A stretch of 64,000 bases of DNA from assembly GCA_017656255.1 (NCBI GenBank), contig JACDOE010000002.1:68033-132032 (forward strand), given 5' to 3'. The first letter of the stretch is position 1, and the number at the start of each line of letters is the position of its first letter. Of this stretch, positions 1 through 64,000 are shown piece by piece. The translations under genes and the position numbers were made by a program. The stretch comes from Bacillaceae bacterium. Its GTDB lineage: Bacteria; Bacillota; Bacilli; JACDOE01. A model generated the notes under the pieces. The model was not told where the DNA came from. It ran no database searches and saw only the letters and a program-made list of their open reading frames with translations.

Positions 1-1
1 T

Positions 2-496
2 CGCATCCCGCTGCCGGATGAAGTGGCCGTCACCGATCCGATCGACTTTGCCGATGAGGCGGATCACCTTTACTGGCGAGACATCATGGAATCTGGAGAC
101 AGCCGTTCATTGCGGACCATGGTCACGGTAACCGATGCTGTCTACTCGCTCACCGTGGAGAACGGCTACTGGTATGAGGGCGAATGGAACGCATTTCCGG
201 ATGTCACCATAACCATTCCATTTGAGACCGATGAAGAAGAGTTGATAAGTGATGCCATCGCGGGATTGAAATCGGCTGATCTACAGGGGCAGGCTGAGCA
301 AACCCTGGAGATGCTGGAACAGTTTCAGGTTCAACCTCCCACCACGACATCGGAACTGGAGGGGGCCATCGACCAGCTGAGCAAAACCCTCCATCTGCTG
401 GCGACCGAACCTGAACATGACACCCTACGGTATCGTCTGGAGCGTGTGCTGGATCTCTATCAGGCAATCTGGTATTTGGGAGGTAGAACGGGATGA
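2..496 (+). CDS. 3' part of an unrecognised gene, cut by the left edge
   Basis: The frame is open through position 2 with no stop, so this is the C-terminal part of a longer protein. The GTG at 23 has no ribosome site and is probably an internal valine. The visible 165 residues begin with an acidic, beta-rich stretch and end in a helical half (about residues 80-160) with regularly spaced leucines. I do not recognise a family and see no membrane segment in this part. The stop overlaps the start of the next gene as ATGA (493-496), so the two are very probably translationally coupled. That suggests the product works with the large secreted toxin-like protein downstream, perhaps as a partner or secretion factor; this is inference only. 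Confidence 0.6.
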   Translation, partial: RIPLPDEVAVTDPIDFADEADHLYWRDIMESGDSRSLRTMVTVTDAVYSLTVENGYWYEGEWNAFPDVTITIPFETDEEELISDAIAGLKSADLQGQAEQTLEMLEQFQVQPPTTTSELEGAIDQLSKTLHLLATEPEHDTLRYRLERVLDLYQAIWYLGGRTG

Positions 497-3400
497 ATGC
501 TTTCGGAAAATATAAAAGATGGATGCGAAGCCTGACCTTTTTGCTCCTGTTTACGTTCAGTTTCAGTTTCGGATTTCCCACCCATTTTATCATGGCCGGG
601 TATCAACTGAAGCAATTCCATGCGCCGACCGCTTTTGCCGCATCGTCTGGATCTAACGGGGAGTCGTTTCGGACGGAGTTGAGCCGGCTGGCGCAGGAAC
701 TGGATGCATTGTACGATCAGATTCAATCCGATATCGAAAAAGAAGATTTAAAGGCGATCAAAGAAACACTCAAACAGATTCAAAAAACGCTGAAAGATTC
801 CAGGTTGAAGGTTGACAATGAATTTGACCGTCAGGCGGAACGTTTAAGCCGGATCAAGGCACAGAATGCCTTAAAGCGCCAGGCCAGATTTCAGGATCAG
901 CTGGATCAGGGATTCAGTGATCTGGAAGCTCAAATCAAGGCGTTGCAACAACTGGTCAGCAGAGGGAACAGTTTTCAGCAACTGGATGAAGAGGCTATCC
1001 GTCTCGCTCTGGGTGAAATAAGAGATTTAATGAAGCCGGAGACACCGGAATTTCCGATGGGGAACAAACTCCCCCATCGGAATCTGGCCACAGAGCCTCA
1101 GAGCCCGGATGCTTCTGTATCCACTACGTCTGAAATAGAATCGATGTCCCTTCCGGATCAACCGGGAAGTGAGGATCTGGCTGAAACACCGGAAACACGC
1201 GTGACAGATGCCATCAGGCAACTGGCTGATTCCCTTGGGGATGATCCTCAGGCGCTCTATGAATATGTGCGTAACCATATCGAATTTGAGCCCTATTACG
1301 GTTCCCGCAAAGGGGCGCAGGGCACCCTGGATCAAAAAGAAGGAAACGACTATGACCAGGCCTCGCTGTTGATTGCCCTGCTGAGGTATCACGATATACC
1401 GGCCCGGTATGTCCGGGGTGTGGTGGAAGTCCCCGTTGAACAGGCGATGAACTGGGCGGGGGCGGAAACACCGGAAGCCGCAATCCGTGTGCTGGGGTCC
1501 GCCGGTATTCCGGTTACCGGTGTAGTGTCTCAGGGGAAAGTGACGGCCGTCCGTATGGAACATGTCTGGGCAGAAGCTTATGTCCCATATGAAAACTACA
1601 GGGGTCAGGGAGAGCGTACCGGAACCCATGTCTGGGTCCCGCTGGATCCGAGTTTCAAACAATATACAGAAAAAGAAGGGCTGGATTTTCAACAGTTCGG
1701 GGAGATCAATCAGGATACGATTTTCCGGGCGATGAATGACAGTGCCCGATCCGGAGATGGCCTCAGCACCGCCTATGTGAATATGCAATCGATTCAGCAA
1801 CAGGTGCTTCAGGCGGTGGATGAGCTGGAAACCTATGTCCAGGATAACGATCTGGCCGGGGCCCCGCTTGAAGAGTTAATCGGCGGAAGGGACATTGTCG
1901 AGGAAAATCTCGGATTGTTGCCTCTTTCATTGCCCTATGAGATTGTAGAGGTTTCGGATGAATTCCGGGAAGTCCCGGACGCTTTAAGTGATCGTATCGG
2001 CTTCCGAATCAGCGGAGCAGATCCATTCGGATTCCAGTTTTATGGAGAGGCCGATTTTGAATACCAGGCAAGGGCCGTGGATCTTTACGGGAAACGCCTC
2101 ACCCTGTCCTGGGTCCCGGCCACTCAGGAAGATGAGGATATCATCGAAGAGTACGGCGGCCTGTTTCAGACCCCCGCTTATCTGGTACAGGTAAAACCGG
2201 TGATCAAGGCGGACGGTGAGGTGATTGCCGAAGGTCAGCCGGTGGGCCTGGGTTACAATCAGCAATTTACCATAGACATGCAGTCGGCCGGAAAAACACC
2301 GGAACAAGTGGTGAACCCGGTGACCACCGGTTCCTTTTACGCGATTATCTTCAATTACGGCAAGATTTCCGCCGGAGAACTGAATGAGATTCAGGCCGGC
2401 ATTGAACAACTGCAGGGAACAGTCACGGAAGAGAACCTGTATACAGATGAAGCGATGGGAGAAATTCTGAATGCGGCGGGGAAAGCCTATTTTGCCCAGC
2501 TGGATGTGACGGATCAGATCATCGCCCAGCAGTATGACGTTGAGGCGACTCCCCTGTTAAAAGAAGCAATGACCGGTTATCGGGTCAATGTCAGTTATAT
2601 GTTCATGAGCCCGGTGCAGATCAATGCGGGTGGCCTGTTCATCGATGTGGACCACAATGTCTACTCGGTGGTCAGCCAGACCGGGCAGGACGATGACCGG
2701 GTTGCGTTTATGCTGGCATCCGGCATGATTGCTTCCGCCATGGAACACGGCATTTACGAGCAACTGATCGGGGTGCCTTCTGTATCGGCGATCAAAATTC
2801 TCGAAGAAGCTAATAATAGAGGGGTTCCGCTTTATACGGTGACCTCGGGCAATGTCCAGGAAATCCTGCCTGAATTAAGTGTCAGCTCAACCGTCAAAAC
2901 AGACATCTCCAATGCGGTCAATCAGGGAAGAATTGTCCTGATACCGGAGCACAATATTCAGTATTATGACTGGAACGGTGCCGGGTATATCGTACTGGAT
3001 CCCGATACAGGCGCCGCCGGGTATATGATCAGCGGCGGTATTGCCGGGGGTTCGTCCAGTCTGATTGTGACGCTGGCTGCCCTCATTGCCGTGATCGATA
3101 CGATCATCATGATCCTGTCCTCGCTCAGCCTGCTGGCTGCGGGAACCATTGTCGGCGCAATCTTCGGCATTGCCCTGCTGGCACTGGCCATAGCCTTTGC
3201 GGTCCAGTTGACTAATTTGATGATTGATTACTATATTTACGGAGACACGGCAGCCGGTCAGGCGATTATAGGGGAAGCGTTACTGAGTATTATCGGAGCC
3301 ATCGGCGGTAGTGTGCTGGCCAAGGTCATCCCGGGACTCAGCCGATTCCTGGATGATGCGTACCAGGCTGTCAAAAACGCGTTGAAACATACGGACATCG

Positions 3401-4314
3401 CGGAACAACTGGCCAAAGACTATTCCGATGACTTTGTGGATAGCCTGGTCCGGCATTCCGGAACTGATGTGCTGGAAGAAGCGTCTGATATTGTAAGAGG
3501 CCTGGAACGCTCGGGTGTCAGTAAGGACCTGATAGAAGAGGTCGGACACTCGGCTGGAAAAGAGGGGCTTGAACAACTGCAGAATCTGGTCAACAAGGGA
3601 CTGAATGAATCCCAGATCCGTCAGATTCTGGACAGTAAAATCGGTCTGGATGACGCATCCCGACTGGCTGACAGCCAGATTCTTCCCGAACAGTATCTGG
3701 ATTACGGCATTCGTAACGGAACGGAAGCCCGGGCGGTTAGTGACCTGCTGGACAACGGACTCAGTAAGGAAGCGATTGAGACGATCACCGGCAACGGGGT
3801 CAAACCTTCCTATTTTGAAAAATTGGGAGTGGACACCGTTGAAGGGGCGACCAAATATATCGATGACCTGAATAACGGACAAAGAATCGCCGACCTGACC
3901 GGTGATGTGGTGAAGTATCCGGACGGCAATGTGTGGGATCTGGATCATTTTACAAGAGGGAAAGAAATTGATGAACTGCTTGGAAACAACCTCGGTGACA
4001 ACTTCCCGGTAATTGACAAATATGATCCTGACAGTCGGATCATTACCAGCATCAAGAGTTATAATCCGTCCTTGAAAAGTCACCAGGGTTCCCAATTTTA
4101 TAGTAATATTAAAAGGGACATCGATAAGTTGAATGAATTTAAAGATGCATACTGGAATGACATAGATATCAACCCCAACCTTTATGACACCAAAACGCTG
4201 CAAATTGCACTGCCGGATGTGAAACTGACCGGCACCCAGGTTGACAGTTTGAACCGTGCAATCGATTATGCCCGCGGTCTGAAAATTGATGTTGTCATTA
4301 CTGTTGTGAACTAG
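493..4314 (+). CDS. Secreted transglutaminase-fold polymorphic toxin with C-terminal nuclease-like domain
   Basis: A 1273-residue protein with a GGGAGG ribosome site 9 nt before its ATG. In order: signal peptide (about 1-50, ending AFAA), long coiled coil (55-180), transglutaminase-like fold (about 235-395), a long beta-rich region, a glycine/alanine-rich hydrophobic segment (about 850-950) that could insert in a membrane, helical repeats (950-1130), and a C-terminal module (about 1140-1273). In the transglutaminase core the His (H357, EHVWAEAY) and Asp (D385, PLDPSFK) are present, but the catalytic Cys position reads NDYDQAS, and I find no cysteine anywhere in the protein, so this domain is probably structural. 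The C-terminal module carries E1158/E1161, D1175 (VIDKYD) and K1188 (SIKS), the layout of PD-(D/E)XK nuclease toxins of the CdiA-CT type. Two small genes follow directly, as immunity genes do. The toxin role is inference; the domain order is visible. Confidence 0.72.
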   Translation: MNAFGKYKRWMRSLTFLLLFTFSFSFGFPTHFIMAGYQLKQFHAPTAFAASSGSNGESFRTELSRLAQELDALYDQIQSDIEKEDLKAIKETLKQIQKTLKDSRLKVDNEFDRQAERLSRIKAQNALKRQARFQDQLDQGFSDLEAQIKALQQLVSRGNSFQQLDEEAIRLALGEIRDLMKPETPEFPMGNKLPHRNLATEPQSPDASVSTTSEIESMSLPDQPGSEDLAETPETRVTDAIRQLADSLGDDPQALYEYVRNHIEFEPYYGSRKGAQGTLDQKEGNDYDQASLLIALLRYHDIPARYVRGVVEVPVEQAMNWAGAETPEAAIRVLGSAGIPVTGVVSQGKVTAVRMEHVWAEAYVPYENYRGQGERTGTHVWVPLDPSFKQYTEKEGLDFQQFGEINQDTIFRAMNDSARSGDGLSTAYVNMQSIQQQVLQAVDELETYVQDNDLAGAPLEELIGGRDIVEENLGLLPLSLPYEIVEVSDEFREVPDALSDRIGFRISGADPFGFQFYGEADFEYQARAVDLYGKRLTLSWVPATQEDEDIIEEYGGLFQTPAYLVQVKPVIKADGEVIAEGQPVGLGYNQQFTIDMQSAGKTPEQVVNPVTTGSFYAIIFNYGKISAGELNEIQAGIEQLQGTVTEENLYTDEAMGEILNAAGKAYFAQLDVTDQIIAQQYDVEATPLLKEAMTGYRVNVSYMFMSPVQINAGGLFIDVDHNVYSVVSQTGQDDDRVAFMLASGMIASAMEHGIYEQLIGVPSVSAIKILEEANNRGVPLYTVTSGNVQEILPELSVSSTVKTDISNAVNQGRIVLIPEHNIQYYDWNGAGYIVLDPDTGAAGYMISGGIAGGSSSLIVTLAALIAVIDTIIMILSSLSLLAAGTIVGAIFGIALLALAIAFAVQLTNLMIDYYIYGDTAAGQAIIGEALLSIIGAIGGSVLAKVIPGLSRFLDDAYQAVKNALKHTDIAEQLAKDYSDDFVDSLVRHSGTDVLEEASDIVRGLERSGVSKDLIEEVGHSAGKEGLEQLQNLVNKGLNESQIRQILDSKIGLDDASRLADSQILPEQYLDYGIRNGTEARAVSDLLDNGLSKEAIETITGNGVKPSYFEKLGVDTVEGATKYIDDLNNGQRIADLTGDVVKYPDGNVWDLDHFTRGKEIDELLGNNLGDNFPVIDKYDPDSRIITSIKSYNPSLKSHQGSQFYSNIKRDIDKLNEFKDAYWNDIDINPNLYDTKTLQIALPDVKLTGTQVDSLNRAIDYARGLKIDVVITVVN

Positions 4315-4333
4315 AGAAAGGAGGAACGCGGAA

Positions 4334-4771
4334 ATGAAGATGTATAGAGCCAGTGTTTTTAAAGATGAGCACGATACGATATTGATGTTTCCTGTGGGAA
4401 GAGATGAAAATGGTATTCCCAGGACAATGAATCAACATATTAAGTTAGAGCCTCCATATGCGGTTGAGATGATCGGGGAAAAATTACTGCAGTGTCTGGA
4501 AATGTCCGCAACCGATGAGCCTGTCTCGGCAGAAGGGAAACGTGCGTTTGAAAGTGCAACCGGGATTAAAAGTTTTAAAAAATTCTCGCAAAACCGTTTG
4601 ATGGTGGGTGTGACCTGGCTGGAAGACAGGGGATATATCTTTTCCGCCTATAAAAGGGATAAAAAAGGTGCTTACCTGGGAACGGGAGAAGAGAATAACC
4701 TGGGTTCCGGGGCTGGTCCGGAAGCAATTGGGGAGATGCTACTGGAAACGTTTAAGCTGAGTAGTTGTTGA
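4334..4771 (+). CDS. Probable immunity protein, copy 1
   Basis: 145 residues, ATG start with GGAGG 9 nt upstream, 19 nt after the toxin stop. No signal peptide or membrane segment, so it is probably cytoplasmic, as expected of an immunity protein that neutralises a nuclease toxin. I do not recognise a named family from sequence alone. It is closely similar along its whole length to the gene at 4908, including identical first 13 residues (MKMYRASVFKDEH) and an identical C-terminal tail (ETFKLSSC). Position immediately after the toxin domain, small size and duplication are what support the immunity call. It is followed by its own intrinsic terminator. Confidence 0.6.
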   Translation: MKMYRASVFKDEHDTILMFPVGRDENGIPRTMNQHIKLEPPYAVEMIGEKLLQCLEMSATDEPVSAEGKRAFESATGIKSFKKFSQNRLMVGVTWLEDRGYIFSAYKRDKKGAYLGTGEENNLGSGAGPEAIGEMLLETFKLSSC

Positions 4772-4790
4772 CAGGTTGGGATTTTAATTT

Positions 4791-4829
4791 GGCGCGCATC
4801 GGAGTTCAACTACCGGTGCGCGTCGTTTT
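4791..4829 (+). terminator. Intrinsic terminator after immunity copy 1
   Basis: Stem GGCGCGCATCGG / CCGGTGCGCGTC (GU pairs tolerated) with a 9-11 nt loop and a TTTT tail. The same structure recurs after copy 2, so it was duplicated with the gene. Confidence 0.75.
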
Positions 4830-4907
4830 AAGTTTGTGGTGGGCGGAAAAAAGGGCTCTATTTTATCGTTGGGGTACGATTATTAACTGGAAAGGAGGAA
4901 TGCGGAA

Positions 4908-5348
4908 TTGAAGATGTATAGAGCCAGTGTTTTTAAAGATGAGCACGATACGATATTGATGTTTCCTGTGGGGAGAGATGAAAATGGTATTCCGACGATG
5001 ATGAATCAACATATTAAAGTTGACCCTCCATACACGGCGAAGGATGTCGGGGAGAACCTGTTACACTGCCTTGAGATGTCTGGCACCGATCAGCCTGTTT
5101 CTTCGGAAGAAGGGAAACGTTCATTTGCAGATGCAACTGGAATCAAAAGCTTTAAGAAATTCTCGCAAAACCGTCTATTGGTGAATGTGGTGTGGCTGGA
5201 AGACAGGGGCTATATCTTTTCCGCCAATAAGAGAGACACGAAAGGTGCTTACCTGGGAACGGGAAAAGAGAATAATCTGGATTCCGGGGCTGGTGCGGAA
5301 GCAATTGGGGAGATGCTACTGGAAACGTTTAAGCTGAGTAGTTGTTGA
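4908..5348 (+). CDS. Probable immunity protein, copy 2
   Basis: 146 residues, paralogue of the preceding gene (roughly four in five residues the same by eye). Here the start codon aligned with copy 1 is TTG rather than ATG (GAATTGAAGATG versus GAAATGAAGATG), with the AAAGGAGG site retained at the same distance, so translation is probably weaker. Differences concentrate at residues 30-65, for example a KVDPPYTAKDVGENLLHC stretch where copy 1 has KLEPPYAVEMIGEKLLQC, and an extra Glu near residue 67. This may be a second immunity gene with altered toxin specificity, or a dosage copy. No toxin fragment remains between the copies. Confidence 0.58.
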   Translation: MKMYRASVFKDEHDTILMFPVGRDENGIPTMMNQHIKVDPPYTAKDVGENLLHCLEMSGTDQPVSSEEGKRSFADATGIKSFKKFSQNRLLVNVVWLEDRGYIFSANKRDTKGAYLGTGKENNLDSGAGAEAIGEMLLETFKLSSC

Positions 5349-5366
5349 TAGGTCGGGATTTAATTT

Positions 5367-5407
5367 GGCGCGTATCGGAGTTCAATTGCCGGTGCGCGTC
5401 GTTTTTT
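5367..5407 (+). terminator. Intrinsic terminator after immunity copy 2
   Basis: Stem GGCGCGTATCGG / CCGGTGCGCGTC followed by TTTTTT; homologous to the hairpin at 4791-4829. Confidence 0.78.
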
Positions 5408-5429
5408 GCTATCACGTGGTGGTGTGGAG

Positions 5430-5615
5430 GGACAATAGCGGAAAATAATTCCATTAATCGACGTTTTTGCTTCGATTTTTGAAAAAAAGAGGAAAAATAT
5501 TTCAGTTAATCATGCATTTTTAATATGATGCGAAGGATTCAAGCTGAATAGAGGAAAATTTTTGCGCTACATTTTTAGGTTCATCTGAATTTCGAGAAAT
5601 AGCGGAAAAATAGGA
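5430..5615 (-). repeat. Dispersed AT-rich intergenic repeat, copy A
   Basis: The 323 bp between the immunity genes and the HIT gene hold, besides the terminator, an AT-rich block with recurring TAGCGGAAAA / TAGAGGAAAA words (5435, 5487, 5548, 5602) and a core which on the minus strand reads TTGAATCCTTCGCATCATAT (5518-5542). The same core and words recur at 34.1 kb and 44.5 kb. I see no coding potential in it. Confidence 0.6.
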
Positions 5616-5671
5616 CCCCATTTTTTCAGGTGCAAGGCCGGCCCGATCCTTGACACCTGTATCACATAAAC

Positions 5672-6121
5672 TCAAATCAACTTTTTCAATTCATCCCACA
5701 AAGCTCTTTTCAATTCCTCCAGTTCCTCGCGACCGGGTCTGGCGCTTTCTGAGAACATGACCTCCCGCGGCGTCCACCAGACGGGACCTACGGAGTTAGT
5801 CTCGGTCAATCTCCTGGGGAAAATATGCCAGTGCATATGGGCATCCCCGTTCCCGAGAAGTTCGTAATTTAATTTATCGCACTTAAATGCCCTGTACACC
5901 GCTTCCGCCACCTGGCTCATTTCCATCAGAAACATCTCTTTATAGTCCTGATCCAGTTCGTGCAGTTCACGTTTGTGTTCTTTACACAGAAAAAGGGTGT
6001 ATCCCTTAAAATACTGATGATCTCCGATGACCACATAGCCTGTTTTTAATTCCGCAACGTAATAGGGATTCGTCCCTTTTTGAATCATGTCGATTCGGTT
6101 ACAAATCAAGCAACCAGTCAT
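5672..6121 (-). CDS. HIT-family hydrolase
   Basis: 149 residues of the histidine triad superfamily, which hydrolyse or transfer nucleotides at phosphoramide or phosphoanhydride bonds in the cytoplasm. The triad HMHWHIFPR lies near residue 101, and an N-terminal CLIC pair near residues 4-7 could bind metal. Length is normal for HIT proteins. A GGAGG site lies 7 nt before the ATG. It lies 15 bp downstream of fosB on the same strand, so the two may share a transcript; the real nucleotide substrate cannot be told from sequence. Confidence 0.85.
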   Translation of the reverse strand: MTGCLICNRIDMIQKGTNPYYVAELKTGYVVIGDHQYFKGYTLFLCKEHKRELHELDQDYKEMFLMEMSQVAEAVYRAFKCDKLNYELLGNGDAHMHWHIFPRRLTETNSVGPVWWTPREVMFSESARPGREELEELKRALWDELKKLI

Positions 6122-6136
6122 TTCCCATCCTCCATC

Positions 6137-6556
6137 TCAGTAAAATTCCATTTCCTCTTTATCACTTCGGTAGTAGTTCAGGCGATCCTGCAGGGTGCCG
6201 GTATGAAATTCAAATTTGTGGCCGTCCGGGTCGGTAAAATAAACCGAGCGTTTGTCCCGCTCATCTCTTTCTCTGCCGGGAAGGATATTGATGTCCAGAT
6301 TCTCAAGTCTCTCAACGATTGAATCGAAATCTTCTTCTTTGACCGAGAAGGCGATATGGGTGTACGAATGGGCGATTTCTTCACGGGGAATATCCTTTTG
6401 CACATTGAGTGCCAGCCAGATTCCGTTCAGATCAAAATAAGCCGTGCGTCGACCCTTCACCAGCAGTCTGGCACCGAAAACCTGCTGATAAAACGCCATC
6501 GATTTCCCCAGGTCCGAGACCGAGAACGTCAGGTGATTGATTCCGCCGATTTCCAT
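6137..6556 (-). CDS. fosB: FosB metallothiol transferase
   Basis: 139 residues of the vicinal oxygen chelate (VOC) fold, strongly resembling Bacillus FosB, which opens the epoxide of fosfomycin with bacillithiol or cysteine using a divalent metal. Recognisable family blocks are INHLTFSV with metal His8, [20 protein letters not shown] with the second metal His, and [18 protein letters not shown] with the metal Glu and the substrate-site residues. Length matches the family. Ribosome site GGAGGG 7 nt before ATG. It sits between a HIT gene and a small membrane protein gene on the same strand. Fosfomycin resistance is expected from the family, not shown. Confidence 0.93.
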
Positions 6557-6571
6557 GTTTATCCCTCCAGA

Positions 6572-6862
6572 TCATATCAATTTTCTGATTCCTTCACTGA
6601 CAATCAGCCAGAAGGGGAAGTATAGGAGCTCCGGCAACAACAAATAAAAAAGGGTGTCGATATCCTTTTTTAATCCACGTGGCAGGGCCAGAAAAACCAC
6701 AAAGAAGAACAGGGGATACGCAAAAAAGGACACATAAAAGGCCAGATGCAGCATGTCCCCGGGATCTTTGCCTGCCACCCGGATAATCGTATATTCGAAG
6801 ATAAAATACAATCCGATGGCCCACCAGAACCACCGGGGTTGATCCGGTTCTTTTTTAGCCAT
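6572..6862 (-). CDS. Small membrane protein, unknown function
   Basis: I chose the start at 6862 (MAKKEPDQ) because AAGGAGAA lies 6 nt before it; a longer reading to 6910 has no ribosome site. The 96 residues hold about three hydrophobic segments (WWAIGLYFIFEYTII; LAFYVSFFAYPLFFFVVFLAL; TLFYLLLPELLYFPFWLIV), with a basic loop between the second and third. No family recognised. First gene of a likely three-gene minus-strand unit with fosB and the HIT gene (15 bp gaps). Confidence 0.65.
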   Translation of the reverse strand: MAKKEPDQPRWFWWAIGLYFIFEYTIIRVAGKDPGDMLHLAFYVSFFAYPLFFFVVFLALPRGLKKDIDTLFYLLLPELLYFPFWLIVSEGIRKLI

Positions 6863-7000
6863 GGAGTTCTCCTTCCTGTTAAATGATGGAACGTTCTGCT
6901 CTATCCCCATTCTAACTTAATTTTGAAACGACGGGGAACATGTTAAAATCATGATAAATAACACACATACAAAGAGGGACTCGAAAGGAGGCATCACATC

Positions 7001-7696
7001 ATGGCGCTGTTTGACCGCTCCGCAACCACCTATGACAACTGGTGTAGTACCCCGCTGGGTGCAACCGTCGATGAGCTGGAAAAAGCATTGATCGCCAAAG
7101 CGGCCGACCCCCAACCGGGGGAAAAGGCGCTGGACCTGGGGTGTGGCACTGGCATTTATACCCTGTGGCTGGCCAAAATGGGATTACGCGTGACAGGAAT
7201 CGATATTTCGCGCGAAATGCTGCATCAGGCCAGAGAAAAAGCCGCCCGCGAAAACGTTCAGGTTGATTTGCTTTCGGGTGATATACACAACCTTCCCTTC
7301 CCCGACGATATCTTTGATCTTGTGATCGGTAACATCGTCCTGGAATTTGTGGATGATCCCAAACAGGTCGTATCAGAAGCTTTGCGGGTGATAAAAAAAG
7401 GAGGACGTCTCGTCATCGGCCTGATTCACCCGGATGGGTACTGGGGGCGAACCTATGCCTCCAAAGGCCGGCAGGATAAAGACAGTGTGTTTGCCGGCGC
7501 AAAGTTTTATGACGAGGCAACGATCCGGTCATGGGAACCGGCATATTTTGACACCATCGACTACGGCCTGTACATCACACCGGATAATTTTAATAACAGG
7601 GAACAGGCGCTTCAACTGGAAAAAAAGATGTCACAAGAAAAAAACCAGCAACAGGCTGGTTATGTGGTGGCCAGATGGGTGAAGTCGTTAAGTTGA
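7001..7696 (+). CDS. Class I SAM-dependent methyltransferase
   Basis: 231 residues. Motif I ALDLGCGTGIYT (about residues 42-53) binds S-adenosylmethionine, the acidic end of the next strand is GIDIS (about 66-70), and the FDLVIGNIVLEF block follows, giving the methyltransferase 11/25 fold. The N-terminal FDRSATTYDNWCSTPLG resembles small-molecule methyltransferases of the UbiE/BioC broad group. AAGGAGG 9 nt before ATG. Monocistronic, convergent with the tautomerase gene. Substrate unknown. Confidence 0.85.
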   Translation: MALFDRSATTYDNWCSTPLGATVDELEKALIAKAADPQPGEKALDLGCGTGIYTLWLAKMGLRVTGIDISREMLHQAREKAARENVQVDLLSGDIHNLPFPDDIFDLVIGNIVLEFVDDPKQVVSEALRVIKKGGRLVIGLIHPDGYWGRTYASKGRQDKDSVFAGAKFYDEATIRSWEPAYFDTIDYGLYITPDNFNNREQALQLEKKMSQEKNQQQAGYVVARWVKSLS

Positions 7697-7727
7697 AAAT
7701 CTGCGTCACTTTTGAATTCGGAAGATT

Positions 7728-7765
7728 CCTGTTACAAACATACCCGCGAGTATGTTTGTAACAGG
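7728..7765. repeat. Dispersed palindrome, copy 1
   Basis: Perfect 16 bp arms CCTGTTACAAACATAC and GTATGTTTGTAACAGG around a 6 nt centre (CCGCGA). It sits between two convergent genes and could act as a two-way terminator, but neither side has a U tract. Related palindromes occur at 36057 and 47438. Confidence 0.8.
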
Positions 7766-7775
7766 ACCTATCAGA

Positions 7776-7985
7776 TTACTCGCCGCGTTTACGCCTTTCC
7801 GTAACCGTTTCTCCGGCAATGCCCCAGTTATCGGTTTCCACTTCGTCAATCACGACCACCGTCGTCTTCGGATTCTTCCCCAGCACATTTTGGAGTAAAT
7901 CGGTCACCCCTTTGATCAACTGCTGTTTCTGCTCCGGTGTGACCGGTTCTTTTTCCCGGGTCACCTTAATGTTAACGTATGGCAT
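7776..7985 (-). CDS. 4-oxalocrotonate tautomerase family protein
   Basis: Start set at 7985 so that the mature protein begins PYVNIKVTRE, because the catalytic base of this superfamily is the N-terminal proline exposed after Met removal. An in-frame ATG nine bases upstream would bury it. AAAGG lies 9 nt before the chosen ATG. 69 residues, the usual monomer size (about 60-75), working as a hexamer or dimer in the cytoplasm to tautomerise small keto-acids. The body carries TPEQKQQLIKGVTDLL and the family-like VVIDEV strand. Substrate unknown. Confidence 0.85.
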   Translation of the reverse strand: MPYVNIKVTREKEPVTPEQKQQLIKGVTDLLQNVLGKNPKTTVVVIDEVETDNWGIAGETVTERRKRGE

Positions 7986-8202
7986 CCTTCTCATCCTTTC
8001 TCCTGAAAAGAGTTGTGTATTTTCTCTTTTATTTTATCGCAAATTTCTAAAAAATTAATCGGAATAATAGATTCGGGACAAAATACATTATTTATAAACA
8101 CATCGAACAAGCCGGTGGAAGGAGGGAGTGTGGCATTTGACGGCTGACCGGTGGTGTCGCCGGGTACCATAAACCAATCTGTAAAGGAGGAACGGACTGA
8201 TC

Positions 8203-9600
8203 ATGAGTGAAAAACCGCGTTTCAAACGTGTCCTCTCGCAGTTTGACATTTTGGCGCTCTCGTTCGGGGCGATGATTGGCTGGGGATGGGTGGTGCTGAC
8301 CGGTTCCTGGATCCAGTCGGCAGGCGTGCTGGGTGCGATCATCGCCTTTTTAATCGGGGGGGTGATGGTGACCTTCGTCGGGTTGACGTATTCAGAGCTG
8401 ACATCCGCGATGCCCAGAGTGGGCGGGGAGCATGTCTTCGTCCACCGTGCCCTGGGTTCCAGATGGTCCTTTGTCGCCTCCTGGTCGATCGCACTGGGTT
8501 ATATATCCGTGGTCGCCTTTGAGGCGGTGGCCCTTCCGACCGTGGTCGAATACCTTTTCCCGGACTATAATGCCGGGTATTTGTGGACTGTTGCCGGCTG
8601 GGATGTGTATCTGTCGTGGGCGGCTGTCGGCATGGTCGGGGCGATTGTGATCACCTTGCTCAATTATTTCGGGGTGAAACCGGCGGCGACCTTTCAGTTT
8701 ATTGCCACCACGTTGCTGGTACTGGTCGGGCTCACCTTGATTGTCGGCGGGGTGACCACCACATCTCCTGCTGATGCGGTCCCATCCCTGCTCGGCGGTT
8801 GGAAAGGGATTATGACCGTATTGATTATGACCCCGTTTATGTTTGTGGGATTTGACGTCATTCCCCAGGCGGCGGAAGAGATTAATCTGCCGTACCGGAA
8901 AATCGGGGTGGTGCTGGTTGTATCCGTGATCATGGCAACGGTCTGGTACCTGGGCATGATCTTCGGCGTCGGCCAGAGCCTCGGTGAAGCCCAGCTGGCC
9001 GCAACGTCGCTGGCCACCGCGGATGCGATGGGAGCTATTTTCAACAGTACAACGGCGGCCCAGATTCTTATTCTGGCCGGGATCGGCGGGATTCTCACCA
9101 GCTGGAATGCATTTTTGATCGGGGGCAGCCGTATTTTATATGCGATGGCAGATTCGGGTATGCTCCCCCGCTGGCTGGGCAAATTGCATCCAAAATATAA
9201 AACGCCGTCCAACGCCATTCTGTTTATCGGGATTCTGTCCGTGGCCGCCCCGCTGTTCGGGCGAAGAATGCTGGTCTGGCTGGTAGATGCCGGCGGGCTG
9301 GCCATCGTCACCGCCTATTTACTGGTTGCTGTCTCCTTTGTGGTTCTGAGAAAAAGGGAACCGGAATTACACCGGCCTTTCCGGGCGGGCCGCGGCATGT
9401 GGGTCGGGGTCGTGGCCATTCTGCTCAGTGCCGGAATTGCCCTGCAGTATATGCCTAAAATGCCGGCCGCTCTGGTCTGGCCTTATGAATGGGTCATCTT
9501 TGGCGGATGGTGGCTGATCGGGTTGTATTTCCTGTTCAAGACGCCGAACCGGCCCTTTTCGCTGACGGAACAGGATCAGTCAATTCATGTGTTGAAGTAA
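8203..9600 (+). CDS. APC-family amino acid permease
   Basis: 465 residues with about 12 hydrophobic helices. The N-terminal FGAMIGWGWVVLTGSW block matches the unwound first helix of amino acid-polyamine-organocation transporters, where substrate amine and carboxylate bind, and PRVGGEHVFVHRALG follows helix 2. It imports or exchanges amino acids or related amines across the cytoplasmic membrane; substrate not predictable. GGAGG lies 12 nt upstream of the ATG. It is followed by a strong terminator and appears monocistronic. Confidence 0.88.
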   Translation: MSEKPRFKRVLSQFDILALSFGAMIGWGWVVLTGSWIQSAGVLGAIIAFLIGGVMVTFVGLTYSELTSAMPRVGGEHVFVHRALGSRWSFVASWSIALGYISVVAFEAVALPTVVEYLFPDYNAGYLWTVAGWDVYLSWAAVGMVGAIVITLLNYFGVKPAATFQFIATTLLVLVGLTLIVGGVTTTSPADAVPSLLGGWKGIMTVLIMTPFMFVGFDVIPQAAEEINLPYRKIGVVLVVSVIMATVWYLGMIFGVGQSLGEAQLAATSLATADAMGAIFNSTTAAQILILAGIGGILTSWNAFLIGGSRILYAMADSGMLPRWLGKLHPKYKTPSNAILFIGILSVAAPLFGRRMLVWLVDAGGLAIVTAYLLVAVSFVVLRKREPELHRPFRAGRGMWVGVVAILLSAGIALQYMPKMPAALVWPYEWVIFGGWWLIGLYFLFKTPNRPFSLTEQDQSIHVLK

Positions 9601-9632
9601 AGGCGTTTTTCATGGGTCATGGGTTAGGTTGT

Positions 9633-9663
9633 AACCACCAGGAAGAATCCTGGTGGTTTTTTA
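9633..9663 (+). terminator. Intrinsic terminator of the permease gene
   Basis: AACCACCAGGA / TCCTGGTGGTT stem with AGAA loop and TTTTTT tail. Confidence 0.85.
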
Positions 9664-9690
9664 TTATATAAATGTTTTTGCTTTCAAAAA

Positions 9691-9716
9691 CCACAAATGG
9701 TATTTTATGCTATAAT
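9691..9716 (+). promoter_or_regulatory. Extended -10 promoter of the first duplicated membrane gene
   Basis: TGCTATAAT (9708-9716), an extended -10 element with a poor -35. The segment AAATGGTATTTTATG just upstream is repeated almost exactly before the paralogue at 10859-10873, which supports function. Confidence 0.6.
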
Positions 9717-9777
9717 ATCAGAAAGTTAAAAATTGTCGAATCAGGGAGAAAAATCATTGAATTGAAAGGGGAAAAAG

Positions 9778-10737
9778 ATGGAAAAACTACAGAGTCCGCT
9801 TGGGTTTGGTGAAATTCTAGATGTGACGTTTCGTACGCTTAAAGACCACTTTGCGAAGCTTTTCATGATTATGGTTGTTCTGGTGGGGCCGATCATTTTG
9901 CTTCAAAACATCATTTTGCTTTTGGAGGGAAATCCGTTACTGGGTGAATCGATCCTGAATGAAGGATCTTTCCTCAACCCTTTGACCTACATGGAGACGG
10001 AACCGACCTATTATTTAGACTGGTTGCCCATGTCTTTCTACATTCTGACTGTCATTATACTGATTGGGGTCGCTTATATTATGGCGGCTGCATCGGTCAT
10101 TTTGGCTGTTCATCATCTTAGAGAGGGCAGGGCATTTGATCTGAAAGATTTGATCAGGCAGGCAGGGTCACGGTACTGGGCGCTGCTGGGGGGTTCAATC
10201 GTCTATGTTCTTGCTGTCGGCGGGATTTTTATGCTTGTTGCGATGATCTATATATTAATAGGGTCCGCAGTCAGTCTGTTGGATAACTCCATTTTTAAAT
10301 CGGTCACCATTTGGCTGACCGTTATACTGGGCCTGATTGGTGTTTTTTATCACATGACCAGATGGAGCTTCTATTTTGCCTCCGTTCTCTTTGAAAAAGT
10401 GTCACCGGGAATCAGTAAAAGCTGGAATCTGACACGGAATCAATTCTTGCGATTGATGGGATTATATATTGTACTGACGATTATTCTGACGATTATCACC
10501 ATGGTGTTACAATACATCACTTACCTGTTATTTGGAAATGCTGTCCTGTCCGGCCTGATTCTTTATATCATTGAAATGTTGACCCTGTTGATCTTTTTCG
10601 TCGCTTATACCATCGTCTATTATGACCTTCTGATCCGCAATGAAGCGGCAGATTTAAAAGAAATGGTTGATACCTATCACACTGGAGAAGATATGTCATT
10701 ATCCGATGATGCGGGAAGTGCACAGCTGGAACGCTAA
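9778..10737 (+). CDS. Polytopic membrane protein, GPDPase-membrane-domain-like, copy 1
   Basis: 319 residues with about six hydrophobic segments. The N-terminal SPLGFGEILDVTFRTLKDHF and the central TRWSFYFASVLFEK resemble the membrane-domain family often annotated as glycerophosphoryl diester phosphodiesterase membrane domain, but no phosphodiesterase catalytic domain is attached, so the enzymatic name should not be taken literally. The C-terminus (about 285-319) is acidic and cytoplasmic. The gene has its own promoter and terminator and a close paralogue directly downstream. Families of this kind regularly accompany DUF4129/DUF4350/MoxR/DUF58 genes, as here, suggesting a shared envelope role. 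Confidence 0.75.
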   Translation: MEKLQSPLGFGEILDVTFRTLKDHFAKLFMIMVVLVGPIILLQNIILLLEGNPLLGESILNEGSFLNPLTYMETEPTYYLDWLPMSFYILTVIILIGVAYIMAAASVILAVHHLREGRAFDLKDLIRQAGSRYWALLGGSIVYVLAVGGIFMLVAMIYILIGSAVSLLDNSIFKSVTIWLTVILGLIGVFYHMTRWSFYFASVLFEKVSPGISKSWNLTRNQFLRLMGLYIVLTIILTIITMVLQYITYLLFGNAVLSGLILYIIEMLTLLIFFVAYTIVYYDLLIRNEAADLKEMVDTYHTGEDMSLSDDAGSAQLER

Positions 10738-10770
10738 AATAAAAGGAATCGTTGATCTGTTTTTTCGTAT

Positions 10771-10800
10771 CCACCGGGAAAATCCCGGTGGTATTTCTTT
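10771..10800 (+). terminator. Intrinsic terminator between the paired membrane genes
   Basis: CCACCGGGA / TCCCGGTGG stem with a 3-4 nt loop, followed by an interrupted T run (TATTTCTTT). Confidence 0.7.
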
Positions 10801-10858
10801 ACCTGAAGCATGATAGAATCATCTCATACAGGAGGGTCACTTAATCGGTCCCATCCTT

Positions 10859-10880
10859 AAATGGTATTTTATGTTATAAT
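10859..10880 (+). promoter_or_regulatory. Extended -10 promoter of the second duplicated membrane gene
   Basis: TGTTATAAT (10872-10880) inside a block AAATGGTATTTTATG that repeats the sequence upstream of 9778, followed by a similar AAAAATTGTCGAAT leader in both copies. Confidence 0.6.
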
Positions 10881-10941
10881 ATCGAAAAATAAAAAATTGT
10901 CGAATAAGAAACGAAACATCTGGAGTGAAAGGGGAAATGAC

Positions 10942-11937
10942 ATGAGTCACTGGGAGAGACCACTGGGGTTCGGTGAGGTTCTGGATGTTACCTTTCGGGT
11001 GGTAAAAGAGCATTTTGCGAAGCTTTTTATGATAATGGTTGTGCTTCTGGGACCTGTTTTTTTGTTTCAATTATTGCTTTTGTTGATGGGCGGGGTTCCA
11101 TTTGTGGGATCATCCCTGGTGGGTGAAGGGGGATGGCGCCAGTTATTTATGGGCACAGAGACCGAGTGGTCTGTTGAACTGAACGGGGGCGCCACGTTTA
11201 TCCTGTACACGCTGGCTGACTTTGTGTTAATGACAGTTGCCTATATTCTTGCCGTTGCGGCGATCATACTGGCGGTCCATTCTATCAGAGAGGGTAAACC
11301 ACTGGATCTGAAAGATTTGATCAAGCAGGCAGGTTCACGATACTGGCCGCTTCTGGGAGGGTCAATCGTCTATCTGCTCGTTTTGTCCGGAATTGTCACG
11401 GCACTTGTATTAATCCTTATTTTCCTGGGTGTCGGAATCGATTTTATGGACACGTCTATATATGAGATCCTGACCATGGTTCTTCTGGGCCTGCTGGCGT
11501 TCTTTGGCGCGTCTTACTTTATGACCAGGTGGAGTTTCTATTTTCCGGCGATTGTATTTGAGAAAGTGTCGCCGGGGCTGGGTAAAAGCTGGAACCTGAC
11601 GCGTCGGCAGTTCTGGCGTCTGGTCGGGTTATATATCGTGCTGACGATTATTCTGACCATTATCACGGCACTGTTTCAATTTGTAAGTCAGATGTTGTTT
11701 GGTGTCAGTGTCGTAACCAATCTGTTTCTCTATCTGGTGCAAATGCTGACCATGCTTATTTTATTCGTTGCTTATGCCGTCGTTTATTTTGACCTGCGAA
11801 TCCGCAATGAAGCGGTGGATTTAAAAGAAATGGTCGATACCTATCACACCGGCCCGGAAATATCACCGGCACATGAGGCAGGAAACGCGCAGGCGGAAGG
11901 TGAACAAAGAGATGGGGACGACCCGAGATCGAATTAG
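10942..11937 (+). CDS. Polytopic membrane protein, GPDPase-membrane-domain-like, copy 2
   Basis: Start at 10942 (MSHWERPLGFGE) is set by GAAAGGGGAAA just upstream and by alignment with the paralogue; an upstream in-frame ATG at 10861 lies within the promoter. 331 residues, the same six-helix layout as the preceding gene, with matching blocks such as SREGK/HSIREGKPLDLKDL, GSRYWPLLGGSIVY, TRWSFYFPAIVFEKVSPG and AVDLKEMVDTYHTG. Differences concentrate in the extracytoplasmic loop near residues 50-75. It leads directly (27 bp) into the DUF4129 gene and is probably the first gene of the DUF4129-DUF4350-MoxR-DUF58 transcript. Confidence 0.78.
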   Translation: MSHWERPLGFGEVLDVTFRVVKEHFAKLFMIMVVLLGPVFLFQLLLLLMGGVPFVGSSLVGEGGWRQLFMGTETEWSVELNGGATFILYTLADFVLMTVAYILAVAAIILAVHSIREGKPLDLKDLIKQAGSRYWPLLGGSIVYLLVLSGIVTALVLILIFLGVGIDFMDTSIYEILTMVLLGLLAFFGASYFMTRWSFYFPAIVFEKVSPGLGKSWNLTRRQFWRLVGLYIVLTIILTIITALFQFVSQMLFGVSVVTNLFLYLVQMLTMLILFVAYAVVYFDLRIRNEAVDLKEMVDTYHTGPEISPAHEAGNAQAEGEQRDGDDPRSN

Positions 11938-11964
11938 ATAGAAAAGAGATAGGATGAGGATACA

Positions 11965-12624
11965 TTGAAACCCTTTGACGAGGAAACCGCCAGGCACCGA
12001 CTGGAAGAAATCCTGTCCCGGGATGAATACCGGGTTTATGACCAGACTGATGATGAAACATTTAAAAACTGGCTGGCTGAATGGCTGGAATCGTTATTTC
12101 CGGAGTTTGCCGTTTCCGGTGAAATGACAGAGTGGATTTCCTATCTTGTCATCGCACTGGGGATAATCCTGTTTCTTCTTTTTATCCTGGGAATGGGCCG
12201 TAAGATCGTACGCCAGTCCCGTCTGAAGGCGAAACCGGCCGGGACCCGGGCTGAACTGGTGATGTCGGCCCGCCGGCATCTGCTGGAGGCGAATAAAAAA
12301 GCTGATGAGGGAGACTTCAGAGAAGCCCTGCGCCATGTTTTTCTTGCGTTGCTGCTGGCTCTGGATGAGCAGGGACGGATCAAGGCGCGACACTGGAAAA
12401 CGAACCGGGAGTATTATCAAGAATTAACTGGGAGCGACCCGGATACGGCCCCCTTTTTCTATAAAATGGCGATTCGTTTTGATGAAGTGGTGTATGGGGA
12501 CCGGCTGATCGATGCCCGGGGTTATCGGGAGTTCCGAAAGCAGGTGCTGGCAAGGATTGAAAAGACAGATCCCGAGACAGACGGGATTCCCCGGGAGACC
12601 GGCAGGGGGGGAACAACTTCATGA
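11965..12624 (+). CDS. DUF4129-domain membrane protein
   Basis: TTG start with GAGGA 4 nt upstream. 219 residues: N-terminal extracytoplasmic segment (about 1-50), one membrane helix (about 52-75, ISYLVIALGIILFLLFILGM), then a cytoplasmic helical domain ending in the family block FYKMAIRFDEVVYGDRLID. DUF4129 proteins commonly sit beside transglutaminase, MoxR and DUF58 genes; biochemical role unknown. The stop overlaps the next start by ATGA, so translation is coupled. Confidence 0.8.
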   Translation: MKPFDEETARHRLEEILSRDEYRVYDQTDDETFKNWLAEWLESLFPEFAVSGEMTEWISYLVIALGIILFLLFILGMGRKIVRQSRLKAKPAGTRAELVMSARRHLLEANKKADEGDFREALRHVFLALLLALDEQGRIKARHWKTNREYYQELTGSDPDTAPFFYKMAIRFDEVVYGDRLIDARGYREFRKQVLARIEKTDPETDGIPRETGRGGTTS

Positions 12625-13796
12625 CAACGGGAAAATATCGCTTGAATGCAACCAGCAAAACCTGGCTGGCCCTGGTACTGGGCATCATTCTGCTGATTGT
12701 CCCGGGGCTTTTCCTTGTCCCTGAACAGCCCGTTCCCTACCCCGACTATGTGAGCCATTCTCCGGCACCGACGGGGCTGAAGGCTTTCTACACCCTGCTG
12801 GAAGAACATGCTCAGGTGAAAACGTGGAAAAAACCGGCGGTTTTTTTGCCGTTTCTTGAGGAAAACCAGCTGATGATTATGGTGGAGCCTCATCAAGCAT
12901 TTGCGCCGGAGATCATGGATCAATGGATTCAGTGGATGGAAGCGGGAAACCGGATCTGGCTCGTGACAGAGAATCCGGAACCATTCTTTTCCCTTTCCAG
13001 AGTGGATACGGATCACCCAAAGGGGTACCCGGTCTCGATTCTAGGGCCTACTGACCGCGCTTATGTTCACCGTGCCTATATCGGGGAAGTGGCTTCAGAC
13101 ATTCGCCTTCGTCCGGAGCCGAATGACCGGACATTGCTGGAAGATAAAAAGGGGGTCCTCGCCCTGTCCCGTGCCTATGGGAAAGGGGAATTAATGGTAC
13201 TGATCACGCCCGATTGGCTGACCAATCAATCGATCCTGGAATACGATCATCTCACCATGATCCTTCCCTTTCTGGAAAGGGCCGACACTCCGGTCATCTG
13301 GTTTAATGAATATATTCACGGGTATGAAAGCGGCCCCGCCATGCTGGAAGCCTATCCGCCATGGTTTTTGCTTCTGATGGCGCAGGTGGCCCTGATTCTG
13401 GTGATGTGGTTGTGGATGAAAGGGAAACGTTTCGGCCCGGTTGAGACACCCAGGGCCTGGTCGGTACGTTTCGGGGATGAACGGTTACGTGCGTTGGCAG
13501 CCTGGTATGAACGGGGCCGATTTTATAAAGAAGCACTGGCTGCTCAGGCAGAACATCTGCGCCAGTTGATTCAGAAAAAATGGGGCGTTCCGGAACATCT
13601 GGAAACACCCCGCTGGGTGGAAGCCGTCACGCGACGCTTTCCACCGGATCGAAAATCCCAGTGGAAACGTGATATTGAGACACTGGCCATAACCATGCAG
13701 GCGGAAAAAATCTCGCACCGCGACTTTTTAAAATGGTCGGGCCGTCTGGATGAGATGCGAAAAGAGGTGGAGCAGGATGAATCAATCAATCTCTGA
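12621..13796 (+). CDS. DUF4350-domain membrane protein
   Basis: 391 residues. One N-terminal membrane helix (about 13-30, LALVLGIILLIVPGLFLV), an extracytoplasmic domain with SPAPTGLKAFYTLLEEH and a Rossmann-like fold (DUF4350), a second helix near 250-268 (WFLLLMAQVALILVMWLWM), and a cytoplasmic C-terminal region of about 120 residues with charged helices. It overlaps DUF4129 (ATGA) and the MoxR start (20 bp). Family function unknown; the set is inferred to be a membrane complex with the MoxR ATPase as its cytoplasmic motor or chaperone. Confidence 0.8.
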   Translation: MTTGKYRLNATSKTWLALVLGIILLIVPGLFLVPEQPVPYPDYVSHSPAPTGLKAFYTLLEEHAQVKTWKKPAVFLPFLEENQLMIMVEPHQAFAPEIMDQWIQWMEAGNRIWLVTENPEPFFSLSRVDTDHPKGYPVSILGPTDRAYVHRAYIGEVASDIRLRPEPNDRTLLEDKKGVLALSRAYGKGELMVLITPDWLTNQSILEYDHLTMILPFLERADTPVIWFNEYIHGYESGPAMLEAYPPWFLLLMAQVALILVMWLWMKGKRFGPVETPRAWSVRFGDERLRALAAWYERGRFYKEALAAQAEHLRQLIQKKWGVPEHLETPRWVEAVTRRFPPDRKSQWKRDIETLAITMQAEKISHRDFLKWSGRLDEMRKEVEQDESINL

Positions 13797-14712
13797 CTTG
13801 CTGAAAATCTATGAAAAACAGATCTTTGGACAGACCACGAATTTGAAGCTTTTGCTGGCGGCTTTGTTGTCCGGCGGCCATGTCCTGTTGGAAGGGGTGC
13901 CGGGGATCGGGAAGACACGAATGGTCCGCACCCTTGCCGAGATCATCGGGGGAGCGTTTCAGCGGATTCAGTTTACGCCTGATCTCTTGCCCAGTGATAT
14001 TACGGGAAGTGCCATTTTCAACATGAAAGAAGGCCGGTTTGAAACCTTGAAGGGGCCAGTGTTCACCAACATCCTGCTGGCCGACGAAATTAACCGGACA
14101 CCGCCCAAGACTCAGGCGGCCCTGCTGGAAGCGATGGAAGAAAAGCAGGTGACGATCCATGGGGAGACCTATCCGCTGCCGGATCCGTTTTTTGTGGTGG
14201 CGACCCAGAACCCGGTGGAGTTTGAAGGGACTTATCCCCTGCCGGAAGCCCAGCAGGATCGCTTTTTGTTTAAATTAATCATCGATTATCCGGATCTGGA
14301 AGCGGAAAAAGACGTGATCCGCAACGCGCTGGCCCGGACGGTTGTTTCCGAAGAGATCGGGCCGGAAGAGGGGATGGACCTGGCCCGGTTCCATGAATTG
14401 AGGTCTCGGGTTCAACAGGTAAAAGTGGACGACACAATCATTGATTATATTACATCACTGGTCCGTCGGACACGGGAATCGGATTTCGTCCGGCTGGGGG
14501 CCAGTCCGAGAGCAGGGATTGCCATCGCAGAGTCTGGTAAAGCCTGGGCGTTTATCCATGGGCGCGATTTTGTCACCCCGGATGATGTCAAAGAGGTTGT
14601 GCGGCCTGCTCTGCGGCATCGGATCATACCGGGACCCGGTGTGGAATTGGAGGGAGGAAGCAGTGAGCAGATCATCCAGGAAGTGGTGGCATCGGTTCCG
14701 GTTCCGCGATAG
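13777..14712 (+). CDS. MoxR-family AAA+ ATPase
   Basis: 311 residues. Start at 13777 (MNQSISDLL) is preceded by GAGGTGG; an in-frame ATG at 13750 lies deeper within the previous gene. Walker A is GVPGIGKTRM (about 39-48), Walker B LLADEINRTPPKTQAALLEA (near 104), and sensor 1 VVATQNPVE follows. C-terminal lid with SPRAGIAI. MoxR ATPases act as chaperone-like remodelers, usually with a von Willebrand-fold partner; here the partner is the overlapping DUF58 gene. Cytoplasmic hexamer expected from the family. Confidence 0.92.
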   Translation: MNQSISDLLKIYEKQIFGQTTNLKLLLAALLSGGHVLLEGVPGIGKTRMVRTLAEIIGGAFQRIQFTPDLLPSDITGSAIFNMKEGRFETLKGPVFTNILLADEINRTPPKTQAALLEAMEEKQVTIHGETYPLPDPFFVVATQNPVEFEGTYPLPEAQQDRFLFKLIIDYPDLEAEKDVIRNALARTVVSEEIGPEEGMDLARFHELRSRVQQVKVDDTIIDYITSLVRRTRESDFVRLGASPRAGIAIAESGKAWAFIHGRDFVTPDDVKEVVRPALRHRIIPGPGVELEGGSSEQIIQEVVASVPVPR

Positions 14713-16021
14713 AGGGATCGTTCCCACACCCAAATTGCTCGTGGTTCTCGTTGTGGCGATGATCCCCATTTTGCTGGCGGCGTCCTTCGACAAAGGCTGG
14801 CTGGCGTTTCTCATCCTCAATCCCGTTGTGCTGCTGGTCAGCCTGCTTGATTTGTGGATCATCCCGCGGCGAAAACAACTGTCATGCAAACGAGAGATTG
14901 ATGAAGAGATAGAACGGGAGAATCCGTTTGATGTCCATCTTGAACTGACCAACCGGGGAGGTGCCGCGATCCGGTTTCGGGTGATCGATGGTCTTCCTGC
15001 GTCCTTTGAACGCCCTTTTCCCATTGCGGGAGAAGTATCCGGGGGCGATACGGTGCGACTGACTTATCGCTTCAAAGCACGGGTAAGAGGGGATTACACC
15101 ATCGAACGCCTTTACCTGCGCTATCGCTCGATTCTTGGATTATGGGAAAAACAGATGGTGTTTGCCTGCCCTGATACGGTGCGGGTTATTCCGGATATGA
15201 GCCGGGTGCGGGAATTTATGGCGTCGGCCCAACAATATTTATTATATGAAGGGGAAAAATTGCGTAAGAAACGGATCGGTACCGGCGAGTTTGCCGGGGT
15301 ACGCAAATATGTGTCGGGGGACGATCCCCGCAAAATCAACTGGCACCAGACAGCGAAACTTGCGGAAATCATGACCAATGTCTATGAGCCGGAGCATGGC
15401 AAGCACGTGACGCTGATGATCGATTGCGGCCGCAGTATGGGGGTGGAGCTGACCCGCGGAAACCGGCTGGAGTATTCTCTGGAGGCGGCGCTGCTGGTGG
15501 CGGCGGCTGCCCTGAGACAGGGCGATTATGTATCGGTACTCGCTTTCTCCAATCAGGTCAAAGCATTTATTCCGCCCGGCAAAACCATGTCCCATCTGCA
15601 GACGATTATCCGGGGCGTTTATAATCTGCAGCATGATCCCGTGGAACCCAACTATGCCGGAGCCTTCGATTATCTGGAAAAAGTGCAGAAACGACGCAGT
15701 TTCATGCTGCTGTTCAGTCATCTGGATCCATTCTTGTTTGAAGAGACCCCGTTGTTTTTCCTGGAACGGATTCGCAGACGGCACGTCTTTTTACTGCTGG
15801 GAATTGCCGATTCAATGGTACAACAGTGGGCACGAACGGAGCCGGAGGATACAAGGACAGCCATGATCAAAAGTACGGCCCAGCGATATCTGATGAAACG
15901 GAGGCGTAAAATGGTGAAATGGGACCGGCTGGGGCTTCAGATGCTTGAAGCCCCCGAGGATCGGCTGGCCCCGGAAGCTCTGTCACGCTATATTGAAGTT
16001 ATGAACCGGGGTGTGTTGTAG
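14663..16021 (+). CDS. DUF58-domain protein (vWA-like), MoxR partner
   Basis: GTG start at 14663 with GGAGGGAGGAAG upstream; the gene overlaps moxR by 50 bp. 452 residues. Two adjacent membrane helices lie at about 20-60 (TPKLLVVLVVAMIPILLAA; LAFLILNPVVLLVSLLDLWI), then a beta-sandwich region and the DUF58 signature YVSGDDPRKINWHQTAK (near 215-235), followed by a vWA-like fold with DCGRSMGVE in place of a classic MIDAS DxSxS. Family proteins are thought to work with MoxR ATPases in assembling or activating envelope complexes. It ends 23 bp inside the convergent SpoIIM-family gene. Confidence 0.88.
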   Translation: MSRSSRKWWHRFRFRDRGIVPTPKLLVVLVVAMIPILLAASFDKGWLAFLILNPVVLLVSLLDLWIIPRRKQLSCKREIDEEIERENPFDVHLELTNRGGAAIRFRVIDGLPASFERPFPIAGEVSGGDTVRLTYRFKARVRGDYTIERLYLRYRSILGLWEKQMVFACPDTVRVIPDMSRVREFMASAQQYLLYEGEKLRKKRIGTGEFAGVRKYVSGDDPRKINWHQTAKLAEIMTNVYEPEHGKHVTLMIDCGRSMGVELTRGNRLEYSLEAALLVAAAALRQGDYVSVLAFSNQVKAFIPPGKTMSHLQTIIRGVYNLQHDPVEPNYAGAFDYLEKVQKRRSFMLLFSHLDPFLFEETPLFFLERIRRRHVFLLLGIADSMVQQWARTEPEDTRTAMIKSTAQRYLMKRRRKMVKWDRLGLQMLEAPEDRLAPEALSRYIEVMNRGVL

Positions 16022-16988
16022 CGTTGTCCGCCTGTTTTTGCGGCAACAGCCTGCGTCCCAGCAGGATATAGATCAGCAGGCCGATCACCGTCAACAGGGC
16101 GACGATGTACTTGGCTTCAAGGGATATCGGAGCCGGTGTGATATACCCTTCGATCAATCCGGCAATGACGAAAAGGGGAATGGTTCCCAGAAGAAGTTGG
16201 ACCGAACGCAGGGCCTGGCGTTTCAGCTGGAATTTTCTCGGGTACGGCCCGGGTACCAGGATGCGATATCCCATCAGCAAACCGGCTCCCCCGGCGATAA
16301 AGATGGCTGTCAGTTCAATCATCCCGTGGGGCACAATGTAAGCCCAGAACTCGTAAAATTTGCTGTAATGCCAGAACAATGCGGCCAGTGCGCCCACCAG
16401 AAGACCGTTGTAAATCAACACATACACGGTTATCAGACCGAAGCTGATCCCGCCGGCGAAGGCGAGGAAAGCCACTTGTATGTTATTGGCCATAATACTG
16501 GCGGATACAGAGGGAGCATCGATGGTACCGTCCGCTTCCCCAAGTCGTTCCGGATCGATGGCGCCGGCCATCTCGTCCGGCAAAACGGAATAGAGGTGCA
16601 ACGGGTCGTTCAGAACGGTGATAAACCCTCCGGCGGCGCCGATCATAAACAGGATGAAGGCTACCACGACAAACACCCATTGTTCGCTTAATAAACGGAT
16701 AAACGTTTGTCCGAAAAAATGCCGGATTTGATGAAGACTGGATGTCTGGTCCCGGTAGAGCAGATTGTGGGCGCGTGAGACCAGATCGTTGAGATAAACC
16801 GTCACGTCTTCACCGGGAAAATAGGTCTGGCTGTAAGACAGATGATAGGAAGTTTTTTGATATAATGATTCAAACCGGTCCAGAAGTTCCGGCGTCACGT
16901 TGTTTTTTCTTCTCGAGAGCATCGTGATGACGTTCTCCAGCTCTTGCCAATCTTTGCGGTGATGCCTAATAAATGTTTTGAGTTCCAT
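15999..16988 (-). CDS. SpoIIM-family (stage II sporulation protein M-like) membrane protein
   Basis: About 329 residues. Two ATGs are adjacent; the second (16988) has AGGTG at 5 nt and is preferred. N-terminal cytoplasmic helices (1-110), then about five membrane helices, with the conserved HYSKFYEFWAYIVPHGMIELTAIFIAGGAGLLMG block typical of DUF95/SpoIIM proteins, and a long extracytoplasmic loop after helix 1. SpoIIM itself acts with SpoIID/P in engulfment, but many non-sporulation homologues sit beside RDD and MoxR/DUF58 genes, as here. Its 3' end overlaps DUF58 by 23 bp in convergent orientation, and it is divergent from the RDD gene. Confidence 0.85.
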   Translation of the reverse strand: MELKTFIRHHRKDWQELENVITMLSRRKNNVTPELLDRFESLYQKTSYHLSYSQTYFPGEDVTVYLNDLVSRAHNLLYRDQTSSLHQIRHFFGQTFIRLLSEQWVFVVVAFILFMIGAAGGFITVLNDPLHLYSVLPDEMAGAIDPERLGEADGTIDAPSVSASIMANNIQVAFLAFAGGISFGLITVYVLIYNGLLVGALAALFWHYSKFYEFWAYIVPHGMIELTAIFIAGGAGLLMGYRILVPGPYPRKFQLKRQALRSVQLLLGTIPLFVIAGLIEGYITPAPISLEAKYIVALLTVIGLLIYILLGRRLLPQKQADNATTHPGS

Positions 16989-17039
16989 CATGTCACCTGC
17001 AATTTATTAAAATTGGATGTGAAGAAAGGAATTAGGTAT

Positions 17040-17855
17040 ATGAAACTGAATCAAGTCCATATTACCACACCGGAGCATATTTCTGTAAGTTTCAGGGTGG
17101 CCGGTCTGGGCAGCCGGGCCGCGTCCCACATGATTGATTCGTTTATCATCATGATTTTGTATTCCAGCCTCCTGTTCTCATTCGTTCTGCTGAGCGATTA
17201 TATGCCACAGATCACGTCCGAGGGTTACATCCTGGCCATACTGATTCTGATCCTGTCGTTTTTATGGTTTTTCTATTTTATCCTGTTTGAATTTTTTGCG
17301 GCCGGGCGCACGCCGGGCAAGATGCTGATCGGACTCCGGGTGGTCCAGGATAACGGGCAGTCCATTACGTTTCTCTCGGCTGTTTTACGAAATATTTTGC
17401 GCCTGATCGATCTGCTTCCCGCTATCTATGTTATCGGGATTTTGATGATCTTTTTCCATACCAGGCATAAACGGATCGGGGATCTGGCGGCGGGTACGAT
17501 GGTGATTTATGAAAACAGGAGGCGGCGCAGAAAATCCGGCATTGAAAAAGAACTGGAACAGAGGGGCATTGGCGTCGGCCGGATTCACCTGGATGAGCGG
17601 GCGAGCCAAAAGATCGGTGTGCGGGAATGGAAGCTGTTAAAAACTTATGTTGATCGCTGGCCGTCCCTGAACGATCGGGACCGGGACAGGATGACGGTTC
17701 AGGTCGCCGACATCTTGCTTCCGTTAGTGGGTCTGGACGCAAAGGGAAAACCTTATGCCGAACTTGAGAATGATCTCTTTGCGCTGTATCTTCAGCTTCG
17801 GGAAGACTGGGAATTTGGGCATGCGAAATCTGATGGTAAAAGTAAGGATGAATAA
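17040..17855 (+). CDS. RDD-family membrane protein with C-terminal cytoplasmic extension
   Basis: Start at 17040 (MKLNQVHITTP), with AAAGGA upstream; the region between this ATG and 16988 is the divergent promoter with the SpoIIM gene. 271 residues. RDD domain at about 15-160: the signature Arg-Asp-Asp positions read SRAASHMIDSF, TPGKMLIGLRVV and DLAAGTMV, with three helices. The remainder (about 165-271) is a charged helical cytoplasmic tail (ASQKIGVREWKLLKTYVDRW). RDD proteins have been linked to transport or stress; pairing with SpoIIM-like proteins is common. Coupled (2 bp gap) to the protease gene. Confidence 0.88.
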   Translation: MKLNQVHITTPEHISVSFRVAGLGSRAASHMIDSFIIMILYSSLLFSFVLLSDYMPQITSEGYILAILILILSFLWFFYFILFEFFAAGRTPGKMLIGLRVVQDNGQSITFLSAVLRNILRLIDLLPAIYVIGILMIFFHTRHKRIGDLAAGTMVIYENRRRRRKSGIEKELEQRGIGVGRIHLDERASQKIGVREWKLLKTYVDRWPSLNDRDRDRMTVQVADILLPLVGLDAKGKPYAELENDLFALYLQLREDWEFGHAKSDGKSKDE

Positions 17856-17857
17856 AT

Positions 17858-18688
17858 ATGAGCGATCACGAGGAAAAAAAGAAGGTGACTGATCCGGACC
17901 AGGAGTGGGAAGAAGACTGGGACTGGGATGAACTGGAGGATGAGGACGACGATCCGGATGCGGATATTCCCCCGCCGTTCTGGCAGCGTAAAATAGTACG
18001 GCGTGGCATCGCGACTCTGGTCGCCTTGATGCTGGTAGGAAACATCCTGGCCTTCTTGCCCAATATTTTCTCCTGGCCGGCAATTCAGTTTCTGAAGACA
18101 TCACGGGAACTCTCACAGAATGAGGACATTCGGGCCTATCGGGAGGCGGTTGTGGTCATTCTCGCGGAGAATCGCCGGGGAACCGGATTTCATGTTCAGG
18201 ACACCGGCCTGATCCTGACCAATGAACACGTCGTGGGCACTGTCGGCCAGGTCCTGGCCAGCTTTGGGGAAGACAGGCATTATCAGGCGGAAGTGGTGGC
18301 CCGGGATGAACAGCTCGATATTGCCGTTTTGAGGATTTCAGAAACCGATCTGCCCGGACTTCCGCTTGCTTCCGGGAAGGGCTGGAAACCCGGCGACCCG
18401 ATTTATATCATCGGAAATCCGCTTGTTTTTTCACGCATTGCCAATGAAGGGCAGGTGCGGGGACTGCTTCCAGATCGGGTTCCGTCCTTGATGGCATTAG
18501 ACGCACCGGTTTATAAAGGAAACAGCGGCAGTCCGGTGATCAACCGGGGTGGAGAAGTGGTCGGTGTCGTCTTTGCCACCACGAGGATCAAGGGCGAGGA
18601 TGGGTCTTCGGAAAAAGTGGGGCTGGCGGTGCCGGTGCCGCAGATTTTGCAGCGTTTTCCGGAGTTTTTTGGACAAATAGGTGAATGA
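17858..18688 (+). CDS. Membrane-anchored trypsin-like serine protease (HtrA-like, no PDZ)
   Basis: 276 residues. A very acidic cytoplasmic N-terminus (about 10-40, mostly Asp, Glu and Trp), one membrane helix (about 50-70), then a chymotrypsin-fold domain with the full triad: His124 (LTNEHVV), Asp154 (LDIAVLRI) and Ser223 (GNSGSPVI). The domain faces outside and there is room for no PDZ domain, unlike HtrA/DegP. Starts 2 bp after the RDD stop, so the two are coupled. Likely role is envelope protein quality control or regulated cleavage within this cluster; the substrate is unknown. Confidence 0.88.
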   Translation: MSDHEEKKKVTDPDQEWEEDWDWDELEDEDDDPDADIPPPFWQRKIVRRGIATLVALMLVGNILAFLPNIFSWPAIQFLKTSRELSQNEDIRAYREAVVVILAENRRGTGFHVQDTGLILTNEHVVGTVGQVLASFGEDRHYQAEVVARDEQLDIAVLRISETDLPGLPLASGKGWKPGDPIYIIGNPLVFSRIANEGQVRGLLPDRVPSLMALDAPVYKGNSGSPVINRGGEVVGVVFATTRIKGEDGSSEKVGLAVPVPQILQRFPEFFGQIGE

Positions 18689-18721
18689 TACAATCCAATT
18701 TGGAAAAGTGAGGTGTCTGTG

Positions 18722-19081
18722 ATGGAAAAGTTATTTTTCGTTCAACTGGGCATGGGGGCGGATCTGCACGGACAGGATATTACGACGGCGGCTGTGCGGG
18801 CGGTCCGGAATGCGATTCATCACAATTCGATGCCGGGGCTACGCTCGGTGTTGCCGGGGCAGGATATCAACAATATGAAAGTGAATGTCCGGCTGGCCGT
18901 GCCCTGTGATAAAGAGAAGCTGGATCAGGAAAAAGTGAAGCAGGTGCTTCCATACGGTGATGTGACGGTGGAAGTGGTGGATGGCGGGATGTTGACCACC
19001 AGCGGGGTGGTCTTGCCGGATAAACAGGATAAAAATGACTTGATTTATGTGGTGAATGCGGCGGTGGAAGTGGGGTATTAG
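18722..19081 (+). CDS. Lin0512-family protein
   Basis: 119 residues; the ATG at 18722 has GAGGTG 6 nt upstream, better than the in-frame GTG at 18713. The sequence FFVQLGMGADLHGQDITTAAV, then AIHHNSMPGL and a C-terminal VVNAAVEVGY, matches a small conserved family named after Listeria Lin0512, with no established activity. Cytoplasmic. Same strand as the protease gene, 33 bp downstream, so it may be the last gene of that transcript. Confidence 0.8.
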   Translation: MEKLFFVQLGMGADLHGQDITTAAVRAVRNAIHHNSMPGLRSVLPGQDINNMKVNVRLAVPCDKEKLDQEKVKQVLPYGDVTVEVVDGGMLTTSGVVLPDKQDKNDLIYVVNAAVEVGY

Positions 19082-19124
19082 GCTGATCCGGTGTATGTGA
19101 TCCGTTTAATGAAGGAGATTAAAA

Positions 19125-19655
19125 ATGAGAAGGGTTATTGTATTAATTATTTCTGCGCTATTGATAGCGGGTATCGTTGTTCTGAGCTTCACTATTGAGA
19201 ATGAATTAAGTGATGCTCAGATAGTTGATAAACTCAATGAATTCATTTCTCCCAAACTTCTTCATGATCCTATCAAAATTGAAAGACATGATGAACAAAA
19301 TACATATCTCGTCATGGGCAGGGATAATCAAAATAACACATATATTATCAACGTTAAACAAAACAGATTTAATGATTTAGAGATATTATGGACCGATATC
19401 ATAATCCCGCCTGGAAAACGTGATTTATCCTGGAGTTATTCTGATATTGGGGAAAAAAGCATCTTTGCAGGCGTCATTAAAAATCCTGATATTGATAAGA
19501 TCGAGTTAATCGGAGATTTTGATTCTTATAATATAAAATATGTAACGCTGGGGGAGACAAACGTTTTTTATACGATTTTCCCACATCGAATTAAGAGCCC
19601 CCGGGTCACTATTATTGGAAAAACAAAAGATGGAAAGATCATTTATGAGGATTAA
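19125..19655 (+). CDS. Secreted or anchored protein of unknown function
   Basis: 176 residues with one N-terminal hydrophobic segment (about 3-22, VIVLIISALLIAGIVVLSF) and no lipobox Cys, so it is probably anchored with the rest outside. The remainder is rich in Asn, Ile and Asp and predicted beta-strand; no family recognised. The gene is clearly more AT-rich than its neighbours, which suggests separate origin. AAGGAG 7 nt before ATG. Confidence 0.65.
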   Translation: MRRVIVLIISALLIAGIVVLSFTIENELSDAQIVDKLNEFISPKLLHDPIKIERHDEQNTYLVMGRDNQNNTYIINVKQNRFNDLEILWTDIIIPPGKRDLSWSYSDIGEKSIFAGVIKNPDIDKIELIGDFDSYNIKYVTLGETNVFYTIFPHRIKSPRVTIIGKTKDGKIIYED

Positions 19656-19765
19656 AAAATTAACAGGTTTAGCGTTAGAAAAGTATCCCAGCAACGATCC
19701 GCAGTGGAAGTGGGGGATTAAGTCTTGTTTGTGACAGGAGTCCAGGTGCCGGGAAAGGGGATTGA

Positions 19766-20284
19766 ATGTTTGATATGAATGATATTATTCTGCTTTTTCC
19801 GCTGGCCATCACGTTGCATAATCTTGAAGAAGCACTGTGGTTGCCCCGGTGGTCCAGACATGCGAAGCGGTATCATCAACCGGTGAAGCCAGGTGAATTT
19901 CATTTTGCCGTTATCGTGGTGACCCTGCTGGCTTATCTGGCGACAGCCCTATTTATGTATTTTCCGGAGCAGTTTGTGGCTCGTTCCGTGTTCGTCGGAT
20001 TTCTGGGGGCGATGATTTTTAATGCAATATTTCCGCATCTGGTTGCGACTATTTTTTTAAGAAAATATGCACCGGGGCTGATCACCGGGCTTTTTTTGAA
20101 TATACCGGTTAACCTGATGATTCTCGCAGAGTTGAAGCGTTCCGGACTGGTAGAAGTCCGGGAGGTGGTGCTGTCTACGGTGGTAGTCGGTGTGTTGTTA
20201 TTGTTGTTGATTCCAAAGTTGTTCAGATGGGGCAGTCGGCTGGTGGGAGAGTATGAAATGAAGGAGGAAGGCGGTACAGAATGA
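19766..20284 (+). CDS. HXXEE-domain membrane protein
   Basis: 172 residues with about four to five hydrophobic segments. The HNLEE motif near residue 18, followed by E and W, defines the HXXEE family, membrane proteins whose conserved His and Glu residues suggest metal binding or catalysis in the membrane; function unknown. A second family-like FPHLVATIF motif lies near 90-98. Its stop overlaps the start of the SLH-domain gene as ATGA, so the two are cotranslated. Confidence 0.78.
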   Translation: MFDMNDIILLFPLAITLHNLEEALWLPRWSRHAKRYHQPVKPGEFHFAVIVVTLLAYLATALFMYFPEQFVARSVFVGFLGAMIFNAIFPHLVATIFLRKYAPGLITGLFLNIPVNLMILAELKRSGLVEVREVVLSTVVVGVLLLLLIPKLFRWGSRLVGEYEMKEEGGTE

Positions 20285-21294
20285 GCATGAGAAAATTTAA
20301 GTTTCTTGCTTTATTTATGGTGATGCTGTTGGGGTTGCATACATATGTTGTGCCCGTTGTGACGGGAGCAGGCTTTTTTAAAGATGTTGAACCGGGCCAC
20401 TGGGCTTATGAATCGATACAAAAGGCGGTCCGGGACGGGGTGGTTGACGGTTTTCCGGATGGAACCTTCAGGCCGGACCAGGCCGTGACGGAAGAGCAGT
20501 TTGCCAGAATGACCTTCCATACACTGGTGACACCTGTCGATTTGGAAGCGGATCAACACTGGTCGGATTTTTATTATATTTTTTTTAAAGAGAATGAGAC
20601 ACCTTTAAAAGGTCATGATGATCTCAATGCCCGTGCACGTACCATCGATCGTGGATTTACGGCTGTGTTTATTGCCAGTCTGGTATCCGGGGACATGATG
20701 GACGAAGACGAGGCGATCCGGTATATGTTTGATCATGGATTTACCCGTGGCGTGAAAAGTGGAGGGACCATGATTGAAAGATATGCGCCGCGCAAAGCCT
20801 TAACCCGGGCGGAAGCTGTTGTCATTTTACAGCGCGTTTATGCAGAAACCGGAATGCTTGATTTAAGTGAACCGGAAACGGAACCGGACGAGAATATGGA
20901 GCGGGACCTGAATCCTGTCCTGCAAACGAATCCGGACCTTGATAAAATGGAAAGCATGGAAGCATTGAAAGAGAAGCTGCAGGAAATGGGATACACGGTC
21001 GATCCGCTGGGAGATATGGGATTTACGGTTTTGGATGACGAACTGCCGCCTCTGGTGATGTACACGAAAAATAGTCATATTGGTGTTTATGATTACACGA
21101 AACCGGACGCAATATCCATTATGTATAAAATTCTTGAGTTTGATTACGGGATTGAAAACAGGGAAGCGGTGGAGCAGGCGGTTGTGAAGGCTTTGAAGGA
21201 GCCTGACCGGTATCATGTAGTGCATGCAGGCGATGTGACACTGAAGGTGATCGGTTCGAATACGGACCCGAAGGTGTTTGCCATTCATTTTTAA
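20281..21294 (+). CDS. SLH-domain surface protein
   Basis: 337 residues. Signal peptide about 1-30 (FLALFMVMLLGLHTYVVPVV, cleavage near GAGFF). One clear S-layer homology domain at about 32-78 (FFKDVEPGHWAYESIQKAV; GFPDGTFRPDQAVTEEQFAR) and the remains of a further one ending PRKALTRAEAVVILQRVY near 165-187. SLH domains bind pyruvylated secondary cell-wall polysaccharide. The C-terminal half (about 195-337) is acidic then a mixed alpha/beta domain with no recognised family. Cotranslated with the HXXEE protein. Confidence 0.82.
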   Translation: MSMRKFKFLALFMVMLLGLHTYVVPVVTGAGFFKDVEPGHWAYESIQKAVRDGVVDGFPDGTFRPDQAVTEEQFARMTFHTLVTPVDLEADQHWSDFYYIFFKENETPLKGHDDLNARARTIDRGFTAVFIASLVSGDMMDEDEAIRYMFDHGFTRGVKSGGTMIERYAPRKALTRAEAVVILQRVYAETGMLDLSEPETEPDENMERDLNPVLQTNPDLDKMESMEALKEKLQEMGYTVDPLGDMGFTVLDDELPPLVMYTKNSHIGVYDYTKPDAISIMYKILEFDYGIENREAVEQAVVKALKEPDRYHVVHAGDVTLKVIGSNTDPKVFAIHF

Positions 21295-21449
21295 GGAGTC
21301 GGATGTCAGATCCGCCTCCAATTCTTTTTCAACATGCTATAATAATAGTAAGAATCCAGGACCTCCAGTCCTCTAATCTCACAACAGATGTCACAATTCT
21401 CACAGCTCCTTCTTTTGCATCGGGTAATAGATGAAAGGAAGTGGGTTCC

Positions 21450-22271
21450 ATGGGATTGTTGCACCCGAACGTGACGATTTTGAATCTGGACGGGACTTAT
21501 CTGAAACAGGGAAAACTCCTTCGTTGTCCTCACCGACGCATTGATTTGGCCGATATTCCTCATACCCGACTCTACTGCAATCCATTTTCGTACAGGAAGT
21601 TGCAAAAAAGGTTACGTTCTGTCCCGAACGGTATCACCTTTATTGGAAGCGGCGAGTATCATTATATCACCACGCTTTTTCTCTCAAAAATTAACGAACC
21701 GTTCAGCCTGATTCTACTGGATCATCACACGGATATGAAGTCGGATGCCGATCTGTTGACATGCGGCTCCTGGGTAATTGATGCCCTGCAACACCTGCCG
21801 ATGCTTGAAAAAGTCATCATCATCGGAGCCGATCCGGATACGGGACATCTGCATGATCAGGAACTGGCGAACAGAGTGGAGATAATGACGCCGCAGGCAC
21901 TCCGGTCTTCACGGCTTTCATTTGTGTTGTCCCGTGTACTCCGTAAAATCAGAACGGAAACGGTGTATGTCAGTATCGACAAGGATGTGCTGCACCCGGA
22001 TGATGCAAAGACGCGCTGGGATCAGGGCGAATTGAGGCTGGAAGAACTGTTGCGGGTACTTTCGTTTTTGCTGAGGACCAAACGGGTGGCCGGGTTGGAT
22101 GTGTGCGGGGAATACCCGGTTTCGCCGTTGGATGATTTGAATCCGGAGGTCCAAAAAGCGGTCAGTATTAATGAAGCCGCCAATGTGAAAATTCTGGAAG
22201 TCACAGGGGTGTTTGGCGGGAAAAACAGTCCGTTTCATTATACAGGTGTTAAGCGATTCGGGGGAATTTAG
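21450..22271 (+). CDS. Arginase/agmatinase-fold protein
   Basis: Start at 21450 (MGLLHPNV), 9 nt after AAAGGAA. 273 residues. The metal-binding motifs of the ureohydrolase superfamily are visible: LLDHHTDM (in place of DAHxD), VSIDKDVL (SxDxDxxDP-like) and GLDVCGEYP (E/D-containing end). The conserved proline after the second motif and the first His motif GGxHS are degenerate (FIGSGEYHY), so it may act on a non-classical substrate. Shorter than typical arginases (about 300). Single gene. Confidence 0.72.
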   Translation: MGLLHPNVTILNLDGTYLKQGKLLRCPHRRIDLADIPHTRLYCNPFSYRKLQKRLRSVPNGITFIGSGEYHYITTLFLSKINEPFSLILLDHHTDMKSDADLLTCGSWVIDALQHLPMLEKVIIIGADPDTGHLHDQELANRVEIMTPQALRSSRLSFVLSRVLRKIRTETVYVSIDKDVLHPDDAKTRWDQGELRLEELLRVLSFLLRTKRVAGLDVCGEYPVSPLDDLNPEVQKAVSINEAANVKILEVTGVFGGKNSPFHYTGVKRFGGI

Positions 22272-22287
22272 GGGATCCGTTAACCCG

Positions 22288-22593
22288 TTACAGGACAGAA
22301 AGGATCAGCAAACCCAGCGATAAGAGAAGCAGAACCCTGGTCACTCCCTTCGGCAGGGGACGATTTCGTACACTTTTGAACCATCCGGAAAATTGCAACG
22401 TGTTACGGTAAAAGACGAACAGAAAAATCAGATTGGCGATACCGCTTAGTCTATAATCGATGTTCTTAATGTGGAACAGGGTGTGCAGGAGTTGAAATAG
22501 CAGTTCTTCGATGAATCCCAGAATCATAAGCCCGATAAACAGATAGGCAAGGATACGGATATATTCCAGTAGAAATCCCAGTGTTTTGGCCAT
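22288..22593 (-). CDS. Small membrane protein, unknown function
   Basis: I placed the start at 22593 (MAKTLGFLLEYIRI), 9 nt after AAAGG; the longer reading to 22734 begins in non-coding-looking sequence. 101 residues with three hydrophobic segments (ILAYLFIGLMILGFIEELLF; IANLIFLFVFY; VLLLLSLGLLILSVL). No family recognised. Convergent with the arginase-fold gene, divergent from the gene at 22799. Confidence 0.6.
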   Translation of the reverse strand: MAKTLGFLLEYIRILAYLFIGLMILGFIEELLFQLLHTLFHIKNIDYRLSGIANLIFLFVFYRNTLQFSGWFKSVRNRPLPKGVTRVLLLLSLGLLILSVL

Positions 22594-22798
22594 ACCAGAC
22601 ATCCTTTCGCACAAATAGATAAAAACATTTTTCTTAAAAGGGAATTTAGTGAAGAGGCGTTGGACATAAAAGGGTTCAACGTCTTTTTCAAAGTGTGCCT
22701 CATTCATTATGTTACTTTTATGATAATGAATCATATCAAACTACAGGGATTCGTTAAAAATGTTAAAATATGAAAAAACAGTAACGGGAGAGAGCTTT

Positions 22799-23377
22799 AT
22801 GTCTAAATTCAAGTGGACTGTTATATTTTTAAATGTTTGTTTTTTACTTATTTTACTCACTTTTATGCTGAATGGAAATGACAAAGAAAGCGAAGTAACA
22901 GAAAATATGAGAACGTTTATTGAAAATGAAAAAATAATAAGGGGTGAGTTCTATCAGATATTATCTTTAACTTCAATAACTGATGAAGATAACAGACTTC
23001 GATTAGGATTTATAAACAATCTTAGAAATGCCGAAAAACTTTTATATCACAATGAACTACTCTATCACCGAACGCTGGCTCATATTCCCATAGAGTTAAA
23101 ATCTTTTAATGAAGATGGGCTTAATTTAGTAAATGAACTGTGGATCAGTGCATCGAAAGAGCAAATAAATGAAAGTCAAATAACAAGAATTAAAGAATAC
23201 GTAGAAACACAATCTTTCATCATCAAAGAAATTCAAAAAACCAATAGGTTATGGGAAAGGGAACCCGATGAAATAAGTGAAATTTTAAAGAATATCGTTA
23301 ATGAAGCTGTGAATGAAATGATTTCAAAAAACAAAAGCGCACTCCCTACACGGGTCATCAATCATGAAAGTAAATAG
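22799..23377 (+). CDS. Anchored helical protein, unknown function
   Basis: Start at 22799 (MSKFKWTVIF) behind CGGGAG. 192 residues: one N-terminal membrane helix (about 7-25, VIFLNVCFLLILLTFML), then an all-helical, Asn/Glu/Lys-rich extracytoplasmic region. No family recognised. Strongly AT-rich compared with the surroundings, as in the genes at 19125, 29305 and 48333. Convergent with liaR, with only 6 bp between the stops. Confidence 0.6.
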   Translation: MSKFKWTVIFLNVCFLLILLTFMLNGNDKESEVTENMRTFIENEKIIRGEFYQILSLTSITDEDNRLRLGFINNLRNAEKLLYHNELLYHRTLAHIPIELKSFNEDGLNLVNELWISASKEQINESQITRIKEYVETQSFIIKEIQKTNRLWEREPDEISEILKNIVNEAVNEMISKNKSALPTRVINHESK

Positions 23378-23383
23378 AATCAT

Positions 23384-24016
23384 TTATTTGACCAACCCGT
23401 TCCGATAGGCATAAATAGCGGCCTGCGTCCGATCCTCCACATCCAGTTTTGTCAGAATACTGGTCACATGGGCTTTCACCGTCTTGACCGTTATGTAGAG
23501 TTCATCGCTAATTTCCTGATTGGATTTGCCGTCGGCAATCAGGCGCAGGACTTCCAGTTCCCGCTCTGTCAATGAATCATGCGGTTTGGGGCTCGTGTGG
23601 CTTCGCATACGTGCCACGACTTTACCCGTTACCTGTTGTTCCAGCACGGCTTCTCCGCGAGCGGCAGCCCGGATCGCTTCCGCGATCTCTTCGGCACCGG
23701 ATGTTTTCAGCAAATAACTTAAGGCGCCGGCTTCCAGAACCGGGTACACTTTATCATCATCCACAAAACTGGTTAACACAATAATACGGGCCTCTTTCAT
23801 CCGGTTGCAGATTTCACGGGTAGCCTCAATGCCGTCCATGTCATCCATCACCAGATCCATCAGGATCACATCGGGTTGATGTTCCATGGCCAGTTGCACC
23901 GCTTCTTTCCCGTTACACCCTTCCGCTACCACTTCAATATCATCCTGGGATGAGAGGTAAGCGGACAGACCCATTCGAACCATTTCATGATCATCCACCA
24001 GCAACACGCGTATCAT
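23384..24016 (-). CDS. liaR: LiaR response regulator
   Basis: 210 residues, NarL/FixJ family. Receiver domain with acidic pocket DDH (8-10) and phospho-acceptor Asp54 (VILMDLVMDDMDG), then a LuxR-type helix-turn-helix (about 145-205, LTEREVLRLIADGKSNQEI-like). It receives phosphate from LiaS and activates the lia promoter during cell-envelope stress such as lipid II-targeting antibiotics. Last gene of liaIHGFSR, 12 bp after liaS. GGAGGG site 9 nt before ATG. Confidence 0.92.
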   Translation of the reverse strand: MIRVLLVDDHEMVRMGLSAYLSSQDDIEVVAEGCNGKEAVQLAMEHQPDVILMDLVMDDMDGIEATREICNRMKEARIIVLTSFVDDDKVYPVLEAGALSYLLKTSGAEEIAEAIRAAARGEAVLEQQVTGKVVARMRSHTSPKPHDSLTERELEVLRLIADGKSNQEISDELYITVKTVKAHVTSILTKLDVEDRTQAAIYAYRNGLVK

Positions 24017-24028
24017 TGAACTTCCCTC

Positions 24029-25084
24029 CTAATCGCTTTGGACAAGCGGTACTTTCACTTCCAGTTGTGTTCCTTTTCCCGGTATGGACATGATTTCAAA
24101 CACGCCGCCGATTTCATTGACCCGCTCCTGAATGGTCTGCAGACCGTAGGATGAACTTTTCTGTTCATTGATATCAAAACCGATACCGTCGTCGATGATC
24201 TTGAGGTGAATCCGGTCTCCCACCCGGTTCAGGCGGAGATTGACCGTACTTGCTCTGGCATGCCGCAGGGCATTGGATAACCCCTCCTGAACGATGCGGA
24301 ACAGGTGGTCTTCCACGCCTCTGGAGAGCCCTTCTATTTCGTCCACGTACCATTTTAGTGTCAACGCATTCTGTTTGCCGTCCAACTCTTTTAATAATCC
24401 TTCAATACCTTCTTTCAAACCTTTTCCTTCGAGGTGGACCGGGCGTAACTGGAGCAACAGAGCACGCATTTCCGTCTGGGCTTCGCCGGCCATTCTGGCT
24501 ATGGTGGCGATTTGCTCAGCTGCCTGGTTCGGTTTGGTTTTCAATGTATTTTGTACAGCAGAGGACATCATGGAGATGGCGAACAGCTGCTGACTGACGG
24601 CATCATGAAGTTCACGGGCCAGCCGTTGCCGTTCTTCATGGATGGCGGATTCCTTGAGAGCTTCGTTCCATTCCGCTTTTTCAGCCGACAGTTTTTGCAG
24701 CGAGGCAACCTGTTTTTCAATGCGGTCGGCCATGGTGTTGACATGTTGCGCCATTAATCCGATTTCATCGTCTCCCAGTTCCGGTGCGCGCTGGGACAAG
24801 TCACCGCGCTCCAGTTTGAGGATGACTTCCACCAGCACTTCCAGTCGCTTTTTGATCAGGTTGCCGAAAATATAGCCGAACACAGCCCCGATCAGGACCA
24901 CCGTTGTGAGAATCAAGAAGCCATAGGGAATACCGAGGATTTTTTTCTCGATGAAATCTTTCAGTTTTATATCTTCCATAGAGAGTATAAAGAAGACAGC
25001 GGCCAGACCGGAGAGAAAGCACATCCACACGGCGAAACGCATGAAGCGCCACTGTACATTCATCAATCTACGCCGGGGCAGCAT
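24029..25084 (-). CDS. liaS: LiaS sensor histidine kinase
   Basis: 351 residues. Two membrane helices (about 17-36 and 52-74) bracket a very short extracytoplasmic loop, typical of intramembrane-sensing kinases; then HAMP (about 75-130), HisKA_3 dimerisation domain with phospho-acceptor His160 (RLARELHDAVSQQL), and an HATPase domain (EGLSNALRHARA, IIDDGIGFD, YGLQTIQERV). It is held inactive by LiaF and phosphorylates LiaR. The start shares one base with the liaF stop (TGATG), so translation is coupled. Confidence 0.93.
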   Translation of the reverse strand: MLPRRRLMNVQWRFMRFAVWMCFLSGLAAVFFILSMEDIKLKDFIEKKILGIPYGFLILTTVVLIGAVFGYIFGNLIKKRLEVLVEVILKLERGDLSQRAPELGDDEIGLMAQHVNTMADRIEKQVASLQKLSAEKAEWNEALKESAIHEERQRLARELHDAVSQQLFAISMMSSAVQNTLKTKPNQAAEQIATIARMAGEAQTEMRALLLQLRPVHLEGKGLKEGIEGLLKELDGKQNALTLKWYVDEIEGLSRGVEDHLFRIVQEGLSNALRHARASTVNLRLNRVGDRIHLKIIDDGIGFDINEQKSSSYGLQTIQERVNEIGGVFEIMSIPGKGTQLEVKVPLVQSD

Positions 25085-25959
25085 CAGATGTACCTCACAT
25101 CAATGTCTCCGATAAACAGAGACAGCATGATTTTAACCCGCCGTGTGGAAGTCTGGTAGTCCCGGGTGGAAACGGCAATGTGACGGTTGATACCACCCTG
25201 CTGGTATCCCAGTATATCGAGATCGCCCACGGTGACGGTGGCGTTGACGGAAACATCCAGGTCATAGGGAATGTAAATGTCGATATCCCCGATCCAACCG
25301 TTGATGATCAGGACGGTTTCACCTTCTGCGATCAGGGCTTTGGACAAATCGATCTTGACATCCCCGATTCCGTGCCAGATGTTCATATCTTTTAATTCAA
25401 AACGCTGGTTCATCAAGTGAAAATCCCCCAGCAGGGAACTTTTAAAAGTGGGGGTGGTGGTCTCTTTCCCCCGGTACGTTTTCTCCCGGTTCGTCTGTTC
25501 GGAATGCGACTGGTCCCGGGACGGCGTATGAAGTTCTACTTGATGTTGCGGGTCTTTTTTCAGATTTTCCTGTCTGATTTTTTCGATTTCCTGATCGATG
25601 GGATCATTTTCCGGCTCAAGATTCGGCTCGGGCTCGGGTGCGTTTTCCCGTTCCACTTTGACTTCTTTCTTCTTCCCGTTTATCATGCGATAGCCGAAGT
25701 AAACGAAAATGGCAGCAATAACCAGTCCGCCTATATCGATATGGAACACGTTATCAAATAAGGCGATGGCTGAGAGGAGAAGAAAGAACCCCCCGATCAT
25801 CCGCATATTTTTTTGATACAGGATGATCCCGATGCCGAAGAGGATTAATGGACCAATCAAAATCCCCAGATCAATGCCGGTGCCCAGTGTTTCCATAAGA
25901 ATGTCAAAGCCCAGAATTAATAGAATCAGTCCGATGATATAATTTCTCGATGTCTTCAT
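25084..25959 (-). CDS. liaF: LiaF-like inhibitor of LiaRS
   Basis: 291 residues. N-terminal half with four short hydrophobic segments (about 8-95, including GILIGPLILFGIGIIL), a charged cytoplasmic linker rich in Glu, Asn and Pro (about 95-170), and a C-terminal cell-wall-active antibiotic response domain (about 180-291) with repeated GDI/GDID strands ending FIGDIDVRYI. LiaF keeps LiaS inactive without stress. Lies between liaG and liaS, in the B. subtilis order; AAAGGCGGG before ATG. Confidence 0.9.
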   Translation of the reverse strand: MKTSRNYIIGLILLILGFDILMETLGTGIDLGILIGPLILFGIGIILYQKNMRMIGGFFLLLSAIALFDNVFHIDIGGLVIAAIFVYFGYRMINGKKKEVKVERENAPEPEPNLEPENDPIDQEIEKIRQENLKKDPQHQVELHTPSRDQSHSEQTNREKTYRGKETTTPTFKSSLLGDFHLMNQRFELKDMNIWHGIGDVKIDLSKALIAEGETVLIINGWIGDIDIYIPYDLDVSVNATVTVGDLDILGYQQGGINRHIAVSTRDYQTSTRRVKIMLSLFIGDIDVRYI

Positions 25960-25993
25960 AGGATTCCCGCCTTTCTCTCACCCGGAAAAGGCT

Positions 25994-26881
25994 TTAATAG
26001 ACATGTATCTTGCCAGCTGAAACGTCCAGCTTCACAGGGTATGTTCCGTTCCCCATCGTACCGCGGAGATCATTTCGATCGGACTGGATGATGGACAGGG
26101 GGAAATCACATGTGATACTGCCCGCGCTGGCCGTTGCATCCAGGGTAAAATCAGCATCATCCGGGAGATCGATTCGAATATTTCCGGCACTGGCATCCAG
26201 GTCAATCGGATGCCGGAGTTGATCATACTGAATCTCAAGGGAGCCGGCAGAGAGACTTCCCTCCAGTTCACCTGAAAAATGATCCAGCCTGATATTCCCC
26301 GAACTGCCGTCGATCTCGGCACGGTTGGTGAACACATATTCGCCTGTCAGTTTACCGGAGGACATGTCATAGACAAATTGGTCCATCTTGAGATTTTCGA
26401 TTTCAGTGGTTCCGGAACTGATATCGATGACCAGGGATTTCAGTTCCACGGGTCGATCAGAAGAAGGCCCGGAGAATTCGATATTGCCGGAGCTGACGTC
26501 AATCTCAAGCTGTTCCCGGTAATCTTCCGGGATTCGCACATCCAGCTTGAGGCGGCTGTGGTTGAAGATAAACCAGCCGGTGTCACGCCGGATCGCTATC
26601 TCCAGCGAATCCCCGTGTTGCCTGACAGTCAATTTTTTGTTGCGGGTCGATTCCCCGTATAAATGAATGTCGATATCATCCCGGTCTTCGGGAATCAGGC
26701 GGAGGTCGGCAGACGGCACATCCAGGGAAATCATGTGAATGCCGGCAGCATTCACCGTCTCCTTCTGATCCGTTGAATGGGACTGAACAAAAAAAGCCGG
26801 TTTCCATTCAGAAGGGGAAAGGGAAGACAGGCCGATGATCAGCCCGATTCCGATTAAAATTACACCGAAAAACTTTTTCAT
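25994..26881 (-). CDS. liaG: LiaG-like DUF4097 protein
   Basis: Start at 26881 (MKKFFGVILIGIG) 8 nt after GAGGG. 295 residues: signal anchor (about 3-20), then a DUF4097 beta-helix with many repeated strands of the form SGNIEF, SSGTTEI, SSGKLTG, SAGSLEI, ASAGNIRI, ending SAGKIHVY. LiaG is the least understood member of the lia operon; the domain probably lies outside the membrane. Separated from liaH by 162 bp, longer than the other gaps in the operon, so a weak internal promoter for liaGFSR is plausible, as in B. subtilis. Confidence 0.85.
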   Translation of the reverse strand: MKKFFGVILIGIGLIIGLSSLSPSEWKPAFFVQSHSTDQKETVNAAGIHMISLDVPSADLRLIPEDRDDIDIHLYGESTRNKKLTVRQHGDSLEIAIRRDTGWFIFNHSRLKLDVRIPEDYREQLEIDVSSGNIEFSGPSSDRPVELKSLVIDISSGTTEIENLKMDQFVYDMSSGKLTGEYVFTNRAEIDGSSGNIRLDHFSGELEGSLSAGSLEIQYDQLRHPIDLDASAGNIRIDLPDDADFTLDATASAGSITCDFPLSIIQSDRNDLRGTMGNGTYPVKLDVSAGKIHVY

Positions 26882-27043
26882 AGGAATGCCCTCATTTCTA
26901 TTGAAACACCCGAACAAGCGTCCGAGTTTATTGTACTATAAAAAGAAGATGGACAGGTAATGACTTTTTTCAAGCCGAAAGTGGCGGGAACGCCGGTAAA
27001 AGGGATCCCGCCATATGCGTCGGTCAAAAAATACGAATCATGT

Positions 27044-27724
27044 TTAAGGGGTATCCGTACCCGACTTTTTTTCCGCATCCCGTTCCTGTCTCATCTGCTC
27101 CAGTTCTTCTTCCACTTCACGGTTTATCTCCAGTTTGGACAGTCCGGATTCACACGTTTCGATCCGTGAACCGGCTGTCTCGGCACGAATTTCCATTTCC
27201 AGAATGCGCTCTTCCATGCGTTGAAACTCCCGAATGGTGTTGGCAATGTTGAACTTATCCAGTGAGTGGTTGATATGTTCCCGGGTGCGTGCGGCATTGG
27301 CTCTGGCCACCAGAGCATATTTGCGGTCCCGCATCTGTTCAAATTGATCCTGAAGCTCGGCCAGTTGCTGTTCCAGCTTTTCAACCTGTTCGGTGGCCTG
27401 GTTGTACAGGGCTGTGTAATGTTCCTTCTTTTTCTCATAATGTTTCTTTTCAATCAGGGCTTTGCGAGCCAGTTCTTCTTCACCGGCATCAAAGGCGATG
27501 CGGGCCTGCTCCGCCCGTTTTTCGGCCATTTTATCAGCGTCGGTCATCTGGATCTGGAAGCTTTTTTGCAGGGTTTTTTGCCGGGTAATGGATTGTCTGG
27601 CTTTCATGATCTCATTTTCCATATCGCGCAGGTATTGATTGATCATCACCAGCGGGTTTTCCATCTGATCCAGTCCCTCATGAATCGTGGCTTTCACCAT
27701 GTCGGAAATTCGTTTGAACACCAT
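27044..27724 (-). CDS. liaH: LiaH, PspA/IM30-family membrane-stress protein
   Basis: 226 residues, nearly all coiled coil, of the phage-shock protein A family. The opening FKRISDMVKATIHEGLDQMENP and LVMINQYLRDMENEIMKARQ blocks are diagnostic. PspA proteins form large rings or rods on the inner membrane face and limit damage from envelope-targeting agents. Directly downstream of liaI, its likely membrane anchor (21 bp gap). AAAGGAG 9 nt before ATG. Together liaI-liaH are expected to be the most strongly induced part of the operon. Confidence 0.93.
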   Translation of the reverse strand: MVFKRISDMVKATIHEGLDQMENPLVMINQYLRDMENEIMKARQSITRQKTLQKSFQIQMTDADKMAEKRAEQARIAFDAGEEELARKALIEKKHYEKKKEHYTALYNQATEQVEKLEQQLAELQDQFEQMRDRKYALVARANAARTREHINHSLDKFNIANTIREFQRMEERILEMEIRAETAGSRIETCESGLSKLEINREVEEELEQMRQERDAEKKSGTDTP

Positions 27725-27745
27725 GTTTCATCGCTCCTTTTAGTC

Positions 27746-28165
27746 TTATTTTTGCTTATCTTTCATTAAGCGGTTCCATTCTCTTTCAAAGCTGTCTTCC
27801 ATCCGGCTGATGGTCATGTCCAGTTTCTCAGCCGGGGTTAAGGTGGAATAGGCCGTTGAATCGGCCTTTTCCTGCTTAAGCATGTTCCAGCCGAAATAAA
27901 TGATCACGGCGGCCAGCAGGATGCCGAAAAAGAGGTGGGCAGCACCGGCCAGGCTGAGTGCGCCGAATACCAGTAGCACAACCCCCAGTCCTCTTTTAAG
28001 AGAGGACTCACTGTGTTTAAAGAGTTTGAATCCATAGAAGATCAAGGCGATGGCGATCAACAGTCCGATCAGGTTGCCGGCGTGGATGCCGACAGCGTTG
28101 AGAAAAACGGCTGCTCCGATTATCAACATGACAAGGCCGATCAGGGTCTTTCCGGTCCATGACAT
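27746..28165 (-). CDS. liaI: LiaI-like membrane protein
   Basis: Start at 28165 (MSWTGKTLIG), second of two close ATGs, 8 nt after GGAGG. 139 residues: four short hydrophobic segments (about 8-85) of the LiaI/LiaF-like transmembrane type, then a C-terminal helical tail (about 90-139) ending in lysines. In B. subtilis LiaI anchors LiaH at the membrane under stress; the tail length here suggests the same contact. First gene of the liaIHGFSR operon. Confidence 0.85.
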   Translation of the reverse strand: MSWTGKTLIGLVMLIIGAAVFLNAVGIHAGNLIGLLIAIALIFYGFKLFKHSESSLKRGLGVVLLVFGALSLAGAAHLFFGILLAAVIIYFGWNMLKQEKADSTAYSTLTPAEKLDMTISRMEDSFEREWNRLMKDKQK

Positions 28166-28200
28166 CTTCATTCCCTCCTTCGTTCTCTGTCGTTATCTTT

Positions 28201-28265
28201 ATCATAGGAATTAATTAATTTTTTCATAAGGAGCCCGAGTCGTGTTTTGCTATTGGACTTAAGTC
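28201..28265 (-). promoter_or_regulatory. Candidate liaI promoter and upstream palindrome
   Basis: On the minus strand TATGAT (28206-28201) can serve as -10 with TTATGA (28229-28224) as a weak -35 at 17 nt. About 30 bp further up lies a perfect 10 bp palindrome GACTTAAGTC (28256-28265), a candidate LiaR site by position only. A weak -35 with an upstream operator fits an activator-dependent promoter. Confidence 0.4.
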
Positions 28266-28280
28266 GTATACGGCATAGGA

Positions 28281-28318
28281 CCTTTCATATTTTGCTTTGT
28301 ATCTGAAAGGCGTATAAT
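28281..28318 (+). promoter_or_regulatory. Candidate promoter of yitT-like gene with inverted repeat
   Basis: TATAAT at 28313-28318 with TTTGCT (28291-28296) 16 nt upstream. The inverted repeat CCTTTCA (28281-28287) / TGAAAGG (28304-28310) brackets the -35 and spacer, a position where a repressor would block RNA polymerase. Confidence 0.5.
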
Positions 28319-28341
28319 AAAAGAAAGAACAGGAGAGAGGG

Positions 28342-29220
28342 ATGGACGTGGAAAGTGTCAAAGTGCATAAAAAACTACCGATTCAAAAGGTCCTGAAACG
28401 ATCAATATTTATCCTGGTGGGTGCGGTCCTGATGGGCGTCGGTCTGGAACTCTTTCTCGTCCCCAATCGGGTCATCGATGGAGGTATTGTCGGGATATCC
28501 ATCATCTTGTCTTACCTCAGCGGTGTGCCGCTGGGAATCTACTTGTTGTTGCTCAATCTTCCATTTTTGATGATCGGATACAGGCAGATTGGAAAAACGT
28601 TTGCTCTTTCCACGTTGTGGGGGGTTACGATTCTGTCCGCCTCTACATTTTTGCTTCATCCAGTGGAGCCTGTGACGACGGACCCCCTGCTGGCCACGGT
28701 ATTCGGCGGTATTGTACTCGGAATCGGGGTTGGGCTGGTCATTCGGTACGGGGGATCGCTGGACGGAACCGAAATTACTGCCATTCTGCTCAATAAGAAA
28801 ACCCCGTTTTCCGTGGGTGAGATCGTCATGTTTTTTAATATTTTTATCCTGGGAAGTGCCGGGTTTGTGTTCGGATGGGACCGGGCCATGTATTCCCTGA
28901 TCGCATACTACATAGCATTCAAAGTGATCGATCTGACAATTGAAGGGTTTGAGGAGTCCAAATCAGTCTGGATTATCAGTGACCGGCATGTGGACATCGG
29001 GGAAGCCCTTATGGCACGTCTGGGGAGGGGCGTCACCTATTTGAGCGGGGAAGGGGCCTACACTGGAGATGATAAGAAAGTGATATTCACCGTGGTTACC
29101 CGTCTGGAAGAGGCCAAGTTAAAGAGTATCGTGGAAGAGATCGACCCGGAAGCGTTTCTCGCCGTGGGCAATATCCATGATGTCAAAGGGGGACGATTCA
29201 AGAAAAGACCCATCCATTAA
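28342..29220 (+). CDS. YitT-family membrane protein (DUF161/DUF2179)
   Basis: 292 residues. About five membrane helices (about 20-195) with the family features NRVIDGGIVGISIIL, GIYLLLLNLPFL and RYGGSLDGTEI, then a cytoplasmic DUF2179 domain (about 205-292) with GRGVTYLSGEGAYTG and VFTVVTRLE-like strands. YitT proteins are widespread in Firmicutes; transport is suspected, substrate unknown. GAGAGAGGG before ATG. Divergent from the lia operon. Confidence 0.9.
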   Translation: MDVESVKVHKKLPIQKVLKRSIFILVGAVLMGVGLELFLVPNRVIDGGIVGISIILSYLSGVPLGIYLLLLNLPFLMIGYRQIGKTFALSTLWGVTILSASTFLLHPVEPVTTDPLLATVFGGIVLGIGVGLVIRYGGSLDGTEITAILLNKKTPFSVGEIVMFFNIFILGSAGFVFGWDRAMYSLIAYYIAFKVIDLTIEGFEESKSVWIISDRHVDIGEALMARLGRGVTYLSGEGAYTGDDKKVIFTVVTRLEEAKLKSIVEEIDPEAFLAVGNIHDVKGGRFKKRPIH

Positions 29221-29304
29221 GGTAAAGAACAATAGAAATGGCGATAACTAATGAAAGACCAAATAGCATCATGATTTAGCCTGAAAAGGCAAACGTCCAA
29301 AATG

Positions 29305-29802
29305 TTATTTTAAGTCTTTTGCTGCGTGTAATTCGTTGTATTCATATCTCACTAATTTACCATTGATAAGTGTACATTTATGTTCGAGCTGAGAAGAATT
29401 TTGGAGCATTGTTGGAAGGTAACGGGGGATCATTTCACCTACTCCAAAATTCTTCCCACTTAATAACCAGGATATTTTCTTCCAATCTAATATTCCTTCA
29501 TTCACTTTCCTGGGAGTGTGATAAATAAAGTTCTCGTCAACATGGACTAAAAAAACATGTAACTCACCACAATGAATATGATCTACTTCCCAGGTAATCA
29601 CGCCTTTATATTGTGTTTGATTAACGGTTATATCAATGCCCGTTTCTTCTTTGACTTCTCTAATGACACATTTTAATGGCGTTTCACCCTGTTCCATTTT
29701 GCCGCCTACACCGTTCCATAGCCCCTTAGTTGGTGCTTTCTCTCTGTTTAACATCAAGATTTCATCGTTTCTCTTAATAAAACATAAGGTTTGATTAAAC
29801 AA
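29305..29802 (-). CDS. Nudix hydrolase (MutT-like)
   Basis: 165 residues with a complete Nudix box at about 34-56: GGKMEQGETPLKCV, then REVKEETGI, matching GX5EX7REUXEEXGU. This motif binds Mg and cleaves nucleoside diphosphates linked to another group; the flanking LCFIKRNDEILMLNRE and WNGVGG are typical of 8-oxo-dGTP-diphosphatase-like members. The C-terminal 25 residues extend past the usual fold. AT-rich relative to neighbours. Probably monocistronic. Confidence 0.88.
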   Translation of the reverse strand: MFNQTLCFIKRNDEILMLNREKAPTKGLWNGVGGKMEQGETPLKCVIREVKEETGIDITVNQTQYKGVITWEVDHIHCGELHVFLVHVDENFIYHTPRKVNEGILDWKKISWLLSGKNFGVGEMIPRYLPTMLQNSSQLEHKCTLINGKLVRYEYNELHAAKDLK

Positions 29803-29827
29803 TTATAACTCCCCCCTGGTACCTGCA

Positions 29828-30916
29828 TTAAGGATGGGTCAGACTTTTTTCACTGTCGGAACCGCTCATATAATGGACCCGGTTTTTCCCGCTCTTTTTT
29901 GACTGGTACAACCCCTGGTCAGCCTTGTGAATCACGGACACCAGGGTGTCCTGTTCCCGCCACGGAGCGATACCGATGGAAACGGTGATATGAAGGGTTC
30001 CGTCGTCTGAGGAAAAGGGAGTTTGTTCAATGTTACGACGAATATTTTCAGCCACCTGTATGATCTCGTCTTCACCGTCAGCCTCCACCATGAGGATGAA
30101 TTCCTCTCCGCCGTATCGTGCTGAGATTATGTCCCGCCCGCTTTCCTGAATGATCCGTGCTACCTGTTTTAATACGTCATCTCCGATTAAATGTCCGTAA
30201 GTGTCATTTATTTCCTTAAAATTATCTATATCAACCATGATGATGTAAGTTTCCCTGCGGGGTTGGCGAAAATGTGTGGCCCGGTCGATAAAGCTTCTCA
30301 TGTTTCGAAGGCCGGTCAGCGGATCATGGTCGGCATAGAATTGGAGTTGTTCTTTTAACCGCATTTCGTTTGACGCCTGAATGACAAAAAAGTTGAGCAA
30401 CAACGCACTCCCGACAATGGATATAAAACGCACCAGAAAGATTTCCTCGAACACTTCCCCGCCGCGGGGGACGACAAAAATAATGGGAAAATCGGAGATC
30501 AACCAGAGAAAACTGAATAAATAAAACTGCCGGCTGTAAAGGAGTCCGATCCGGTAGAACCGGTTTGCGACCAGAGTGAACAGGGTAGGTAGCACCATAC
30601 CGTAAATGATGCCGGGAAAAGCGCCGTCTCCTCCAAGGACCATCCGCCAGGTTGATGTGATCAAAAGCGCAGGAATCGCGGCCTTCATTCCCTGTGTGAC
30701 TGCCAGAAAGACAAGGGGAACCATACGCAAATCAAACCGGTATCCTCCGAATTGGATGGGGAGATAAAACATCATGATGACGGCTGTTGATACGAACAAT
30801 ATGGAGAATCCCCGTATGGACCGGCTGGAAAGTCGATGTCTTTGATTATTTAAAGCGACAATGCATAAATGCAATAATAAAATGACCGCCAGATTGGACA
30901 GGATGGATTGAATCAA
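29828..30916 (-). CDS. Diguanylate cyclase with 5TM (5TMR-LYT-type) sensor
   Basis: TTG start with AAGGAG 9 nt upstream. 362 residues: N-terminal five to six membrane helices (about 1-185) with LPIQFGGYRFDLRMVPL and MKAAIPALLI, resembling the 5TM receptor domain of LytS-YhcK type, then a GGDEF domain (about 190-350) with HDPLTGLRN, DIDNFKEINDTYGH and active-site RYGGEEF. It makes cyclic di-GMP from two GTP. The allosteric inhibitory RxxD, expected nine to six residues before GGEEF, is absent (G and I there), so feedback inhibition through this site is unlikely. Close to a c-di-GMP riboswitch and HD-GYP gene. Confidence 0.9.
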   Translation of the reverse strand: MIQSILSNLAVILLLHLCIVALNNQRHRLSSRSIRGFSILFVSTAVIMMFYLPIQFGGYRFDLRMVPLVFLAVTQGMKAAIPALLITSTWRMVLGGDGAFPGIIYGMVLPTLFTLVANRFYRIGLLYSRQFYLFSFLWLISDFPIIFVVPRGGEVFEEIFLVRFISIVGSALLLNFFVIQASNEMRLKEQLQFYADHDPLTGLRNMRSFIDRATHFRQPRRETYIIMVDIDNFKEINDTYGHLIGDDVLKQVARIIQESGRDIISARYGGEEFILMVEADGEDEIIQVAENIRRNIEQTPFSSDDGTLHITVSIGIAPWREQDTLVSVIHKADQGLYQSKKSGKNRVHYMSGSDSEKSLTHP

Positions 30917-31182
30917 AGGTCAGCGCTCCTTTTCGAGGAAACCGATTTTGTTGATGATGAACAAGTATTATTTTAACGAATCACAGCGGGGAAATAAATG
31001 GATTGGAAATAAATATTTTATATCTCAAAACTAGACAGATTTCGCCAAAGGATTCGTCAAACAGCCCGGCGAATAGGTTACAGGGAAGGAACTGGAAAGG
31101 ATTTCCCGTTCCCTTACCGGTTTGGCATGAGTACAATAAGGGTTAGAGAACTGGATCAATATTCCTTTAAAAGGAGTTCCCT

Positions 31183-31371
31183 ATGCGTAAGAAAACATGT
31201 ATTTATTGCAAACAGGTTTCGTACAGCAGTTATGATAAAGAGTGGATTTGCCCCTATTGCCGCAGGGATATTACGAATGTGAAAAGTGAAGCCGCCGATG
31301 TCGCACGTAAGGATCCGAAACGTTACCTGTCTGAGGAAGAATTGAGCAGGAGGTTTCATACAGATTCATGA
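31183..31371 (+). CDS. Small zinc-ribbon protein
   Basis: 62 residues with two Cys pairs, CIYC (6-9) and CPYC (near 25-28), spaced as in a rubredoxin-like zinc ribbon, and a charged C-terminal tail. AAAGGAG lies 8 nt before the ATG. No named family. It lies just upstream of the riboswitch region on the same strand. Zinc binding is inferred. Confidence 0.75.
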   Translation: MRKKTCIYCKQVSYSSYDKEWICPYCRRDITNVKSEAADVARKDPKRYLSEEELSRRFHTDS

Positions 31372-31452
31372 AATCAATGACAAATTTTCCTTGTAACTTG
31401 ATAATTTTTTGTATATTCTAGTATTAAAAAATGGAATAAAGTAAGACTCTCT

Positions 31453-31545
31453 CCTTCGATAAAGGCAAATCCATTGAAAAATGGAGGCGCAATTCCACAG
31501 GCCTAAGGCTCTTAGAGCTATGGCAGCTGGGATCCCGAAAAGGTG
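31453..31545 (+). ncRNA. Cyclic di-GMP-I (GEMM-I) riboswitch
   Basis: The conserved core is recognisable: AAAGGCAAATCC, the GAAA tetraloop-type hairpin CCATTGAAAAATGG, GGCGCAATTCCACAGGCCTAA, then ATGGCAGCTGGGATCCCGA closing the second arm. The base equivalent to G20, which selects c-di-GMP over cGAMP, is G. It is followed at once by a terminator and then the HD-GYP gene, so it is a transcription-attenuating switch. About 90 nt, as usual for the class. Confidence 0.85.
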
Positions 31546-31551
31546 GACGTT

Positions 31552-31590
31552 CCATCCATCTTTCAATCGATGTTGAAGGATGGTTTTTTT
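31552..31590 (+). terminator. Riboswitch-controlled terminator
   Basis: CCATCC-ATC-TTTCAA pairs with TTGAAGGATGG (small bulge), followed by seven to eight T. It lies directly after the GEMM-I aptamer and 16 nt before the HD-GYP start. Confidence 0.8.
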
Positions 31591-31605
31591 GTTGTAGAGG
31601 GAGAA

Positions 31606-32163
31606 ATGACAAAGATGCAGGATCACTTATTGGGTTTGTTAAAAGAATACCATCCGGAAACCTACCGGCATTCGGTCAGGGTTGCGGAACTATCTCTAAA
31701 AATAGCAAAAGAAATGTCTTTTGAACCCGAGCATCTTGACCTCATCTATGACGGAGCCCTTCATCACGACATCGGGAAATTGAAGATTGCCAGAGACATT
31801 TTGTCCAAACCATCCAAACTGACGAAGCAGGAGTGGCTGCAGATCCAGGAACATCCGATTCACGGATATCAGCTGTTGAAAGGGAACAGTCCGAATTGTG
31901 GATTCAGCCACATTGCGCTTCTACACCATGAACGGGTCGATGGCTCCGGCTATCCGTTCGGGTTGAAAAGGGAACAGATACCGGTTGATTCGATGATTGT
32001 GGCGGTAGCGGACAGTTATGATGTGATGACTCACCTGAGGAGTTATCAGAAGCCGATCCCACAGGAGGAAGCAATCCGTGAAATCACAGATCAAAATGGT
32101 GTCCTGTATGATCCTGACGTGGTGAAAGCTTTTGTGAACGTGATGGAACGTGAGCGGAAATAA
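31606..32163 (+). CDS. HD-GYP domain c-di-GMP phosphodiesterase
   Basis: 185 residues, essentially a stand-alone HD-GYP domain. HHDIGK at 53-58 supplies the HD metal ligands, and HHERVDGSGYPFGLK near 107-121 carries the GYP motif that distinguishes this c-di-GMP-hydrolysing group. Start at 31606 behind GAGGGAGAA. Expression is expected to respond to c-di-GMP through the preceding riboswitch, forming a feedback loop. The nearby diguanylate cyclase on the other strand supplies the opposite activity. A terminator follows. Confidence 0.9.
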   Translation: MTKMQDHLLGLLKEYHPETYRHSVRVAELSLKIAKEMSFEPEHLDLIYDGALHHDIGKLKIARDILSKPSKLTKQEWLQIQEHPIHGYQLLKGNSPNCGFSHIALLHHERVDGSGYPFGLKREQIPVDSMIVAVADSYDVMTHLRSYQKPIPQEEAIREITDQNGVLYDPDVVKAFVNVMERERK

Positions 32164-32198
32164 TCAGGGAAAAATACATAATGGTTGGGTCATGAGTG

Positions 32199-32231
32199 CC
32201 ACCCGGTCCTGAAGGACGGGTGGTTCTTTTA
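32199..32231 (+). terminator. Intrinsic terminator after the HD-GYP gene
   Basis: CCACCCGGTCC / GGACGGGTGG stem (one bulged G), TGAA loop, then TTCTTTTAT. Confidence 0.75.
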
Positions 32232-32362
32232 TTTGGATGAAAAGGGGTTCCCGAATCTTTCTTTGCAGAGGCTCGTTCTACATGTCGCATGTTGTGAATA
32301 TTTTGTAATGTCGGGAACGAATTCGATTTCCGAGTCGTCAACATACTGGAAGGGAGGAATTA

Positions 32363-33856
32363 ATGATGGGTTTGTCCGATGAGTTGGCCTACATGTCCGC
32401 AGGTGAATTGGCTGAAAGAATCAGGCGGCGCCGGCTTTCTCCGGTAGAAGTGGTGGATGCTCTGATCGAACGGATTGAAGAACGGAATCCGAGTTTAAAC
32501 GCTTTTGTGTATCTGGGTTTTGAGGATGCACGCCGGGAAGCCCGAAAAGCGGAAGAAGCGGTGATGGCGGGAGAGGAAACGGGTCCTCTCCATGGTGTTC
32601 CAACCGCGATGAAAGATCTGTTTGATTTTAAGCCCGGATGGATTTCCACTTTTGGCGGGATTCGGGCGTTTAAAGATTTTGTTGCTGATCAGTACTGTGT
32701 GTATGCGGAACGAATGGAAAAGGCTGGCGCGATCCTGCTGGGTAAAACCAACAGTCCGGTAATGGGATTTCGGGGAACCTGCGACAATTATATGTTTGGC
32801 CCGACCCGCAACCCGTTTGATCTGACGAGGAACAGCGGTGGTTCGTCAGGGGGCAGTGCGGCAGCTGTGGCAGATGGCCTGGTTCCGATTGCAGAAGGAA
32901 CGGATGGCGGCGGATCGATTCGAATACCCGCTTCCTGGTGTGGGTTGTATGGATACAAAGCTTCTTTTGGTCGTGTTCCGTTTGTATCTCGCCCAAATGC
33001 GTTTTCAGGAACCATGCCGTTTCTGTTTGAAGGGACCCTGACCAGAACAGTGGAAGATGCCGCCCTCGGTTTGACGGTATTGTCGGGTTATGCGTCCGCT
33101 GACCCTTACAGCATTGATGAAACGCAAAATTTTCTGGCTGCCCTCCGAAAACCTTTAAAAGGATGGAAAATTGCGTATAGCCCGGATTTTGATGTGTTCC
33201 CGGTGGATCCGGAGGTTTCCCGGGTGGTCGGGGAAGCGGTGAAACGGTTTGAAGAAGCCGGCGCCCGGGTGGAAGAGGTCAAGGTCGGCATTGAACGGGA
33301 TCAGCGCGAGTTGAGCGATCTCTGGTGCCGGTTGATCCTGCCCGTCAATATTGAATTTTTTGAGAATTTTAAGCAGATGGGCATTGATGTGCTGAAGGAT
33401 CACAGGGAGGACCTGCCGCCTCAGTATCTGGAATGGCTGGACAAGGGGTATCAGATGACAGTTCAGGATTATATCCGGGATCAGCAGATGAGGACGGAAA
33501 TTTATGATGCGATTCAGGGTGTGCTGGATGATTATGACCTGTTGATCACACCAACGCTGGCAACGTTGCCTGTTGAAAATGCGGATGACGGCAATACAGT
33601 AGGTCCGGCGCAGATCAACGGGGTGGATGTCGATCCGCTGATCGGCTGGTGCCTGACCTATTTTACCAATTTTACAGGGCATCCTTCCGCTTCCATTCCT
33701 GCCGGGTTGAGTCAGGACCACCTGCCGGTGGGTATGCAGATCATCGGACGGCGTTATGCCGATGCGGATGTGCTGGCAGCAAGTGCGGCGTTTGAGCGGA
33801 TGAAGCCCTGGCAGGATGCCTATCGGATTTGTGCTGAGAGGTCGCTTGAAGTCTGA
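32363..33856 (+). CDS. Amidase-signature family hydrolase
   Basis: 497 residues of the amidase signature superfamily. The Ser-cisSer-Lys triad is visible: Lys84 (TAMKDLFD), cis-Ser161 (NSGGSSGGS) and nucleophile Ser185 (DGGGSIRIPAS). These enzymes hydrolyse carboxamides in the cytoplasm; GatA is a relative, but no gatC/gatB lies alongside, so a stand-alone amidase on a small amide is more likely. Family length 450-520. GGGAGG 5 nt before the first of two ATGs. Monocistronic with terminator. Confidence 0.88.
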   Translation: MMGLSDELAYMSAGELAERIRRRRLSPVEVVDALIERIEERNPSLNAFVYLGFEDARREARKAEEAVMAGEETGPLHGVPTAMKDLFDFKPGWISTFGGIRAFKDFVADQYCVYAERMEKAGAILLGKTNSPVMGFRGTCDNYMFGPTRNPFDLTRNSGGSSGGSAAAVADGLVPIAEGTDGGGSIRIPASWCGLYGYKASFGRVPFVSRPNAFSGTMPFLFEGTLTRTVEDAALGLTVLSGYASADPYSIDETQNFLAALRKPLKGWKIAYSPDFDVFPVDPEVSRVVGEAVKRFEEAGARVEEVKVGIERDQRELSDLWCRLILPVNIEFFENFKQMGIDVLKDHREDLPPQYLEWLDKGYQMTVQDYIRDQQMRTEIYDAIQGVLDDYDLLITPTLATLPVENADDGNTVGPAQINGVDVDPLIGWCLTYFTNFTGHPSASIPAGLSQDHLPVGMQIIGRRYADADVLAASAAFERMKPWQDAYRICAERSLEV

Positions 33857-33888
33857 GTGGAAAGGAAAAAGAGTGACAGGGGCTTGCC

Positions 33889-33919
33889 GGTGGTTGGTCG
33901 TCGGCGAGTCCTTTTTTTA
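33889..33919 (+). terminator. Intrinsic terminator of the amidase gene
   Basis: GGGCTTGCCGG / TCGGCGAGTCC stem (GU pairs) with a 10 nt loop and seven T. Confidence 0.7.
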
Positions 33920-34047
33920 TGTTTGGGAATTGGAGCGTTTGAGATGAAACTTGGACGATAGTGACAGGGAGGTGTTGAGACAGGCCCGGTGATGATCGGA
34001 TGATAGGAAATGGAGGGCGTGTGATCAAGTGCATCGCAAAAAATCAG

Positions 34048-34250
34048 TGACGAAAAACATAGAGGAAATTTCTTCCGCAAATTCTCAAAAACGTGGGAGA
34101 TCCAAAATAATAGAGGAATTACTTTCAGCTAAAAGGGTTGAATACTTCGCATAATATTAAATTGAGGCAGATAGCGGAAAGATCTTCCCTTAAAATTTTA
34201 GAAATCGAGAAAATCGGATGATAACGGAATAATTTTCCTCTATGGAATAT
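34048..34250 (+). repeat. Dispersed AT-rich intergenic repeat, copy B
   Basis: The 515 bp between the amidase and MFS genes hold terminators at both ends and this block. It has TAGAGGAAAT, TAGAGGAATT, TAGCGGAAAG and a reverse TTTTCCTCTATGG, plus the core TTGAATACTTCGCATAATAT (34138-34161). Relative to the reverse complement of copy A the order and spacing of the elements agree. No coding potential seen. Confidence 0.6.
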
Positions 34251-34305
34251 TCGACCTCCTCTCAGCAGGTCTTTTCCCGAAAAAGGGATCGTCATCCCGT
34301 TAATC

Positions 34306-34355
34306 AAAAAAAGTCGTCGAACCTCCCGGGTAACCCCCCGGTTGGTTTCGACGAC
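34306..34355 (-). terminator. Intrinsic terminator of the MFS gene
   Basis: On the minus strand GTCGTCGAAACC pairs with the returning GGTTCGACGAC through an inner GC-rich stem, followed by seven T. It lies 17 bp past the MFS stop. Confidence 0.8.
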
Positions 34356-34371
34356 AATTCGTCATCACTAT

Positions 34372-35682
34372 CTATGTTACCGGCACCTCTGTGTCCGCCT
34401 CGGATTGAACCCGCTGCTGCATCCCGGACATAATACGGGAAGCAAGCCCCATCCCGATCAGTCCCATCAAGAAATAAATCCCGGATATCACCATCGCGGA
34501 CAGATATTCGCCCACAATCACAAATACCCCTCCCATCAACATCGCCAGTTGATGAGTCATTCCATTCAGTGCCAGATAGGAACTTCGGGAATTGACGGGG
34601 GCCATATTACCAAGTGTAGCCTGCCAGATAGGGGCATACATCAACTCCCCCAGCGTGGCGATAAACATGGCAGCGATCAGAATCCAGGGCGAACCTGCAA
34701 ATCCAAGAACCGCATAACCGGCAGAATAGAACAACAAACCGGCGTATAGAACACGGCGATCCGGCAGATGACGGGTCGCCCATCCCACCAGTCCCATCAG
34801 CAAAACCACCAGCAGCGTATTCTCGGATTGCAGAATACCCACCATTCGAAATCCGTCGAGATCAAGGGAGAAAGAGAACAGAGAGAACAGTGTCTCCTCC
34901 TCCAGTTCCCGTTGCAGGCGGATCCCGATATAGTTGGACAATTGAAACTCCAGTGTCGTAATCAGGATTCCCGTAATCATAAACATCAGAAAAAGTCGAT
35001 CCCGGATGACACGCCGATAATTGCGGGCCATATCCAGCATGCCCCGCAACACATAGCCCAGCGCCCCTTTATTCTCTGAAGCCGACGGTTCATGGTAAGC
35101 CGGGGAAGGCCGGTAGGTCTCCGTAATGAAAAACCGCGTCACGATAACCGAAACAAACAGGATAATCGCCAGAGCGAGGAACAGTTCAAACCGATGTTCC
35201 TGAAATAGAAACGCGCCGATTAGGCTGCCGGCGGCAAAGGCCAGGTTAAAGATCCAGTAAAAAGCGGCAAAAATAGGCTTTCTGGATTCCGGCGTACTGA
35301 CATCGATCACCATCGCCTGTGAAGCCGGCTCGGACGCACCCATAAAAAACATGTTGACCAGAAGGAGGAGGAAGGTGAGGTACGGTGAATCGACCAGCGG
35401 TGAATTCACCAGTGCCACACCAAGAAACGTCACCCCCATCACCGCCTCCGAGATCAGCATTAACTTTTTTCTCCCGAGGCGGTCGGAGATAAATCCTCCT
35501 GTGATCCCTCCAGCAATGCCGGATACCACAATTCCCATCATCATCAAACCCGTCCACTGGGCCCCCACTCTCGAAGCCAGGTAGATCGCCAGAAAAGGGA
35601 AAATGGTGTTGGATGCGAGCGCAACTAAAAACTGAATACCCAGGCGAATCTTAATGTTTCGATGAAAATCACGAAATCTCAT
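34372..35682 (-). CDS. MFS transporter, probable drug efflux
   Basis: 436 residues with about 12 membrane helices. The loop after helix 2 carries major facilitator motif A, GGFISDRLGRKKLM, and helix 1 reads LGIQFLVALASNTIFPFLAIYLA. This is a proton-driven antiporter group that often exports drugs; substrate unknown. AAGGAGGG lies 4-5 nt before ATG. It starts 12 nt after the stop of a 39-codon ORF and about 600 nt from its likely promoter, behind small ORFs and a terminator, an arrangement seen in antibiotic-inducible resistance genes. The C-terminal tail is Gln/Ser-rich. Confidence 0.88.
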   Translation of the reverse strand: MRFRDFHRNIKIRLGIQFLVALASNTIFPFLAIYLASRVGAQWTGLMMMGIVVSGIAGGITGGFISDRLGRKKLMLISEAVMGVTFLGVALVNSPLVDSPYLTFLLLLVNMFFMGASEPASQAMVIDVSTPESRKPIFAAFYWIFNLAFAAGSLIGAFLFQEHRFELFLALAIILFVSVIVTRFFITETYRPSPAYHEPSASENKGALGYVLRGMLDMARNYRRVIRDRLFLMFMITGILITTLEFQLSNYIGIRLQRELEEETLFSLFSFSLDLDGFRMVGILQSENTLLVVLLMGLVGWATRHLPDRRVLYAGLLFYSAGYAVLGFAGSPWILIAAMFIATLGELMYAPIWQATLGNMAPVNSRSSYLALNGMTHQLAMLMGGVFVIVGEYLSAMVISGIYFLMGLIGMGLASRIMSGMQQRVQSEADTEVPVT

Positions 35683-35694
35683 GGGGCCCTCCTT

Positions 35695-35814
35695 CTACAG
35701 GTAGAACATATGGTCTGTCTGGGAATTCCACTCATTTTTCAAATAATCGCGGTATTCCCAGTCTTTGATACTCGGGCTAATCAAAAAAGAGAAATATTCG
35801 AAAAACATCATCAT
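35695..35814 (-). CDS. Putative 39-residue leader peptide 3, upstream of the MFS gene
   Basis: A 39-codon ORF beginning MMMFFEYFSFLISPSIKDW and ending NSQTDHMFYL, with a very good AAAGGAGGG 7 nt before ATG. Its stop TAG touches the SD of the MFS gene (AAGGAGGG begins right after it), so ribosomes finishing here can restart on the transporter. No known family; rich in Phe and Tyr. I read it as a leader or coupling peptide; whether it has a function of its own is open. Confidence 0.5.
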   Translation of the reverse strand: MMMFFEYFSFLISPSIKDWEYRDYLKNEWNSQTDHMFYL

Positions 35815-35899
35815 TTGTTTTCCCTCCTTTATGCATACGAATGTCCATGGCAGTTCGGTTTGCCGGTTTCTGTCCCGGCATTTGGATTGCAAAAATCAT
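35777..35899 (-). CDS. Putative leader peptide 2, overlapping peptide 3 (start uncertain)
   Basis: AAAGGAGGG at 35907-35917 precedes two out-of-frame ATGs. With the one at 35899 (spacing 9) it encodes 40 residues starting MIFAIQMPGQKPANRTAMD, running across the SD and start of peptide 3 in another frame. With the one at 35906 (spacing only 2-3) it encodes 25 residues (MHDDFCNPNAGTETGK...) that stop exactly at the SD of peptide 3. Codon spacing favours the first, coupling logic favours the second. I cannot decide. Confidence 0.35.
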   Translation of the reverse strand: MIFAIQMPGQKPANRTAMDIRMHKGGKTNDDVFRIFLFFD

Positions 35900-35936
35900 C
35901 GTGCATTCCCTCCTTTAAAAGATTGGTTTGAGATAA

Positions 35937-35976
35937 ATAAAAAAGCCGCAGGTCGCCGGAATGGCGTCCTGCGGCA
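35937..35976 (-). terminator. Leader terminator upstream of peptides 2-3 and the MFS gene
   Basis: On the minus strand GCCGCAGGACGCC / GGCGACCTGCGGC (one mismatch), ATTCC loop, then TTTTTTATTT. Only about 20 nt separate it from the SD of peptide 2, leaving no room for a normal promoter, so MFS transcripts starting upstream must pass through it. Confidence 0.8.
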
Positions 35977-36056
35977 AATTTGATAATGCCGTAATACGGT
36001 CGGGATGATGACCTGCTCGATAGGTATGGGTAAGCAAAAATTCAAATCAGGGATTA

Positions 36057-36090
36057 TGTTACAAACATACCCATGAGTATGGATGTAACA
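36057..36090. repeat. Dispersed palindrome, copy 2
   Basis: TGTTACAAACATAC - CCATGA - GTATGGATGTAACA: 14 bp arms with one mismatched pair, same family as 7728-7765 and 47438-47473. It lies inside the MFS leader. Confidence 0.75.
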
Positions 36091-36116
36091 GGCTTACCGT
36101 GAAAAAGGGTTTCGAA

Positions 36117-36218
36117 TCAGGTAACCGGACCGTCGAGAAAAGAGGAGCCGTTCCGATGACTCAGTCTATTCAGATACAGGGTTGGGATATGACCTGCAGT
36201 ATGTTTAATCTTAATCAT
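36117..36218 (-). CDS. Putative 33-residue leader peptide 1 of the MFS leader
   Basis: 33 codons beginning MIKIKHTAGHIPTLYLNRLS and ending SFLDGPVT, with AAAGGAGG 9 nt before ATG and a plausible promoter 65-90 nt upstream. Its SD is the left arm of an inverted repeat whose right arm lies inside codons 23-28, so folding of the mRNA would hide its own SD. It is too short for most gene finders and I know no homologue. Best read as a regulatory leader ORF. Confidence 0.5.
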   Translation of the reverse strand: MIKIKHTAGHIPTLYLNRLSHRNGSSFLDGPVT

Positions 36219-36238
36219 TGTTCGGCTCCTCCTTTCTC
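36135..36238 (-). promoter_or_regulatory. SD-sequestering inverted repeat around leader peptide 1
   Basis: Plus-strand arms GAGAAAAGAGGAGCCG (36135-36150) and CGGCTCCTCCTTTCTC (36223-36238) are complementary at 15 of 16 positions, spaced 72 nt. In the minus-strand RNA the 5' arm contains AAAGGAGG of peptide 1. Confidence 0.65.
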
Positions 36239-36280
36239 TGGAATTTATTTTTCCATTTTTTGTTGATTAATATGTCAATT

Positions 36281-36309
36281 ATGTTAGCACCTTTTGGAGC
36301 AAGTGTAAA
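36281..36309 (-). promoter_or_regulatory. Candidate sigma-A promoter of the MFS leader
   Basis: Minus strand TTTACA (36309-36304), exactly 17 nt spacer, TAACAT (36286-36281). The next feature downstream is the SD of peptide 1. Confidence 0.5.
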
Positions 36310-36340
36310 GATCTTTTTTTAAAAACTTTCACTTTTTACC

Positions 36341-37087
36341 TCAGTTACCAGGATCGGAAGATGGGTTATCAATCGGTGCCGGTTGATGGCCGGAACCGGA
36401 CTCGTCTTTTTTCGGCTGGGATGGAGCGGGTTGTTTTGGCTGCTGCTGTTTCATCTGGGCCATGATTTTTTGCACCTCTTTCTGAACGGCCATTTGTATC
36501 ATTTTTTCCAGTTCGGCTGCGATTTTTGGATCTTTGAGCAGCGGTAACATCGCATCCGCCATTTTACTGCGCAGGGGAGGGGTGTTACTCACGGCGCTGA
36601 ACTCCTGTATGTTCTGGGTCAACAGCTGGTTTCTCAGTTTCGGGTCTTTCAGCGATTTCTGTCTGGATAATTGTTCAATCTGGAACATCTGTCGGTGTGC
36701 TTTTGTGTCATGCGTGATACCTTCCATGGATTTGATGGATGATACTTTTAACTGTTCCAGCCCTTGCTCATCCCGGGTCATCAACCTGTTAATCTCAATG
36801 TTGAAATCAAGCAGGCGTGACCGAAGCTCCGGATCTTCAAGCATCATATTTTGCTCGGTTAAAACATTTTGTAAAATAACCTTTCTTGCTTGATGATCTT
36901 GCTTCATCACGTCAACCCTGCCCCGGGAGAATGAGGTTTGTACCTGTTCACTCCGGGCCATGTTTTCCGTCATCTGCTCCATACCCTGTGTACCCATTTG
37001 TCCGTTCTGTCCCTGCTGATTACACCCTGCGGCGAGAAACACCACACAGGTGAAAAGGGCGATCCATCCCGTCGGTTTCCATCTCAT
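36341..37087 (-). CDS. Lipoprotein of unknown function, GerD-like in style
   Basis: Start at 37087 (MRWKPTGW) with AGGAGGG about 11 nt upstream. 248 residues: lipobox VFLAAGC gives lipid-anchored Cys22, then a Gln/Met-rich helical protein with repeated LEDPELRSRLL, LKDPKLRNQLLTQN, LLKDPKIAAELE units, each resembling the DPELxxxL repeats of spore germination lipoprotein GerD. The C-terminus is Pro/Gln/Ser-rich. I cannot say it is GerD: length and position differ. Divergent from the coiled-coil gene at 37250. Confidence 0.65.
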   Translation of the reverse strand: MRWKPTGWIALFTCVVFLAAGCNQQGQNGQMGTQGMEQMTENMARSEQVQTSFSRGRVDVMKQDHQARKVILQNVLTEQNMMLEDPELRSRLLDFNIEINRLMTRDEQGLEQLKVSSIKSMEGITHDTKAHRQMFQIEQLSRQKSLKDPKLRNQLLTQNIQEFSAVSNTPPLRSKMADAMLPLLKDPKIAAELEKMIQMAVQKEVQKIMAQMKQQQPKQPAPSQPKKDESGSGHQPAPIDNPSSDPGN

Positions 37088-37249
37088 TGATTTATTTTCC
37101 CTCCTGTTATGACATTTGAACAATTTAAAGTATCTCTCAAGATAGGATGATTTATGTTTGATTGATTGAATAAGACTTTTCTAATTTGGTTGAAACTTCG
37201 GGAGCCCCTGTTTCGTTTTACACAACAGGATGGAAAGTGAGGGATCGGG

Positions 37250-38200
37250 ATGTTTGACACCTTGAACACAAGGTTGCAGGAGGTTAAAAAGAACCAGCGG
37301 GAACAGAGAAGGTTACAGTCGATATTAAAACAGACGGAACAGGAATTGCAGGACCAGCGAGAAAAGGCGGAACAGGCGAGACGGCAGCTGGAGAAGGAAG
37401 AGGAAGATGTCGAACGGCTGGAAGGGATGAGTCTGGTTAACTTATTTTCCACGATGCTGGGCAAAAAGGAAGAGCGGATCCGGACCGAAAAACAGGAAGC
37501 GGTAAGGGCCCGTCTTCAGTATGAGGAAGCGCAACAAACGTTGAAAGACATGGAGCAGGAAGTGGCTGATCTCAGGCGAAAAATCAGCGCGCTCGGCGAT
37601 GTGGATACCGCATACAAAGCCATTTTAAAAGAGAAAGAACAGTTTATTAAACGTGAAAAACCGGGACTGGGAGAAAAATTGTATCAACTGGCGGAGAAAA
37701 AGGCGGAGCATCAGGCCCTGCTTAAAGAAGTGGAAGAAGCACGGCAGGCAGGCGAGGATGTTGCAGGGGCACTGGACCGGGTACTTGAGAGTTTAAACAA
37801 GGCGGGAGGCTGGGGAGCCTTCGATATGCTGGGGGGCGGTTTGATCAGCACTGCTGTCAAGCACCGTCATATCGATGATGCCAGGCAGCATGTTCATATC
37901 GCCCAGAAACACATGCGTCGGTTCAAGAAAGAATTGAAGGATATTGATACTGACCTGAATCTCAAGCTGCGAGTCGAAGGGCTGCTCACGTTTGCCGACT
38001 TTTTTTTCGACGGACTGATCGTGGACTGGGTGGTGCAGGGACGTATCCATGAAACCAGTGACAGAGCGGAGAAGAACCGACAGGAAGTTAAGGACCTGAT
38101 CAGGCAACTGGAGCACCAGAAACATCAGCTTAAAACCGAAATCAGCCGGTTGTCTCAGGAAACCATCCGGTTGATTGAGCGGGCGGGCAATCAGGGCTGA
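37250..38200 (+). CDS. Coiled-coil cytoplasmic protein, unknown function
   Basis: 316 residues, mostly charged coiled coil (about 5-125 and 205-310). A less charged central piece holds GGWGAFDMLGGGLISTAVKH (about 183-202), a glycine-rich stretch that could touch a membrane or a partner, and LTFADFFFDGLIVDWVVQGR near 245-264. No signal peptide. The build (long helices, Gly-rich hinge) recalls but does not match PspA or SMC-like families. ATG at 37250 with GGGATCGGG upstream, a poor ribosome site. Divergent from the lipoprotein gene. Confidence 0.7.
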   Translation: MFDTLNTRLQEVKKNQREQRRLQSILKQTEQELQDQREKAEQARRQLEKEEEDVERLEGMSLVNLFSTMLGKKEERIRTEKQEAVRARLQYEEAQQTLKDMEQEVADLRRKISALGDVDTAYKAILKEKEQFIKREKPGLGEKLYQLAEKKAEHQALLKEVEEARQAGEDVAGALDRVLESLNKAGGWGAFDMLGGGLISTAVKHRHIDDARQHVHIAQKHMRRFKKELKDIDTDLNLKLRVEGLLTFADFFFDGLIVDWVVQGRIHETSDRAEKNRQEVKDLIRQLEHQKHQLKTEISRLSQETIRLIERAGNQG

Positions 38201-38282
38201 AGGACTGACAAATATTTTCCATTCATGTGTTGCCGGTTCAATTGGAAAAATATAAAAAATGTTTTTCGAAAGATGGTGACAT

Positions 38283-38960
38283 ATGATGGTTCGCATCGTC
38301 CTGGTTGGTTTGCTTTTTTTCTTCCTGATTCCGGCGGGATCCGTGTCCGCACAATTACTCTACCCGCAACCGGATGTCCTGATTGACGCCGGGCATGGAG
38401 GTATTGACAGCGGTACGTCAGCCGGTCATGTGTATGAAAAAGACCTCAATTTGAAAATGGGTCTCGTCCTGTATGAAAAGCTCGCCGACAGAGGGTACCA
38501 TGTGGTGTTGAACCGGACCGGGGACTATGCTTTGAGTGATGAGAACCAGTGGCTCCGTTCGTCTTCCCGTCACAGGCGGGATCTGGCACAGCGTAAAGGT
38601 CTGATTGACACCCTGTCCCCCCGGGTTGTGGTCAGCCTTCATGTCAACTGGGCCGGAAATTCACGCAAACGCGGCCCTCTCGTCCTGTATCAGAAAAATA
38701 CCCGCAGTTTTCTCCTGGCCGAACAGATTCAACAAAGTCTCAATCAATTGTACAAAACTTCCTTTCTACCGATTCCCGGTAAAACCTACTATATCCTTAA
38801 CCGGACCGAAGTCCCCACCGTCATTGTCGAAATGGGCTATATCAGTAACCCGTCTGACCGTGAGTGGTTGAGCGTTGATTCCCAGCGGGAAAAACTGGCA
38901 GAAGCCATCATGCTGGGAATTGAAGACTATTTTACGCTGGTTAACCGATGGCGTCCTTAA
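38283..38960 (+). CDS. N-acetylmuramoyl-L-alanine amidase (Amidase_3)
   Basis: 225 residues: signal peptide (about 1-24, VLVGLLFFFLIPAGSVSA), then a full Amidase_3 zinc hydrolase domain with the zinc ligands in DAGHGGIDSG (His), YEKDLNLKM (Glu) and VVSLHVNW (His), and the catalytic Glu in TVIVEMGYISNP. It cleaves the lactyl-L-Ala bond of peptidoglycan outside the cell. No SLH, SPOR or LysM domain attached; CwlD of spore cortex has a similar single-domain build. Two adjacent ATGs (38283, 38286) share GGTGA. Confidence 0.9.
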   Translation: MMVRIVLVGLLFFFLIPAGSVSAQLLYPQPDVLIDAGHGGIDSGTSAGHVYEKDLNLKMGLVLYEKLADRGYHVVLNRTGDYALSDENQWLRSSSRHRRDLAQRKGLIDTLSPRVVVSLHVNWAGNSRKRGPLVLYQKNTRSFLLAEQIQQSLNQLYKTSFLPIPGKTYYILNRTEVPTVIVEMGYISNPSDREWLSVDSQREKLAEAIMLGIEDYFTLVNRWRP

Positions 38961-39051
38961 TTTGCGTATGAGATACCTTTCAATCCGAACGTATGTTTGG
39001 TATAATGATTAAAACGACTGTATCGGCATCTGAAACGGAGGCTCCCAAAGC

Positions 39052-40029
39052 ATGGCGCCAAAACAATTTGAAAAAATCGAATCCAAACAGGTGATGAACC
39101 GGGTTCAGGCCCCATCCATGCCGTTTGACTGGTCAATTAATCCATACCGCGGCTGTACGCACGGGTGCAGTTTTTGTTATGCCCGGGCAACCCATTCCTT
39201 CCTGGGAATGGAAGCGGACGATACCTTTCAGAATCATATCCTGCTGAAGATGAACGCACCGGAAGCACTGGAAAAACAATTGGAGCGAATGGCACGACGA
39301 TTTGGCGGGAATGAGCGGGAACTGGGGATTCATGTGGGACTGGTGGCGATCGGCACGGCCACCGATCCCTACCAACCGGTGGAAGGGAGAGCCCAGATTA
39401 CGCGAGAATGCCTGAAGATATTGGCCCGATACCAGATTCCCACCACGATTACGACCCGTTCGCCGTTGATTCTGAGGGATCTCGATATTTTGAAAGAGAT
39501 GTGGGTGACGTCCGTTAACATCAGTATTAACACGTTGAATCGTGACATCTGGAAGTCGCTGGAGCCGGCGTCCCCTTTTCCGCTAAAAAGAATGGAAACC
39601 GTACAGGAACTGGTGGAAAACGGGATTCACACCGGGATCTTTCTGGCTCCTATCATGCCGTATTTGACGGATTCGACACGGGACCTTTACCAGGTGATTG
39701 AGGCGGCCCAAAGACACCGGGCGCGATTCGTGATGCCGTCCATCCTGCGGCTGGCCCCGGAGGTGAAAGTCTGGTTCTTTCAAGTGCTGTCCAGATCTTA
39801 TCCGCACCTGAAAGAGAAGTACGCCCGTCTTTACAGGACGGGATATCCAACAGCGGCATATAAAGCGTCTCTGTTGAAACGGGTTTATGGTGTGATGGAT
39901 CAGTTCGGGTATGCACCGGACCGGGATGAACGGGATGACTGGCGGAGGGACTGGCAGGCAAGACAAAAATGGGATCGGTCAGAGACCGAAAAGAAAGAGG
40001 AGGCGGTGCAGTTGTCGCTTCCAATTTGA
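39052..40029 (+). CDS. Radical SAM protein, SPL/Rv2578c-like
   Basis: 325 residues. The cluster-binding motif is C35-TRxx: CTHGCSFC (Cys35, 39, 42), preceded by SINPYRG, as in the spore-photoproduct-lyase-like family. Other conserved blocks are AIGTATDPYQPVEG and TTITTRSPLILRDLDIL. It binds a 4Fe-4S cluster and SAM; substrate unknown. True SplB has a different N-terminus and a conserved Cys in the second half, which I do not see. GGAGG 10 nt before ATG. Terminator follows. Confidence 0.85.
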   Translation: MAPKQFEKIESKQVMNRVQAPSMPFDWSINPYRGCTHGCSFCYARATHSFLGMEADDTFQNHILLKMNAPEALEKQLERMARRFGGNERELGIHVGLVAIGTATDPYQPVEGRAQITRECLKILARYQIPTTITTRSPLILRDLDILKEMWVTSVNISINTLNRDIWKSLEPASPFPLKRMETVQELVENGIHTGIFLAPIMPYLTDSTRDLYQVIEAAQRHRARFVMPSILRLAPEVKVWFFQVLSRSYPHLKEKYARLYRTGYPTAAYKASLLKRVYGVMDQFGYAPDRDERDDWRRDWQARQKWDRSETEKKEEAVQLSLPI

Positions 40030-40045
40030 TATTCTCAACTTTGAC

Positions 40046-40077
40046 ACTTCCGGAAAAGCCTGTGCCGGAAGTTTTTT
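40046..40077 (+). terminator. Intrinsic terminator of the radical SAM gene
   Basis: ACTTCCGG / CCGGAAGT stem, 11 nt loop, six T. Confidence 0.8.
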
Positions 40078-40206
40078 GATTTTAATAGAGAGCATGTTAT
40101 CAACCTTTTGAATCGCTCACGGCAGGGTGAAGTATAACAACGGTCAGGATAAAACGGGAAAATCCGTTAATACTAACATCGTAACATAACGAAAAGGAGT
40201 GGTAAC

Positions 40207-40953
40207 ATGAATCCTGATACACAGAGTGTAACCCGCACACCACCGGATATTCAGGGTGTGATGACCAACTTAAAAAATTTCAATGGAACCTTTAACCTCA
40301 ACAAATCGGGTTTTCAGCCGAATACACCGGGGCATGAATCTGCCCATGACATGGTACTTCGCCAGGAACCCCGTACGGTAAAGCGAGAGGGAGCGGGGAT
40401 TGGTCTTCCCTATGAGACCCGACTTGAAATGGCGATTATGCTGGATGATCACCAGTGTGCCCTGAATGTCGCGCTTCATCAGTACAATAAACATCACTGG
40501 CTGACAGAAGGGGCAGAATCTTTTCTCAGTCTTCACCATCTGCTTGACGAGCACCGGGAAAAGACGATGGAACATATCGATATGATCGGGGAGCGGGTGG
40601 CCCGGCTGGGAGGCGTTCCCACGGCGCATCCAGTCACACAGCATGAGTTGTCTTATATCAAGCACGAAGTGGAAGGCCGTTACACCATGCGGGATTTTGT
40701 CCGTAATGATCTGGAGCATGAGCTGAAGATTCAGGAAATGATACGCAAACATATTTCTCGAGCTCATGACCTGCACGACTGGGGAACGGCTGAAGTTCTG
40801 CAAGAAGTGCTGGTCGATCGGGAAGATCTGGGATATCATCTTTACAGCGTGCTCGAAGATGATACATTGGTACGCGGGATGAATCACCTGATGGACGGAA
40901 GCAACGATATCGCCGGAGACCGGCCGATGAATCCGGAAACCAAACTTCAATAA
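40207..40953 (+). CDS. Dps-like ferritin protein with long N-terminal extension
   Basis: 248 residues. About residues 75-230 form a four-helix Dps/ferritin domain with HHWLTEGAESFLSLHHLLDE, EHIDMIGERVARLGGVP, the di-iron-type His/Asp/Glu pattern of Dps. Dps proteins form 12-mers that oxidise and store iron and protect DNA. The N-terminal ~70 residues (Asn/Thr/Pro-rich) and a 15-residue C-terminal tail exceed usual Dps length (150-180). AAAAGGAG before ATG. Has its own terminator; probably stress or iron regulated, no operator identified. Confidence 0.85.
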   Translation: MNPDTQSVTRTPPDIQGVMTNLKNFNGTFNLNKSGFQPNTPGHESAHDMVLRQEPRTVKREGAGIGLPYETRLEMAIMLDDHQCALNVALHQYNKHHWLTEGAESFLSLHHLLDEHREKTMEHIDMIGERVARLGGVPTAHPVTQHELSYIKHEVEGRYTMRDFVRNDLEHELKIQEMIRKHISRAHDLHDWGTAEVLQEVLVDREDLGYHLYSVLEDDTLVRGMNHLMDGSNDIAGDRPMNPETKLQ

Positions 40954-40974
40954 CACTTGATTATTCACTGTGAG

Positions 40975-41003
40975 AAGCCTGCTACCACCAGCAGGCTTTT
41001 TTA
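40975..41003 (+). terminator. Intrinsic terminator of the Dps-like gene
   Basis: AAGCCTGCT / AGCAGGCTT stem, ACCACC loop, six T. Confidence 0.85.
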
Positions 41004-41091
41004 AAATTTATAAAAGATGTTCGAACCGAAGCGAAACAGGTATAATAGCAATATCATAAGATGTGTCCGACCCTTTGAGGAGATGAGCCCT

Positions 41092-42015
41092 GTGAACCTC
41101 GATGAAAATCAAAACCGTGTCGCCGGAATCTGGTTTGCCCTGCTTGCCTATACGGCGTGGGGATTTCTTCCTTTATTCTGGAAGACCCTGCAGGAAGTAC
41201 CGGCGTGGGAAATCCTGGCCCACCGCATTGTATGGTCTCTGGTTTTTGTAGCGGTCGTGCTGATGATCAACGGGGGCTGGCGACGGTTCGGAAAATTTCT
41301 GTCCCATGGAAAAACCGTGGGAGTGACCCTGATCAGCGGGGTGTTGATCAGCCTGAACTGGGTGACCTACATCTGGGCAGTCAATTCCGATCACGTGGTG
41401 GAGGCCAGCCTCGGGTATTATATGACACCGCTGTTTAATGTGCTGCTGGGAGTTGTCGTTTTAAAAGAGCGGCTTAACTTCTGGCAGATGGTATCCTTTG
41501 TAATGGCGGGTATCGGGGTAGCGATTCTGACGATACATTACGGAAGTCTGCCCTGGGTTGCCCTGGTGCTGACTTTTACCTTTGGTCTTTATGGACTGGT
41601 GAAGAAAACAGTCCAGGTGGATTCGGTGATGGCACTGGCGCTTGAGACACTGCTGGTGACGCCGGCTGCCCTGTTTTACCTCGGATTGCTTCACAGTCAG
41701 GGGAACGGGGTGTTTTTGGGGTCGATGTCGTTAACGTTGTTGTTAATGGCGGCGGGGGTGGCGACAGCGGCTCCGCTTCTCTTTTTCTCCATGGCTGCCA
41801 AACGGATTCCGCTGTCCATGATCGGTTTCTTTCAGTACCTGGCTCCCAGTATCAGCCTGGTTTTGGGGGTCTTCTGGTTTCATGAACCGTTTACACTGGC
41901 ACATCTGTTCAGTTTCGGTTTTATCTGGGTGGGCCTGATTCTCTACACCTTTTCCCATCATCGCCGGCTCGTCCGGCTTCAGCCAGGGCGCTTTAAACAA
42001 CAGGAGCATGTGTAA
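41092..42015 (+). CDS. rarD: RarD-like EamA-family transporter
   Basis: 307 residues from a GTG start at 41092, 9 nt after GAGGAG; the ATG at 41083 abuts that SD and would be too close. Ten membrane helices in two EamA halves. The N-terminal GIWFALLAYTAWGFLPLFWK, ILAHRIVWSL and YIWAVNSDHVVEASLGYY blocks are typical of the RarD subgroup (named for chloramphenicol sensitivity in Pseudomonas). Exports or imports metabolites; substrate unknown. Shares a bidirectional terminator with the next gene. Confidence 0.9.
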   Translation: MNLDENQNRVAGIWFALLAYTAWGFLPLFWKTLQEVPAWEILAHRIVWSLVFVAVVLMINGGWRRFGKFLSHGKTVGVTLISGVLISLNWVTYIWAVNSDHVVEASLGYYMTPLFNVLLGVVVLKERLNFWQMVSFVMAGIGVAILTIHYGSLPWVALVLTFTFGLYGLVKKTVQVDSVMALALETLLVTPAALFYLGLLHSQGNGVFLGSMSLTLLLMAAGVATAAPLLFFSMAAKRIPLSMIGFFQYLAPSISLVLGVFWFHEPFTLAHLFSFGFIWVGLILYTFSHHRRLVRLQPGRFKQQEHV

Positions 42016-42065
42016 AAAGGGTGACAGCCAGCTATGTCCATCATATAGCAGTCCCCATGGATGTT

Positions 42066-42103
42066 AAAAAACGGTGAGGAAGAAACGGTCCTCACCGTTT
42101 TTT
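42066..42103. terminator. Bidirectional intrinsic terminator
   Basis: AAAAAACGGTGAGGA / TCCTCACCGTTTTTT: a stem flanked by A and T runs that serves both convergent genes. The right arm contains the stop codon of the minus-strand gene. Confidence 0.85.
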
Positions 42104-42736
42104 GGCTTTGATTGTTCCATAGGGGGTCTGTTTCCGGTAGGCATACAGCAGTTCCATATAACCATTGACCGTTTCGGGATTGAGGGACAGGTATTCTCCG
42201 GAAACGGGCGGAAGCCGGTCGGCATCTTCCTGTTTATAAATATTCTGGCCGGGTTCCACCAGCCTACCTTCGGGTATGGTCACTCCGCCGGTGATGTTGG
42301 CCCCGTGCAGAATGACACAATTCGGCTTGATGATGGCGTCAAAAACGGAAACATTCTGGCCGATGAAGGTGTTTTTGCCGATGCGGCAGGGACCGTGAAT
42401 GGATGAACCATGCAGGATGCTGACATCGCCGTCAATGTGGACGGACCATTTGTATGCGCCGACTTTGACGTACTGTTCAGGCTGGCCGTGGACCAGGCAC
42501 TGGTCGTGTATGCTGGTGCGGGGACCGATGAAAAAGGGACTGCCGTAGTCCGCACGGATCACATTATTAAACCCGATAAAAACAGGGCCTTTCAGGGTGA
42601 CGTCCCCGATCAGCACATTATTGGGACCGATAAAATGGTCGCCGTAAATTTTGGGATATGAAGCATAGTGAACATGGGTCGTGACCGGGTTGTATCCGAT
42701 TAACGTTTTGTTATCAGCAAACATTTTTGCACGCAT
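42092..42736 (-). CDS. Left-handed beta-helix protein, gamma-carbonic-anhydrase-like
   Basis: 214 residues. Hexapeptide repeats (about 40-160: FIGPNNVLIGDV, VFIGFNNVI, FIGPRTSIHD, IGKNTFIGQNVSVFD, VILHGANITGGVTIP) make a left-handed beta-helix that trimerises. His at SIHDQCLVHG, SVHID and SILHGSSIHG correspond to gamma-class carbonic anhydrase zinc ligands, although such proteins are often inactive or act otherwise. The C-terminal 50 residues form helices. AAGGAG 8 nt before ATG. Single gene with the terminator overlapping its stop. Confidence 0.85.
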   Translation of the reverse strand: MRAKMFADNKTLIGYNPVTTHVHYASYPKIYGDHFIGPNNVLIGDVTLKGPVFIGFNNVIRADYGSPFFIGPRTSIHDQCLVHGQPEQYVKVGAYKWSVHIDGDVSILHGSSIHGPCRIGKNTFIGQNVSVFDAIIKPNCVILHGANITGGVTIPEGRLVEPGQNIYKQEDADRLPPVSGEYLSLNPETVNGYMELLYAYRKQTPYGTIKAKKR

Positions 42737-42883
42737 GTTTCTCTCTCCTTTTCGCTTTATTCCGCAGGTGCCCTGAGATATGTATATGACGAACAGGAAA
42801 AGGAGTGCCGGTGAAGGGTTGAACCTTTTTTTGGCGAATACATATAAAATAAGGTTTGAAGATAACCCGATCGGGGGGAGAAC

Positions 42884-43456
42884 ATGTTCACGTTAAAAAA
42901 TGTGGTGTTTGTCGGACTCCGGTTGCTGTCTGTCTACTTCATAATCAATACCGTGAGTGCGATGATCGGCCCGGCCGGGCTGATACTGGCCGATGCGCTG
43001 GGGGATATCAATTATCTGAATATCGATCACGTTCAACTATGGATACAACTTCTGCCGTTCGTCCTTCAATTCATGATCGGGGTCGTGGTGTGGATCAAGG
43101 CGGAGGTACTGACGCGGCTGTTTTTACCCCGGGGTGGTGAAGAAAACCGGGTGGAAGTGGACAGATCGCCCCGTGACCTGCAGACCATCATGTTTGCCGG
43201 TGTCGGATTGTTGGTTCTGGCCCAGGCCATTCCGGAAACGGTTCGTCAATTCCCCGGTCTTTATTATTTGAACCAGTTGGACGGACGTGCTGATACGCAA
43301 ATGGTTCTGGAAGTGACGGTCCAGATGATAGCTGCCACGCTCAAACTTGTGCTGGGAATTATCTTTTTATTGGGAGCCAAGGGTCTCTCCGGATTATTAC
43401 ATAAGATCCGGAATGCTGGCTTGAAAGGAAATGGTCAGGATACGGGAGGAAGGTAG
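42884..43456 (+). CDS. Membrane protein, unknown function
   Basis: 190 residues with about four hydrophobic segments (VVFVGLRLLSVYFIINTV; LWIQLLPFVLQFMIGVVVWI; TIMFAGVGLLVLAQAI; TLKLVLGIIFLLGAKGL) and a basic C-terminal tail. No family recognised. GGGGGGAGAAC before ATG. Only 4 bp separate it from the next gene, so the two are one transcription unit. Confidence 0.68.
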   Translation: MFTLKNVVFVGLRLLSVYFIINTVSAMIGPAGLILADALGDINYLNIDHVQLWIQLLPFVLQFMIGVVVWIKAEVLTRLFLPRGGEENRVEVDRSPRDLQTIMFAGVGLLVLAQAIPETVRQFPGLYYLNQLDGRADTQMVLEVTVQMIAATLKLVLGIIFLLGAKGLSGLLHKIRNAGLKGNGQDTGGR

Positions 43457-43460
43457 GCTC

Positions 43461-43922
43461 ATGATCTGGATGAATGTTGACCGTCCGATGAAAACCTGTA
43501 CGATTCATGCCGATCCGGTCTGCCCCTACGTTCGCAAAAAAAGGGAAACAGACTATAAAGGGGTGGAGCGGTTGAAGCGTGACGGGGGCTGGCTTTCCTT
43601 TGACAGCCTGTTGGAAGCGCGGGAATACCATCTGTCCCAGTTTGATGATTATTCGTTGAAGCAACACTGTGGTGCGGCGGAACGTGAAAAAACGGCCCCT
43701 GTCCAAGGTTCGACGGTGGCGAAGGTATCAGGTTCTGACAACCCGTCCATCAACAGTGTGACCGATCACTATCAGAAAATCGTCGGTCTGCCCGGGAAGA
43801 AGGTTCCCCTGACCACCATGCCGCGATGGCTCCGGATTTTTTATTATGTCGTCGTCGGTGTGCTAGGGGTGGGAGGTGTGATTGGGCTTGTTTATGTCAT
43901 CACGTCACAGGGGACCGGGTAG
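43461..43922 (+). CDS. Unknown protein with N-terminal Cys/His segment and C-terminal anchor
   Basis: Start at 43461 (MIWMNVDRPMKTCTIH) behind GGAGGAAGG. 153 residues: an N-terminal 65-residue module with CTIHADPVCPY, a conserved-looking RDGGWLSFDSLLEA stretch and a C near residue 67, which could bind a metal, a variable linker, and one C-terminal membrane helix (about 130-150, VVVGVLGVGGVIGLVYVIT). A tail-anchored arrangement, with the Cys/His module in the cytoplasm. Paired with the membrane protein upstream. I know the module only as an uncharacterised domain. Confidence 0.65.
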   Translation: MIWMNVDRPMKTCTIHADPVCPYVRKKRETDYKGVERLKRDGGWLSFDSLLEAREYHLSQFDDYSLKQHCGAAEREKTAPVQGSTVAKVSGSDNPSINSVTDHYQKIVGLPGKKVPLTTMPRWLRIFYYVVVGVLGVGGVIGLVYVITSQGTG

Positions 43923-43937
43923 TCGCAGAAAATAATA

Positions 43938-44414
43938 CTACTCCAGGTCCCGAATGAGGTCATAAAGTTCACGGCTTTTGGTCAACCCCAGATATTGATC
44001 TGTCTGCAGGAAATAGACCGGTTGCGGTGAGTCGAATAATTGTCCGTTGATCCGGTACTGGTAACGGCCGGGCTCTCCATGGGGTATCGCCTCAATATTC
44101 ATATCTTCGGCCACACCATTCGGGAGGTGAATCAACTCCACGACACCCGGGTCCGTTTTGATCCAGACTGCGGGATACACGTTGCCATCCTGAAAGAATG
44201 TCTCCAACACAGACCGGTTGACCTCCAGCACATTCACATTCCGTTCCGCAAGTGTGTCTACAAATGGTCTGGCAAATTCATATTCGTCCGGAAGCTCCAG
44301 GATCGAAACAGGTAGCTTTCGATTTTCTTCGGGTGCATTTGACCAGTTGGAACAACCGGATAACATGACGGCAGCCAATAAGATTCCCGACAGTATCATA
44401 CGGACTTTACGCAT
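43938..44414 (-). CDS. Lipoprotein of unknown function
   Basis: Start at the second ATG (44414), 6 nt after GGAGG. 158 residues: signal peptide with lipobox VMLSGC (Cys21), then an alpha/beta domain that ends YLGLTKSRELYDLIRDLE. No family recognised. Convergent with the previous gene (15 bp gap). Confidence 0.7.
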   Translation of the reverse strand: MRKVRMILSGILLAAVMLSGCSNWSNAPEENRKLPVSILELPDEYEFARPFVDTLAERNVNVLEVNRSVLETFFQDGNVYPAVWIKTDPGVVELIHLPNGVAEDMNIEAIPHGEPGRYQYRINGQLFDSPQPVYFLQTDQYLGLTKSRELYDLIRDLE

Positions 44415-44536
44415 AACCATCCTCCTTTATTGGTAGTTCAACTCGATACCCCTGGCATCTTATCAAGAGTCTTAAAATTAGCGTCCTTTCGCCTTTACCG
44501 CAAAAAGGGATCAAAAGTTTTTTTACTAATCAGTGG

Positions 44537-44610
44537 TGAATACTTCGCATCATATTTTAAACGTCCGTTTAGCGAAGAATTTTCGCTGTTATGACGAAGT
44601 ACCGATTCAC
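44537..44610 (+). repeat. Dispersed AT-rich intergenic repeat, copy C (short)
   Basis: Core TGAATACTTCGCATCATATT (44537-44561) matches copies at 34138 (direct) and 5518-5542 (inverted), followed by TAGCGAAGAATTTTCGC in place of TAGCGGAAA. The 290 bp between the lipoprotein and macro-domain genes hold no gene. Confidence 0.6.
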
Positions 44611-44705
44611 CAATTTCAACCGGGTGAACAGAAACGCCAATTTCCATTTCTATTTTAACATGTTCTTCCAGTTCATTTAAATTAAAAAGAGGGAGGGAAT
44701 AAACG

Positions 44706-45173
44706 ATGGCCTTAATTGAGGTGAAAGGCGACCTGCTGGAATCGGACTGTGACGTGATCGCCCACCAGTGCAACTGTTTTAAAACGATGGGAGCCGGTAT
44801 CGCCCGGCAGATTAAAAAGCGTTACCCGGAGGCGTACAAAGCCGACACGGAACTGCCGCTTTCCGCGGAAGAGCGACTGGGGAAAATCTCCGTGGCCCAT
44901 CACCCGGGGGAAAACCGCTACATCGTGAATCTTTACGGGCAGTATAACTACAGCGGTCCCGGTCCGCTGACGGACTATCCCAAACTGGAATCGTCCCTGC
45001 AGGAGATGTTCCGTTATTTTCAGAACCAGCCGGATTTTGACCGATTAAAATTCGGGGTCCCTTACATGATCGGATGTGGACTGGCGGGAGGGGACTGGAA
45101 CATTGTGTCCGAAATGCTGGAGCGGGTGTCGAAGCAGTTTGGGAAAGACATTTATGCTTACAGATTAAATTAG
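44706..45173 (+). CDS. Macro-domain protein (ADP-ribose binding)
   Basis: 155 residues, a single macro domain: VIAHQCNCFKTMGAGIARQI binds the adenosine ribose and distal ribose, and GVPYMIGCGLAGGDWN forms the phosphate loop. Macro domains bind or hydrolyse ADP-ribose derivatives, removing ADP-ribose from proteins or nucleic acids; this type resembles the Poa1p/ALC1 subgroup. GGAGGG about 9 nt before ATG. No ADP-ribosyl transferase toxin next to it, so a link with a toxin-antitoxin pair is not supported. Confidence 0.88.
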   Translation: MALIEVKGDLLESDCDVIAHQCNCFKTMGAGIARQIKKRYPEAYKADTELPLSAEERLGKISVAHHPGENRYIVNLYGQYNYSGPGPLTDYPKLESSLQEMFRYFQNQPDFDRLKFGVPYMIGCGLAGGDWNIVSEMLERVSKQFGKDIYAYRLN

Positions 45174-45215
45174 TGGATAGCCGGTGTAAAAGGTTTAAAG
45201 GCCTATATACAATAG

Positions 45216-45419
45216 GTCAATCCGTATGCCGGCACCCACCCCTATTTAAAACAACAGACACTTTCCATTGTCGATCCATGGGTGAAATATGGGTTAAAAG
45301 AAGCGAAAGTGACTTCGGTGAAGCACGCCATAAGAGAAGTGGCGGCTATCAGTTATTTGATCGGCAGAGGATATGATCCTGTAACTGCAAGGAGGATCGT
45401 GGAATCCTGGGAATCTTGA
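45216..45419 (+). pseudogene. Remnant of a small gene, no usable start
   Basis: A 67-codon open frame (VNPYAGTHPYLKQQTLSI..., ending TARRIVESWES) looks protein-like: even codon use, amphipathic helices, no rare runs. It is preceded at once by TAG (45213-45215) in frame and has no ATG or GTG with a ribosome site near its 5' end, so it is probably the tail of a decayed gene. The 420 bp between the macro gene and the propeller gene otherwise hold one terminator. Confidence 0.4.
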
Positions 45420-45440
45420 GAAGAAGGAATTTCGATTTTG

Positions 45441-45470
45441 CCCGGATTGATCCGGGTTTTTCTTTTTAAG
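45441..45470 (+). terminator. Intrinsic terminator
   Basis: CCCGGA / TCCGGG stem, TTGA loop, then TTTTTCTTTTT. Lies 22 bp past the remnant frame. Confidence 0.75.
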
Positions 45471-45595
45471 TGGTTCAGTCAGGTGAATAGCCTGTGATGA
45501 AGAAAGCCCGGCGGACTGGCATACCCCGTTCCTTCCTGAATACATATGGGTAGAGAAAAAGAACGGATTTTTTTCATAAAAAGGGAGGAAAGCGG

Positions 45596-47413
45596 ATGCA
45601 TAGACATCTTCCAGAGGGGATGCTGCACAAGCAGTTCCGGTGGGAATGGGTAAACAATCAGCTTTACAATCAACTACGGCAATTGAATCCGTTTCCGCAA
45701 CTGAAAAAATGGGTAGCAGAACTGATCCGTCGTCAAGAATTGCAATTGTCCTTGTTACAGGGAATAGCCGCCTATTACGGTAAACAGATTGTGTCACAAC
45801 CACTGGCAGCGGAGTTGAACCGGGGATTGCGGGAAACTGTAGAGGAGCTTTACGATCGGGAATACCAGTTGCTACAGGAGTATCTGAGTTATGCTTATTA
45901 TTTTGTCCCAGTCTCAATCCAGTCAAGACTGGGGATTCCCCTGTTGATTGAAAGTCAGATGGAGCAGGTGAATCAACTGACGCAACTTCAACAGACATTG
46001 CGGATGATTCAGGGAGCCGGGGAAGCACAGGATGGGGAGGGGCATCACCGGCAACAACAAAACGGTGTTGGGGCACCTCACCACGACCAGGGTGCAGCCC
46101 CACCCGACAAACAACCGAAATTCATGCTGGAAAAAGGGTACCGCTTGATCAAAGTGGCGTCCGGCCTGACGTATCCCACGGATGTCACCTTTGACGATCA
46201 AGGGAACATTTACATTGCAGAAGCCGGTTTTGCATACGGGGGACCGCCCGGAGAGGGACGTATCCTCAAACTGGAAGCGGATGGTTCCCTGACGGAAGTG
46301 GCCGGTGGTTTTCAGGGACCGGTCACCAGCATCACCTGGCACCGCGGTTACTTTTATGTGGCCGAAGGATCCCGGGGTAAAAAAAGTTACGGCGGATGTG
46401 GACAGGTAACCCGGGTATCCATGGACGGTAGGCGCCACGTTCTGGTATCCGGACTGAGAACTTGCGGCGACCATTTTACGGGCGAAGTAATATTTGGTCC
46501 GGATGGGTATCTGTATTTTTCTGCTGGAACGGCAACCAATTCCGGTGTGGTCGGACCTGATAACGCACCGTGGCTTAAATATCACCCCCATTTTCACGAT
46601 GTGCCGGCACGGACGCTGGTGTTGCGAGGTTCTCCATTCATCAGTGCCAACCCGTTGACGGAAGGAGAAGATGTGGTGGTCACCGGCGCCTACCATCCTT
46701 TCGGAAAGCCGGCATCTGAAGGTGAAGAAATGAAAGGACAGCGGATGGCCAACGGGGTTATTTACCGCTGCAAGCCGGACGGAACCCGGTTACAGGTTTA
46801 TGCTGACGGGTTCCGCAATACCTTTGGGCTGGGTTTTTCCCCTTTTGACCAGAGACTTTATGTGACGGACAATGGGGCGGATCCCAGGGGAAGCCGCCCC
46901 ATCCAGCACGATTGGGACTCCTTTCGTGAAGTGGAACGCGGCAGCTGGCATGGCTGGCCGGACTTCTTCAGCGGACTGCCGGCGACTCTCCCTCATTTTC
47001 AGACGGAAGAAGGGCCGAAGCCCGGATTTTTGTTAAAAAAACACCCGCCTCTGGCGGCACAGCCGTTACTGCGTTTTAAACACCACAGTTCGTCCAACAA
47101 ATTCGACTTTTCAACGCATCCGGGATTCGGTCACGTTGGGCAGGTTTTTGTGGCGCAGACGGGGGACATGAACTGGGGACATCATGAGCAAGAAAATTTC
47201 GGATTTAAAGTGGTGCGCTGTCATCTTTATACCGGACAAATCCGCGACTTTCTGGTGAACCCCAATGGTGAAGCAACGACGAAGGGACCGATCCGGCCGG
47301 TGGAAGCAACGTTCAGTCCGGATGGGCGTGAATTGTATGTGGTGGATTTCGGCCGTTTGATGCGTGAACCGAGAAGAAAAACTGGGGCTCTGTGGAAAAT
47401 TGTCAGGGGATGA
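45596..47413 (+). CDS. Fusion of helical N-terminal domain with PQQ-dehydrogenase-like beta-propeller
   Basis: 605 residues, GGGAGG 8 nt before ATG. No signal peptide. About 1-130 is all helical and Gln/Leu-rich (WEWVNNQLYNQLRQLNPFPQ); about 135-170 is a His/Gln/Pro-rich linker; from 175 on a six-bladed propeller of the soluble glucose/sorbosone dehydrogenase fold: LTYPTDVTFDDQGNIYIAEA, GPVTSITWHRGYFYVAEG, GFRNTFGLGFSPFDQRLYVT, VEATFSPDGRELYVVDFGR. The family acts outside the cell or in the periplasm and can use PQQ, but PQQ use is not evident here. The head domain is unusual; Bacillales coat-associated heads are a possibility. Single gene. Confidence 0.78.
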   Translation: MHRHLPEGMLHKQFRWEWVNNQLYNQLRQLNPFPQLKKWVAELIRRQELQLSLLQGIAAYYGKQIVSQPLAAELNRGLRETVEELYDREYQLLQEYLSYAYYFVPVSIQSRLGIPLLIESQMEQVNQLTQLQQTLRMIQGAGEAQDGEGHHRQQQNGVGAPHHDQGAAPPDKQPKFMLEKGYRLIKVASGLTYPTDVTFDDQGNIYIAEAGFAYGGPPGEGRILKLEADGSLTEVAGGFQGPVTSITWHRGYFYVAEGSRGKKSYGGCGQVTRVSMDGRRHVLVSGLRTCGDHFTGEVIFGPDGYLYFSAGTATNSGVVGPDNAPWLKYHPHFHDVPARTLVLRGSPFISANPLTEGEDVVVTGAYHPFGKPASEGEEMKGQRMANGVIYRCKPDGTRLQVYADGFRNTFGLGFSPFDQRLYVTDNGADPRGSRPIQHDWDSFREVERGSWHGWPDFFSGLPATLPHFQTEEGPKPGFLLKKHPPLAAQPLLRFKHHSSSNKFDFSTHPGFGHVGQVFVAQTGDMNWGHHEQENFGFKVVRCHLYTGQIRDFLVNPNGEATTKGPIRPVEATFSPDGRELYVVDFGRLMREPRRKTGALWKIVRG

Positions 47414-47437
47414 GACATCATGTTCCTTCCCCCTATT

Positions 47438-47473
47438 CTGTTACATCCATACTCACGGGTATGTTTGTAACAG
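47438..47473. repeat. Dispersed palindrome, copy 3
   Basis: CTGTTACATCCATAC - TCACGG - GTATGTTTGTAACAG: 15 bp arms with one mismatched pair; matches the reverse complement of copy 2 closely. 24 bp past the propeller stop, partly followed by CTTTTT. Confidence 0.75.
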
Positions 47474-47585
47474 CTTTTTAACAGATTGTCATTTTTCTTT
47501 TTATGACAACCGGGCAAAATATATTATAATAGGCGTTGGACAAGTAGAATTCATATAACGATCATAATAATGGGAGCGATTCGAC

Positions 47586-48128
47586 ATGAATGAGCAACAA
47601 TCTGCCCGGACCCGTAATTACACGCCGATCGTCGTAACACTTACGATCGTGATTAACGCACTGGTGGCGATTCTATTCTTTATGCCTGAATATGAGGGGC
47701 TCAGTCATATAGATCTGACGTTTCTTCCGATGATGAATGCCATTTTTAACAGTTTTACCTTTGTGTTTCTGGTGATGGCGTTATATGCGATCCGGAAAAA
47801 GGATATTAAACTGCACCGCAATTTCATCTTTGCCGCGATGACGACCACGACCCTGTTTTTACTGTCATATGTGACCTATCACTTTTTAACAGAGTCCACG
47901 CCGTATGGGGGAGAAGGGTTCTTAAGATATGTCTACTTCTTTATCCTGATTACGCATATCTTGCTGGCGATTGTGATTGTACCGATGGTGCTTACCTCTT
48001 TTTTCCGGGGAATGGGGATGCAGGTGGAGAAACATCGTAAAATTGCTCGCTGGACGATGCCGCTCTGGCTGTATGTAAGTTTGACGGGCGTTCTGGTGTA
48101 TCTCATGATCTCGCCGTATTATGGTTGA
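47586..48128 (+). CDS. ctaM: DUF420 membrane protein (YozB/CtaM-like)
   Basis: 180 residues with about five membrane helices: NYTPIVVTLTIVINALVAIL, PMMNAIFNSFTFVFLVMALY, KLHRNFIFAAMTTTTLFLLS, YVTYHFLTES and RYVYFFILITHILLAIVI. Conserved His in LHRNF, TYHF and THILLA and KHRKIARWTMPLWLYVSLTGV are the DUF420 features; staphylococcal CtaM is needed for heme A-type oxidase maturation. No cytochrome oxidase genes here. GGGAGCG before ATG. The gene has its own terminator. Confidence 0.8.
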   Translation: MNEQQSARTRNYTPIVVTLTIVINALVAILFFMPEYEGLSHIDLTFLPMMNAIFNSFTFVFLVMALYAIRKKDIKLHRNFIFAAMTTTTLFLLSYVTYHFLTESTPYGGEGFLRYVYFFILITHILLAIVIVPMVLTSFFRGMGMQVEKHRKIARWTMPLWLYVSLTGVLVYLMISPYYG

Positions 48129-48247
48129 TGGGTGTTTATAGAAAAAGGAGTCTGTCTTTCGGTAATTCGTTCAGAGGCAAAATTCCAAAATCACAAGGGA
48201 AATAGCAGCTAAAAGCATACTTTTAGACAACTCAATCACATAGAAAA

Positions 48248-48280
48248 ACGCAGAGGTTTAAGAACCCTCTGCGTTTTTTT
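48248..48280 (+). terminator. Intrinsic terminator after the DUF420 gene
   Basis: AACGCAGAGG / CCTCTGCGTT stem with an 11 nt loop and seven T. Confidence 0.8.
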
Positions 48281-48332
48281 GTATTTTAATGACTTGTTGT
48301 TCAACTAACGCCTCCTTTTAGCACAAGAACAA

Positions 48333-48527
48333 TTATAGTTTTGATCCACACCAGGGACAAAAATAAATTTCTATACTTGAAGAACCCCCATCATGTATTA
48401 TCAATCCGTAGTCATTACCTTTTTCATCATAAATAACTATATTATCCGGACAGTCAAAGGGATTTTCATGTATATCACACTTAAAATTTGCATGATAATT
48501 CATATCCTCACAACAATGTTTTTTCAT
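48333..48527 (-). CDS. Small zinc-ribbon protein (DUF6980-like)
   Basis: 64 residues with Cys pairs CCEDM (5-6), KCDIHENPFDCPDN and terminal FCPWCGSKL, a pattern seen in small conserved Bacilli proteins of unknown function with a zinc ribbon. AGGAG 11 nt before ATG. AT-rich, as is the next gene on the same strand. Confidence 0.75.
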   Translation of the reverse strand: MKKHCCEDMNYHANFKCDIHENPFDCPDNIVIYDEKGNDYGLIIHDGGSSSIEIYFCPWCGSKL

Positions 48528-48570
48528 AACTTCATTTTCTCCTTTTCAGTTAAGCACCTGTTAGTTAAAG

Positions 48571-48987
48571 TTATTCTTCTCTTTTAACAATAAATCTTGG
48601 TGGTGAACCAATCTCTTGCTCTGCTTCGAAATAAGCAAGTTTGCCTTCAATACATGAAACAATAGACGGCATTCCATAACCCACCACCTCTTTTAATGCT
48701 TCATCTAATGGCAGTTGCTTTCCGTCAACGGCCTTATTCCTCGAAATAACATAACACTCATTTGGAGCACCTTCTCTTTTAAGAAAAGAAGCTATCTTTT
48801 GATAATCGGAATTCAGAGATTTTAATTCAATCATATAATCTGAATTAAGTGTATTTTTATAATCGTGGCAAAGTCTATTTAACGCTTCTACCCTTTTCTT
48901 AGCTGATAATAATTCAAATATAACTCGATCTATTATTCTTTTAAGAAAAAATTTATTCACAATTTCAATTTCTTTTTCTTTATCCAT
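48571..48987 (-). CDS. Unknown cytoplasmic protein
   Basis: Start at 48987 (MDKEKEIEIVNKFF) 5 nt after GGAGG; a GTG one codon upstream is less likely. 138 residues: helical N-terminal half with many Lys/Leu, then a short alpha/beta half (ECYVISRNKAVDGKQLPLDE, VSCIEGKLAYFEAEQE). Resembles small accessory or toxin-neutralising proteins only in size; no family recognised. AT-rich pair with the zinc-ribbon gene 43 bp downstream. Confidence 0.6.
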   Translation of the reverse strand: MDKEKEIEIVNKFFLKRIIDRVIFELLSAKKRVEALNRLCHDYKNTLNSDYMIELKSLNSDYQKIASFLKREGAPNECYVISRNKAVDGKQLPLDEALKEVVGYGMPSIVSCIEGKLAYFEAEQEIGSPPRFIVKREE

Positions 48988-49221
48988 CACTACCTCCGTA
49001 CAATACTTCTTTTCACTATCATAACTCCTGGTTGAGTTATCCTCACCCGTTAGTTTAAGTAAATTCTTTCACAAACTCTACATATTGTAGTTTAACATAA
49101 ACTTTCATTTGCCCCAGATAATCTAAAAATGATTAAACAATTAACATGTTTTAACAATGGTTTTTGTACATGTTTTCAAAGAAACAAGCGAATTTATGCT
49201 AATTGGCTTTATTTTAATACC

Positions 49222-49262
49222 CCAGAACCGAACTACTGGTCTTCTGGCAGGCTCTTTTTTTA
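49222..49262 (+). terminator. Terminator-like hairpin in the 360 bp gap before the DUF1361 gene
   Basis: CCAGAACC / GGTCTTCTGG imperfect stem and CTTTTTTT tail with no gene directly upstream on this strand. The gap (48988-49352) otherwise shows AT-rich sequence and no credible ORF; the hairpin could be a leader attenuator or the end of an unannotated small RNA. Confidence 0.45.
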
Positions 49263-49352
49263 TGTAAAAAGGGAATTTTCGACATGTGTAGAAGTTATCT
49301 ATGTCTTCTTATTTCGAAAACTGGGCAAAATTGTTATAAAGTGGAAGGTGGA

Positions 49353-50072
49353 ATGACATTGCGCTTTTCTGCCGAAAATCGGTCCGGGTATAAACATGTG
49401 ATTCTGTTTTTGCTTCTGTTATCCATGGTTTGTGGATTGATGGTGATGTTAAGGAACGGGAACGCCGACAACCGGAATTATTTGTTTCTGGCCTGGAATC
49501 TGTTCCTGGCCTGGATTCCGCTGTTGCTTGCGCTGGGAATTGACCGGATGCTGTCGAAACGTTACACCGATCATCGGACGGGAAAAATCATGGCACTCGG
49601 GGTTGCCTGGTTGCTATTTTATCCCAATGCTCCCTATATGATCACGGATTTCATTCACTTCAACTATATGAATTTTATTCATTTCGGGGATGTATGGACG
49701 ATTAACGACGACATCTGGGTGTGGTATGATTTTGTTATGTTTGCGCTTTTTGTCTGGAGTGGATTTTTGCTCGGATTCGTATCACTTTTTATTATTCACC
49801 GGTTGATTGACCATGAATGGAGTAACATACTGGCCTGGATGTTTGTCGGGCTGGTTTGTGTTCTTAGTGGATTTGCCATCTATCTGGGGCGCTTTATCCG
49901 CTGGAATAGCTGGGACGTGCTGGTTCATCCGGTTGAACTAGTTCGGAGCCTCTCTGCAAACTTCAATGCGGAATCCGTGTTGTTTTCACTTATGTTCGGT
50001 CTGTTTTTGATTCTGGTATATGGAGCCCTGTACCAGCTGACGCTTTTGCACCGGAACCGCTATCCGGTTTAA
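49353..50072 (+). CDS. DUF1361 membrane protein
   Basis: 239 residues with about six membrane helices. The signature WLLFYPNAPYMITDFIHF (about 84-101) is diagnostic of DUF1361, and WYDFVMFALFVWSGFLLGF and YLGRFIRWNSWD follow. Function unknown. Start at 49353 behind GGAAGGTGG; a TTG two codons on is possible. 32 bp before the MscS gene and probably cotranscribed. Confidence 0.85.
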   Translation: MTLRFSAENRSGYKHVILFLLLLSMVCGLMVMLRNGNADNRNYLFLAWNLFLAWIPLLLALGIDRMLSKRYTDHRTGKIMALGVAWLLFYPNAPYMITDFIHFNYMNFIHFGDVWTINDDIWVWYDFVMFALFVWSGFLLGFVSLFIIHRLIDHEWSNILAWMFVGLVCVLSGFAIYLGRFIRWNSWDVLVHPVELVRSLSANFNAESVLFSLMFGLFLILVYGALYQLTLLHRNRYPV

Positions 50073-50104
50073 CCGGAAGGTTGACGCTATGAAGGAGGAT
50101 CATG

Positions 50105-51250
50105 ATGGTAGAAGTTGTTTCTGTAATTGAGGGAGTCTATTACCGTTTGTATGACTACGACCTGTGGATTGACCTGGGCGTAGCTACCGGTATCTTTTTA
50201 CTTTTCCTGTTGTTGCGAAAAATATTTACACGTTACATATTTAATCTGGTTCTACGGATAACGAAAAAAACCAGTACCAGTGTGGATGAATATATCGTCA
50301 CCGCTTATCAAAAGCCGATGAGGGCTTTTATCTGGATACTCGGGTTATATCTTGCGCTGATGTATCTGCCGCTGGGGGTGACAGCGAACCATTTTATCTC
50401 GCAGGTATTTAGTTCGGTGATCATTATTCTCATTGCCTGGGGATTATTTATTCTGACCAATACGTCGTCAACCTGGATGGAAAAAATCGGGGAACGTTTT
50501 GAACTGCAAATCGATCGCATTTTGCTTCCGTTTATCTCCAAGACGCTTCGTTTTCTGATCATTGCGTTAGCCATCACCATCATCGCCGAGGACTGGGGGT
50601 ATAACATTTCCAGCCTGGTGGCGGGGCTCGGCCTGGGCGGGCTGGCGTTTGCCCTGGCAGCCAAGGATTATGTGGGAAACCTGTTCGGCGGCGTGGTGAT
50701 TCTGACGGAGAAGCCATTTTCCCTGGGAGACTGGATTAAAACGCCGAGTGTGGAGGGAACGGTGGAGGATATCACGTTCCGCAGCACCCGGGTCCGGACG
50801 TTTGCCCAGGCGGTGGTGACGCTGCCCAATTCGACACTGGCCAATGAACCGATTACCAACTGGAGCCGGATGGGAAAACGGCGGATTACCTTTCACCTGG
50901 GTGTGGAATATGGAACGCCACGGGAAAAGCTGGAGAAATGTGTGAACGACATTCGCACCATGCTGGAAAATCATCCGGAGATTCATCAGGAAACGCTGTT
51001 TGTCCATTTTGACCGCTTTAATGACAGCAGTCTTGATATTTTCCTGTACTTCTTTACCAAAACAACCAACTGGGGTGAATGGCTGCGGGTGAAGGAGGAT
51101 TGTAATTTTAAGATTATGGAGATCCTCGAAAAAGAAGGCGTATCGGTTGCCTTTCCCAGCCGCAGCATTTATTTTGAGACGCCGCTGGAGAAAAAGGTCG
51201 ACCAAGATGATAAAGGGGCTTATCCGGATGAACCCGGGCGGCCTGAGTGA
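50105..51250 (+). CDS. MscS-family mechanosensitive channel
   Basis: 381 residues; the second ATG (50105) is 6 nt after GGAGG and preferred over 50102. Helices at about 22-40, 66-85, 96-115 and 140-165, then the MscS core: pore helix with GLGGLAFALAAKDYVGNLFGG (about 175-195), beta domain with FSLGDWIKTPSVEGTVEDI and TLPNSTLANEPITNWSR, and a C-terminal alpha/beta domain. It opens under membrane tension to release solutes. Charged C-terminal tail is unusual. Ends in a terminator. Confidence 0.92.
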   Translation: MVEVVSVIEGVYYRLYDYDLWIDLGVATGIFLLFLLLRKIFTRYIFNLVLRITKKTSTSVDEYIVTAYQKPMRAFIWILGLYLALMYLPLGVTANHFISQVFSSVIIILIAWGLFILTNTSSTWMEKIGERFELQIDRILLPFISKTLRFLIIALAITIIAEDWGYNISSLVAGLGLGGLAFALAAKDYVGNLFGGVVILTEKPFSLGDWIKTPSVEGTVEDITFRSTRVRTFAQAVVTLPNSTLANEPITNWSRMGKRRITFHLGVEYGTPREKLEKCVNDIRTMLENHPEIHQETLFVHFDRFNDSSLDIFLYFFTKTTNWGEWLRVKEDCNFKIMEILEKEGVSVAFPSRSIYFETPLEKKVDQDDKGAYPDEPGRPE

Positions 51251-51270
51251 TGGGGTAATACAGATTGGGG

Positions 51271-51298
51271 AGGGAGCTGCGTCAAGCTCCCTTTTTTT
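51271..51298 (+). terminator. Intrinsic terminator after the MscS gene
   Basis: GGGAGCT / AGCTCCC stem, GCGTCA loop, seven T. Confidence 0.8.
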
Positions 51299-51450
51299 GA
51301 TGGAAAGGAGGGGGGCGAGAAGGAATCGGAGTCTTCAGTTGGAACTTAAGCAAGCAGGGCCACAAACAAAAATAGAGGCAAACAGGCAACGTGTTAAAAT
51401 AGGAATAGAGATCGTAGAAAAGAATCTGGATACAAAAGGGGGAGAAACCG

Positions 51451-52866
51451 GTGAAGCCAAACGTCATCGGGGAAATTTTATCTATTATCCCGCAGGAACG
51501 GGTACTCACGGATCTGGCCGACCGCTATACATTCAGCTATGATGCCTCATTCGGAGAATACCTGCCGGATGTAGTTGTGCAACCGCACACGACAGAAGAA
51601 ATCAGCCGACTGGTGAAACTGGCCAACCGGGAAATAATTCCGGTTTATCCGAGAGGTTCCGCCACGTCACTCAGCGGAGGGCCCCTTCCCGTGAAAGGCG
51701 GCATGGTGCTGGATATGTCACGGATGAATCAGAAACTGGAGATTGACACGGAAAACATGCTGGCGATCGTATCCCCCGGTGTCCTGACCGCTGACATTCA
51801 CCGGCAGGCGGAAGAAGCGGGCCTCTTTTACCCGCCGGACCCGAGCAGTTCCCATGTCTCCACGATCGGCGGCAATCTGCTGGAGAATTCCAGTGGCCCG
51901 AAAGGATTGAAATATGGCACGACGAAAGAGTATGTGATCGGGCTGGAAGTGGTGACGCCGATGGGAGACGTGATCCGAACCGGCGGCAAGACCGTAAAAA
52001 ATGTGACCGGTTATGACCTGACCCGTCTGATTGTGGGTTCGGAAGGCACACTGGGCATTGTTACAGAGGCGATTCTTCGCCTGATCCCAAAGCCACCGTC
52101 CCGTAAAACGTTGCTGGCGGCCTTCGACCGTTTTGAAGATTCCGGTTATGCCATTACGCGGATTCTATCGTCGGGTATTTTACCGGCGGCCATGGAACTG
52201 ATGGACCAGGCCTGCATCCGGGCGGTGGAGAATTATCAGCCGTCCGGACTACCGGTTGAGGCAGAAGCCCTGATTATTATCGAAGTGGATGGCCATCCGG
52301 CGGCAGTGGAGGAAGAGATTCGCCGCTGTGAAGAAATATGCCGCGGTCAGGGGGCCAATACGGTTACTGTCGCCCGGGATGAGAAAGAGCGTGAAACGAT
52401 CTGGAAGGCGAGAAAAATGGTGTCCCCGGCCATTACGCAGATGGGACCGACCAAAATTTCGGAAGACGCAACGGTGCCGCGCAGCCAGATTCCGGCGATG
52501 ATGAAACGGCTGCGGCAGATTGCCGACAAGTACCGGCTTAACCTGGTGGTGTTCGGCCATGCCGGGGACGGCAATTTGCATCCCAATATCATCACCGATA
52601 AGCGGAACGAGGAAGAGATGAAACGGGTGGAAGATGCGGTGACGGAAATATTTGAAGCGGCGGTAGAACTGGGAGGTACCCTGTCCGGCGAACACGGTAT
52701 CGGGGTCTTGAAAGCCCCGTATATGGAAATGGAACTGGGCCCAATCGGCCTGGACATGATGAAAAAGATCAAGGAAGCGTGGGACCCCAATCAGATATTG
52801 AATCCGGGCAAAATTTTTCCGGAACCGGGGCAGACCAGGGTGGTGTTGAGGCAAAATGAGTCCTAG
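51451..52866 (+). CDS. glcD: Glycolate oxidase FAD subunit GlcD-like
   Basis: GTG start behind AAGGGGGAG. 471 residues of the VAO/PCMH flavoprotein family: FAD-binding N-terminal half with PRGSATSLSGGPLPVKGG, GLFYPPDPSSSHVSTIGG, NSSGPKGLKYG and TGYDLTRLIVGSEGTLG; C-terminal substrate domain with VFGHAGDGNLHPNI and LSGEHGIGVLK, whose His and Glu are catalytic. Oxidises glycolate or D-lactate and passes electrons to the Fe-S subunit encoded next, whose start overlaps by 11 bp. No glcE gene. Confidence 0.92.
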   Translation: MKPNVIGEILSIIPQERVLTDLADRYTFSYDASFGEYLPDVVVQPHTTEEISRLVKLANREIIPVYPRGSATSLSGGPLPVKGGMVLDMSRMNQKLEIDTENMLAIVSPGVLTADIHRQAEEAGLFYPPDPSSSHVSTIGGNLLENSSGPKGLKYGTTKEYVIGLEVVTPMGDVIRTGGKTVKNVTGYDLTRLIVGSEGTLGIVTEAILRLIPKPPSRKTLLAAFDRFEDSGYAITRILSSGILPAAMELMDQACIRAVENYQPSGLPVEAEALIIIEVDGHPAAVEEEIRRCEEICRGQGANTVTVARDEKERETIWKARKMVSPAITQMGPTKISEDATVPRSQIPAMMKRLRQIADKYRLNLVVFGHAGDGNLHPNIITDKRNEEEMKRVEDAVTEIFEAAVELGGTLSGEHGIGVLKAPYMEMELGPIGLDMMKKIKEAWDPNQILNPGKIFPEPGQTRVVLRQNES

Positions 52867-54199
52867 TCGCAACAATCCGGGACAAACGGAAAGAGCCCGG
52901 AAATTATTCGAACTCACTTATGAAGAAACCAATCAGTGTATCCAGTGCGGGTATTGTCTCCCGGCCTGCCCCACCTATCAATCGATGGGGAGAGAATCCG
53001 CTTCACCACGGGGCCGGATCGCGCTGGTCAAAATGGCAGCGGAGGGAAAGCTCGACATCACCCGGGATCTGGCGGAACCGATCGACCTCTGCCTGGGTTG
53101 CCGCGCCTGTGAAACCGCCTGTCCGGTGGGGGTTCCTTACGGTCATATTCTGGAGGAAACGAAACAGGTATTACATGAATCAGTGGCTCGGGACCCACTA
53201 AATCCGCAACAACCTCAACATAAAGGGCGGGAAAGGTTGAAAAAGGCGGTGTTGCGCCACCTGTTTCCCTACCCGAAACGGTTACGGATTGTCGGGCGAA
53301 TGGTTTATCTCTATCAGAAGAGTGGCGCTGACCGGCTGGCCACCGGCGTCCTCCCCAAAATCTCGGAACCGGCGGCCCGTTTTGCAGCAGCGCTTCCCCG
53401 GCTGGAATCACCGTCCAGGCGGTACAATCCCGGTGATGTACTTCCTCCTGTGGGTCCGAAAAAAGCAAGAGTCGCTTTTTTCAACGGTTGTTTAATGGAT
53501 GCGGTAATGTATCGGATCAACCGACTGACTATCGAACTGCTTCGAGCCGTTGGCTGTGAAGTGGTCATTCCGGAAACACAAACATGCTGCGGTGCCCTGC
53601 ATGCCCATCAGGGGATGAAAGAGGCGGCGGAACAACTGGCTCGGGCCAACATTGGTGCCTTTGAGCGATCGGAAAGCGATTTTTATATCAACAATGCCGG
53701 CGGATGCGGTGCCATGCTGATCGAATATGACCAGTTGTTGGGCAAGGATCCGGCATGGCGGGAGAGAGCCCGTGATTTTGTGAGCAAGAGCCGTGACATC
53801 AGCCAGGTTCTGGATCAGTTCGGACCGCTACCTTTTAAGAAAGAATGGAACGGGACCATCACCTACCAGGATTCCTGCCATCTGCGCCATGTACAAAAGG
53901 TCACGGAAGAACCACGACGACTATTGCAATCGGTACCGGGAGCGACGTTTGTTGAGATGGCAGACAGTGATCGCTGCTGTGGTTCTGGAGGTATTTACAA
54001 TCTGCTTCATTACGATGAGTCGATGAAAATTCTGGATGACAAAATGGAGAAAGCGGCTGATACGTGTGCTGAGACCATTGTGACCACCAATCCCGGTTGC
54101 CTGTTGCAGATGAAACTGGGTGTGGCCAGGAAAGGAATGTCGCAAACACGGGTATTGCATCTGGTGGAAGTGCTGGCAGAGGCCTGTGGGTTGACGTGA
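52856..54199 (+). CDS. glcF: Glycolate oxidase iron-sulfur subunit GlcF-like
   Basis: 447 residues. Two 4Fe-4S clusters in an N-terminal ferredoxin domain (CIQCGYCLPACPTY and CLGCRACETACPVG), then two cysteine-rich CCG domains (TCCGALHAHQG and RCCGSGGIYN) with DSCHLRHVQ between. Membrane-peripheral partner of GlcD, moving electrons from glycolate or lactate to the quinone pool. The overlap with glcD indicates cotranslation. The end of the two-gene operon lies near the cobalamin riboswitch region. Confidence 0.92.
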   Translation: MSPSRNNPGQTERARKLFELTYEETNQCIQCGYCLPACPTYQSMGRESASPRGRIALVKMAAEGKLDITRDLAEPIDLCLGCRACETACPVGVPYGHILEETKQVLHESVARDPLNPQQPQHKGRERLKKAVLRHLFPYPKRLRIVGRMVYLYQKSGADRLATGVLPKISEPAARFAAALPRLESPSRRYNPGDVLPPVGPKKARVAFFNGCLMDAVMYRINRLTIELLRAVGCEVVIPETQTCCGALHAHQGMKEAAEQLARANIGAFERSESDFYINNAGGCGAMLIEYDQLLGKDPAWRERARDFVSKSRDISQVLDQFGPLPFKKEWNGTITYQDSCHLRHVQKVTEEPRRLLQSVPGATFVEMADSDRCCGSGGIYNLLHYDESMKILDDKMEKAADTCAETIVTTNPGCLLQMKLGVARKGMSQTRVLHLVEVLAEACGLT

Positions 54200-54314
54200 T
54201 TGATCAAGTATGTTAGCCCTGCCCTGCGCCGCTTTAGAAGAAAAAGATTGTCTCCCCACCACCTATCGCCTATAATGAATACAACAATGTAACAGTCTGA
54301 CAATTTCATTTTCG

Positions 54315-54495
54315 GCAAACAGGTCTTCACCTTAACCGGTGAAGATAATAGGGAAGTCCGGTGAAAGTCCGGCGCGGTCCCGCCACTGTAATTGGGGAGC
54401 CTGGCTTCATTTACGCCACTGTCAAATCAGTTTTGACGGGAAGGTGAAGCCCGGGTGAAGATCCATAAGCCAGGAGACCTGCCTGTTTGTAAGAT
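54315..54495 (+). ncRNA. Cobalamin riboswitch
   Basis: Conserved blocks in order: AACAGGTCTTCACC, GGGAAGTCCGGTGAAAGTCC, GCGGTCCCGCCACTGTAA, and GCCAGGAGACCTGCCTGTT (54469-54486), i.e. the B12 box and the closing arm. About 170 nt, a normal class I aptamer. It governs the operon that starts at 54659 and is followed by a terminator. Confidence 0.95.
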
Positions 54496-54567
54496 GCTGA
54501 TTCCTTCGGGTTCAAAGGAAAGGCATGACATTCAAACGGTTGTATCTTGCCCTTTGTGTGTTTAATG

Positions 54568-54597
54568 CCCTGGTTCCTGCGGGAATCAGGGTTTTTT
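54568..54597 (+). terminator. Riboswitch terminator before cobT
   Basis: CCCTG-GTTCC / GGAA-TCAGGG stem, TGCG loop and six T, 70 nt past the aptamer. Adenosylcobalamin binding should favour it. Confidence 0.8.
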
Positions 54598-54658
54598 GAA
54601 TTATTCGACTTCCGGTTGACTTCACCGGGAAGTAAGGGAGCAGGGGAGGAACACAGAG

Positions 54659-55726
54659 ATGCGTGAAACATGGATCAAAGCGATCTGCGAACAGATTAAA
54701 CCGCTTAATGAAAAAGCAATGGAACGGGCAAAGCAGCATCTCGACCGGTTGACCAAGCCGCCGGGCAGCCTGGGCAGAATGGAGGAACTGGCGGTTCAAC
54801 TGGCGGGTATCACCGGGGATATCGCCGGTGAACTGGATGACAAACGAATCGTGATCATGGCAGCCGACCACGGTGTGACCGAGGAAGGCGTATCTGCTTT
54901 CCCGCGGGAAGTCACGGTACAGATGGTGGCCAATTTTATAAACGGGGGAGCCGCGATCAATGTCATGGCCCGACAGGCCGGTGCCTCACTGGTCTGCGTT
55001 GACGTAGGTGTGGACGGCGATCTGTCGAAGTCGGACGGTCTTTTTCATCGAAAAGTGGCCCGGGGAACACGAAACATGGTACAAGAGGCGGCCATGTCGG
55101 AAGGAGAACTGAAAGCCGCCATTGAAGTCGGACTTGAACTGGCCGCCCAACAGGCGGAAGCGGGAGCACAACTCATCGCTACCGGGGAAATGGGAATCGG
55201 CAATACAACGGCCAGTTCCGCCGTACTGGCGGCATTGACCGCTGCGTCAGCGGAAGATGTGGTCGGAAGCGGAACCGGCGTTACCTCTGAAAGACTGCGG
55301 CACAAACAACAGGTAGTGCGGCAGGCACTTCAACGTCATCGTCCCGATCCTGACAATCCCCTGGACGTCATGCAAAAGGTGGGTGGGTTGGAGATTGCCG
55401 CACTGGCCGGACTGATTCTGGGGTGTGCCGTGCACCGGATTCCGGTGGTCATCGACGGTTTCATCTCCACCGTGGCAGCATTAAGTGCGGTCCGCCTGTG
55501 CCCGGAAGTACGTGATTACCTCATCCCGTCTCATTTATCTGAAGAAAAAGGGCATCGGATCGCTCTGGAAGCTATATCGCTGAAACCCATGCTCCATATG
55601 GGGATGAGGCTGGGAGAAGGAACAGGCGCAGCACTGATGTTCCCGGTGATCGATACGGCGCGGCGTATCATGCGGGAGATGGCCACATTTGAAGAAGCAC
55701 AGGTAGCACGGCAGAAAGGAGAATAA
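54659..55726 (+). CDS. cobT: Nicotinate-nucleotide:dimethylbenzimidazole phosphoribosyltransferase CobT
   Basis: 355 residues. Blocks typical of CobT: LTKPPGSLGRMEELAVQLAG, MAADHGVTEEGVSAFPREVT, GEMGIGNTTASSAVLAAL, and C-terminal HMGMRLGEGTGAAL with the catalytic Glu. It makes alpha-ribazole phosphate, the lower-ligand precursor of cobamides. First gene after the riboswitch, 3 bp before cobD. GGGGAGG before ATG. Confidence 0.95.
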   Translation: MRETWIKAICEQIKPLNEKAMERAKQHLDRLTKPPGSLGRMEELAVQLAGITGDIAGELDDKRIVIMAADHGVTEEGVSAFPREVTVQMVANFINGGAAINVMARQAGASLVCVDVGVDGDLSKSDGLFHRKVARGTRNMVQEAAMSEGELKAAIEVGLELAAQQAEAGAQLIATGEMGIGNTTASSAVLAALTAASAEDVVGSGTGVTSERLRHKQQVVRQALQRHRPDPDNPLDVMQKVGGLEIAALAGLILGCAVHRIPVVIDGFISTVAALSAVRLCPEVRDYLIPSHLSEEKGHRIALEAISLKPMLHMGMRLGEGTGAALMFPVIDTARRIMREMATFEEAQVARQKGE

Positions 55727-55729
55727 CTC

Positions 55730-56842
55730 ATGGGGTGGATTGAACGTTTCGGACACGGCGGAGACAGGGATACGGCAGCGGAATCCTTTGGCATCGACCG
55801 GGACAGGCTGCTTGACTTCAGTGCCAATATCAACCCGCTTGGTCCGCCCCACGCCTTGATGGAAAAACTGAAACAGGACCTGGATCAGATCATCCATTAT
55901 CCCGACCCTGCCCAGCGTACGTTCCGGCAGAAGCTGGCCCGGCACTTGCAGGTGGATGAACGGATGATTCTGCCGGGAAACGGGGCGGCGGAATGCATGG
56001 CCCTCGCGATCCTGGGCCTGTCGGTGCAAAAAGTGGGCGTGATATACCCCTGTTTTTCTGAATATGAGAAACTGGCCCGGGCGTTCGGGGCAAGCGTCAG
56101 CGCATGCTATGGCCGGCAGGAGCGGGACTATAAACCGGATATGGAGGAGCTTTACCCCCTTTTTCAAGAACAGGATCTGGTTTTTGTCGGCCATCCCAAC
56201 AATCCCACCGGCATCCTGTACAGCCTGGATGAATTGCGAACGATGGCAGCATGGGCGGACGAAACCGAAACTTACCTGGTCGTGGATGAGGCGTTCCTGG
56301 ATTTTCTGCCACCCGAAGAGCAGATTACCCTTTTACCGGAATTGAACCGGTATCCCCGCGTCATTCTGATCCGTTCCCTGACCAAATTTTATGCGATTCC
56401 GGGGTTGCGGCTGGGATACACTGTGGCCGACCCCGATCTGATCAAGAAAATGAAAGCGAAACAGGTGACCTGGAGTGTCAACCAGTTCGCTTTATCGGCG
56501 GGGGAGGTCTGCCTGGACCAGCGTGAGTATGAGGAAAAGACCCGCCGTCTGGTCGAAACGGAGCGGGACTATCTTATTCGGAAAATCCGCGACGGATTGG
56601 GCTGGCAGGTGTGGCCAGGAAAGGCCAATTTTTTAATGGTCCGGCTTCCTGTTGCGATCACAGCCGATGCGTTGCAACTGGCCTTCGGCCAAAAGGGCAT
56701 TATGATTCGCAACCTGTCCATGTATCCGGGGCTAACCCCGTATGATATCCGGATTGCCGTGCGGTTAAGAGAAGAGAATGACCGTTTCTTACAGACCCTG
56801 AATGAAGTTTTGGAGGAAGCGAAATGGGGTGATCGGGTGTGA
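55730..56842 (+). CDS. cobD: L-threonine-O-3-phosphate decarboxylase CobD
   Basis: 370 residues of fold type I PLP enzymes: GHGGDRDTAAESFGI, DFSANINPLGPP, NPTGILY and the PLP lysine in RSLTKFYAIPGLRLGY, with C-terminal IRIAVR-type Arg. It makes (R)-1-amino-2-propanol phosphate, used by CbiB. The Salmonella naming is used. Ends GTGTGA, overlapping the cobU start by 4 bp. AAAGGAG 7 nt before ATG. Confidence 0.93.
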   Translation: MGWIERFGHGGDRDTAAESFGIDRDRLLDFSANINPLGPPHALMEKLKQDLDQIIHYPDPAQRTFRQKLARHLQVDERMILPGNGAAECMALAILGLSVQKVGVIYPCFSEYEKLARAFGASVSACYGRQERDYKPDMEELYPLFQEQDLVFVGHPNNPTGILYSLDELRTMAAWADETETYLVVDEAFLDFLPPEEQITLLPELNRYPRVILIRSLTKFYAIPGLRLGYTVADPDLIKKMKAKQVTWSVNQFALSAGEVCLDQREYEEKTRRLVETERDYLIRKIRDGLGWQVWPGKANFLMVRLPVAITADALQLAFGQKGIMIRNLSMYPGLTPYDIRIAVRLREENDRFLQTLNEVLEEAKWGDRV

Positions 56843-57375
56843 AATTGATTTTGATCAGCGGAGGCGTCCGTTCGGGAAAAAGCCGTTTTGCAGAAGAGAT
56901 GGCACAGCAAATGGGGGAAGCCGTCTTATATGTGGCGACTGGTGTGGAAACAGACGGGGAAATGAGAGAGAGGATCGAGCAACACCGGAAACGGCGTCCG
57001 GCCGACTGGGGTCTGGTGGAAGCGCCTGATGATCTGTCCGCCATGTTCACCGTCATCCCCGGGTATGACACGGTACTGATCGATTGTGTGTCCACTTATT
57101 TAAGTAATCGCCTGATTGCAGCTGAAGGCCCGGCTGCGAAAAAGGAGACTCCGGAACGTCTTCTCGACCGGATGGATGACTGGCTTGACCGGATGCGTTC
57201 GCTGGATCAAACCTTTATCGTGGTGACCAGTGAAACCGGCCTGGGAGGCGTGGCGATGACACCGCTGGGGCGCCGTTTTCAGGATCTTCTGGGAGAGGCC
57301 AATCAAATGATCGCCCGGGTTGCCGATGAAGTCTATCTGGTGGTATCCGGGATACCCTGGAGGCTAAAAGGATGA
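56839..57375 (+). CDS. cobU: Adenosylcobinamide kinase/guanylyltransferase CobU
   Basis: GTG start overlapping cobD. 178 residues: P-loop SGGVRSGKSRFAEE (8-20), ATGVETDGEM and HRKRRPADW blocks of the bifunctional CobU family, and VTSETGLGGVAMTPLGRRFQDLLG near the C-terminus. It phosphorylates adenosylcobinamide and adds GMP. Usual family length. Overlaps cobS by ATGA. Confidence 0.93.
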   Translation: MKLILISGGVRSGKSRFAEEMAQQMGEAVLYVATGVETDGEMRERIEQHRKRRPADWGLVEAPDDLSAMFTVIPGYDTVLIDCVSTYLSNRLIAAEGPAAKKETPERLLDRMDDWLDRMRSLDQTFIVVTSETGLGGVAMTPLGRRFQDLLGEANQMIARVADEVYLVVSGIPWRLKG

Positions 57376-58115
57376 ATGCTTTTTTTCATGCGATTACCTT
57401 TTTAACGCGTATTCCGGTTCCGTTTCTCAAATCGTCGAGAGAAGACTGGGAGAAAAGCGCTGTCTACTATCCGCTGGTGGGAATGGTGCTGGGACTTCTG
57501 GTCTGGGCCGGGGCGCTTTTTTTGATGTGGGGTTTCCCCGTGCCGCTCGCCGCTGTGTTGCTGGTGGTTTGGTGGGTGCTGCTGACCGGAGGTATCCATC
57601 TGGACGGCTGGATGGATCTGGCCGACGGGCTGGGCAGCAGCCGGGACCGGGAGCGTATGCTCCACATCATGAAAGACAGCAGGGTCGGGGCAATGGGAGT
57701 TCTAGCCGTCGTTCTGTTATTGATGGTAAAAGTCGTTGCGGTCTATCAACTGATCGTGGATCACCGGATCGATGCCCTGGCCGTATCCCCGCTCATAGCG
57801 CGTTTTGCGCTGATGGCGGCGATCTGGTACTGGCCCTATATTCGGGAAGGCGGCATGGCCTCCGGACTGAAGAAAGGGCTGGATCCGGTGCGGGTCCTGC
57901 TGGGATTATTTATTTCGCTTGCTTTGACATTTGCTGTCCTCGGATTATCGGGTTGGATCACGGCCATCCTGGCGCTGGGGGCAGGATGGTTATTCGGGCG
58001 TTATCTGGTTCGTAAACTGGGCGGGTTTACCGGAGATGGTTACGGCGCTCTGGTGGAATGGACGGAAGTGATCTTCCTGCTGTTAGTCATCATCGGAAGC
58101 GAGTGGGGCTCATGA
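57372..58115 (+). CDS. cobS: Adenosylcobinamide-GDP ribazoletransferase CobS
   Basis: 247 residues, a polytopic membrane enzyme (about six helices): FLTRIPVPFLKSSREDWEKS at the N-terminus, GGIHLDGWMDLADGLGSSRDRERML with the metal-binding Asp-rich motif, and GFTGDGYGALVEW near the C-terminus. It joins adenosylcobinamide-GDP with alpha-ribazole (phosphate) to complete the cobamide. ATGA overlaps at both ends show tight translational coupling. Confidence 0.95.
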   Translation: MNAFFHAITFLTRIPVPFLKSSREDWEKSAVYYPLVGMVLGLLVWAGALFLMWGFPVPLAAVLLVVWWVLLTGGIHLDGWMDLADGLGSSRDRERMLHIMKDSRVGAMGVLAVVLLLMVKVVAVYQLIVDHRIDALAVSPLIARFALMAAIWYWPYIREGGMASGLKKGLDPVRVLLGLFISLALTFAVLGLSGWITAILALGAGWLFGRYLVRKLGGFTGDGYGALVEWTEVIFLLLVIIGSEWGS

Positions 58116-58711
58116 AGTTGATCTGGATTCGTCATGGTAAAACCCTGGAAAATGAGCGCGGATGTTATATCGGTCATGATGATCCGGCACTGAGTGAAGC
58201 CGGTCATGCTCAGGCACAGAAACTCATCGAACGTCTGTCTTCCCGGGTACCAGACATTCGGGCTGTCTGTACCAGTGACCTGAAACGCGCGGTGGACACA
58301 GCGCTTCCGTTTTGCAGGCACTACGGGTTGCCCCTGTACCGGGACCGGGCACTGCGGGAATTAAATTTTGGAAAATGGGAAGGGAAGACCTATCACCAGC
58401 TGATGGAGTCGGACCGCGACCGGCTAACCAGGTGGCTGGATAATCCATTTGGCCACGCCCCTCCCGGGGGTGAAACGCTGATACAACTGGGAGAACGGGT
58501 GAACCGCTGGCTGGATCGACGGATTAAAGGAATGAATCAGGGAGATAACCTGGTCATTGTTTCCCACGGTGGCCCGATCCGCTGGTTTTTAAGCCACTGG
58601 ACCCGAGGTGACAGCCGCTTGTTCTGGCAGGTGGAAGCTGTCGCACACGGAGAAGGGCTGATCGCCGAGTGGGACGGAAACTGGTGGCACACGACGCCGC
58701 TTATATCATAA
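58112..58711 (+). CDS. cobC: Alpha-ribazole phosphatase CobC-like (histidine phosphatase)
   Basis: Start at 58112, overlapping cobS (ATGA). 199 residues of the phosphoglycerate-mutase-like fold: IWIRHGKTLENERG with phospho-His9, TSDLKRAVDTA, RELNFGKWEGKTYHQL (CobC signature) and IVSHGGPIRWFL with the second His. It removes phosphate from alpha-ribazole phosphate or adenosylcobalamin phosphate. The operon position supports CobC over other members. Confidence 0.9.
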   Translation: MKLIWIRHGKTLENERGCYIGHDDPALSEAGHAQAQKLIERLSSRVPDIRAVCTSDLKRAVDTALPFCRHYGLPLYRDRALRELNFGKWEGKTYHQLMESDRDRLTRWLDNPFGHAPPGGETLIQLGERVNRWLDRRIKGMNQGDNLVIVSHGGPIRWFLSHWTRGDSRLFWQVEAVAHGEGLIAEWDGNWWHTTPLIS

Positions 58712-58731
58712 CAGGGATGGGAGGATAAAGG

Positions 58732-59433
58732 ATGCAGCCGTTTTTAACATCCGAGACTTACAGGTCGTCCATCTGGCCTGACATGACCATCAGTTTGAGA
58801 CAGGATCATATCCTGATCACCAGTGAAACCATGCTGGAAACGGCGGGAAGCTCCCTGCTGGGAGGGGGTATGGGACGGGCCGGTCATTTTGTGAACTGGA
58901 AAGTGCCCCGTAACTATCAGACAAACGATCCGGTTCAGGAGATGCAGGCGTTTGTCCAATCACGGGGATATCCGATGGAAGCGACGGTGGGGATGCAGAC
59001 CGCGGCTGATATCCGGCAGGCTTCGATCACCGAAGAAAAGGGAGACGGGTTTGGCCTGATCTGCTGTGTCACGGCTGGCGTCAGTAATGCTGCACGGGCT
59101 GGGAAAAGGTATGAAACATACTGTTATGACCCGGGGACGATTAATATGGTTATTCTGTTTGATGGTGCCCTCTCGCCGGCCGGGATGATTAACGGTATTA
59201 CCACCGCAACGGAAGCGAAGACGGCTGCCCTGCAGGATCTCGGCGTTCGTGATCAGGAAGGGGATTGGGCCACGGGAACGACTACGGATTCGATTGTGAT
59301 TGCTGTCAATCCGAAACAGAGACGGGATCGGCTGGTTGGCCATTTTGCGGGCGTGGCGACGGCACCGGGAAATGCCATTGGAAGATGTATCTATCAGGCC
59401 GTTTATGAAGCATTGAAATCAGAAGAGGGGTAG
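58732..59433 (+). CDS. cbiZ: Adenosylcobinamide amidohydrolase CbiZ
   Basis: 233 residues of the CbiZ family, which removes the aminopropanol-linked lower tail from imported cobinamides or pseudo-cobamides to give adenosylcobyric acid. Blocks: SLLGGGMGRAGHFVNWKVPR, VGMQTAADIRQAS, CVTAGVSNAARAG, GTINMVILFDGALSPAGMIN, and NAIGRCIYQAV. With CbiB next door it lets the cell remodel foreign corrinoids. GGGAGG before ATG, 20 bp after cobC. Confidence 0.92.
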   Translation: MQPFLTSETYRSSIWPDMTISLRQDHILITSETMLETAGSSLLGGGMGRAGHFVNWKVPRNYQTNDPVQEMQAFVQSRGYPMEATVGMQTAADIRQASITEEKGDGFGLICCVTAGVSNAARAGKRYETYCYDPGTINMVILFDGALSPAGMINGITTATEAKTAALQDLGVRDQEGDWATGTTTDSIVIAVNPKQRRDRLVGHFAGVATAPGNAIGRCIYQAVYEALKSEEG

Positions 59434-59442
59434 ATAGACGGG

Positions 59443-60405
59443 ATGAAGGCAGGTTTAATGGTACTGATGGCTTATCTCATAGACAGATGGATCGGGGATC
59501 CCCGTGGTATTCCCCATCCTGTGGTGTGGATGGGAAAAGGGATTACCGGGCTGGAACAGACCATCCGGAGATTTGTTCAGCGGGATCGGAGCCTCCGGTG
59601 GGCCGGTGTGTTTCTCGCCATCGTGATCGTCGGAGGAAGTTATCTGATGACGGTCGCTCTGATTAAACTCTTTTCATGGATTCATCCGTGGCTGGGTGTA
59701 GCGGCAGAGATCTGGCTGATCTCCACCACGATGGCGGTAAAAGGGTTAAAAGACGCAGGGGCGGAAATCTATCATTTATTAAAAAAGCAGGATCTGGAAC
59801 GCGCCCGTACCTCGCTGTCCATGGTCGTGGGCAGAGATACCAAACATCTGGATGAAAAAGAGGTCGTACGGGGTGCGGTGGAAACCGTAGCAGAAAATAT
59901 CACCGATGCTGTGGTATCACCCCTGTTTTTTGCTGCGATCGGCGGAGCTCCGCTGGCGATGGCCTACCGCGCGATCAATACGCTGGATTCCATGGTCGGT
60001 TACAAAAATGAGCGTTATCGTGATCTGGGGATGGCATCGGCGCGTCTGGATGATCTGGCCAACTATATCCCGGCTCGTATCGCCGGTCTGGTGCTGATCC
60101 CTGTCAGTTACATTCTGAAGCAGGATGCGAAAAACGCATGGAATATGATTCGAAGGGATGCCCGTCTGCATCCCAGTCCCAACAGCGGCATCATGGAAGC
60201 GGGCGTGGCGGGAGCGCTGGGGATTCAACTGGGTGGTATCAATTACTATCAGGGGATTCCGTCAGAGAGGGCGAAAATGGGGGAACCTTTCCAGCCGTTA
60301 TCCGCTGTTCATATCCTTGCCACAATCAGGATTTTGAAAGCCGTATCGTTGGCCTGTCTGCTTTTGTTTGTGATCATGTCCGCTTTGATTCACTATGCTT
60401 TTTGA
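59443..60405 (+). CDS. cbiB: Adenosylcobinamide-phosphate synthase CbiB
   Basis: 320 residues, about six membrane helices: LIDRWIGDPRGIPHPVVWMGKG near the N-terminus, VGRDTKHLDEKEVVRGAVETVAENITDAV in the middle and the C-terminal HPSPNSGIMEAGVAGALGIQLGG block, all typical of CbiB/CobD(Pseudomonas). It attaches aminopropanol phosphate to adenosylcobyric acid. Last gene of the operon, with a terminator 90 bp on. Confidence 0.94.
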   Translation: MKAGLMVLMAYLIDRWIGDPRGIPHPVVWMGKGITGLEQTIRRFVQRDRSLRWAGVFLAIVIVGGSYLMTVALIKLFSWIHPWLGVAAEIWLISTTMAVKGLKDAGAEIYHLLKKQDLERARTSLSMVVGRDTKHLDEKEVVRGAVETVAENITDAVVSPLFFAAIGGAPLAMAYRAINTLDSMVGYKNERYRDLGMASARLDDLANYIPARIAGLVLIPVSYILKQDAKNAWNMIRRDARLHPSPNSGIMEAGVAGALGIQLGGINYYQGIPSERAKMGEPFQPLSAVHILATIRILKAVSLACLLLFVIMSALIHYAF

Positions 60406-60496
60406 CTTACTTTATCGCAAAAGTGTTTATAAAAAGGGAGATAAAATAGACACGTGTACAAAACAGGAAATTTGTTCAAAGGTTGAATGGCATTTG

Positions 60497-60538
60497 AAGG
60501 TTTGGATGGAAACATGCAAACCTTCTTTATTTATTTTA
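60497..60538 (+). terminator. Intrinsic terminator of the cobamide operon
   Basis: AAGGTTTG / CAAACCTT stem, 12 nt loop, T-rich tail. Confidence 0.7.
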
Positions 60539-60626
60539 AAAAGAGGCCGACTGTATAACCAAATCGAATATGTTATAAAAATGTGTCATATCCTTGACAA
60601 TAAAGTGACAAAATATTCGGAAGCTA

Positions 60627-60656
60627 TTGACGATTCTTACGATTGAGGCGTAAAAT
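60627..60656 (+). promoter_or_regulatory. Candidate promoter of the CstB-like gene
   Basis: TTGACG (60627-60632), 18 nt spacer, TAAAAT (60651-60656). It lies 14 bp upstream of the large palindrome. The 342 bp between cbiB and this gene otherwise hold only the operon terminator. Confidence 0.5.
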
Positions 60657-60669
60657 AAACGTAAGTTAT

Positions 60670-60713
60670 GCGGGCCTGTTATAGCATATTGACATATGTT
60701 ATAACAGGCCCGT
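60670..60713. promoter_or_regulatory. Long dyad in the 5' leader of the CstB-like gene
   Basis: GCGGGCCTGTTATAGCATAT / ATATGTTATAACAGGCCCGT around TGAC: 18 of 20 positions paired. Just downstream of the promoter, so either a repressor operator or an RNA hairpin. It lacks a T run, arguing against a terminator. Confidence 0.65.
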
Positions 60714-60747
60714 AAGCGCTATCAAAAAATCAGGAAGAGGGGATGTT

Positions 60748-62181
60748 ATGTTACTTCGTTATTTCTACAATGAAAAACTGGCCCATGCCTCTTATCTGGT
60801 AGGCTGTCAGGCCACAGGTGAAGCCATTGTAGTGGATCCCGGCCGCGACATTGAGCCATACTTGAGAGTCGCGGAAGAGGAAGGTGTGGAAATCATTGCG
60901 GCGACGGAAACGCATATTCATGCCGACTTTGTTTCCGGTTGTCGTGAATTTGGAGCACGCGGCGCCACACTTTACCTGTCAGATGAAGGAGATGAAAACT
61001 GGAAGTATCAATATGTAGACGGGTTGAAGCATGTACTGTTGAAAGACGGAGACACCTTCAAGATCGGGAACATCAAGTTTGAAGTGATGCACACCCCCGG
61101 ACACACACCTGAACATATTTCCTTCCTCCTGACGGATGGCGGCGGGGCGGATAAGCCGATGGGTATCTTCACCGGAGACTTTGTATTTGTAGGTGATATC
61201 GGAAGACCGGACCTGCTTGAAAAAGCGGCGGGTGTTGAAGGTACGGCAGATGCAGGCGCACGCCAGATGTTTAAGTCTCTGCAACGGTTTAAGCAACTCC
61301 CCGATCATCTGCAGGTCTGGCCGGCACATGGAGCAGGAAGTGCCTGTGGAAAAGCGCTGGGTGCGGTTCCCTCCAGTACGGTCGGATATGAAAAGATGTT
61401 TAACAAAATGCTCTCTTTCGAAGATGAAGAAGCGTTCGTCAAGGAACTGTTAAGCGGACAACCGGAACCGCCTTTCTATTTTGCGGTGATGAAACGGGTG
61501 AATAAAGAAGGGATTTCCCTTATTAGCGATTTGGATAAACCCGTACAGGAAGAGGTATCCAGACAGCGGATCGAACAATTGATTGAACAAGATGCCATGG
61601 TACTTGATACCCGTTCCGCTGAAGCGTTCGCTTCCGGTCATATCCCGGGTACAATCAACATTCCCTACAACCGTTCTTTTACCAACTGGGCCGGATGGCT
61701 GGTTGATTACGAAAAACCTCTCTATGTCATGGTTGATTCGGCAAGTGCGGAAGATGTGATTAAAGATCTGCATTCCATCGGAATTGATAACATTGCCGGC
61801 ACCATTGAACTCTCGGTCATAGACAAATATCAGTCGGAGGGTGGCCAATTAGAAACCTATCAGGAAGTCAATCCCGTTGAAGTTGCGGACAAAGTGAAGA
61901 ATCAGGACGTATATGTGGTGGACGTCCGTAAACAAAGTGAATGGGACGAAGAGCATATCCCGGGAGCGCAACATGTCATGCTCGGCTATCTGTCGCAGCG
62001 CTGCCGTGAAATCCCGACGGATAAAACCGTTGTGATGCAATGTCGTTCAGGAGCCCGTTCCGCCATTGCGACCAGTATCATGCAGGCCAATGGAATCAAA
62101 AATGTGGTGAATCTCGCTGGAGGCATTGATGAATGGAAGAAACAGGGGCTTCCGGTTGAAGGGGGAAATGTAGCGGTATAA
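60748..62181 (+). CDS. cstB: CstB-like persulfide dioxygenase-rhodanese fusion
   Basis: 477 residues in three domains. Metallo-beta-lactamase fold (about 1-250) with THIHADF (His56, His58, Asp60; Phe, not His, after the Asp, as in one-iron persulfide dioxygenases), HTPGHTPEH and FTGDFVFVGDIGRPDL. Then a rhodanese (about 265-365) lacking the catalytic Cys (MVDSASAED), and a C-terminal rhodanese (about 375-475) with active Cys432 (MQCRSGARS). This is the layout of staphylococcal CstB, which oxidises persulfides to thiosulfate. AGAGGGG 5 nt before ATG. Monocistronic, behind a palindrome. Confidence 0.9.
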   Translation: MLLRYFYNEKLAHASYLVGCQATGEAIVVDPGRDIEPYLRVAEEEGVEIIAATETHIHADFVSGCREFGARGATLYLSDEGDENWKYQYVDGLKHVLLKDGDTFKIGNIKFEVMHTPGHTPEHISFLLTDGGGADKPMGIFTGDFVFVGDIGRPDLLEKAAGVEGTADAGARQMFKSLQRFKQLPDHLQVWPAHGAGSACGKALGAVPSSTVGYEKMFNKMLSFEDEEAFVKELLSGQPEPPFYFAVMKRVNKEGISLISDLDKPVQEEVSRQRIEQLIEQDAMVLDTRSAEAFASGHIPGTINIPYNRSFTNWAGWLVDYEKPLYVMVDSASAEDVIKDLHSIGIDNIAGTIELSVIDKYQSEGGQLETYQEVNPVEVADKVKNQDVYVVDVRKQSEWDEEHIPGAQHVMLGYLSQRCREIPTDKTVVMQCRSGARSAIATSIMQANGIKNVVNLAGGIDEWKKQGLPVEGGNVAV

Positions 62182-62201
62182 AACAGGTACAGGTATCATG
62201 T

Positions 62202-62238
62202 AACAGCTTTCTTCTTGTAAAGGAGAAAGCTGTTTTTT
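62202..62238 (+). terminator. Intrinsic terminator of the CstB-like gene
   Basis: AACAGCTTTCT / AGAAAGCTGTT perfect 11 bp stem, 11 nt loop, TTTT tail. Confidence 0.88.
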
Positions 62239-62365
62239 AGTGTAAGAATTGAAATAATCCGCTGTCCAAAATCCGAACTCCGTCATCTAACCTCTGATCT
62301 CCGTCATAACTGGTATAATAGCATTAATACAGAAAAATGAACCGGCACATGGGAGAGAAAGTAAA

Positions 62366-62629
62366 ATGGATTCTATTTTTCTGATTTTAATTGTTCTCAA
62401 TTTGATCGGATTTTTAAATATGGGATGGGACAAGCGACAGGCCAAAAAAGGAAACTGGCGAACCCCCGAATCACGATTTTTTCTTTTGGCTGTTTTCGGA
62501 GCAGCATTAGGCATTTACATCGGGATGAACGTGTTCCGACACAAAACACGGCATCGTTCTTTTCGGATCATCATGCCGGCATTGATTGTGGTTCATATGT
62601 TGATACTTTATTTTCTGGTTGAGGTATAA
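62366..62629 (+). CDS. DUF1294 small membrane protein
   Basis: 87 residues with three hydrophobic segments. The DUF1294 pattern is complete: MGWDKRQAKKGNWRTPESRFFLL, then a Gly-rich helix (FGAALGIYIGMNVFRHKTRH) with the conserved GM-F-HKT. Function unknown; in other proteins the domain is fused to cold-shock domains. GGGAGAG before ATG. Single gene. Confidence 0.85.
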   Translation: MDSIFLILIVLNLIGFLNMGWDKRQAKKGNWRTPESRFFLLAVFGAALGIYIGMNVFRHKTRHRSFRIIMPALIVVHMLILYFLVEV

Positions 62630-62716
62630 ATCATAACTCCACTCCAAACAGCGGAAGCGGATTCATTTATGCACCGAAAAGTTTCTCCATTGACCGAACT
62701 AAACGCCTCCTAATGG

Positions 62717-64000
62717 TCACGAAGACTTCTCCTCCATCATCCGATTCATCACCACGCAGGCCGTGAGATCACCGGTCACATTGATGGCAGTACGGCTCAT
62801 ATCCAGCAGGCGATCTACACCCAGAATCAGGGCGATGCCTGCTGCCGGGATCCCGACACTGTTCAAAATCGTGGCCAGGATGACGATCCCGACCCCCGGT
62901 GTGGCGGGCGTCCCGATGGATGCGCCGACGGCGGTAACCACAATCAACAGGAGTGCGGACAAACTCAGCTCAACATCAAACACCTGAGCGAGAAAGACAG
63001 CCGCCACGCCCTGGTATAGAGCCGTCCCATCCATGTTAATCGTTGCTCCCAGCGGGATGATGAACTGGGAAACGGACGGCTTCACATTTAAATTATCTTC
63101 CGCTGTTTTTATCGATAAAGGCATGACCGCAGCCGAACTGGAAGTAGAAAAAGCGAGTAACATCACCTCCCGGATCCGGCCGACAAAAGAAAAGGGAGAG
63201 GTACGCGCCAACAACAGGACAAGCAGCATATAAACTGCAAACATCAACAGCAGGCCGCCGATCACAGTTCCTACATAAACAGCCATTCCCAGAAGAACCT
63301 CAATTCCTACCTTGATTGTCGTCTGGGCAATCAGTCCGAATACAGCAAGCGGTGCCAAAAGCATCGCCCAGCGCACAATCGTCATCGCCACCTGCTGGAT
63401 GGAACTGAGAAAATTGAGTAACGGCTGGGCCTGCTTGACCGGCATCGTGACCAGCGCCAGGCCGAAAATAACGGCAAACAGGACGATCTGAAGCATCTGG
63501 CCTTCTGCCATGGCTCCCAGGGGGTTTTCCGGAAGAAGATTCACAATGTAGCCGGGCAAGTCCCCGATATCACCCGGAACCACCTCCGGATCTCCTGCAT
63601 AATCAGCACGATCCGTTGAGGTGTTATCATTAAAGGATTTATCGATAAAGTGGCCGGGTTGAATAATCAGAGCGGCACTGATTCCGATGGTGATGGCGGT
63701 TGTTCCGGTCAACAGGAAAAACAGGACAACACGCAGCCCCAGTTTTTTCAATTGCTGCAGACTTTCCGCCGAAGCGAGACCGGTGACGATGGAAGCAAAT
63801 ACGAGGGGGACCACAATCATCTGGATCAGGCCCAGAAAAATTTGTCCGGGTAACGCCACCCAGTTCCCGATCATGGCCGAGATCTCCTGGTTCACCCATC
63901 CGGTATCCGGTGACAGAACCAGCCCTATCACCAGCCCGAGGAGCATCCCGATCAACACCTGTAGCCACAGGCGGTTACGGGTCAGTTGCTGCAAATTCTG
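62717..64000 (-). CDS. Dicarboxylate/amino acid:cation symporter (DAACS), cut at right edge
   Basis: At least 425 residues; the frame stays open at the window edge, so the true start probably lies a few codons outside (a TTG at 63994 is the only start inside). The family's features are present: eight helices and two re-entrant loops with the serine-rich SFSTSSSAAVMPL, TINMDGTALYQGVAAVFLAQ (NMDGT substrate/sodium motif), and GTPATPGVGIVILATIL, then ILGVDRLLDMSRTAINVTGD. It takes up glutamate, aspartate or C4-dicarboxylates with Na+ or H+. Confidence 0.93.
   Translation of the reverse strand, partial: QNLQQLTRNRLWLQVLIGMLLGLVIGLVLSPDTGWVNQEISAMIGNWVALPGQIFLGLIQMIVVPLVFASIVTGLASAESLQQLKKLGLRVVLFFLLTGTTAITIGISAALIIQPGHFIDKSFNDNTSTDRADYAGDPEVVPGDIGDLPGYIVNLLPENPLGAMAEGQMLQIVLFAVIFGLALVTMPVKQAQPLLNFLSSIQQVAMTIVRWAMLLAPLAVFGLIAQTTIKVGIEVLLGMAVYVGTVIGGLLLMFAVYMLLVLLLARTSPFSFVGRIREVMLLAFSTSSSAAVMPLSIKTAEDNLNVKPSVSQFIIPLGATINMDGTALYQGVAAVFLAQVFDVELSLSALLLIVVTAVGASIGTPATPGVGIVILATILNSVGIPAAGIALILGVDRLLDMSRTAINVTGDLTACVVMNRMMEEKSS

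Follow-up and report, generated by a model that had tools for sequence, protein, structure and literature searches.

A probable ribosome-mediated transcription attenuator of an LmrP-like exporter gene, with the leader start site as sensor

In the window, by which we mean the whole 64,000-nucleotide stretch of Bacilli DNA that was analysed, an LmrP-like exporter gene stands behind a leader that we regard as a likely ribosome-mediated transcription attenuator, in which the start site of a leader open reading frame (ORF) would act as the sensor. This leader ORF is folded into a hairpin and would probably turn the exporter on only when ribosomes are stuck on the leader. The strongest feature of the leader, which the earlier note on this DNA overlooked, is a helix (P1) between the Shine-Dalgarno sequence (SD) of the leader ORF and a segment of the same ORF, the anti-SD. 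In the predicted alternative the anti-SD pairs with the 5' half of a downstream terminator. The elements and both predicted pairings are borne out by the sequence and by relatives.

The transporter encoded behind the leader matches PF07690 (MFS_1, E 1.5e-36), and the sole solved structure with significant similarity to it is that of Lactococcus lactis LmrP (6t1z, E 1.3e-33, residues 3-410), with which it shares full-length similarity as a distant member of the same family by sequence. Lincosamides, macrolides, streptogramins and tetracyclines are all ribosome drugs, and LmrP exports them (PMC4634932). We predict that the window protein is an LmrP-like multidrug exporter, and it would remove drugs that target the ribosome.

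Leader elements and the two competing pairings

The elements lie on the minus strand in the order promoter, ORF1, palindrome, terminator, ORF2, ORF3 and MFS gene, with the paired strands as follows:

36281..36309, minus strand: promoter from a consensus scan, with -35 TTTACA, a 17-nt spacer and TAACAT with a preceding TG as an extended -10 (TGCTAACAT)
36223..36238, minus strand: 5' arm of P1 (GAGAAAGGAGGAGCCG), which includes the ORF1 SD
36117..36218, minus strand: ORF1, the 33-codon leader ORF (MIKIKHTAGHIPTLYLNRLSHRNGSSFLDGPVT), SD AAAGGAGGAG
36135..36150, minus strand: 3' arm of P1, the anti-SD (CGGCTCCTCTTTTCTC), inside ORF1, codons 23 to 28
36057..36090, minus strand: palindrome (TGTTACATCCATACTCATGGGTATGTTTGTAACA)
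35945..35975, minus strand: intrinsic terminator hairpin (GCCGCAGGACGCCATTCCGGCGACCTGCGGC), then TTTTTT; -24.1 kcal/mol
35958..35972, minus strand: terminator 5' half (GCAGGACGCCATTCC), alternative partner of the anti-SD instead of its own 3' half
35777..35899, minus strand: ORF2, putative SD-led small ORF, SD AAAGGAGG
35695..35814, minus strand: ORF3, putative SD-led ORF of 39 codons, SD AAAGGAGG
34372..35682, minus strand: predicted LmrP-like MFS multidrug transporter gene, 436 aa, SD AAGGAGG

Every element named in the earlier note (promoter, 33-codon ORF with a strong SD, palindrome, terminator, two SD-led ORFs and MFS gene) was recovered. A short SD-led leader ORF lies downstream of a promoter, and both sequence and folding place an intrinsic terminator between this ORF and the gene. 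The palindrome is nested in a larger helix with the closing strands GGTAAGC/GCTTACC (36098-36023) and belongs to this genome only, being absent from the leaders of relatives. As a whole, the leader folds more stably than 100 of 100 dinucleotide shuffles (z = -5.0), and a search of Rfam 15 gave no match above the gathering score within it.

The arms of P1 form 16 consecutive pairs, with a duplex energy of -31.5 kcal/mol (z -5.2) that 0 of 300 dinucleotide shuffles matched. The anti-SD lies in the final third of ORF1, and the SD that P1 sequesters is the leader's own, not that of the transporter. The terminator 5' half is an imitation of the SD arm: in the window, AGGACGCC of the terminator pairs with GGCTCCT of the anti-SD, with one bulge, and the duplex of anti-SD and terminator 5' half reaches -14.7 kcal/mol. 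Because the anti-SD is a partner common to the SD arm and the terminator 5' half, it could shut the leader start or open up the terminator, never both; in silico, the antiterminator is mutually exclusive with the terminator and with the upstream anti-antiterminator that holds the ORF. The anti-SD/terminator pairing of the window is modest when taken alone (p 0.018 and 0.046 with two shuffle types), and none of 232 other leader positions pairs as well with the terminator 5' half. Another antiterminator for the window, formed by an upstream GCAGGTC and the terminator 3' arm, was rejected, as its partner strand is made late and the pairing was judged kinetically unlikely.

Downstream of the terminator, the start of ORF2 may be chosen at 35899 (40 codons) or, in another frame, at 35906 (25 codons), and ORF2 overlaps ORF3. 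The 254-nt interval between the terminator and the MFS gene contains three ORFs that begin with ATG, are 20 aa or longer and have an AAGGAGG-type SD, against a shuffle mean of 0.001. The earlier note had proposed two regulatory tiers; its transcription tier is supported, while neither the translation tier nor any function of ORF2 or ORF3 found support. In such a second tier, added to the transcriptional switch, translation of ORF2/ORF3 after read-through would open a structure hiding the exporter SD, by translation attenuation, as in the ermC type, or by coupling. This would fit with AAAGGAGG SDs of ORF2 and ORF3 beyond chance, with an exporter start only 12 nt after the end of ORF3, and with an exporter SD that is predicted to be mostly paired (28% unpaired, in one fold of one sequence). 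However, that fold is a prediction from a single sequence and ORF2/ORF3 are absent from every relative examined, and we hold this additional tier to be rather unlikely.

The same interval bears on whether exporter transcripts must cross the terminator. A gap too short for a promoter, as had been claimed, holds for ORF2 but not for the transporter, which is 250 nt from the terminator, and this distance has room for another promoter class. The terminator could then only end the transcripts of the upstream gene, with an unrecognised exporter promoter inside ORF2/ORF3 and with incidental pairings, and many LmrP-like relatives are leaderless and controlled otherwise, for example by a TetR-type gene directly upstream. 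Nevertheless, a consensus scan of the minus strand found no sigma-70-like site from the terminator to the transporter, which is weak evidence; in addition, the leaders of relatives have promoter-like sites just upstream, and their matched pairings are far above chance. We give this explanation little credence, and an exporter mRNA that has to read through the terminator is plausible from the sequence.

Several other features surround the leader. A lipoprotein-like gene adjoins it (36341-37087, minus strand), with no Pfam or NCBIfam match; by eye only it is GerD-like and may encode a spore-germination protein. A divergent coiled-coil-like gene (37250-38200, plus strand), likewise with no Pfam or NCBIfam match, is followed by a CwlD-like amidase at 38283. 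Farther away on the plus strand, a c-di-GMP-I riboswitch (31454-31539, 79.1 bits) lies directly 5' of a gene for an HD-domain (HD_5) protein at 31543, an arrangement that may place a likely c-di-GMP phosphodiesterase under a sensor of c-di-GMP, and a cobalamin riboswitch (54304-54500, 127.5 bits) precedes a cobalamin biosynthesis gene cluster. The proteins of two adjacent plus-strand ORFs, at 4334-4771 and 4908-5348, are almost the same (MKMYRASVFKDEHDTILMFPVGRDENGIP...); the pair is a recent tandem duplication located behind a very large gene (493-4314), and its products are possibly immunity proteins.

Related leaders, their specificity and ancestry

For its genus and order, this genome was the only one available for comparison, and a protein scan of genome contigs with the window MFS protein turned up no close relative. 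We gathered over 100 LmrP-like loci, mostly 35-44% identical. Alicyclobacillaceae and one neighbouring family (f48) contributed 14 further leaders with the same three-way layout, each ahead of an LmrP-like gene. In these, a promoter-like site is followed by a leader ORF of 17-34 codons, then by one or two intrinsic terminators and the LmrP-like gene; the SD/start of the leader is paired with a stretch at the ORF end, and in most of them the -10 of the promoter-like site is about 30-50 nt upstream of the leader start. The window leader differs from these in a 150-nt insert with the palindrome, in a longer distance from anti-SD to terminator (154 nt versus 13-67 nt), in the extra ORF2 and ORF3, and in having one terminator where most relatives have two. 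The tandem terminators are seen in most Alicyclobacillaceae leaders (L009, L075, L094, L109, L010, L115, L116 and L118), and in such leaders the anti-SD pairs best with the first terminator.

A MAFFT alignment of the hairpins was too poor for a useful covariance model, and swap tests and a detector were used. The sequences of the P1 arms vary among leaders, as in L009 (GTGGGCAAG/CTTGCCCAC), L116 (GCGAGGACACG/CGTGCCCTCGC, one mismatch) and L124 (GGGTGTGAATCCA/TGGATTCACACCC). In the P1 swap test, the duplex energy of SD arm and anti-SD from the same leader was compared with that obtained with the anti-SDs of other leaders, using one leader per relatedness cluster. The matched sum was reached by 0 of 50000 permutations (p < 1/50000), and removal of the two strongest leaders, the window among them, left p = 0.00016. 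Judged from these sequences, P1 is kept in relatives despite sequence change.

The second pairing follows the same pattern, with terminator and anti-SD strands of GGGCAAGTC and GGCTTGTCC in L119, GGACGAGTC and GACTTGTCC in L101, and GGCAAGC and GCTTGCC in L120. Matched anti-SD/terminator pairs exceeded swapped ones (p = 0.00015); a rerun gave 0.00008 with all leaders, 0.0009 without the window and 0.0055 when L124 was also left out. When a 24-nt frame was slid along each leader, the anti-SD was the top partner of the terminator 5' half in 13 of 15 leaders, the window included, although G+C-rich anti-SDs inflate all their pairings, an effect controlled by the swap test and not by the sliding test. 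By shuffling, L022, L118 and L010 are weak examples. Taken together, these comparisons indicate that both pairings are kept through sequence change in relatives.

Conservation of the leader peptides, which the earlier note had put forward as a check, did not materialize: the peptides have no consistent sequence in common and differ almost completely. As the RNA pairings outlast this divergence, the conserved sensor is probably something other than the encoded peptide. Macrolide-arrest leader peptides of the ErmDL / Mef(E)L type have a conserved R/K-X-R/K arrest motif; the window peptide carries KIK at residues 3-5, and a comparison of such tripeptides across the 15 leaders revealed no common motif at a fixed place. 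Codon 2 is Arg in 12 of the 15 leaders (L094, L109, L010, L022, L115, L116, L118, L119, L101, L121, L120 and L075), as in the MR[I/M] consensus of the cplR upstream ORF (uORF), and which may in part reflect a pairing constraint on ATGCG.

The detector required an SD-led ORF, P1, a terminator and the anti-SD/terminator pairing. It matched 15 loci, all of the leader type (two being the same locus), and none of the 99 other LmrP-like loci, many of which lack room for a leader; it missed the leader L010, whose leader ORF sits within a longer open frame. In a run across 1.4 million strand-bases with 649 terminators, the window ranked second overall, a few unrelated matches reached -40 or better, and unrelated matches of equal score were rare. 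By itself the detector score is suggestive, and the argument is carried by the relatives. One such match in the window itself (about 58.6-59.2 kb, plus strand), which scores -44 and spans the point where a phosphatase-like gene ends, is probably chance. When other genes were searched with the Alicyclobacillus leader consensus, only LmrP-like loci were returned, plus one match inside a coding region (L129), which was dismissed as chance. A 12-aa "leader" upstream of Brevibacillus-type homologues was also rejected, as it is part of a TetR-type gene.

A tree of 114 LmrP-like proteins places 13 leader genes in a single 17-member clade with full support, and the window protein lies outside this Alicyclobacillaceae leader clade, as sister to 38 leaderless genes. 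The window leader is therefore either an old form that was lost elsewhere or an independent invention. The relatives test the layout, and not certainly the window element, whose homology they leave unproven; what they indicate is that the layout has been selected upstream of this gene family.

Folding models and the proposed switch

Window transcripts were folded with the leader free or with its start masked. In a transcript that ends at the terminator loop, the free leader has 16.8 expected pairs in P1 and 0 in the antiterminator, while masking of the leader start at the same length leaves 0 in P1 and 9.3 in the antiterminator. In the full leader, masking lowers the terminator pairs from 11.9 to 3.7. 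These folding models predict that occupancy of the start site flips the window leader from terminator to antiterminator.

The masked-start switch is stable from 37 to 65 C, and P1 is barely weaker over that range, which speaks against temperature as the signal. Temperature is one form of a switch that works without ribosomes; a ligand-binding RNA in the 150-nt window-specific insert, or an RNA-binding protein, would be others, and the big extra helix with the palindrome, absent from relatives, could be seen as such a module. Yet the leader has no Rfam match, and the pairing switch common to relatives centres on the leader SD and start codon, so that we find control of this kind improbable.

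In most relatives, the antiterminator forms with a mask on codons 1-5 and is lost with one on the ORF end; in the window model, the switch opens only with the start codon in the ribosomal P site, and codon 2 already closes it. This bears on a different arrangement, in which a drug-arrested ribosome, stalled late in the leader by its nascent peptide, blocks the terminator directly, with no separate antiterminator, as tlrB and msrDL do (PMC6851288, PMC10314930). Arg-rich peptide ends in several relatives (RMRRQH, SRHLR, RGRKR) and the K-I-K of the window would be in keeping with it. But the window terminator begins 142 nt past the ORF1 stop, outside any ribosome footprint, a ribosome on the anti-SD would abolish the antiterminator, and the peptide sequences are unconserved. 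Direct blocking is in our opinion very unlikely.

We hypothesize instead that the attenuator works through the leader start. With no ribosome on the leader, P1 would form, the terminator would fold and transcription would stop. In normal translation, the ribosome would quit the start quickly and sweep the anti-SD, again allowing the terminator. Were a ribosome held at the leader start or close to it, as by inhibitors of initiation or early elongation, it would cover the SD arm and leave the anti-SD free; the anti-SD could then pair with the terminator 5' half, and RNA polymerase would enter the exporter gene. Drug-held ribosomes would be the signal. In equilibrium folds the completed terminator still prevails in most relatives, hence the switch there would have to be kinetic, which would place it in the time course of transcription.

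Ribosome-mediated transcription attenuation, as the earlier note suggested, is backed by computation and by relatives, through a mutually exclusive antiterminator that is kept under sequence change. More tentatively, since the SD is the anti-antiterminator strand and the terminator mimics the SD arm, the exporter might be switched on, with any peptide, by every condition that parks ribosomes at initiation or within the first codons. The leader would then read the occupancy of its own start site, and not a peptide-specific arrest, as a peptide-independent sensor of translation initiation, kept across Alicyclobacillaceae and possibly evolved twice; we see this extended reading as conceivable, and as the less probable part of the proposal.

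Known attenuators and significance

The closest comparison is with leaders of ABC-F genes. In vmlR of Bacillus subtilis, a uORF in the 5' stem-loop SL-1 was shown experimentally to be part of an anti-antiterminator, and a drug-stalled ribosome at the uORF frees the antiterminator, which opens the intrinsic terminator (PMC9226507). The window leader has the same logic, here in silico: a leader-ORF hairpin as anti-antiterminator, and a stalled ribosome that would release the antiterminator and open the terminator. However, the vmlR uORF has 3 codons and its SD is single-stranded before SL-1, whereas the window ORF has 33 codons, its SD is itself a paired strand that has the last part of this ORF as its partner, and the gene is an MFS exporter. 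In cplR of Clostridioides difficile, a 5' hairpin sequesters the uORF and a terminator is next, with attenuation of both transcription and translation (PMC10201436). Sequestration of the leader ORF in a 5' hairpin and a downstream terminator are common to both; the cplR uORF differs in having 3 codons (MR[I/M]), its terminator hides the gene SD, and the gene family is another.

The mef(E)/mel system of Streptococcus concerns MFS efflux, with a leader ORF, a terminator and an anti-attenuator whose first strand is just 3' of the ORF (PMC4335068). It resembles the window in placing an MFS drug exporter behind these elements, but its 8-codon leader encodes MTASMRLR, a macrolide-arrest peptide whose stall motif is conserved; its distal repeats are AU-rich, the second of them overlapping the terminator and the poly-U tract of that terminator, and its leader RBS is not described as a paired partner. 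For tlrB (yxjB) of Bacillus, a leader peptide, a terminator and an SD-sequestering structure are reported, with the B. pumilus leader SD in a weak hairpin (PMC6851288). These parts recall the window leader; in tlrB, however, a C-terminal RYR arrest directly obstructs the terminator, an overlapping antiterminator has not been identified, and the gene encodes an rRNA methyltransferase. The literature searched, mainly papers outside subscription, contained no report of a comparable leader for lmrP and no description of the window layout or of a comparable Alicyclobacillus leader. The window leader departs from vmlR, cplR and mef(E) in using its own SD as the pairing strand, in an ORF that extends across the hairpin, by which translation would pass over the antiterminator strand, and in a terminator that mimics the SD arm.

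This appears to be an undescribed attenuator layout for LmrP-type exporters, present in Alicyclobacillaceae and in this lone Bacilli genome. The layout would explain why leader peptides of this kind are not conserved, as the selected feature would be an RNA strand common to the leader RBS and the terminator. It also gives a rule by which other unannotated antibiotic-responsive leaders may be recognised, namely an SD arm, an anti-SD at the ORF end and an SD mimic in the terminator, and it predicts that the inducers would be drugs acting at initiation or at the first codons.
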